Source: a virus. Taken from it: DNA of 24,506 nucleotides. The stretch covers positions 1-24,506 of IMG/VR virus record IMGVR_UViG_3300030450_003620; one strand, written 5' to 3'. Shown here piece by piece: positions 1 through 24,506 of this stretch. Numbering within the stretch: position 1 is the first letter of the stretch; every line of letters starts with the position of its first letter. The notes below the pieces were generated by a model. The model was not told where the DNA came from. It saw only the letters and a program-made list of their open reading frames with translations, and searched no databases. The position numbers and the translations under genes were made by a program.

Positions 1-1
1 G

Positions 2-244
2 AAAAAATTCATGTTACAAGCACTTAAAAATACTGATGAATTCAAAAAGGTTGCTGGGGATGTTGCTACTACAAGTAGATATTCATTGCTTAGATTGATA
101 GAAGATAGTCATAATTATTTTTATAATGAGGCTGGAGAATTGCATGATCCTACTATCGATCCAGAAGCAATAGATCCTAACTTTTTAAAAATAACTAATA
201 ATTCTGACCTTTTAAAGCACGAAGGTACATTTATCATAAAATAA
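2..244 (+). CDS. 3' end of a truncated virion-operon gene (hypothetical)
   Basis: The frame is open to the left edge of the window and ends at TAA 242-244. An ATG at 11 would give a 77-residue protein, but the ten bases before it contain no Shine-Dalgarno sequence, while nearly every other gene here has one. I therefore read this as the C-terminal part of a longer gene. The visible part is mixed charged and polar, without membrane segments or a motif I recognise, and includes the run TIDPEAIDPNFLKIT. It lies 13 bases upstream of the TTG start of the 2,925-residue virion protein and runs in the same direction, so it is probably a structural or ejection-related protein. Function unknown. Confidence 0.6.
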   Translation, partial: KKFMLQALKNTDEFKKVAGDVATTSRYSLLRLIEDSHNYFYNEAGELHDPTIDPEAIDPNFLKITNNSDLLKHEGTFIIK

Positions 245-257
245 AAGGAGGTGATTC

Positions 258-3200
258 TTGCCTTTACCAGAAGAATTTTATAATAGAAGTAAAAGTCGAA
301 ATAGTAGAATATCGCCTACTTATAGTGGGTTATATCCTACTTTTGGAGAAGAAGAGGAGGAAGATGATGGTTTTAGCCTTTTAGACACATTAGGCTCTGG
401 GTTACATCATTTTGTTTCTGCTGGTACTATGGGACTTAGTGAATTTGCTGCTCCAACTAAAGCTTGGGAAGAGAAGGGTACCGATGAAAGAATAGGTGCT
501 GCTCTTGGTGAAGCTTTAGGTATGTTTTTACCTATGGGATGGATAGGTAAAGGTGTTAGCGTTGGAATGCAAGGACTAAGACATGGCTCTAGACATATTG
601 CAAAGAAAGCTATAGCTAAAAGTACTAATAAAATAAATAATATTGCTGCTAAAAATGCTGCCAATCAAAGTTTAAACAAAACTGTATTTTCAAAAGAAGG
701 TAAAAGATTACTATTTCAACATGAATTAGGTGGAGAAGTTGCTCAACAAGTTAATAGTCAATTAGTATTAAAGGTTGAAGCAGACTTAATGAGTGCTCTT
801 TCTAAAAAAGGTGTCAACATTACGAAAGATTACAAGAAAAAAGTAATTGATAAAGTAATGAAAGACTTTAAAGAAGGGCTAGCTGATGGAGAGCATTTAA
901 ATACAGTTTCTTCTTGGATGCATAAAAAAATAGGTCCAACATTAGGAACTTCTGGTCTTGGTAAATGGACAGCTAAATATATGGGAGAGGTTGCTCAAGA
1001 TGCTGTTATTTTAGGATTGCACGGAGTAGTTCACAATACTATGATGTCAGCAGCAAGAGATGATGTTCCATTTGCACCTGGCTCAACATTAGGACATTCT
1101 TTAGCTATGTCTTTTGCATTTCCATTAATTAGATCTATACCTGGAGGAGGAGAAAGAAGATTTGATGAAGGGTGGAGGATTTTAACAAAAAATCTTAAAA
1201 AAACTGATTATAAAAAACTTGCTAAGGAATCAAATGGCCCTGAAGACTTAAGATCTCTTGTTAGGATGTTAGGAAAAAATAATATACTTTCTAAAAATAA
1301 ATGGACTTTAAAATCTGGGAAGCAAATACATCTTGATGAATTAGCAGATGATGCATTTTTGAAAAAGGAAGGCTTAGATGATTTAATAGATTTAGCTGAA
1401 CAAATGAGAGATAGTGTTACTAAGATGGATATGTTTAAAGTTTGGGGGAAATCATATGTAGCAGACACTTTTAATTTAGGTACTATATCAAGAATGTCTA
1501 TAGGTGCGGCTGCAATGAATATTGACATGTTTAGACATAATATGGCAGGATTTAGAAGTCTTCCTCCTGAAGAATTATTAACTCATATGTTAATAGGTGG
1601 ATTTATGACTAGAGGTAGAGGTGGCTGGGCTAGAGATCCTCAATCAAGAACGGGAGATCAGAAAGCAAAAGAAATCAACGAATATTACGCTTTAATGAAC
1701 GAATTAAGTATTGATCATAGCAAAGTATCAGATTACTTAAAAGTTAAGGATATGGCTGATTATTTGAAACAAACTCATATTGGAATATTAATGGATCCTA
1801 CAGCTGTAGAGATTGTAGATATATTTAAAAAATATGAAAAAAGAATTATTGATGAAGGAAGAACGGTTGATAAATCTAAACAATTTGAAATAAATGATAT
1901 TTTATATGATTTTTCTTTACTTAGACAAGCTGCAGGGGTCATGGAAGATACAGGATATGGAGCACCTAACTATAAATTATTAACTGAGTCTGAAAAAACA
2001 AATTTAAGAAATGATTTAAGAAATGTTAAATTCAAAGACAAAACCCTAAAAGATACAAGTTATAGTGAATTAATGAACTATATTGAAGGTAATCAAAAAG
2101 ATGCTATTAAAGAATTATATACTACCTTTCTTAAAAGATTAAGAAGAGAAAGTCAAGATGGAGCTGGAGACCAAATACTAGATCTTTCTATAGATGCTAA
2201 TGGAATTATTCGTCATGGAGGTGTGAATTTTGGTAGTGAATATAGCTCTCCTGGAGAATTGCACAATTTATTAAAAGTTTTTGAAAAATATAATTTAGCA
2301 ATACATGATTCAAGTAAAAAAGAAATAGATTTATCTGATGTAAATAGTTCTCAATCAAGAAGATTAGAAAGAGTTCTTCCTGAATTCAAAAAAACTCAAA
2401 ATAGATTAGGATTAGGAGAGGGGGCTGAATATTCATTTTCTTTAGGCAATCCTCAAGAAAACCCTTATTTGAGAAATATGGTAAATGCATTCCTTTATGA
2501 ATCTCAAAAACGAAATAGCGATATTTTTACTAATCAAATTACTCCTGAATTTAGAAACGATAAAGGCTTTTTAGATGTAATCAGAAGAGAGCTTACTGAT
2601 GGCGGCAAGGCTATAAGGCCTGAAAATGTTACTATAAAAGTAGAAGAAGGAGTAGAAATAGATCCTCTTATTCACAATCAATTTCATGGAATTGTGCAAG
2701 CTATACATTCAGGTGCAAAAAGTTTTTCTGGAAAGACAAGTCATGAGGTTCCTTTGGAAATTGCGCAAAGAATTATTGGTGCCTATGAAAGTTTAAAGAT
2801 TGGTAAGCCAGAAGCATTATTAGATAGAAATGTATTGAATTATATAAGTTCTCAAGCTGATGCTAAGATAAATATTTCTCCACATATTCATCGGACTATA
2901 AGACGTTTAGATGAACATGGTTTGGTACATATTGATAGAGAACAGGGGATGATTTTAGTTAATTCAGAAACAAGTATTAAACTTATTGCAAAAGAAGCTG
3001 GTATTGATAGTAATAAAGCATGGGAAAGATATAGAGATCTATTAGAATTACTTCCTTCAAGGCAGATTGTAGAACAGGAAGGTCCTCTTGATTTTGCTGA
3101 TAAGGCTGTTGAAATAACTGCATTAAAAAATATTCACAAAACATTACCTGAAGTATATAACAAGGAAGTTAGAAATGAAATAACAAAAGTTCTTGATAAT

Positions 3201-6200
3201 AAAACTCTTCAATTTGATGAATTTACAGAAAAGAATGCTTTAGAACAGTTAGATTTACTTGAAGCTAATTTAAAATCAATGAACTATAAAGAAGCTCTTA
3301 TTACTTTAGAAAATCTAAAAAAGATAGTACCTGGTTTTGATTCTAAAAAAGTACCTTCTGAAATACGATATGATAAAGTTGCTGATGCCTATAGAATATA
3401 TATATATGGAAGAGAATTAGGACATATAGCCGTAGCAGATGTTAATTGGAGCCCTGCTAGCAGATTTACGATAGCCAAAGATAAAGCTTATGATATGGCT
3501 CAAAAGAAAGCTAAAGAATTTATGGATAATTTGCCAGCTGATATGGCCCCTCAAACTCATTATGAAAGCTTATTTAATACTATAACGGCTGCAGAAAAAA
3601 GTGGGATGGGTTTAAGTCTCCAAGTTTACGAGTATAGCAAAGGTAGTGGACAGGTTTATGATGCTATTAAAAATTTAGTACATGAATCTAGAAGTTCTTC
3701 TGAATTAATTGAAAATTATTTAGGTCATATAATATATAAAGGAAATAACTATAAATTTGCTGCTATAAATGATCACTCTAGATTAGTTGACAATTTAAAT
3801 ACATTACTCAGAAATACGAATCAAAAAGTTAGTTTAAATGAATTATTTAAAGTGTATATACAAGATAATACATTGAAATCTTTAAACGACTTAATGACTG
3901 GATTAAATCAATTATATGCTGGCAGAAATAGCGTTAATTTGTTAGATAGTCAAAACTTAATGAATGCTTATCATAGATTTATGAATAATGCAACAGACAG
4001 GCCAAGTAAAACTAGAATAACTATAGGTAATAAATATGGACTTTTAGATGCTGAGAATGGATTGCATCCTAGAGTAATAGAGCACTTAAAAAGGGGCGAT
4101 TTTGATGCTATTAAAAAAAGAATTCCAGCAGATAAATTAGGATCTGAATTAGATAGTGATTTATTAAATTTAGCTTGGATAGTCAATAATGCAAAAGAAA
4201 GAAGGGCTATATCATTTACTGAGAAAATAATTGATGGAGAGGTTTATAGAATTAGAGAATGGATAAATCCTGTAGATAATCCTGAGTTTATAACTCCAGG
4301 AGGTAGAGTTTTAGATAAGTTGAATGAAGTAGGTATTGAATTAGTTCAAATTAAAAAGTCAGGGGTAATAAATCGTAGGTTTATAAATGATATTAGTCAA
4401 ATTGAGAATGTAAAAGACTTGTTTCAACAAACAAATTTAGATATGCCTAGCGATAAGTATATAAATGATGTTATTAGAAAAGGTGGAGAATTATCACCAA
4501 GAGATGAGGCAAACGCTAGATTAGTTATGGGTAATCCTACAGGCAGGACAATGAGATATGTAGAAGTTTCTTTTGGAGCTCCTTTAGCTTTCTTGGAAAC
4601 AAAAAAATCTACAGCAGCTTTAAATAAAGCCTATCATTCATTTTATGTTAATACATTAAAAAGATATAATAATGAAATGAAAACAGGTTTAATTGCTCCA
4701 GATGAAGGTCATATGCTCATTAAAAACTTTAAGCGTGTTTTTGATCCTTCAAATGTAACTAGTCCTGAATTAAAAATAAGAGCATTATATTTAGCTAATC
4801 TAAATTCGGCTACTTTTGATAAATCTTTCTCAAGCAAGGCTATTTCTGACATGACTACTGAAAAAGGGCATTATGATATAAATATGTCTTTATTGAAATA
4901 TACAAAGTTAGCTGAAGGAGGCTCTTTAAAAGCTATTCCAGATAGACAGACATTAACAGATGTTATGCTCAAATTAGCAACAGCTCCTGATTCTACTATA
5001 CCTAAAAGGAGATTGAATTCTATTGAAAATATAATAAATGATCTTACTCCTACTAGTGAAGGAGGAACTGGAAAAGGTATTAGATATGGTTTTATATCTG
5101 ATGAAGCTGGCGGAAATCCTCTTTTGGTTAGAAATAGAGCTTTAATACAACATACTTCTGAATCCAATATTTCAGATCCTGTATTAAGAAAATATTCTAA
5201 GGATAGATATTCAGATCTTGAAAGATTTAAAGCTACTATGGATCAATCTTCTATTGATGGAGCTATTTATATAGATAGGGATACATATAACTTAATGCGA
5301 ACTTTAATGGCTGAAGGGGGAGATGTAAATGGATTTAAAGGCTCTATAGCTAGAGGTCATATTGATGATTCGGGATATGTTTTATTTGGTAAAGGATTAT
5401 TTATTTTCGATCCTCAAGTCTCTAATGCAATGGAATCAAAAGGTATAAGATTCTTAATGGGCAATTCAGCTGCTAAAGATAAAAAAGGATTTGCTTTAAA
5501 TGCTAAACCTGTAGAAGGAAAGGTTTTTGAGAGTACTGATTTTATTAGAGAAATAGATAAAATGGGTGATTCAAATATTATGCAAGGAACTTTTGATGGA
5601 GTAGGATTGAGATTTGCAGGACATGTTTCAGCAAATTCTCCAGTACCACATCCTTATACACATTTTATGCCTAGAGATTTAGTTATAGGAATTAGAGAAG
5701 GATGGATGGGTCTTTCTAATAAGATAGATGAATTAAAGAGCTTTTCTAATTCTTTAAAAGATGTCGCTAAATCAGAAGTTCAAGAAATGTTAGTAAGACA
5801 AGCGAATTTGCATGGGCCTAGTCATCAGATGGATATGCCTAGTTTTGCAGAATCGATGATAGCTATGGGCTTTAATACAAGAAATGAAGTTGTAAAAAAA
5901 GCTGTAATGAAGATGTTTGAAGAGCAAACTTTACCAACTTTATTTAAACCTAAAAATCCTAAATTTGCATATCCTTTATTAATGCCAGATTATAAGTCTT
6001 TACAGCCTCTATCTGTTGATATTGTAAATCGTAATGGAGAAAGAAAAGGTGCTGCTAGAATTCAATTAGGAGAGGCTACTATTGGAGCTGATGCTAAGTA
6101 TACTCCAGTAAATTCTGTTAATGAACTTATATTCTCTATGAGAGTAGGCGATGTTGATTATATAGTTAAGCATGATTCTGGTAAATTTCAAGCTTATACA

Positions 6201-9035
6201 GCATTAAGAGATATTCAAAAATCTGGTAAATATAATACAGATATTAAATCTGATGTATTAAAGCAGCTCCCAAGAAATAAAGATGTTCAAGTTCCAATAG
6301 AGCTTCAAAAATTTGTAAAATATTTAGATAAAGTCATTCAAGGTGATCCAAGTATCCCTAGACATGAAATACATACTACCGTTGATGGACAAACTGGAAA
6401 AGTTTCTTTTGAAGGCGTTCAAAGATTAATTGAATCAAGTTATTATAATAAAAAATTCAAACTTGATAAACATAAATTTGGTACTGTTATCATGGTTGAA
6501 CGTGGTCCAAGAAAAGGAAGGTCCGATTTTATACCAGCTAGAGTAAGAGTAAGAACTGAAGGTGAAAAATTAATAGATTATGATAAAATAGGCACTTTAT
6601 TCGGATTGAATCCTTATGATGCTAGGGCTAATGCTCAAGCTGATTGGGATGGAGATAAAGTAAGATATACTTTTGACTTTAAAAATGTGGGTAAAGATGC
6701 ATCTAAATGGAAAATGTTAAAACAAGCATTTAGAGAATCTTCTATGAATGAAGAATATACAACCCTAGAAACTCCTATTAGAGAAACTAATATATGGGGC
6801 ATAGGTACAGATAAAAATGGAGATTTAACCCATATGGGTGCTCGTGATTATGATTCAATGTCTGGTATTAAAAGATCTGTAATAAATGAAAGAATGGCTA
6901 TAGGTAAAGTTATTGGTGTGCAATCTGGATTAGAATATGCTTCTTTAATAGAATTATCAATAGATGGGCAAAAATTAAATGAAAAATTAGGTTTTAGTGT
7001 AGATCATATTATGGAATATGGCAATATGTATAAAAGATTTGATAAAGCGAGTCAAAGTGCTGTTGATTTTATAAAAGGCATAAATAAAACTTTATTATCA
7101 GATCCTTATGGCTATTACTTTTATGGAGATGGAGAAAGTCAGTTAAAAGGGAAATTGTTTAATTTCGAAGCAGGAGATGTAAGAAGAGATGTTTTTAATG
7201 AAGTTGTTGATGTTCTAAGAAGACCATCATCTATTTTCAATAAGGTATGGAGTGATGGAGGATCTCAAAACCCTACTTCATTTCATGTTCAATCAGAATA
7301 TGTTAATTTATTGAAATTCTTCAAAAGTCCTAATAGTTATGTATTTAATAGATTAGTTAAAAAGTATCAAAGAACTGGTAATTTAAATGAAAAACTAAAT
7401 AGTTTAATACCTCTATTCTTTAAAGTAGAAGGAAAAGATATTATGCCTAGAGATATTGATGGGTTGAAAAGCTTAGCCCTTCAAGGAAAATTAAAACCTA
7501 GAAATAATGTTTTGCAGTTTGGAAAAGGTACTGCTGAATCGTTATTAAAAAGATCTAATGTTGGCTTTATAATGAGTGAAGTTATTAAAAGCAATATTTA
7601 TAAAGTAGGTGAAATTGATTATGCTTGGTCTGATCAAAGTGGTAAGGGAATTAGAGATTTAAGAAAGTTAAAATTAGATTCAGAAATATTTGTTGATCAG
7701 CTTTCTTTATATAGAGTTCTAGGCGTAGATATTAAAGATATGCATGCAAATCATGATATAATGTTCTCTGGAAGCAAAAAGAAGTTTATAACACAACAAG
7801 AAAATGCAGGTATTATGCACGCTTTATTATCAGAAGAAGTAAGATTCTTAGAAAATAAATTAGAGACTCAATATGGATTTAGAAATCCAAATCAAGCAGT
7901 TACTGGAAGAGCTACTCAAAGATTGCTAGATGTCAATCATGCAATGAAATATTTAGAAGAAGTTAGAGGTTTGCAAGTATTGGAAGATATAAAGCCTACT
8001 ATAAGTAAATATAAGTTTAATTTTAAAGGAAGCCGACATTATAATAAGACATCAAAAGAACAAACTATATATAAAATTAAAAATAATATGTCATTATATA
8101 CTAAAGATGCAGATGGTGTAAGCGTGCCAAATTTTAATGCTTTGGAATATGTTGGCATAGTAGGAAGAAATAAAAGGTCAGAAAAAACATTGCATGGAGA
8201 GCATTTAATTTTAAATAATCCTATTATATCGCATAGATTGTCAAAAGATAGAACTTTAGATGGATATACATGGCATTATATGCACAATAATGTCCCTGCT
8301 TTTACAGATAAAGTCAGTTTTCAAAATTATAGTAAAGAAGCACTTGGACTTCAGATGAAACTTAGCAAATTATGGTCTAACTCTATTGATGCACTTAAAA
8401 CAAATAGAGATCTTACGACTGATATATTTGAAAAAGTTCACAGAGATAGAGCTATGTTGCTTAATGAATTCTTTAAGACATATTCAGGGACAGAGCCTGT
8501 TGATGCTAAGTTTATTATACCTGGTTTCGATGCTCAAGAATCTTTAATTTACTATAAAACAAAAATGCTTTTAAAACCTCATTTAGTAGCTAGGCAATAT
8601 GTTAAAACAGATAATTTTGATTTACCTTATTTAAAAACAAATCAAAAAGTATTTGAAAATACAATGTCTTGGTTGCATGATAATGGTTATGGACATATAG
8701 GTAAGAAAATTGCTAGTGAATATAATAACATAAAGGATTATTTGACAGGAATGAGCAATGATCGTACTTTTGATTTAAAAGCGAGTCCTTTATATTTAGA
8801 AAAATACACAATTCCTGATGGGGTTCATAAGGAAACATTTTTAAATATAATGCAAGGCATAGTTACTCCAGATCTTCAATATAAATTTCAAAGTATAGGT
8901 GCAAGTACATATGAAATTGAAAAGCAGCGTACTCAAGAAGGAGATTTCTCGATAAGACAAATAAGAAATCAATTTGAAAAATGGAATGAATATAGTTATG
9001 ATAGAAGAAAACAAAATCTTTGTGGAGGAGGATAA
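258..9035 (+). CDS. Giant virion protein, candidate virion RNA polymerase (DxDGD motif)
   Basis: This 2,925-residue protein is a candidate ejected RNA polymerase. Seen: D2129-W-D2131-G-D2133 in the context NAQADWDGDKV, closely matching the beta-prime NADFDGDQM loop that holds the catalytic magnesium. About 50 residues upstream, VIMVERGPRKG followed by FIPARVRV matches the order and character of NRAP...FEPVLI in beta-prime, as expected for the second double-psi beta-barrel. Roughly residues 80-105, 240-300 and 410-455 are Gly/Ala-rich and hydrophobic, as in internal virion proteins that cross membranes during DNA entry. The rest is charged and unassigned. Known: single-chain polymerases with DxDGD or similar motifs occur in YonO and crAss-like phages; N4 ejects a different, T7-type giant polymerase. 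Start: TTG at 258 behind AAAGGAGGTGATT. It ends in a TAATG overlap with the next gene. Alternative: an ejection protein with a degenerate barrel. I could not place the partner barrel with its two lysines. Confidence 0.72.
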   Translation: MPLPEEFYNRSKSRNSRISPTYSGLYPTFGEEEEEDDGFSLLDTLGSGLHHFVSAGTMGLSEFAAPTKAWEEKGTDERIGAALGEALGMFLPMGWIGKGVSVGMQGLRHGSRHIAKKAIAKSTNKINNIAAKNAANQSLNKTVFSKEGKRLLFQHELGGEVAQQVNSQLVLKVEADLMSALSKKGVNITKDYKKKVIDKVMKDFKEGLADGEHLNTVSSWMHKKIGPTLGTSGLGKWTAKYMGEVAQDAVILGLHGVVHNTMMSAARDDVPFAPGSTLGHSLAMSFAFPLIRSIPGGGERRFDEGWRILTKNLKKTDYKKLAKESNGPEDLRSLVRMLGKNNILSKNKWTLKSGKQIHLDELADDAFLKKEGLDDLIDLAEQMRDSVTKMDMFKVWGKSYVADTFNLGTISRMSIGAAAMNIDMFRHNMAGFRSLPPEELLTHMLIGGFMTRGRGGWARDPQSRTGDQKAKEINEYYALMNELSIDHSKVSDYLKVKDMADYLKQTHIGILMDPTAVEIVDIFKKYEKRIIDEGRTVDKSKQFEINDILYDFSLLRQAAGVMEDTGYGAPNYKLLTESEKTNLRNDLRNVKFKDKTLKDTSYSELMNYIEGNQKDAIKELYTTFLKRLRRESQDGAGDQILDLSIDANGIIRHGGVNFGSEYSSPGELHNLLKVFEKYNLAIHDSSKKEIDLSDVNSSQSRRLERVLPEFKKTQNRLGLGEGAEYSFSLGNPQENPYLRNMVNAFLYESQKRNSDIFTNQITPEFRNDKGFLDVIRRELTDGGKAIRPENVTIKVEEGVEIDPLIHNQFHGIVQAIHSGAKSFSGKTSHEVPLEIAQRIIGAYESLKIGKPEALLDRNVLNYISSQADAKINISPHIHRTIRRLDEHGLVHIDREQGMILVNSETSIKLIAKEAGIDSNKAWERYRDLLELLPSRQIVEQEGPLDFADKAVEITALKNIHKTLPEVYNKEVRNEITKVLDNKTLQFDEFTEKNALEQLDLLEANLKSMNYKEALITLENLKKIVPGFDSKKVPSEIRYDKVADAYRIYIYGRELGHIAVADVNWSPASRFTIAKDKAYDMAQKKAKEFMDNLPADMAPQTHYESLFNTITAAEKSGMGLSLQVYEYSKGSGQVYDAIKNLVHESRSSSELIENYLGHIIYKGNNYKFAAINDHSRLVDNLNTLLRNTNQKVSLNELFKVYIQDNTLKSLNDLMTGLNQLYAGRNSVNLLDSQNLMNAYHRFMNNATDRPSKTRITIGNKYGLLDAENGLHPRVIEHLKRGDFDAIKKRIPADKLGSELDSDLLNLAWIVNNAKERRAISFTEKIIDGEVYRIREWINPVDNPEFITPGGRVLDKLNEVGIELVQIKKSGVINRRFINDISQIENVKDLFQQTNLDMPSDKYINDVIRKGGELSPRDEANARLVMGNPTGRTMRYVEVSFGAPLAFLETKKSTAALNKAYHSFYVNTLKRYNNEMKTGLIAPDEGHMLIKNFKRVFDPSNVTSPELKIRALYLANLNSATFDKSFSSKAISDMTTEKGHYDINMSLLKYTKLAEGGSLKAIPDRQTLTDVMLKLATAPDSTIPKRRLNSIENIINDLTPTSEGGTGKGIRYGFISDEAGGNPLLVRNRALIQHTSESNISDPVLRKYSKDRYSDLERFKATMDQSSIDGAIYIDRDTYNLMRTLMAEGGDVNGFKGSIARGHIDDSGYVLFGKGLFIFDPQVSNAMESKGIRFLMGNSAAKDKKGFALNAKPVEGKVFESTDFIREIDKMGDSNIMQGTFDGVGLRFAGHVSANSPVPHPYTHFMPRDLVIGIREGWMGLSNKIDELKSFSNSLKDVAKSEVQEMLVRQANLHGPSHQMDMPSFAESMIAMGFNTRNEVVKKAVMKMFEEQTLPTLFKPKNPKFAYPLLMPDYKSLQPLSVDIVNRNGERKGAARIQLGEATIGADAKYTPVNSVNELIFSMRVGDVDYIVKHDSGKFQAYTALRDIQKSGKYNTDIKSDVLKQLPRNKDVQVPIELQKFVKYLDKVIQGDPSIPRHEIHTTVDGQTGKVSFEGVQRLIESSYYNKKFKLDKHKFGTVIMVERGPRKGRSDFIPARVRVRTEGEKLIDYDKIGTLFGLNPYDARANAQADWDGDKVRYTFDFKNVGKDASKWKMLKQAFRESSMNEEYTTLETPIRETNIWGIGTDKNGDLTHMGARDYDSMSGIKRSVINERMAIGKVIGVQSGLEYASLIELSIDGQKLNEKLGFSVDHIMEYGNMYKRFDKASQSAVDFIKGINKTLLSDPYGYYFYGDGESQLKGKLFNFEAGDVRRDVFNEVVDVLRRPSSIFNKVWSDGGSQNPTSFHVQSEYVNLLKFFKSPNSYVFNRLVKKYQRTGNLNEKLNSLIPLFFKVEGKDIMPRDIDGLKSLALQGKLKPRNNVLQFGKGTAESLLKRSNVGFIMSEVIKSNIYKVGEIDYAWSDQSGKGIRDLRKLKLDSEIFVDQLSLYRVLGVDIKDMHANHDIMFSGSKKKFITQQENAGIMHALLSEEVRFLENKLETQYGFRNPNQAVTGRATQRLLDVNHAMKYLEEVRGLQVLEDIKPTISKYKFNFKGSRHYNKTSKEQTIYKIKNNMSLYTKDADGVSVPNFNALEYVGIVGRNKRSEKTLHGEHLILNNPIISHRLSKDRTLDGYTWHYMHNNVPAFTDKVSFQNYSKEALGLQMKLSKLWSNSIDALKTNRDLTTDIFEKVHRDRAMLLNEFFKTYSGTEPVDAKFIIPGFDAQESLIYYKTKMLLKPHLVARQYVKTDNFDLPYLKTNQKVFENTMSWLHDNGYGHIGKKIASEYNNIKDYLTGMSNDRTFDLKASPLYLEKYTIPDGVHKETFLNIMQGIVTPDLQYKFQSIGASTYEIEKQRTQEGDFSIRQIRNQFEKWNEYSYDRRKQNLCGGG

Positions 9036-11761
9036 TGAATAGTTGCTTTTACGGTGAATATAATAAAGACTTTGATGATATAGTTCAACATTGGAATAGT
9101 AAAAAAATGATAGCTAAAAATATAGGTAAAGTAGGTGGTAATAGTTCTGAAGAATACTTTACTCAACGTTATTTAAATGATGTATCAGAACATTTATTCA
9201 AAGTTCCTTTTGATAGTGCTTTCAAATTTAATAAAGGTGAAGTTAATAGATTTAAATTAGAAATAGATAATATTGAAAGAAACTATCTAAGTAAAAAAAT
9301 TGGAGCCTTTAGAAAGAACTTTTATGTTTCTGATGCTATCGCAAATTACTCTCCTGTTACTCGTATGTTTTACAATAAAGTAAATAATGCTATTAACTAT
9401 GAAAGAAATCATTTAGATCAATATCTTACAATGACAAATGACGTTGTTAGCAATATTAGAAAAGCTTTAATTACTAAGTCTGGTATGAGTAAAAAACAAG
9501 CTAAAGAATACTTGAAAGAAATGGCAGATTTAGAAAATAAAATTTTAAGAGCTGAGGCTAAAGATGGTGCTTCAGCTGAAGTTGAAAATAATATATTATT
9601 AGAAAGATATAATCAATTATACGAAAAAAATGGAGAAGGCGTTGTAAAGGACTATATAGAGTTAATGGAAATGCCTAAAGCTGAATATAAAAAGGCTGCA
9701 AAGAATAGAGATGAATTAATGGGTCGTGTTTATGACGAAAATGTTTTAAAAGCAGTAGATTCATCTAGGATTTTATTAGATTCTATGGGAAAAGTTTTAA
9801 TAAATGGTCTTGATAGAATGACAAATGTAGTTGAAATGATGTATGACAGTCCTTTGATGCCAAAAACAGGTAGAAATTATGTAGAGAGAATAAATAAAGC
9901 TAAAAAGGCTGTTAGAGAAGGTATAGAAGATGGAGGATATCTCCCCCATTATTTGATTGATAATATTGTTGAAACAAACTATAAAATGAGACAGTTGTTA
10001 GAATCAAAAAATTCACTTACTAGAGAATCAAGAATAGACGAACTTACTGGAAAAGTAGAATTAATGACTCAGATTCCCGATCAATCTAGAGGAAGAAATG
10101 TATTATTAAATAATACTTGGAGCAAAAATCCCTTTCATATTTTAACTCAATATTCTAAAGATGTTATAGCTTTTAATAAAATTAACTATATTCAAGAAGC
10201 TTATTTACCTGCTATAAGAAGATTTCAAAAAGATGATAGTAATCCAGAATTCATGAGAAGTATGAGAGATTTTATTAATGATACTTTTCAAGTTTCAACA
10301 ATGGGACTTATGGAAAGGCCTAATGTTGTTAATGGATTAGTTAGAGGTATAATGGCAGCGGAAACTTTAAAATCTATGGGTTTATCTGTTACTGGTGCTA
10401 TTAGAAATGGTGCTAGTGGAATGTATTTCTTTGTAGAAAACGGGATATTGGCTGCAAAAAAATCTGTAGAATTATATAATAGAAATGATTATAAAAAAAT
10501 GTTAAGTGAAATAGAAGCTGAACAAGGATTTGCTTTTGCAGAAGCAGGTAGAGAACTTGTTACAGAAGGTTTAATTCCATCAACAGTTAATCAGACTGAT
10601 ATTGTATTTGATCCAATAAAGCAAAAAATATCGTATCGAGATAGAGGAGTATTGAAAACATTAGATCCTATAATTGATAAAACTGTAGGCGCATCTTTGG
10701 TTTTCCATAGAGCTACTGAAAACTTTACTAGAAAATGGATGTTTAGAATTGCATGGATTCAAGCTTATGAAGCCTTAAAGGGTAAAAATATCGTAGATCC
10801 ACGTAAAAATAAATCAGGTGAAGAAACATATGATATAGCTACTACAAATAAATTGAAAAAAATGGCTACTGAAACAGCTCTTAAAACTGTGAATAAATAT
10901 GCATTTGAATATGCTGCTCATGCTAAAGCTAGGGCTGTTGGCGGAACTGCTCCTATGGGTAAACTCGGTCCAGATGGTCTTCCTAAAATGAGTGGAAGAG
11001 ACTATGCCACAGCTTTAGGAGAGGTTACATTTCAATTTATGCATTATCCTATGTCTTTTATGAATTTACAATCAAAGATATTAAAAGGAGCTAAAGATGC
11101 AGCTCTTTCTAAACAATGGGATGCTCCTGAAATAAAACAAGCTTTAAGATTAGCTGGTATATATATGACTGTAGGTGCTTTATCAGTAATGACTAATTTA
11201 GATTTCACAAATTTATTAGAAAATGATACAGTTGAAAGAGTAAGGGATCTTTCTGAATATTTAACTAGTGATGAAAAAGAATTGAAGGATAAAAAACGTG
11301 GCTTAATTAATGACTTTACTGGTCCTATAGTAGGTGATATGCTATATGCATTAAATATGATGCAAATGTATAAAATGCCTGAAGAAAATTGGCAGAAAAT
11401 GCTTACAGGATATATAGATTATTATGAAGAGGAAGGCTTTGATAATACTAAATGGAGTTCTTTTGAAGATTGGCAAGAAAAAAGACATTTTTGGAATAAA
11501 ATGAACGTTGAATTAGCTAGATGGATGACTAAAAGTTTACCTGCTGTAAGAGATGGTAGAGGTTTAGATCTTGTTAGGCACGAATTAGGGTTATATCCAA
11601 GAGCTCATTTAAAAGAGAAAAGAACTCATTGGAATAAAAGAATAGAAAAATCTTTAGGGTTCAAGCCTTTTACAGGTGGAATTAAAGGAAAAGATAATTC
11701 TGCTGATGCTAAAGATAATTTATTGAAGTTAATAGATGAGATAAAAATACACGGTTATTAA
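9035..11761 (+). CDS. Internal virion / DNA-ejection protein (908 aa)
   Basis: The ATG at 9035 overlaps the stop of the giant gene (TAATG) and has GGAGGAGG just upstream. A TTG at 9020 is in frame, but it lies upstream of that ribosome binding site. The protein is mostly alpha-helical and charged. Hydrophobic stretches lie around residues 430-475 (GIMAAETLKSMGLSVTGAI, then a segment containing MYFFVENGIL) and 700-728 (LAGIYMTVGALSVM). This pattern, and its place directly after the polymerase-like giant protein at the end of a late operon, fits proteins ejected with phage DNA, such as the internal core proteins of podoviruses. Translational coupling suggests a fixed ratio to the giant protein. 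I recognise no enzymatic motif. The virion role is inferred from context and composition, not from a diagnostic domain. Confidence 0.55.
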   Translation: MNSCFYGEYNKDFDDIVQHWNSKKMIAKNIGKVGGNSSEEYFTQRYLNDVSEHLFKVPFDSAFKFNKGEVNRFKLEIDNIERNYLSKKIGAFRKNFYVSDAIANYSPVTRMFYNKVNNAINYERNHLDQYLTMTNDVVSNIRKALITKSGMSKKQAKEYLKEMADLENKILRAEAKDGASAEVENNILLERYNQLYEKNGEGVVKDYIELMEMPKAEYKKAAKNRDELMGRVYDENVLKAVDSSRILLDSMGKVLINGLDRMTNVVEMMYDSPLMPKTGRNYVERINKAKKAVREGIEDGGYLPHYLIDNIVETNYKMRQLLESKNSLTRESRIDELTGKVELMTQIPDQSRGRNVLLNNTWSKNPFHILTQYSKDVIAFNKINYIQEAYLPAIRRFQKDDSNPEFMRSMRDFINDTFQVSTMGLMERPNVVNGLVRGIMAAETLKSMGLSVTGAIRNGASGMYFFVENGILAAKKSVELYNRNDYKKMLSEIEAEQGFAFAEAGRELVTEGLIPSTVNQTDIVFDPIKQKISYRDRGVLKTLDPIIDKTVGASLVFHRATENFTRKWMFRIAWIQAYEALKGKNIVDPRKNKSGEETYDIATTNKLKKMATETALKTVNKYAFEYAAHAKARAVGGTAPMGKLGPDGLPKMSGRDYATALGEVTFQFMHYPMSFMNLQSKILKGAKDAALSKQWDAPEIKQALRLAGIYMTVGALSVMTNLDFTNLLENDTVERVRDLSEYLTSDEKELKDKKRGLINDFTGPIVGDMLYALNMMQMYKMPEENWQKMLTGYIDYYEEEGFDNTKWSSFEDWQEKRHFWNKMNVELARWMTKSLPAVRDGRGLDLVRHELGLYPRAHLKEKRTHWNKRIEKSLGFKPFTGGIKGKDNSADAKDNLLKLIDEIKIHGY

Positions 11762-11769
11762 AGGGAGTA

Positions 11770-11789
11770 GGCCTGCTTTTACACAGGCC
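11770..11789. terminator. Hairpin between convergent operons
   Basis: A perfect 6-bp stem GGCCTG/CAGGCC encloses an 8-base loop. It sits 9 bases after the stop of the 908-residue virion gene and 14 bases past the end of the last leftward gene, exactly where the two operons converge. Neither side has a long T-tract (GTTTAGC on the plus side), so it may be a weak bidirectional terminator or a transcript-end stabiliser. Confidence 0.6.
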
Positions 11790-11802
11790 GTTTAGCTATG
11801 GA

Positions 11803-12003
11803 TTAATTAAATCCTATTTGAAATCTAAAATACATTCCATGATCACCAATTGAAAAGCCAAATCTTAATGTTCCATTTCCTTGATCAATATTAAAATGTA
11901 CCAATAAGAATGTAATCATAAATGAATATATCTGTAAAGATTCTAGATATGTTAATGAAATCCCCCCTGCAATATGATTTCCATATTTAAAGATTTCTTT
12001 CAT
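11803..12003 (-). CDS. Small hydrophobic protein, last gene of the leftward operon
   Basis: A 66-residue protein whose ATG overlaps the stop of the nuclease gene (TAATG), with GGAGGGG as ribosome binding site at the end of that gene. Residues about 13-35 (from GGISLTYLESL to FMITFLLVHF) are hydrophobic and could form one membrane-associated helix. The C-terminal part is rich in Gly and aromatic residues in alternation (LRFGFSIG, MYFRFQIGF), which looks more like beta-strands than a second helix. Size and position at the operon end would allow a lysis-related or membrane-interaction role, but no family signature supports this. It is a plausible gene because of the coupled start and good SD sequence. 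Function unknown. Confidence 0.5.
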   Translation of the reverse strand: MKEIFKYGNHIAGGISLTYLESLQIYSFMITFLLVHFNIDQGNGTLRFGFSIGDHGMYFRFQIGFN

Positions 12004-12320
12004 TATTCCCCTCCATTATGAAGTCTCGATTTTAACATTTCAAGAAAATCAGGATACCTTATAACTACTAAAGTATCTTCCCTGTCTTCTTTTATTAAAG
12101 CTATGTCACAACTTTCAGGAGGCTTCATGAATGATGCGATCTTTTTACGCATCTTGCATTGACCCTTAAGTCCATCTATTTTAACATCTACATCTTCTGC
12201 TTCTCCTAAAGAAAGTCCATTACTAGCATACGCTCTAATAGCTTTCAATCCAGCTTCCTTGGCTTGGTTGACGACTAATCTTTCAAGCCTGTTACCTCTT
12301 GCTTTGTTTTTGCTCGGCAT
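12003..12320 (-). CDS. PD-(D/E)XK nuclease, Holliday-junction-resolvase-like
   Basis: A 105-residue protein that opens with KARGNRLERLVVNQAKEAG, typical of small archaeal-type resolvases and related PD-(D/E)XK nucleases, with the first acidic residue in the RLERLV helix. This is followed by GEAEDVDVKIDG (metal-binding Asp) and GQCKMRKK (the strand with Q-x-K in place of E-x-K). Known: such enzymes cut branched DNA formed in phage recombination or replication before packaging. It lies in the same operon as an ERF annealing protein and an SSB-like protein, which supports a recombination or debranching role. The start ATG has AAGGGAG 5 bases upstream. The gene overlaps the end of the upstream coiled-coil gene by 46 bases in another frame, and its stop overlaps the next start. 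A host-interacting VRR-NUC-like nuclease is the main alternative. Confidence 0.68.
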   Translation of the reverse strand: MPSKNKARGNRLERLVVNQAKEAGLKAIRAYASNGLSLGEAEDVDVKIDGLKGQCKMRKKIASFMKPPESCDIALIKEDREDTLVVIRYPDFLEMLKSRLHNGGE

Positions 12321-12541
12321 TCCATCTCCCTTCTTATTTTTTCAACGTTTCTTTGCAGTGCTTTATCAGCAGCTCTAAGAATACTATCTATATTGGTTGT
12401 TTTTCTAGGAGCTACCAGAATATCTGAATCCTTCAATTGTGTTATTTGTTTTTTTAAGGATTTGATTTCTTCTATATATTCATTATTTTTTTTTCTTACT
12501 TTTCTTATTTCCTCTAGTGCTGTTTTTAGCTGGCTTTCCAT
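12275..12541 (-). CDS. Small coiled-coil protein
   Basis: An 88-residue, strongly charged protein. Residues 1-40 have the heptad-like pattern of a coiled coil (LKTALEEIRKVRKK, then YIEEIKSLKKQITQLK). A basic C-terminal half follows, with IDSILRAADKALQRN and the run CRAKTKQEV. The ATG has AAAGGAGAAAG directly upstream, a strong binding site for the phage gene style. Its start overlaps the end of the upstream gene by 59 bases and its end overlaps the nuclease gene by 46 bases, both in other frames, showing extreme compaction. It may be an adaptor or DNA-associated protein. I do not recognise a family. Confidence 0.6.
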   Translation of the reverse strand: MESQLKTALEEIRKVRKKNNEYIEEIKSLKKQITQLKDSDILVAPRKTTNIDSILRAADKALQRNVEKIRREMECRAKTKQEVTGLKD

Positions 12542-12725
12542 CTTTCTCCTTTAGTTTCTTTTCTACCCATTTTCTCCATCCCTTTTCATCTCCTTTAAAC
12601 TCAACATAAGAAGCAAGGGCAGAATCTAATGCTCTCATTGTTCTTGACATATGTGACATTTCTACTAGAATATTATTTATAGCAGTTTTAACTTCCATCA
12701 TTGTGGGCTTTTTATTTTTACTCAT
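12483..12725 (-). CDS. Small hypothetical protein with Lys-rich tail
   Basis: An 80-residue protein. The N-terminal half is helical (MEVKTAINNILVEMSHMSR), the middle has Trp/Lys-rich KGWRKWVEKKLKEKDG, and the end is a basic tail finishing in KSKKKK that could bind nucleic acid. The ATG shares its A with the stop of the upstream 59-residue gene (TAATG), so translation is probably coupled; the SD is weak (GGGG). The upstream and downstream small genes have a similar helical character, and these may be related accessory proteins made as a set. Function unknown. Confidence 0.55.
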   Translation of the reverse strand: MSKNKKPTMMEVKTAINNILVEMSHMSRTMRALDSALASYVEFKGDEKGWRKWVEKKLKEKDGKPAKNSTRGNKKSKKKK

Positions 12726-12904
12726 TATTCTAGCCCCATTCTATCTAATACTCGTGCTAATCTTGCATTAATAAATTCTAGATTTTTTTGCATTTCATTT
12801 ACAGTGTCCCATATAGCATCAAGATCTGTCTTTGTAACTGCATTCTTTTTATCATATTTTTCAGCAGTTTTTCTAGCATCTGATATTTCTTTCTTACTAA
12901 CCAT
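12725..12904 (-). CDS. 59-residue helical hypothetical protein
   Basis: Translation gives MVSKKEISDARKTAEKY, then a helix with TDLDAIWDTVNEMQKN and EFINARLARVLDRMGLE. The ATG at 12904 has AAGGAGATATT upstream, one of the strongest binding sites in the operon. The stop overlaps the ATG of the next gene. The sequence resembles the N-terminal half of that neighbour in style (a helix with spaced Met and Leu), so the two may form a small hetero-complex; this is inference. No known family recognised. Confidence 0.6.
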   Translation of the reverse strand: MVSKKEISDARKTAEKYDKKNAVTKTDLDAIWDTVNEMQKNLEFINARLARVLDRMGLE

Positions 12905-12913
12905 AATATCTCC

Positions 12914-13075
12914 TTATTTTACTGGTTTTTTGCCTTTAATCATACATTGATAATAGTACCTTTGTCTTTTATGAATAACATTAGGCCTAAAATGAGTATA
13001 ATCTCTTTCTTTTGGATTTTGAGCCATTCCTATATCATCTCTTTTAAGAAAATGAAAGTATTCAGTTAGTCTCAT
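12914..13075 (-). CDS. 53-residue hypothetical protein
   Basis: Translation begins MRLTEYFHFLKRDDIG and ends YYYQCMIKGKKPVK. It is basic and rich in Tyr and His. The ATG at 13075 has AAAGGAAAAGGAAT upstream. The stop TAA is followed immediately by the GGAG of the next gene (TAAGGAGATATTATG), so both genes sit in one transcript with minimal spacing. No family recognised; the gene call rests on SD, spacing and continuity of the operon. Confidence 0.5.
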   Translation of the reverse strand: MRLTEYFHFLKRDDIGMAQNPKERDYTHFRPNVIHKRQRYYYQCMIKGKKPVK

Positions 13076-13142
13076 ATTCCTTTTCCTTTATTGTTATAGT
13101 ATCTTTTTCTAACTCTATGTCTACCCTAGACATTTCTAAGTC

Positions 13143-13244
13143 TCAGCCGTATGATAAGCCACAATTTCTACATGAAACATTGCATTCAGCTAATGCCATA
13201 GGGTAATTACAATTCATACATTTTCCTACTTTCTTACTTTTCAT
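13143..13244 (-). CDS. 33-residue zinc-ribbon peptide
   Basis: Translation gives MKSKKVGKCMNCNYP followed by a segment with ECNVSCRNCGLSYG. The C-x2-C (CMNC) and C-x2-C (CRNC) pairs fit a small zinc ribbon, as in many tiny phage-encoded transcription or translation modulators. The ATG at 13244 lies inside the end of the upstream gene. The stop is TGA at 13143-13145, but the same frame continues open for 26 more codons to a second TGA at 13062-13064, including an internal ATG at 13133. TGA is used as a genuine stop elsewhere in this operon, so the short form is the default reading. Confidence 0.45.
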   Translation of the reverse strand: MKSKKVGKCMNCNYPMALAECNVSCRNCGLSYG

Positions 13245-13332
13245 TTTTCCTTTTCTTTCTTCCCCACACTAATCTATATACTTTTCTTAACATTTTTCTA
13301 AATCGCTTTAACTCTCTTGGTACTTTTGCCAT
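13234..13332 (-). CDS. 32-residue very basic peptide
   Basis: Translation starts MAKVPRELKRFRKMLRK and ends with the basic run WGRKKRKNEK. The ATG at 13332 has AAAGGA seven bases upstream. It lies just downstream of the structured element 13352-13472, whose closing helix ends about ten bases before this SD, making this the first gene that element could control. Its 3' end overlaps the start of the zinc-ribbon gene by 11 bases. Its charge suggests nucleic-acid or ribosome binding. The gene is small and could be spurious, but SD and context support it. Confidence 0.4.
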   Translation of the reverse strand: MAKVPRELKRFRKMLRKVYRLVWGRKKRKNEK

Positions 13333-13351
13333 TTTTTTCCTTTCTGTCAAC

Positions 13352-13472
13352 TAGAGAGCCTCACATATTCCTTTGCCTGAACGATACTTGGACTTATTTT
13401 CCCTGTAGATGACTGGCCAAATTGGAAATGTGTCATCTTTACCATACAGGAGGACCAGTTATTGGCTCTCTA
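13352..13472 (-). promoter_or_regulatory. Structured RNA element, copy A of a two-copy family
   Basis: A 9-bp terminal helix, TAGAGAGCC (13352-13360) with GGCTCTCTA (13464-13472), closes the element. Positions 13354-13378 and 13451-13470 are identical to the ends of copy B at 15525-15626, while the 72 bases between are unrelated. Inside copy A a second helix forms from 13402-13413 with 13432-13437 and 13445-13450 (GATGAC/GTCATC stacked on CCTGTA/TACAGG, with a 7-base bulge). It lies between the primase-helicase stop and the basic peptide start. It reads as a leader RNA of the leftward transcript; class unknown. Confidence 0.65.
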
Positions 13473-13486
13473 ATCTCCTCCGACGT

Positions 13487-15226
13487 TTAATTTTCACCTA
13501 TTAATGCATTCTTTACTGGTAAATGAACATCAAGATTTTCTCTTTCTCTATTAGCCGTACACTCCAAATGCAAAGATTTGATTAAGTTATTTTCATCTTT
13601 ATATGGTGTCAAAGATAATACTTTATTCGCATTATATGCAATTCTAAAAGATCCTTTAGAAGATGCTATGTTCATACCTTCGGTGAAAGCTGTTTTAGTT
13701 ATTTCAGATACAGCAAATACAATAATATTGTTTTGTACAGCAAGTTCCATTAATGATTGCGAAACTTCTTCCACTTTCATATTATTATCATGCTTTTGAG
13801 TCTTAAATAAACCCATGTGATCTACAACAACTATTTCAGGTTTCTTTGGCAGCATTAATATTCGTTTATGCAACTCTTGTGGATAGCAACTACTATAATC
13901 AACTGTTAGCCAATCAAAGCTTTTACTTATTCCATTTGCATATTTGCTATAATAGTCTTTTAGTTCTTCTTCTGACCATTTATTTTCTATCATAACAAAT
14001 CGCATCCACATTTGTCTTGGACTCATTTCCATTTCCATAAAATATGTAGTACGTTTGAATCTATTAACTAGATTTTGTAATAACATTGTTTTCATAGATT
14101 TAGGAGGAGCTTGTAATATAACAACCTCTCCTGGATAAACAGGAAATTTTTGTCCATATGGGGCACCTATATCTATAGGATTATGATTTCTTGTTAAGAA
14201 TTCAACTAATTCCTTTTCCATAGTATGTGCATCCATAGTATTTTGTGAGACTTTAGATTTATATAGTCTACATGTTGATTGACAATGTTTATCCATATGT
14301 ACATCTGTACAGCCATAATTATAGCCATTCCCATTATGTCCTTCATAGCAATCAGTAACTATTTTATCCATCTCTGCTTTAGTAAAGGGATGTGATTTAA
14401 GATCTACTCTTTGTCTCCAATCCTCCATTACTAATCTAACTATATGTTCTGGATATCTCCATCTTAAGAAAGCACCTACTCTTAAAGCTAATTGATGCCT
14501 TGAGCCTTGAGCCCCACCTTCCATCATTTTCTGAATACAAGGATACCATACTGGATCGGGATTTCTTCCTAATGATACAGCTTCAAATTCTTTATCACTT
14601 GCAACAGATTTTCTTTCTAGAACATCAAATACTGGTTCGCATTCTAATTCAGTCCATTTGTTTGTAGTTCTTTTAGTTTTTGCTAACTTTTGTATTTCCT
14701 CTATTGGTTCATGTAATTCAGCATGAGATAAAGGAATCTTCCATAATTTAGACTTACTATTTAATGTATTTACAACTCTAATGATTCTTGTCTTGTCGGA
14801 TACTGATGGATCAGCAAATTCATAGATACCTCTAGCTTTTAATTCATCCTTGACCTTTAAATGTAAGTCAGGACATGGCTTCCATCTGAAAGCATCGCCT
14901 GGTATTCCTAAATGAAATCCTGTTCCTGAAAAGTATATACGATAAGGCACACATAAATCATCTAATTCTATAGTTAATCCTATAGTTTTATCTTTAGCTT
15001 GTTTAGGATTAGCTCCATCTACATCCAAAATAAATTCATCTGGCATATATAATATTCCATCATATCCAGATAAACTTCCTTTCTCTTTAACATAATCAAC
15101 TACATGTCCATCATAATCCCATAAAGACATAAATGTATCTTGAGCCATACCAGCGTATTTCTCAACATCATTTACATCTCCAAAGTGATGTCTATTAGCT
15201 AATCCGAATGCATATTCCTTGATCAT
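13487..15226 (-). CDS. Primase-helicase fusion (AEP/PrimPol-like primase + DnaB-type ATPase)
   Basis: This 579-residue replisome protein primes and unwinds phage DNA. The N-terminal part is an archaeo-eukaryotic-type primase: D68-V-D70 (FILDVDG), SGTGFH with H105 (nucleotide-binding sxH motif), then D139 and DKTRIIRVVNTLNSKSKLWK (144-163). Residues about 220-320 resemble the helical region after such primases, with Cys306, Cys315 and Cys319 as a possible metal or Fe-S site. The C-terminal part is a RecA-fold helicase: P-loop APPKSMKT (373-380), Walker B IVVVDH with D469, and VFAVSEIT, which matches the DnaB SQ-type sensor strand. The P-loop lacks both consensus glycines (GxxxxGKT) but keeps Lys-Thr. 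The ATG has AAGGAG upstream. The next gene upstream (15240-15509) ends 13 bases before this start, so the two are co-transcribed. Family-level call secure; polymerase activity untested. Confidence 0.85.
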   Translation of the reverse strand: MIKEYAFGLANRHHFGDVNDVEKYAGMAQDTFMSLWDYDGHVVDYVKEKGSLSGYDGILYMPDEFILDVDGANPKQAKDKTIGLTIELDDLCVPYRIYFSGTGFHLGIPGDAFRWKPCPDLHLKVKDELKARGIYEFADPSVSDKTRIIRVVNTLNSKSKLWKIPLSHAELHEPIEEIQKLAKTKRTTNKWTELECEPVFDVLERKSVASDKEFEAVSLGRNPDPVWYPCIQKMMEGGAQGSRHQLALRVGAFLRWRYPEHIVRLVMEDWRQRVDLKSHPFTKAEMDKIVTDCYEGHNGNGYNYGCTDVHMDKHCQSTCRLYKSKVSQNTMDAHTMEKELVEFLTRNHNPIDIGAPYGQKFPVYPGEVVILQAPPKSMKTMLLQNLVNRFKRTTYFMEMEMSPRQMWMRFVMIENKWSEEELKDYYSKYANGISKSFDWLTVDYSSCYPQELHKRILMLPKKPEIVVVDHMGLFKTQKHDNNMKVEEVSQSLMELAVQNNIIVFAVSEITKTAFTEGMNIASSKGSFRIAYNANKVLSLTPYKDENNLIKSLHLECTANRERENLDVHLPVKNALIGEN

Positions 15227-15239
15227 ATTATCTCCTTAT

Positions 15240-15509
15240 TTAAACAACATCATTAGGAAAATTAGTTTGTATTTCACGTAATTCCCATATTTGCTGTCTA
15301 TTTGTTCTGTCTAATTTCCTAACTTTTAATATACCATCAGTTCTCATTCTTCTAAATTCTCTAGTATATGTTTCAGAGCTACCTAAGAATTTTCCAAAAT
15401 CATGTTTTCCTATATAAGCTAATTCCTGTATATCTGATGTTTTGAATCTTGTCAATCCAACTGATGCTAATTTCATTAATTTATTTATTATATGTTCTCT
15501 TACTGTCAT
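15240..15509 (-). CDS. Small winged-helix-like DNA-binding protein
   Basis: An 89-residue protein with the predicted order helix-helix-helix-strand-strand: REHIINKLMKLA, TSDIQELAYI, then ETYTREFRRMRTDGILKVRK, followed by a basic wing-like segment. This fits a winged helix in which TREFRRMR would be the recognition helix. It lies directly upstream of the primase-helicase and could be a replication initiation or loading factor, or a repressor; that is inference. The ATG has AAGGAGATGAG upstream. The structured element 15525-15626 ends 5 bases before that SD, so expression of this gene is the obvious target of copy B. Confidence 0.55.
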   Translation of the reverse strand: MTVREHIINKLMKLASVGLTRFKTSDIQELAYIGKHDFGKFLGSSETYTREFRRMRTDGILKVRKLDRTNRQQIWELREIQTNFPNDVV

Positions 15510-15524
15510 CTCATCTCCTTATTA

Positions 15525-15626
15525 ATGAGAGCCTCACATATTCCTTTGCCTATCCTTACCCATAACTTTAAATGGATTGTCCATTGAGCACAGACAGGGC
15601 TTATAGGACCAGTTATTGGCTCTCAT
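15525..15626 (-). promoter_or_regulatory. Structured RNA element, copy B of a two-copy family
   Basis: Closed by a 9-bp helix ATGAGAGCC (15525-15533) with GGCTCTCAT (15618-15626). Its outer blocks 15527-15551 and 15605-15624 are identical to copy A, but the 53-base centre differs and contains its own hairpin, AATGGA/TCCATT (15571-15576/15580-15585, loop TTG). In the leftward transcript the last bases UCUCAU can instead pair with AUGAGA over the start codon of the downstream gene, enclosing its AAGGAG in the loop. Formation of the closing helix would release the ribosome binding site, the logic of a translational ON switch. Ligand or partner unknown. Confidence 0.65.
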
Positions 15627-15640
15627 CAAATGTTTAGTTA

Positions 15641-16210
15641 TTAGAATTGGTTAGCAAAAGCGTCTGAATCAACTTCTGCAGTATATCCATTAGTTGATTT
15701 TTTAGTAGCTTCTAGCATATTCTTAACTCTTTTCTCTGCTCCAGATTTAATAGAATCTACATCTGTAGTTTTGAATGATAAATGTTCACCTTCTTGAACA
15801 ATAGGAGCTATACTATCAAATACACGAGAATATTTATTACCTGATTTATTCTCTTTGTATACATAGATATTTATAGTCTTACCTACTAATCCTTTAGCTT
15901 CATCATCAAATTGAATTAATGGATGCTTACCATTAGGATCTTTAAGTACGCCTACTATACCAGCATTTGCATATTTAAAGATATTAGCTACTTTGAATTC
16001 TTCCTTAGTTGCTTTATTAAATACTTCATAAGCACGAAGATTCATATTATCAGGATAGTCTTCAAACCATATATCTAAATACCTTTTATCGTCTGTATCA
16101 GGAACATCTGATTCATATACACCATATTCAGCTTTAGATATTACAACTTCATGCCATCCTTCATCAAATTTACTTCCTCCTGTGGAAGCAGACATTGTTT
16201 TAATTGCCAT
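15641..16210 (-). CDS. Single-stranded DNA-binding protein (phage gp2.5/DUF669-like)
   Basis: A 189-residue protein with an OB-fold-like strand pattern: GWHEVVISKAEYGVYES, KRYLDIWFEDYPDN, then NINIYVYKEN-type strands (seen as TINIYVYKENKSG near residue 120). Phage SSBs of this kind begin with a short disordered segment and contain an aromatic-rich core followed by a flexible acidic tail. Here the C-terminus is EVDSDAFANQF, acidic and ending in Phe, which resembles the protein-interaction tips of SSBs. It would coat single strands during replication and cooperate with the ERF annealing protein encoded 9 bases upstream. The ATG has AAGGAGAGAAA upstream. I could not verify the fold, so an unrelated replication accessory protein is possible. 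Confidence 0.6.
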   Translation of the reverse strand: MAIKTMSASTGGSKFDEGWHEVVISKAEYGVYESDVPDTDDKRYLDIWFEDYPDNMNLRAYEVFNKATKEEFKVANIFKYANAGIVGVLKDPNGKHPLIQFDDEAKGLVGKTINIYVYKENKSGNKYSRVFDSIAPIVQEGEHLSFKTTDVDSIKSGAEKRVKNMLEATKKSTNGYTAEVDSDAFANQF

Positions 16211-16219
16211 TTTCTCTCC

Positions 16220-16684
16220 TTATTTGTTTTTACTTACAGAATTACCATCATCATCATATTGAGCAATACCACATATTGCAGATAAACCATATCTCCTACC
16301 ATAAGTTATAGTAGAACCTATACCTTGTGCATCTGCTTTAGTTACTGGCATTTTCAATTTTGATCTTACCCATTGACCTGATTCATGTAATAACATAGTA
16401 GTTACATAAAATTCACCAGGCTTCCCATCATTTCCTTGTATAACAGATAATCCGTGTTTACTTAGAAAAGGGATTGAAGATTCAATTACAGCATGCAAAT
16501 CAGCATATGTAGATTTAAAGAAAGGGTTAACACTACTTTTTTTTGCACCCTTCATTTCAGCTTGTGCTTTAGCTAATGCACTTGCTAATTTATCTATATG
16601 TTTTGACTTCCATTCTTCCTGTCTACGATCTTCAAATACAGCATTAGGGATAGGAATCCCCTTAACTTCTTCTTTTTTTTCCAT
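16220..16684 (-). CDS. erf: ERF-family single-strand annealing recombinase
   Basis: A 154-residue protein with clear family signatures. The helix KLASALAKAQAEMKGAKKS is followed by NPFFKSTYADLHAVIES, the hallmark early motif of ERF proteins. Later come LLHESGQWVRSKLKMPV and DAQGIGSTITYGRRYGLS, then ICGIAQYDDDGN, the conserved end of the core. ERF proteins form rings on single strands and anneal homologous DNA for recombination, circularisation or repair in phages. At 154 residues it has the core and little of the C-terminal extension found in P22 Erf. It starts at ATG 16684 with AAAAAGGAGAAAT and is followed 9 bases later by the SSB-like gene, a standard pairing. Structured elements 16743-16811 and 16816-16927 fill the gap upstream. 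Confidence 0.92.
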   Translation of the reverse strand: MEKKEEVKGIPIPNAVFEDRRQEEWKSKHIDKLASALAKAQAEMKGAKKSSVNPFFKSTYADLHAVIESSIPFLSKHGLSVIQGNDGKPGEFYVTTMLLHESGQWVRSKLKMPVTKADAQGIGSTITYGRRYGLSAICGIAQYDDDGNSVSKNK

Positions 16685-16742
16685 GATTTCTCCTTTTTGA
16701 GGGGGTTATAATTTACTAAAAGCGGACAAATATTCCAAGTTA

Positions 16743-16811
16743 TTTAAGGGACTGGCCCAACAGCTAAATTTAGTTGAGTTTCCGAGGCCTCTCGCTACGC
16801 AGCCCCTTAAA
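16743..16811 (-). promoter_or_regulatory. Structured intergenic element upstream of erf (C1)
   Basis: An 8-bp closing helix, TTTAAGGG (16743-16750) with CCCTTAAA (16804-16811). Read leftward, the interior holds the hairpin CGAG-AGGC-CUCG and the self-complementary CUAAAUUUAG flanked by CAAC/GUUG. Two GGCC tetramers could also pair with each other. It belongs to the 5' leader of erf but ends about 45 bases before the erf SD, farther than other elements. Function unknown. Confidence 0.5.
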
Positions 16812-16815
16812 ATTA

Positions 16816-16927
16816 TTAATGTAGCCAATGCAACTACCAGCCTAGGTCTAAAGGTAGCGCCATACAGGTTCTCTTAGACAGAAGGAATGTTACATTCTTA
16901 AGTCCGTGACTGACATGACTACATTAA
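16816..16927 (-). promoter_or_regulatory. Structured element with possible pseudoknot (C2)
   Basis: A 9-bp closing helix, TTAATGTAG (16816-16824) with CTACATTAA (16919-16927), overlaps the 3' end of the DUF6915 gene. Internal helices: GTCTAA/TTAGAC (16846-16851/16874-16879) and GAATG/CATTC (16885-16889/16893-16897). In the leftward RNA the hairpin loop CUACC (16857-16853) can pair with downstream GGUAG (16838-16834), giving an H-type pseudoknot. It shares the 9-mer CCTGTATGG with copy A (13442-13450 and 16860-16868). Confidence 0.5.
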
Positions 16928-17266
16928 ATTCATTTTCTTAATATTCTTCTTGGTACTTGCCATCCAAGGTTTTGGTTTAATCTCTTTAAGCCAATCTTGA
17001 ACTGTAGGAATAAATCCCAAATCCTCTCTTATATGTTGTTCTGCTATTGATCTAACAGGCACTTGTTTGTTATCAGAGTTTGTTATTACTATTCCAAATT
17101 TCAATTCACACTCTTTAATACCTTGAGTATGATGTCTTAAAGCTCTATGTCTTATATCTCCGTAATGATCTTTAGATTCATCAAACCATGCATGTATATA
17201 ATGATAGTCACCTATACGGCCACCAAAGTGTTTTACGCTTGATAAGCAGTGATTAGAGGCTTTCAT
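16919..17266 (-). CDS. DUF6915-like conserved phage protein
   Basis: A 115-residue protein with the signature of a widespread family: YHYIHAWFDESKDHYGD, then IRHRALRHHTQGI, the E..FG segment ECELKFGIVITNSDN, VPVRSIAEQHIREDLGFIP and DWLKEIKPKPWM. From memory this matches DUF6915, a short His-rich family found in phages and bacterial genomes with no established function. The conserved His/Asp/Glu residues (HAWFD, RHRALRHH, EQH) suggest a metal site. The ATG overlaps the TGA of the upstream DUF6878-like gene (ATGA), so the two are translationally coupled. Element C2 begins within its last codons. Confidence 0.7.
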   Translation of the reverse strand: MKASNHCLSSVKHFGGRIGDYHYIHAWFDESKDHYGDIRHRALRHHTQGIKECELKFGIVITNSDNKQVPVRSIAEQHIREDLGFIPTVQDWLKEIKPKPWMASTKKNIKKMNLM

Positions 17267-17889
17267 CTTTCATATACCTCATCACCATACCAAACTTCAG
17301 GTTGTTTACCATCCATAAAGTATGTTTCTTTTACATCTATAGCTGCATATCTATTTTGCTGTCCATCTACACGAAACTGTTCCTTTTCTAAATCCCATAC
17401 TACTTCACCTTGTCCGCCTTCATTATTATACCAATCATAATCTACAAGTTCTACAAGTTCCCAATGCAATTCACTGCTAAGGTTTTGATCTGGATGATTT
17501 TTCTTAAATAGATCATAAGACTTTTCTAGATCTCTTTGATGTCTAGTCATACCTTTCCATTCATCAAAATCTTCTTCTTTGTTATGATTCCAAGGTTTAG
17601 ATTGATATGTATCTGGATAATAGCCGTTATGATCTTTGCTTTCAAGATTTATTTCTTTTTTCCAACCTTCTGCCTCAAAACATTCACCACTATCACCAGC
17701 TCCTTCATACCATACTCTTATATATTTATATCCGAGTTCTTTTAGATATGCTGCTAAGTCTTTTAATGATTCTGCTTTGCTGACTCTTTTGGCTCTTCGT
17801 TCCTTCATCCAATCTTTTACCCATTCTTGTGACCCAATTGCGGGTTCTGACGATTTTTCCACTGCTTTTTGATTTTCTTCTGTCATCAT
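17263..17889 (-). CDS. DUF6878-like protein
   Basis: A 208-residue protein. The segment YKYIRVWYEGAGDSGECF and, later, the two adjacent pieces WELVELVDYDWYNNEGGQG and EVVWDLEKEQFRVDG reproduce the two-part signature I associate with DUF6878 (a GxGDSG strand, then W-x-NN-x-G-x-x-G-x-x-x-x-D). Function of the family is not established; it often occurs in phage and plasmid regions. Residues 1-40 are basic and probably an extension. The start is ATG 17889 or the adjacent ATG 17886, behind AAAGGAG. Its stop overlaps the DUF6915 start, so the two likely act together. Confidence 0.62.
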   Translation of the reverse strand: MMTEENQKAVEKSSEPAIGSQEWVKDWMKERRAKRVSKAESLKDLAAYLKELGYKYIRVWYEGAGDSGECFEAEGWKKEINLESKDHNGYYPDTYQSKPWNHNKEEDFDEWKGMTRHQRDLEKSYDLFKKNHPDQNLSSELHWELVELVDYDWYNNEGGQGEVVWDLEKEQFRVDGQQNRYAAIDVKETYFMDGKQPEVWYGDEVYER

Positions 17890-17953
17890 AATCTCCTTTA
17901 ATTTGATTTTCTATCCATACATCTACTTTATCTAGCCAATATTCCTCATTCAT
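17726..17953 (-). CDS. Possible overlapping 75-residue basic protein
   Basis: The ATG at 17953 has AAGGA upstream and overlaps the stop of the 55-residue gene (ATGAATGA), as real genes in this operon do. The first 24 residues (MNEEYWLDKVDVWIENQI...) look protein-like. The remaining 50 residues overlap the DUF6878 gene in another frame and are a low-complexity basic run (RRKSKSSGK, KSQKSQQSR), as expected from out-of-frame reading. It may be a short coupling ORF that feeds ribosomes to the DUF6878 start rather than a functional protein. Confidence 0.3.
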   Translation of the reverse strand: MNEEYWLDKVDVWIENQIKGDYDDRRKSKSSGKIVRTRNWVTRMGKRLDEGTKSQKSQQSRIIKRLSSISKRTRI

Positions 17954-18113
17954 ATTCTTTCCTTAATTCACTGTAATTTTTTAATATATATAACCACTTA
18001 TCTTTTGACAATGTTGTCATTTCTCTTGCTTGTGGGCTAAACATATTAAACATACCACTATCTTGAACATCTCTATATTGAGCAAACTCTTCTTCAGTTA
18101 CTTTATCTTGCAT
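17946..18113 (-). CDS. 55-residue conserved-looking phage protein
   Basis: Translation begins MQDKVTEEEFAQYRDVQDS, continues GMFNMFSPQAREMTTLS and ends in a helix with DKWLYILKNYSELRKEYE. The pattern EF-x-x-Y-x-x-VQ-x-SG-x-x-NMF followed by I-x-x-NY-x-x-L is one I associate with small phage proteins of unknown role. The ATG at 18113 has AAAGGA nine bases upstream, inside the end of the KOW-like gene. The TGA stop at 17946 overlaps the next possible start. Confidence 0.6.
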   Translation of the reverse strand: MQDKVTEEEFAQYRDVQDSGMFNMFSPQAREMTTLSKDKWLYILKNYSELRKEYE

Positions 18114-18384
18114 TTGACACATCCTTTCTTATCATTTCAAATGGAACATTCCATCCTGTATCTCCTACCATAACTACAGCTCTAGTTCTATTTATTTTCT
18201 TAATAATACCTTCTTGTATTTTACCAGAACCTATTATTTTAACTTTATCACCTTTAATTAAATTAAAAGCATTTTTCTGAGCTAAATATTTTCTTTGATT
18301 CATAACTATTTCTTTAATAGTATTTAAATCATCCATAGTATCTAGATCTGAAATTAATCTTCTTATTTCATTAATTTTACTCAT
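18103..18384 (-). CDS. KOW-like small phage protein
   Basis: A 93-residue protein with two parts. An N-terminal helical hairpin (INEIRRLISDLDTMDDLN, IKEIVMNQRKYLAQKN) is followed by a small beta domain, FNLIKGDKVKIIGSGKIQEG, then IIKKINRTRAVVMVGDTGW and NVPFEMI. The GDKV...G.I..I.RTRAVV pattern is that of a KOW/SH3-like barrel, often RNA- or protein-binding. Small proteins of this build are common in phage replication operons. The ATG at 18384 has AAGGAGATAAT. The 11-bp closing helix of element 18404-18512 ends 8 bases before this SD. Confidence 0.65.
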   Translation of the reverse strand: MSKINEIRRLISDLDTMDDLNTIKEIVMNQRKYLAQKNAFNLIKGDKVKIIGSGKIQEGIIKKINRTRAVVMVGDTGWNVPFEMIRKDVSNAR

Positions 18385-18403
18385 ATTATCTCCTTAAGTT
18401 ATA

Positions 18404-18512
18404 TGAGAGTATAACCTACTCGAATTACTGCAGTTAGACTTTCGATGATTAGTAGCATACCACTCCCTTGTGCGAACAGTCTCATGGGCTCCCTATCTTT
18501 ATTATACTCTCA
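18404..18512 (-). promoter_or_regulatory. Structured leader element with 11-bp closing helix (D)
   Basis: TGAGAGTATAA (18404-18414) pairs with TTATACTCTCA (18502-18512), the longest closing helix in the operon. Next to the KOW-like gene start, the 3' strand can form a competing hairpin in the leftward RNA, GUUAUA-CUCUCA-UAUAAC, which breaks the closing helix and exposes CUCUC near the AAGGAGA ribosome binding site. The two folds exclude each other, as in a switch. The interior contains CUACU/AGUAG and ACU...AGU helices but no known aptamer I could match. Confidence 0.55.
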
Positions 18513-18528
18513 ATTATTATTTATAAAC

Positions 18529-18586
18529 CTAAAGGGCTGAGACCTGTGAATTCTCATTTAATGTAGTTAGTTACCTACAACCCTAG
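18529..18586 (-). promoter_or_regulatory. Compact three-way-junction element (D2)
   Basis: Three helices close without long linkers: CTAAAGGG (18529-18536) with CCCTAG (18581-18586), bulging two bases; TGAGA (18538-18542) with TCTCA (18552-18556); and TGTAG (18562-18566) with CTACA (18575-18579). It lies between the DUF932 stop and element D. I tested it by eye against the hammerhead core (CUGANGA, GAAA) and the purine riboswitch and found no match. No U-tract follows, so it is not an ordinary terminator. Confidence 0.5.
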
Positions 18587-18592
18587 TATTAT

Positions 18593-19405
18593 TTAAGCAC
18601 AAATTGCATTTATTATTCCATCTGTTATAATAGCATTATGATTATATGATGCAAGTGTTGGTTTCTTTTTATGCCACAATATATCTGTAGCAGAATTAAG
18701 TAAACCCCAACCATTGCTAGTATCATGATAATCACCACGAGGATCAGTAAATTTATCCACAATTTCACCCCATACACCTATTGGTATATCTTTAAGATGA
18801 TTATGTCTAATATTACTAAGCTCTTCAACATCTATGATGTGAGTATTTAACTCTTTTATACCATTGATCATAGTATTTACACTGTTATTCTCTCCATCTT
18901 GCGTCATATTTAATAAATGCACCATAGATTCTAACTGTGTATTCCAATCCTCAGAACCAGGCGCATGTCTAAATCTGTGATTCTGTAGATATTGTTTACT
19001 CATCATTCCATTAGTACATATTAATCTATACAACATTAATGAAAATCCAAATGATCTTGAACCGTCATAACTATTCCAAAATTGAATTCCTAGATTTAAT
19101 TTATCTATGTCTTCATCTTTTGCAGTATGATCAACGGTTGCTATGCTATCTACAGCTTTATATGATAACATAAAATTCTTACCATTAAAGAACTCTTTAT
19201 CTAATTCAAAATCTATATAAGCCGACTCAACTAGATCATCTGCAATATCTTTTACTTCTTGGTTTGGTAATAACATATAATGTGCTCCTACTACTCCTGC
19301 TTCTTTCCATCCTTTTTCTTCATCAAGCCTTTGAACAGAATAAGCTGATGATTGTATTCCACTATAATCAAGTGGTACTTTTCTTATTTCTTGATATGGA
19401 TTCAT
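18593..19405 (-). CDS. DUF932-family phage/plasmid-like protein
   Basis: A 270-residue protein. The core LGIQFWNSYDGSRSFGFSL, MLYRLICTNGMMSKQ and HRFRHAPGSEDWN carries the family's typical NSYDGS...R.VCTNGM signature, followed by a helical middle (INGIKELNTHIIDVEEL) and the C-terminal NGWGLLNSATDILWHKKKP, matching the W.x.N..TD...H end of DUF932 proteins. The family is common on phages and plasmids; its biochemical role is not established. The length is near the family norm. The ATG at 19405 has AAAAGGAGAAAAAG. Its start overlaps the end of the zinc-finger gene upstream by 38 bases. Confidence 0.8.
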   Translation of the reverse strand: MNPYQEIRKVPLDYSGIQSSAYSVQRLDEEKGWKEAGVVGAHYMLLPNQEVKDIADDLVESAYIDFELDKEFFNGKNFMLSYKAVDSIATVDHTAKDEDIDKLNLGIQFWNSYDGSRSFGFSLMLYRLICTNGMMSKQYLQNHRFRHAPGSEDWNTQLESMVHLLNMTQDGENNSVNTMINGIKELNTHIIDVEELSNIRHNHLKDIPIGVWGEIVDKFTDPRGDYHDTSNGWGLLNSATDILWHKKKPTLASYNHNAIITDGIINAICA

Positions 19406-19568
19406 TCTTTTTCTCCTTTTTATAATGTTTTACACAATATGGTTTATCTGCATTCTTAACTACAGCCTGTTTGTCACAAATACTGCATTTATCTGGATTA
19501 GAATTCATGATTTGTTTAAACTTGTAATCAATATTTTCGTCATTTAATAACATTTCAATTATATTCAT
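19368..19568 (-). CDS. Small zinc-finger protein
   Basis: A 66-residue protein. After a helical N-terminus (MNIIEMLLNDENIDYKF) comes KCSICDKQAVVKN followed by DKPYCVKHYKKEKKN, giving a C-x2-C ... C-x2-H zinc site with 14 residues between the pairs. The tail is basic. The ATG at 19568 has GGGAGGG upstream and overlaps the stop of the preceding gene (ATGA). Likely a nucleic-acid or protein-binding accessory factor; target unknown. Confidence 0.6.
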   Translation of the reverse strand: MNIIEMLLNDENIDYKFKQIMNSNPDKCSICDKQAVVKNADKPYCVKHYKKEKKNESISRNKKSTT

Positions 19569-19816
19569 TTTCCCTCCCAGTATTCTCTTTTAGTCATACC
19601 ATATTTCTCAATTACTTCCTTTAATGCCAAAGCGCTCCCCTTATTTCTAGTATAATAACTTTTTTCAGATCTAAATCCCATATATTTCCAAACTGGTATA
19701 TCATTTTTATCAACAATGTCTAAATCCAGCAAATTTGGCAACATATCTTCAGTATATCCGAGATCATAGCCCTTTCTCGATAGAAAATCCGCTACTTTTA
19801 TCTTTATTTTGCCCAT
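19565..19816 (-). CDS. Hypothetical protein (83 aa)
   Basis: An 83-residue protein starting MGKIKIKVADFLSRKGYDLG, with ILVDKND-like short strands (seen as LDLDIVDKNDIPVWKYMG) and a basic aromatic middle SEKSYYTRNKG, then helix ALKEVIEKYGMTKREYW. The N-terminal KVADFL...KGYDLGY could be a small DNA-binding helix, but no family is recognised. The ATG has AAAGAGG upstream. It overlaps the preceding gene by 53 bases in another frame and shares ATGA with the next. Confidence 0.55.
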   Translation of the reverse strand: MGKIKIKVADFLSRKGYDLGYTEDMLPNLLDLDIVDKNDIPVWKYMGFRSEKSYYTRNKGSALALKEVIEKYGMTKREYWEGK

Positions 19817-19976
19817 AATTATACCTCTTTCCTTTTTTCATGTTAAGCACCCATAATAATGCCTCTTCCCAGCCTTTATTAATATACATTTCTGGTTCTT
19901 CATCCCACAATTCAGCTTCATCACCAGATAATTGTGTTTCAGTCAATGCTATTAATATTTCTTTTTCATTCCTCAT
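19764..19976 (-). CDS. Hypothetical acidic protein (70 aa)
   Basis: The ATG at 19976 lies 6-7 bases after AGGAG. A TTG at 19982 is in frame but would sit on the binding site, so I prefer 19976. The protein starts MRNEKEILIALTETQLSGD, is acidic in the middle (EAELWDEEPEMYINKGWEEA) and basic at the end. The end overlaps the next gene by 53 bases in another frame. Function unknown. Confidence 0.5.
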   Translation of the reverse strand: MRNEKEILIALTETQLSGDEAELWDEEPEMYINKGWEEALLWVLNMKKGKRYNYGQNKDKSSGFSIEKGL

Positions 19977-20226
19977 CTTCAACTCCTAATACAGGTAATA
20001 TTTCTTCTGCTTTATCAGTAAGACAAGCTAAAACACCTCCATCATTACCTTCATCATCCATTTGAGCAATAACTCTTGTTCCATTATCTAATATGAAAGT
20101 AATAGGTCTTTTATACCACATATATTCATTACATTCTTTACTTGACATATACTCTACTTTCAATATTCTTCTTCCTAATAAAACATCTTCTGCTACTTTA
20201 GTCCATCGTTTAGTTAATTTAGTCAT
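19966..20226 (-). CDS. Hypothetical protein (86 aa)
   Basis: An 86-residue protein. It begins MTKLTKRWTKVAEDVLLGRR, then strands ILKVEYMSSKECNEYMW and PITFILDNGTRVIAQMDDEG, and ends acidic (EILPVLGVEDEE). The FILDNGTRVIAQMDDEGNDGG segment resembles small beta-barrel accessory proteins in phages and plasmids that fold around an acidic turn, but I cannot name a family. The ATG overlaps the stop of the upstream gene and uses its GGGAGG as binding site. Confidence 0.55.
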   Translation of the reverse strand: MTKLTKRWTKVAEDVLLGRRILKVEYMSSKECNEYMWYKRPITFILDNGTRVIAQMDDEGNDGGVLACLTDKAEEILPVLGVEDEE

Positions 20227-20461
20227 TTATTTCCTCCCATTCTCTGTCTCTACCATCATCTTCATCATCGGTAAAATCAGATTCTCTTATTAGTTTCCAA
20301 TTACCTATTTCTAAAACATTTTTACATATTTTATAATGTACTTCACCTGGTGATAATTCACCATCTTCCCATAGATCTTCATCTGGCACTTCTTCCCAAT
20401 GATAAGATTGATCTTGCCAATTCATATCGCTTAGATCTCTTTTATCTTTTTTATTATTCAT
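20219..20461 (-). CDS. Acidic hypothetical protein (80 aa)
   Basis: An 80-residue, strongly acidic protein rich in Asp, Glu and Trp: NWQDQSYHWEEVPDEDLWE, then DGELSPGEVHYKICKN and the tail FTDDEDDGRDREWEEIND. Such small acidic proteins are sometimes DNA mimics or inhibitors of host enzymes, but that is only a possibility. The ATG at 20461 has AAAGGAAAAA. In the leftward RNA this AGGAA can pair with UUCCU at the end of element 20480-20570. Confidence 0.55.
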   Translation of the reverse strand: MNNKKDKRDLSDMNWQDQSYHWEEVPDEDLWEDGELSPGEVHYKICKNVLEIGNWKLIRESDFTDDEDDGRDREWEEIND

Positions 20462-20479
20462 GATTTTTCCTTTATTTTA

Positions 20480-20570
20480 TTAGGAAGCGATGTATACTGG
20501 AATTATATATTACGCTAGCTAAGCTACCAATTTATATCTCATTTAAATGATTGCTATTCATACTTCCTAA
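20480..20570 (-). promoter_or_regulatory. Structured leader element (E)
   Basis: TTAGGAAG (20480-20487) pairs with CTTCCTAA (20563-20570), 8 bp. Read leftward the interior has UCAU-UUAA-AUGA, UAGC-UUA-GCUA, and AUUGG with CCAGU, whose U-G pair exists only in the leftward RNA. The closing strand UUCCU can pair instead with AGGAA of the downstream ribosome binding site, 11 bases away, so opening of the closing helix would hide it. Confidence 0.55.
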
Positions 20571-20582
20571 ATTTAATTCTTT

Positions 20583-20636
20583 GGGGCGATCCATCTGTTA
20601 TTTCGAGGTGTTTTGAGTGATCAGTATGTCGTCCCC
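20583..20636 (-). promoter_or_regulatory. Hairpin element with bulged stem (F)
   Basis: GGGGCGA (20583-20589) pairs with TCG-T-CCCC (20629-20636) with one bulged base. It lies 25 bases downstream of the -1 frame stop at 20662 and 12 bases upstream of element E in the leftward transcript. It may form a composite leader with E. No U-tract follows. The interior CUGAUCA...CUCGAAA only resembles a hammerhead core. Confidence 0.4.
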
Positions 20637-20661
20637 CGACCCTTATTGATATAATGTTACG

Positions 20662-20927
20662 CTATCTTCCACCAAGATGCTTTTCGAGAATATCTAGGTC
20701 ATTATCCGTACCTCTTTTATCATCCTTACCTCCTGAGAGTTGGACTATGAGTTGGACTAAGCTTTTCTTATCTTTAAATCTGTTGGAGCTTGCTCTTTGT
20801 CAAGTCCATAGGTAGGCATATCATCATATAATACTAGTATGTCTTCTTTGTTATTAGTTGTGCTAATCTGCCATACTTTCTTTATTATAGGACAATATTT
20901 AAGTTTTGTTTTCCCCCAATTCTTCAT
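20662..20927 (-). CDS. Small protein with probable -1 frameshifted extension (56 / 88 aa)
   Basis: Frame 0 runs from ATG 20927 (GGAGG upstream) to TAG at 20757 and encodes 56 residues, MKNWGKTKLKYCPIIKKVW...LKIRKA. Codons 51-52 are TTA AAG preceded by T, forming the heptamer T TTA AAG at 20778-20772, a canonical X XXY YYZ slippery site in exactly the right phase. The -1 frame then reads DKKSLVQLIVQLSGG...LDILEKHLGGR to TAG at 20662, giving 88 residues. The extension has no start codon of its own and follows a TGA closely. A 12-bp tandem repeat (GAGTTGGACTAT) within it encodes VQLI-VQLS. Function unknown. A single-base sequencing error is the alternative. Confidence 0.55.
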
Positions 20928-20943
20928 ATTTCCTCCAATTTAT

Positions 20944-20980
20944 AGGGAGTTCTTACACGCTACCGTTTATCAAACTCCCT
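20944..20980 (-). promoter_or_regulatory. Hairpin before the frameshift gene (G)
   Basis: AGGGAGTT (20944-20951) pairs with AACTCCCT (20973-20980), an 8-bp stem with a 21-base loop. The 3' strand in the leftward RNA, CUCCCU, lies 8 bases before GGAGG of the downstream gene and could pair with it (CUCC/GGAG), repeating the switch-like arrangement of B and E. Confidence 0.5.
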
Positions 20981-20990
20981 GTTGGGTCGC

Positions 20991-21131
20991 CTAAATAAGT
21001 TTATACATTTTGTCTAGGCTCTCTATATATTTTGCTATTCTTGGATCTTCTAACTTTATATCTTTCATTGCCTTAAGCTTTGCAGCTTTTGACCAATCTA
21101 CACCCATTAATATTACACTATATTTATTCAT
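20991..21131 (-). CDS. 46-residue hypothetical protein
   Basis: Translation: MNKYSVILMGVDWSKAAKL, then KAMKDIKLEDPRIAKYIESL and DKMYKLI. It is helical and basic, with no membrane segment or recognised motif. The ATG at 21131 has GGGAG five bases upstream. It is the first gene after the terminator at 21151-21183, so it probably belongs to a separate leftward transcript or depends on read-through. Confidence 0.5.
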   Translation of the reverse strand: MNKYSVILMGVDWSKAAKLKAMKDIKLEDPRIAKYIESLDKMYKLI

Positions 21132-21150
21132 TTAGACTCCCAATTATTAA

Positions 21151-21183
21151 TAAAAAGGGAACTAATATTTATACTAGCTCCCT
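21151..21183 (-). terminator. Rho-independent terminator
   Basis: Read leftward, AGGGA-G-CUA ... UAG-U-UCCCU (stem 21183-21156, one mismatch between the two stem parts) is followed at once by TTTTTATT. It lies 21 bases past the stop of the membrane-anchored Cys protein and ends that transcription unit. Confidence 0.75.
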
Positions 21184-21204
21184 AATTATTATATTTAACT
21201 ATTA

Positions 21205-21513
21205 TTACTGACCCTCAACTGGTTCAGTATTTTCTGCTGGTGCTTCTTTAGCTTCTTCTTCAGGATCAATAACTACTTCTTCACAGTAACTATCTAATGA
21301 ACAAGATTCTTCTTCGCTCCATTCACCACCTGCTGCTATACAACCTTCAGAACCAGATGTATCTACCCAATTACCTGATAAATCAGCACATTCTGTTGCA
21401 TTAGTTGCATCTTTAACACTTGCTTCAGCACCATGATCGTGACTTGTAGTAATATATAGTACTATTCCTACTATTACCACTAATAATACTATACCGATGT
21501 TTTTAGCATTCAT
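21205..21513 (-). CDS. Membrane-anchored exported protein with four cysteines
   Basis: A 102-residue protein. Residues 5-21 (NIGIVLLVVIVGIVLYI) form one membrane segment with a short N-terminus, so the rest is probably outside the cytoplasm. The exported part has four Cys in two similar units, CADLSGNW and CIAAGGEW, followed by ESCSLDSYC, suggesting two disulfide bonds. The tail is acidic and rich in Pro, Glu and Ala (EEAKEAPAENTEPVEG). The ATG at 21513 has AAAAGAGG. A surface role such as superinfection exclusion is possible but not shown. It shares its transcript with a 36-residue membrane peptide. Confidence 0.65.
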   Translation of the reverse strand: MNAKNIGIVLLVVIVGIVLYITTSHDHGAEASVKDATNATECADLSGNWVDTSGSEGCIAAGGEWSEEESCSLDSYCEEVVIDPEEEAKEAPAENTEPVEGQ

Positions 21514-21588
21514 TGTATTACCTCTTTTGTTTATAATTCATTATCCGCCACTTGCAGATAACTTAAATTAATACTATTTATCTTAATA

Positions 21589-21699
21589 TCAATCCTTAAT
21601 TGTATAATAAACCATTATAACTGTTGGTATTAACATTAAAATATGTACTACTCTCAACCCAAGAAATATATCTGGTTGACTATTTAAAAATTCTATCAT
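21589..21699 (-). CDS. 36-residue single-pass membrane peptide
   Basis: Translation: MIEFLNSQPDIFLGLR followed by VVHILMLIPTVIMVYYTIKD. Residues 13-32 form one hydrophobic helix. The ATG at 21699 has AAGGAGG with 6-base spacing, the strongest Shine-Dalgarno sequence among the leftward genes, so the peptide is likely real despite its size. It precedes the membrane-anchored Cys protein by 75 bases, and both are cut off by one terminator. Holin-like, anti-holin or membrane-exclusion roles are possible; none is demonstrated. Confidence 0.6.
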   Translation of the reverse strand: MIEFLNSQPDIFLGLRVVHILMLIPTVIMVYYTIKD

Positions 21700-21718
21700 T
21701 ACGACCTCCTTGGTATTT

Positions 21719-21759
21719 GAGTAGAGAATACATTAAAGGCTTATCCAAAAACTCTACTC
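21719..21759 (-). promoter_or_regulatory. Hairpin before the membrane-peptide gene (I)
   Basis: GAGTAGAG (21719-21726) pairs with CTCTACTC (21752-21759), an 8-bp closing helix around 25 bases. It ends 10 bases before AAGGAGG of the 36-residue gene, the same placement as elements A, B, D, E and G. Confidence 0.45.
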
Positions 21760-21852
21760 TAGCATTTTATTTCCAGGCTATAATACACAATATGTTAACC
21801 TATTAATGTACTATCCTTCTAAACTATCATATTATTTCAGGGATTGTTTGCT

Positions 21853-21890
21853 TATATACTTCTGCCTCCCCCCTTAATAACAAGTATATA
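21853..21890. repeat. 9-bp inverted repeat in the 21700-22159 gap
   Basis: TATATACTT (21853-21861) and AAGTATATA (21882-21890) are perfect complements around a 20-base spacer containing CCTCCCCCC. The gap 21700-22159 has no credible gene. Besides this repeat it holds hairpin I, the palindrome at 21968 and the repeats at 22047-22090. Confidence 0.45.
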
Positions 21891-21967
21891 TCCTAATCAT
21901 TAAGACATATGATAATAGTTATGTATTTTTATAATAAGCAGTTGTTCGAGGTACTTACATTCTTACT

Positions 21968-21978
21968 GGTATAATACC
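21968..21978. promoter_or_regulatory. Palindrome with TATAAT core
   Basis: GGTAT-A-ATACC is a perfect inverted repeat containing TATAAT on the plus strand and TATTAT on the minus strand. No good -35 hexamer stands at normal spacing on either side, so this could be an operator or a non-sigma70 start site. Confidence 0.3.
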
Positions 21979-22046
21979 GAGTGATGCAAGTCTTTAGTTA
22001 TCCTCTCCACACTTACTCAGGTGGATGCGATGTTTAGTATAAGTTG

Positions 22047-22090
22047 GTATATTATCTATCCACGTGTATGCTCGTATATTATCTATCCAC
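22047..22090. repeat. 17-bp direct repeat, two copies
   Basis: GTATATTATCTATCCAC occurs at 22047-22063 and 22074-22090, a period of 27 bases. It lies in the control gap between the terminator at 22126-22143 and the next leftward genes. Possible binding site for a repressor or a phage polymerase. Confidence 0.6.
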
Positions 22091-22114
22091 ACACTATGTA
22101 CAAAGAAGATATAA

Positions 22115-22143
22115 AAGAAAGGAAAAGGGGAAATTAATCCCCT
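22115..22143 (-). terminator. Terminator after the first leftward gene
   Basis: Read leftward, AGGGGA-TTAATT-TCCCCT (22143-22126) is followed by TTTCCTTTCTTTT. It lies 17 bases past the stop of the gene at 22160-22441 and separates that gene from the rest of the leftward operon, which then needs its own start in 21700-22110. Confidence 0.65.
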
Positions 22144-22159
22144 AATCCAACAACATACA

Positions 22160-22441
22160 TTAGAATCTACGTCTTTTAGGTGTATACATTCTACTTTGGA
22201 GTGAGTCAAGTACGCTTTCACATTCTTTAACTAATTCCCAGTCACCCTTTGTTTTAGCCATCATACCTATATCCATCACATGATCCATATAAGCAGCAAC
22301 AACTTGCTTACGTTCACTGTCATATGTACAACCTCTCTTACTTGTATCATAATCCACTTCCGCTTGGTCAAGTGCTTTACGAAGCCTATCATCTCTATCA
22401 CCTAGATAAACTGGATTACCTTTAAGTTCTTTATCAGCCAT
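22160..22441 (-). CDS. First leftward gene, helical hypothetical protein (93 aa)
   Basis: A 93-residue protein, MADKELKGNPVYLGDRDDR, then LRKALDQAEVDYDTSKRG, and helices KQVVAAYMDHVMDIGMMA and ELVKECESVLDSLQSRM, ending in PKRRRF. It is all-helical with a basic tip, and no family is recognised. The ATG at 22441 has AAAGGAGAAAGCT. It is the first gene left of the divergent control region and has its own terminator, so it is probably an early monocistronic gene, perhaps acting on the host or on transcription. Confidence 0.65.
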   Translation of the reverse strand: MADKELKGNPVYLGDRDDRLRKALDQAEVDYDTSKRGCTYDSERKQVVAAYMDHVMDIGMMAKTKGDWELVKECESVLDSLQSRMYTPKRRRF

Positions 22442-22512
22442 AGCTTTCTCCTTTATTGTTCGAAATATAACACAAAATAATTCAAATCAAAAATAACGTA
22501 ATTACGATAGTG

Positions 22513-22531
22513 AAAAACCCCTGATAAGGGG
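22513..22531 (-). terminator. Minus-strand terminator hairpin in the divergent region
   Basis: Read leftward, CCCCT-TATC-AGGGG (22531-22518) is followed by TTTTT. No minus-strand gene lies before it, so it would end a leftward non-coding transcript from 22532-22860 or block stray transcription. The same hairpin would also form at the start of a rightward RNA. Confidence 0.55.
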
Positions 22532-22617
22532 GTACCTATGGAGAGAAGACCGAGCACTAAAATTGCATAATTTTTAAAACCTCTTTGAAATTACTAATTC
22601 TCAATATTATATTTTGA

Positions 22618-22846
22618 TATCGGTAACTTGTAGTTTTTAGTTATCACCCAGATAGTACCCCTGAAATGGTTCTGCTAGATGGGTCAGAAGTTGGGTTATA
22701 GATCATCAAAATAGTTGATTGAATTGTCCCCGATAACCGATAAAAACTGCTATGTTATAAGTTTGAGTATGGGAGTGAATAACTGGCTTAAACGAAAGAC
22801 ATAGTTAAAATTCTTAAAAAAGACACTAGCTCTTTTCAGGGGCTAG
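22618..22846 (+). ncRNA. Multi-domain structured leader RNA of the rightward operon
   Basis: Domain 1: GTAGTTTTTA-GTTATC (22630-22645) pairs with GATAAC-CGA-TAAAAACTGC (22732-22750), 16 bp with a 3-base bulge. On it stacks ACCCA-GA-TAG with CTA-GA-TGGGT (22646-22655/22675-22684), which makes tandem sheared G-A pairs. Domain 2: CTATGT/ACATAG (22750-22755/22799-22804) enclosing GTTTGAG/CTTAAAC (22761-22767/22787-22793). Domain 3: CTAGCTC/GGGCTAG (22826-22846), just before the SD of the gene at 22869. G-U and tandem G-A pairs exist only in the plus-strand RNA. Alternative pairings (GGTTAT 22694-22699 or TATCGGT 22618-22624 with the ATAACCGATA region) suggest a switch. No known class recognised. 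Confidence 0.6.
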
Positions 22847-22868
22847 CTATATTCAATAGGAGATTATT

Positions 22869-23060
22869 ATGAGTAATAAGGTGAAGGAATATATTTTAAG
22901 GATAGTGTACAATGCAGATACAGGGGAGATTGAGCATTTATCAGAATGTGTAGATCAAGGATGTGCCTTTGATTTAGATGGTGAGATTTATTCTTTGCCC
23001 ATTGAGATGGCAGAGTATTTAGAAGAACATTCAGATAGTAATATACTTGGAATAACATAG
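22869..23060 (+). CDS. First rightward gene, small acidic protein (63 aa)
   Basis: A 63-residue protein: MSNKVKEYILRIVYNADTG, EIEHLSECVDQG, then CAFDLDGEIYSLPIEMAEYL and EEHSDSNILGIT. It looks like a small alpha/beta fold, with no family recognised. The ATG has AATAGGAGATTATT upstream. The gene starts right after the structured leader 22618-22846 and would be the first target of any control by it. It precedes the terminase gene by 32 bases. Confidence 0.62.
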   Translation: MSNKVKEYILRIVYNADTGEIEHLSECVDQGCAFDLDGEIYSLPIEMAEYLEEHSDSNILGIT

Positions 23061-23062
23061 CA

Positions 23063-23084
23063 CCAAACCCCTGGCGGGGATTGG
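23063..23084 (+). promoter_or_regulatory. Hairpin in front of the terminase gene
   Basis: CCAA-A-CCCC (23063-23071) pairs with GGGG-A-TTGG (23076-23084) around loop TGGC. It fills the gap between two rightward genes and lies 8 bases before the ATG at 23093. There is no purine-rich SD besides its own GGGGA, so opening the stem may be needed for initiation. Confidence 0.45.
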
Positions 23085-23092
23085 GTAAATAT

Positions 23093-23830
23093 ATGAGAAA
23101 TTATAAGGTAAATGGAATAACACATACTGTCTTTGATGCTAAGGAAGAAATACCTAGGGAGATTAGGTATATCGAGGATTGGAGGGATGGTCGTATAAGC
23201 GATTGGGTCTTAGCAGATGATGGGTGTGTTATTCAGATTTTGAGAAAAGGAACAATGATGAAGGCTAAAGGCAAGGTGCGTGAAGTCGGGTATATAGGCA
23301 CTTGTACAGGCACATTTATTGTTTCTAGCAAGACAACGATGGATACATCTAAGCGTGTCAATATATATAGTTTAGGTGGTAATATAAGTAGAGATGAAAG
23401 AATTGAGGAAAGACCAAATCTTTCTACGAGAGAGGAAGTTTTTGTCCAGCATTTAGCATCTGGAATGGATGCTCGCATGGCGTATCTAAAGGCATTCCCG
23501 ACTAATGACCCGCACTATGCAGGATTGCGAGCTGGACAACTTATAAAAACAACAAGGATAAAAACGGCTATGAAAGAAGAATTAAAACCGATATTAGAAG
23601 AATTAGGTATAAATGAAACTAGTATATTAAGAAATATATATACTATAGCAGAGACAGGTCAAAAGGAAGATACTAGGCTAAAAGCTTTATTTAAGCTGTC
23701 TGATATTATGGATCTTGAAGATAAGAATAAAACTCAAGTTACGCAGATATCAGGTGCAGTATTTCAAGGATTTGGTAAGGATCAGATAGAAGAAGTAAAA
23801 AGACCTAAAGAAATAGAATCAGGAAAATAA
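23093..23830 (+). CDS. Terminase small subunit candidate
   Basis: The C-terminal half has the terminase small-subunit pattern: LSTREEVFVQHLASGMDARM, AYLKAFPTNDPHYAGLRAGQL and IKTTRIKTAMKEEL, i.e. the helix-turn-helix in which a protein recognises an odd residue spacing before cleavage, followed by ILEELGINETSILRNIYTI. Small subunits bind pac/cos DNA and recruit the large subunit for packaging. The N-terminal 95 residues form an extra domain (DWVLADDGCVIQILRKG, GTCTGTFIVSSKTTMDTSK), so the protein is longer (245 aa) than typical. I chose ATG 23093 over the in-frame TTG 23081, because the TTG is buried in a hairpin. Context of the packaging operon agrees; the large subunit is outside the window. 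Confidence 0.68.
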   Translation: MRNYKVNGITHTVFDAKEEIPREIRYIEDWRDGRISDWVLADDGCVIQILRKGTMMKAKGKVREVGYIGTCTGTFIVSSKTTMDTSKRVNIYSLGGNISRDERIEERPNLSTREEVFVQHLASGMDARMAYLKAFPTNDPHYAGLRAGQLIKTTRIKTAMKEELKPILEELGINETSILRNIYTIAETGQKEDTRLKALFKLSDIMDLEDKNKTQVTQISGAVFQGFGKDQIEEVKRPKEIESGK

Positions 23831-23839
23831 GGAGATATA

Positions 23840-24328
23840 ATGGCTAGAAATAGAGATTTATTAAATCAATTAATGATGTCAGATGAGATTGAGCAGAGAA
23901 TGCTTAACAGGATGAAGACAATTGAAAGGGAAGATAATATATTTGGAGACCCAATGCCTAGTATGGGTGAAATGGAAATGCAAGCTAAAATGAAATGGGA
24001 AACTGATCAAATGGCTAAAATGTATGGTTGGGAGAATCTGATTTTTGATCATGATATAGGTCAATATAAATTAAGACCAGGGATGGAACGCCTTATCATG
24101 AGCCATAAGAAGCCTAGGCATATGCAAGAGGAAGCATTGATGACTCCACCTAGACCAATGGGTGAGTCTCAACCATCACCATTTGTAGGCGGAGTTACAA
24201 GTGGTCCTGGATATACAACAAAACCTGGAGTTGCGGGAGCAACAAAACCTGGACTTACGGGAGGAACTGCAGCTCCTAAAAGACCAGCTAGCCCTCTTTC
24301 ACAATTATTAGGATTAGGCCCAGAATAA
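23840..24328 (+). CDS. Hypothetical structural or packaging-region protein (162 aa)
   Basis: A 162-residue protein. The first 90 residues are Met- and Glu-rich helices (LLNQLMMSDEIEQRMLNR, GEMEMQAKMKWETDQMAKM). The C-terminal part is low-complexity and flexible, with TKPGVAGA and TKPGLTGG repeats and many Pro and Gly, ending ASPLSQLLGLGPE. The ATG has AAGGAGATATA. The pattern (helical body with a flexible tail) could fit a scaffold or head-assembly chaperone, but no family is recognised. It follows the terminase gene by 9 bases. Confidence 0.6.
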   Translation: MARNRDLLNQLMMSDEIEQRMLNRMKTIEREDNIFGDPMPSMGEMEMQAKMKWETDQMAKMYGWENLIFDHDIGQYKLRPGMERLIMSHKKPRHMQEEALMTPPRPMGESQPSPFVGGVTSGPGYTTKPGVAGATKPGLTGGTAAPKRPASPLSQLLGLGPE

Positions 24329-24329
24329 A

Positions 24330-24506
24330 ATGTCTGATATTTTTAAGAAAGACGAAAGTTATAAATATGTATATCCTGACTATTATGAAGGTACTGGAGT
24401 TAATATTGATGATGAATGGCGGGGAGGTACTCATGATCCTAGATATGCTATGGAAAGCGAATATAGAGGTAATCCATTAGGGGCTAGTATAGATGCTATG
24501 GCTGAT
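24330..24506 (+). CDS. 5' end of the next late gene (partial)
   Basis: The frame is open from ATG 24330 to the right edge, 59 codons: MSDIFKKDESYKYVYPDYYEG, then DDEWRGGTHDPRYAMES and EYRGNPLGASIDAMAD. There is a poor SD, and the start is 2 bases after the stop of the preceding gene, so translation is probably coupled. It could be the large terminase or portal, the usual genes here, but nothing in 59 residues decides this. Confidence 0.55.
   Translation, partial: MSDIFKKDESYKYVYPDYYEGTGVNIDDEWRGGTHDPRYAMESEYRGNPLGASIDAMAD

Follow-up and report, generated by a model that had tools for sequence, protein, structure and literature searches.

A constant RNA frame with exchangeable structured cargo in phage operons

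Two short elements in a 24.5-kb virus contig (IMG/VR record IMGVR_UViG_3300030450_003620, whose 24,506 nucleotides are called the window below) are copies of a sense-strand RNA embedded in phage operons. The RNA is a stem-loop in which a constant frame surrounds a variable centre, the cargo, and this cargo, sometimes together with the whole frame, has been replaced much faster than the surrounding genes. The anatomy of the frame and the swapping of its cargo are observed, with very high confidence. What the RNA does is inferred: in the best explanation, a tentative one that may well not hold, the internal loop of the frame would be a platform and the structured, exchangeable cargo modules would bind host factors in trans. 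Taken only as a motif, the RNA would be a new family of structured RNA; the novelty is the system of frame and cargo. The initial annotation of this DNA had described two structured elements with identical ends; that the cargo is exchangeable and modular across many phages was not seen there and is added here.

Anatomy of the element

Read from the outside in, the frame consists of an outer stem, P1 (12-13 bp), an internal loop (AAUAACUGG / AUAUGUGA), a 4-bp stem, P2 (UCCU/AGGA), and then the cargo. P1 combines GAGAGCC/GGCUCUC with an outer part that is A/T-rich and specific to the locus. The RNA strand of both window copies is the minus strand, on which the neighbouring replication genes are also encoded, a point that had previously gone unnoticed. 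The positions first given for both copies were correct and the end blocks exact: each block has two matches in the window, against 0.03 and 0.00 expected by chance (at most 3 mismatches). The closing helix, described as 9 bp, had to be redrawn: it has 12 bp in each copy and is followed by the conserved 9/8-nt internal loop and the 4-bp P2. The minus-strand RNA of the two copies folds beyond shuffled sequences (z -3.4 and -5.1).

Copy A with its locus-specific outer stem (13348..13476) occupies the gap between a gene for a primase/DnaB-like helicase (579 aa, 13487..15226, minus strand; PHROG 19 and 16345, Pfam DnaB_C) and the Shine-Dalgarno site of a small downstream ORF. On the minus strand, its P1 pairs AGATTAGAGAGCC (13464..13476) with GGCTCTCTAGTTG (13348..13360), the conserved internal loop has AAUAACUGG at 13455..13463 and AUAUGUGA at 13361..13368, and P2 joins UCCU (13451..13454) to AGGA (13369-13372). 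The cargo (13373..13450) contains a hairpin, CCUGUA...UACAGG (13445-13450 / 13402-13407), after which comes an inner sub-frame, UAAGUCC...GGCAA, with UAAGUCC at 13390-13396. Copy B with its outer stem (15521..15630, minus strand) lies in the gap from a gene for an SSB-like protein (189 aa, 15641..16210, minus strand; PHROG 378, weak) to the Shine-Dalgarno site of the ORF at 15240-15509 on the same strand. Its parts, likewise on the minus strand, are P1 (TTTGATGAGAGCC, 15618..15630, with GGCTCTCATTAAT, 15521..15533), the internal loop (AAUAACUGG, 15609..15617; AUAUGUGA, 15534..15541), P2 (UCCU, 15605..15608, with AGGA, 15542-15545) and the cargo (15546..15604), in which the sub-frame UAAGCCC (15597-15603)...GGCAA surrounds a stem-loop. 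The two centres had been called unrelated: they do differ for the most part, but both end in the inner sub-frame UAAGYCC...GGCAA. In both copies P1 ends a few nucleotides ahead of the Shine-Dalgarno site.

Elsewhere in the window, a 2925-aa ORF (258-9035, plus strand) has no Pfam or PDB sequence match. Its NAQADWDGDKVRY at residues ~2125-2137 resembles the DxDGD catalytic motif of RNA polymerases, and the ORF may encode a giant virion RNA polymerase. A 913-aa ORF (9020-11761, plus strand), which overlaps the end of the larger one, has no PHROG, Pfam or INPHARED match.

A frame conserved as RNA

The internal loop is near-invariant. Among 130 copies, at least 127 are identical at every position of its 5′ side except one (U/C), and at least 126 at every position of its 3′ side, although the adjacent SSB proteins fall to about 29% identity (median 41%). 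P1 changes in a way that preserves pairing. Covariation had been proposed from the two copies of a single genome; it is borne out over 57 distinct copies, which score 0.361 against 0.131 when shuffled and at most 0.110 in a control with the columns slid by 1-3. A search for homologues with compensatory changes had been suggested as a check, and such homologues exist: P1 changes on both sides at 11 of its 13 pairs. The copies are not phylogenetically independent, and the comparisons with shuffles are guides rather than probabilities.

More divergent homologues (L267, L285 and L289-L302) were sought by loop plus pairing, with no hits in a reversed-sequence control; in these, P1 and P2 change together and the loop is kept. 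In L267 the stems read GGGAGUC..GACUCCC and, for P2, AGAUAAU/AUUAUCU, the latter needing a one-base shift relative to the consensus; L294 is a further divergent frame with the loop kept and both stems changed together. Searching for frames with a different first P1 base gave only coding chance hits, which implies that the junction of loop and stem is strictly kept. A divergent-frame scan of IMG/VR returned five stretches, in which the only confirmed frames were L268 and L317.

Mismatches in P1 identify the functional strand: at 11 inner positions, 109 distinct outer stems hold 44 G.U and 5 A.C pairs. A G.U pair on one strand is an A.C pair on the other, so the functional RNA is that of the window's minus strand.

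Exchange of cargo and of whole frames

The cargo measures between 3 and more than 115 nt. Most copies have at its start the inner sub-frame (R)UAAGUC...GGCAA, the first pair of which is C-G in 73 of 83 distinct cases, G-C in 6 and U-A in 3, and about one-fifth of copies, copy A among them, carry an extra hairpin ahead of AAUAAGUC. Some frames are nearly empty (L118, UCCUUUUUAGGA; L184). Taken alone, the centres gain little over shuffles in folding (mean z -0.37), and their folding energy by itself is uninformative.

The exchange is visible in two kinds of comparison. Where flanks are closely related (at least 90% identical upstream and at least 85% downstream), the cargo is unrelated in 13 of 15 copy pairs and the same in 2; an unrelated cargo stands in place of that of copy B in L089, whose flanks are 94-96% identical. 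Conversely, 65 pairs have similar cargo (at least 88% over at least 40 nt) and no similarity in their 1-kb flanks. The cargo of copy A is ~97-99% identical to that of five other loci (L058, L115, L160, L055 and L040), and for L058 the identity is 98.7% over 77 nt between unrelated flanks. Cargo can also be composite: in L202, a stretch of 105 nt resembling L086 is joined to 55 nt from L213.

Replacement extends to the frame itself. In L237, whose SSB is 100% identical to that of the window and whose DNA is 97-99% identical around both sites, site B holds another structured RNA (GAGAGUGAGGCGAUUUCGUC...CACUCUC) and site A a mini stem-loop (GGGGGUCGAUAAACGG...GCUCCC) within the unchanged outer stem. 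Across 73 related SSB loci, the studied frame directly follows SSB in 28 and a different hairpin does so in most others, some of these being plain and terminator-like with U tracts (L263-L266, L279). Assembly chimerism is an unlikely cause of the swapping, because the swapping recurs in many independent contigs and the replacement RNA in L237 lacks the 20-25 nt end blocks. Evidence on the mechanism of exchange is suggestive only: it could involve short shared arms (GAGAG...CTCTC) and a phage ERF annealing protein. In the close relatives L239-L247, the gap downstream of SSB contains another recurrent RNA, CUGUUGGGAAUC...ACACGGGUGUCGUGUCRGAAUAA, with a variable insert site of its own.

Modules shared with other RNA frames

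Centre modules recur outside the studied frame, always named F1 below, on the sense strand. (The names F1-F6 and the module names were assigned in this analysis; F2-F6 were delimited by eye, without covariance models.) Module M2 occurs in F1 (L009) and in at least three other RNA settings: it is found in a GAGAUGUAAGUC...GCAUUCUC frame (L206, L318) and in a third frame (L044), with further contexts in L086, L099 and L319. Module M15 is shared by F1 (L016, L227) and F2 (L208, L021). Compensatory changes were seen at three pairs of M5 (six copies) and, read by eye, in M2.

Other features of these loci deserve mention. In L021, about 1.1 kb after a tRNA-Met gene (2700-3790) has no obvious gene and holds several frames (F1, F2 and F3) along with a short fold that resembles a tRNA and includes a T-arm-like GGGTTCGATTCC; a GOLLD RNA lies ~1.5-2 kb upstream of this frame-packed stretch. 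An F1 cargo in L035 (1680-1815) has a tRNA T-arm-like GGGTTCGAATCCC that is closed by GTAAG/CTTAC. A module with GGGAAUGGUGCAAAUCC recurs in L023, L021 (3502-3575), L183 and L221; it recalls the core of the cobalamin riboswitch, and it has no Rfam match in L021 or L023.

Distribution and genomic context

Pattern scans found ~137 copies in IMG/VR, all on metagenome-derived contigs. Excluded from these were L031 and L156, in which one block matched by chance only, and the hits in L122-L125, which are coding. Among 84,980 species genomes of bacteria and archaea, a scan for the fully conserved 19-mer gave one real copy, on a phage-like contig binned with a Flavobacteriales MAG; a second match was without the second block. 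Among INPHARED phages, blastn with a minimal copy found no element; its two matches were 17 nt long and due to chance. Marine viromes presumably account for many of the IMG records, and the phages carrying the element are uncultured and probably marine. The initial annotation could place the RNA in no riboswitch or ribozyme class, and this holds: no Rfam ribozyme or riboswitch matches in the window (no Rfam 15 match at curated score), in a search of the region at lax thresholds (chance hits only) or in 20 related loci (only GOLLD and one tRNA, both outside the element). Nor does any cargo module in the window and the 20 loci reach the gathering score of an Rfam family, known antitoxins and decoys included. 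No description of the element was found in the open-access literature, a search that left out subscription papers and preprints.

The element lies between early genes; it is intergenic and co-oriented with its genes, and often occupies the stretch between stop codon and Shine-Dalgarno site (median distance 17 nt upstream and 28 nt downstream); in 42 of 139 copies there is no Shine-Dalgarno site plus start within the 65 nt scanned. Its neighbours fall into more than 20 protein clusters and include SSB, the commonest upstream neighbour (35 copies; neighbour cluster 0), DnaB-like proteins, a ThiF/E1-like protein, an AAA ATPase and a spore-photoproduct-lyase-like radical SAM protein. Most genomes have a single copy: 45 of 50 phage records have one 3′-block match, 3 have two good matches and the remaining 2 have one good and one weak match. 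The variety of neighbours together with the mostly single copy argues for a trans-acting or genome-level role, not single-gene control, and cis-regulation of one gene was rejected on account of the varied contexts. Neither window copy scores as an intrinsic terminator (a GC-rich stem directly followed by a U tract), and this identity was rejected for most copies, as a terminator-like U tract is present in only 21 of 138.

Some element-bearing phages encode the ThiF/E1-like protein adjoining the element. In some others a short ubiquitin- or ThiS-like protein adjoins it, a resemblance seen by eye without a Pfam match; the loci concerned in these two observations are L034 and relatives, and L005, L090 and L228.

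Possible functions

The operon RNA with a constant frame and exchangeable cargo is observed; the function tentatively proposed for it is inferred throughout. The invariant loop would serve recognition, as a platform for a protein or nuclease of phage or host origin (there are no binding data), and the bound factor might stabilise the stem-loop or excise it from an early polycistronic mRNA (there are no processing data). Cargo would then be the working end, with modules that bind host factors in trans, again in the absence of binding data; their most plausible role would be as decoys or inhibitors of RNA-targeting defences. The cargo repertoire would be under strong diversifying selection and spread by recombination. 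That the role is to bind or decoy host factors such as RNA-targeting defences is, without expression data, no more than a conjecture and rather unlikely to be right as it stands. It is favoured because fast turnover with retained module structure is counter-defence-like, counter-defence loci being known for very fast turnover, and because phage RNA decoys have precedent. That precedent is the reported ToxI mimicry in phage PhiTE (PMC3475682). The prevalence of one copy per genome and the more than 20 gene contexts also support action in trans. Several points count against the proposal: there are no expression, processing or binding data, all sequences being metagenomic; the near-empty frames show that the frame persists without cargo; the terminator-like hairpins in the SSB-downstream slot of relatives fit a purely cis role; the centres on their own fold little better than shuffles; and no module in the window or the 20 related loci matches a known antitoxin or decoy at gathering scores.

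A different account is that the gap needs a stable stem-loop in cis, which protects the upstream message (for example that of SSB) or tunes the next gene, so that any hairpin serves and swaps are inconsequential. Though unlikely, it is a serious rival since the same gap is filled by ordinary hairpins in relatives and frames persist when nearly empty: of the 73 relatives examined, nearly all have some hairpin after SSB, in some cases a terminator-like one with a U tract, and the space between stop codon and Shine-Dalgarno site is typically taken up entirely by the element. It leaves unexplained, however, why a 17-nt internal loop is invariant across neighbours at 29% protein identity and why modules with conserved loops and compensated stems recur in other frames, and it sits poorly with the more than 20 gene contexts and the scarcity of terminator-like U tracts. 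The cis slot could also have been reused as a carrier, in which case the cis and trans readings could both hold. A signal at the DNA level (a recombination, packaging or replication hairpin) would suit the mostly single copies at variable positions and their siting among replication and recombination genes, but it is barely tenable: orientation follows the genes, and G.T is tolerated where A.C is not, on one strand only, which is the mark of RNA pairing and the ground on which a DNA hairpin was rejected.

Frames and modules might instead be selfish mobile hairpins that jump into stem-loops and hence nest in one another. Modules do recur at unrelated sites and nest in frames, identical ones have unrelated flanks, near-empty frames exist, whole frames are replaced within a locus's own outer stem, and mobile hairpins reported from organelles provide a precedent (PMC2800124, PMC4478555). 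The signs of insertion are mixed, since at homologous slots replacement rather than insertion is seen. The reading is nonetheless improbable, because there is usually one copy per genome without proliferation, whereas a mobile element would leave multiple dispersed copies with fixed termini. Moreover, the outer P1 bases are locus-specific and covary, unlike transposon ends, the closing stems of modules differ by compensation instead of being carried along intact, and no transposase or target duplication was seen. An invariant internal loop between variable stems is also the usual look of a self-cleaving ribozyme or riboswitch, with the loop as catalytic core or ligand site and the cargo as a peripheral stem, and P1 ends just before the Shine-Dalgarno site in both window copies. 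A role of this kind is very improbable in view of the lack of any Rfam ribozyme or riboswitch match in the window and the 20 related loci, the variety of downstream genes (more than 20 neighbour clusters, where a riboswitch would keep a consistent 5′ UTR position in a regulated gene class), the 42 copies without a Shine-Dalgarno site and start, and the wholesale replacement of cargo, which it does not explain.

Comparison with known systems

Among known phage RNAs, GOLLD (RF02032) is similar in plan: this ncRNA, often near tRNAs, has a constant part and a less conserved part, its 5′ region and internal linker (PMC12286853). It is, however, unrelated in sequence and often longer than 800 nt, whereas the element is a short operon stem-loop with swapped apical cargo. 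GOLLD has no match in the window; it is present in 6 of 54 phage records carrying the element, as a separate locus, and the two loci are generally apart. For the proposed function, the ToxI-like RNA of phage PhiTE, a phage decoy against a host defence toxin, offers a reported precedent (PMC3475682). ToxI mimics are single antitoxin repeats, whereas the element is a frame with exchangeable nested modules, and no sequence relation between them is established.

Integron attC sites and retron ncRNAs, like the element, have constant ends and a variable middle that folds as a hairpin. An attC site, where recombination acts on single-stranded DNA, has conserved outer boxes and works with an integrase, and retrons need a reverse transcriptase; neither enzyme was seen among the annotated window genes, and in contrast to attC the constraint on the element acts on RNA. 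Organelle mobile hairpins, compared here as double-hairpin elements, repetitive hairpin-forming elements and the GC-rich mobile DNA of yeast mitochondria, are likewise reported to be short, intergenic and apparently mobile (PMC2800124, PMC4478555). The element differs from them in usually having one copy per genome, in closing stems that are locus-specific and covary, in its RNA-strand constraint and in its constant frame with changing cargo.

Implications

Together these phages may share a combinatorial RNA toolkit: constant frames in operon gaps, nestable plug-in modules swapped between phages, and a fast-evolving interaction repertoire, for example for counter-defence. This is a real possibility, though its chances are somewhat below even. 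If true, it would mean that an RNA-based interaction repertoire evolves without new protein. The parts of phage genomes that turn over very fast usually encode proteins that interact with the host, for instance receptor binders and the products of anti-defence genes; here such turnover affects a structured RNA whose frame is fixed and whose set of modules is apparently inherited. Even if the element acts only in cis, it offers a large natural collection of RNA folds that can stand in for one another within a single constant context, of use in studies of RNA structure and evolution. Should the modules act in trans, the shuffling of small folds would be how phages evolve specificity based on RNA, and the function of many orphan phage RNAs would become testable.
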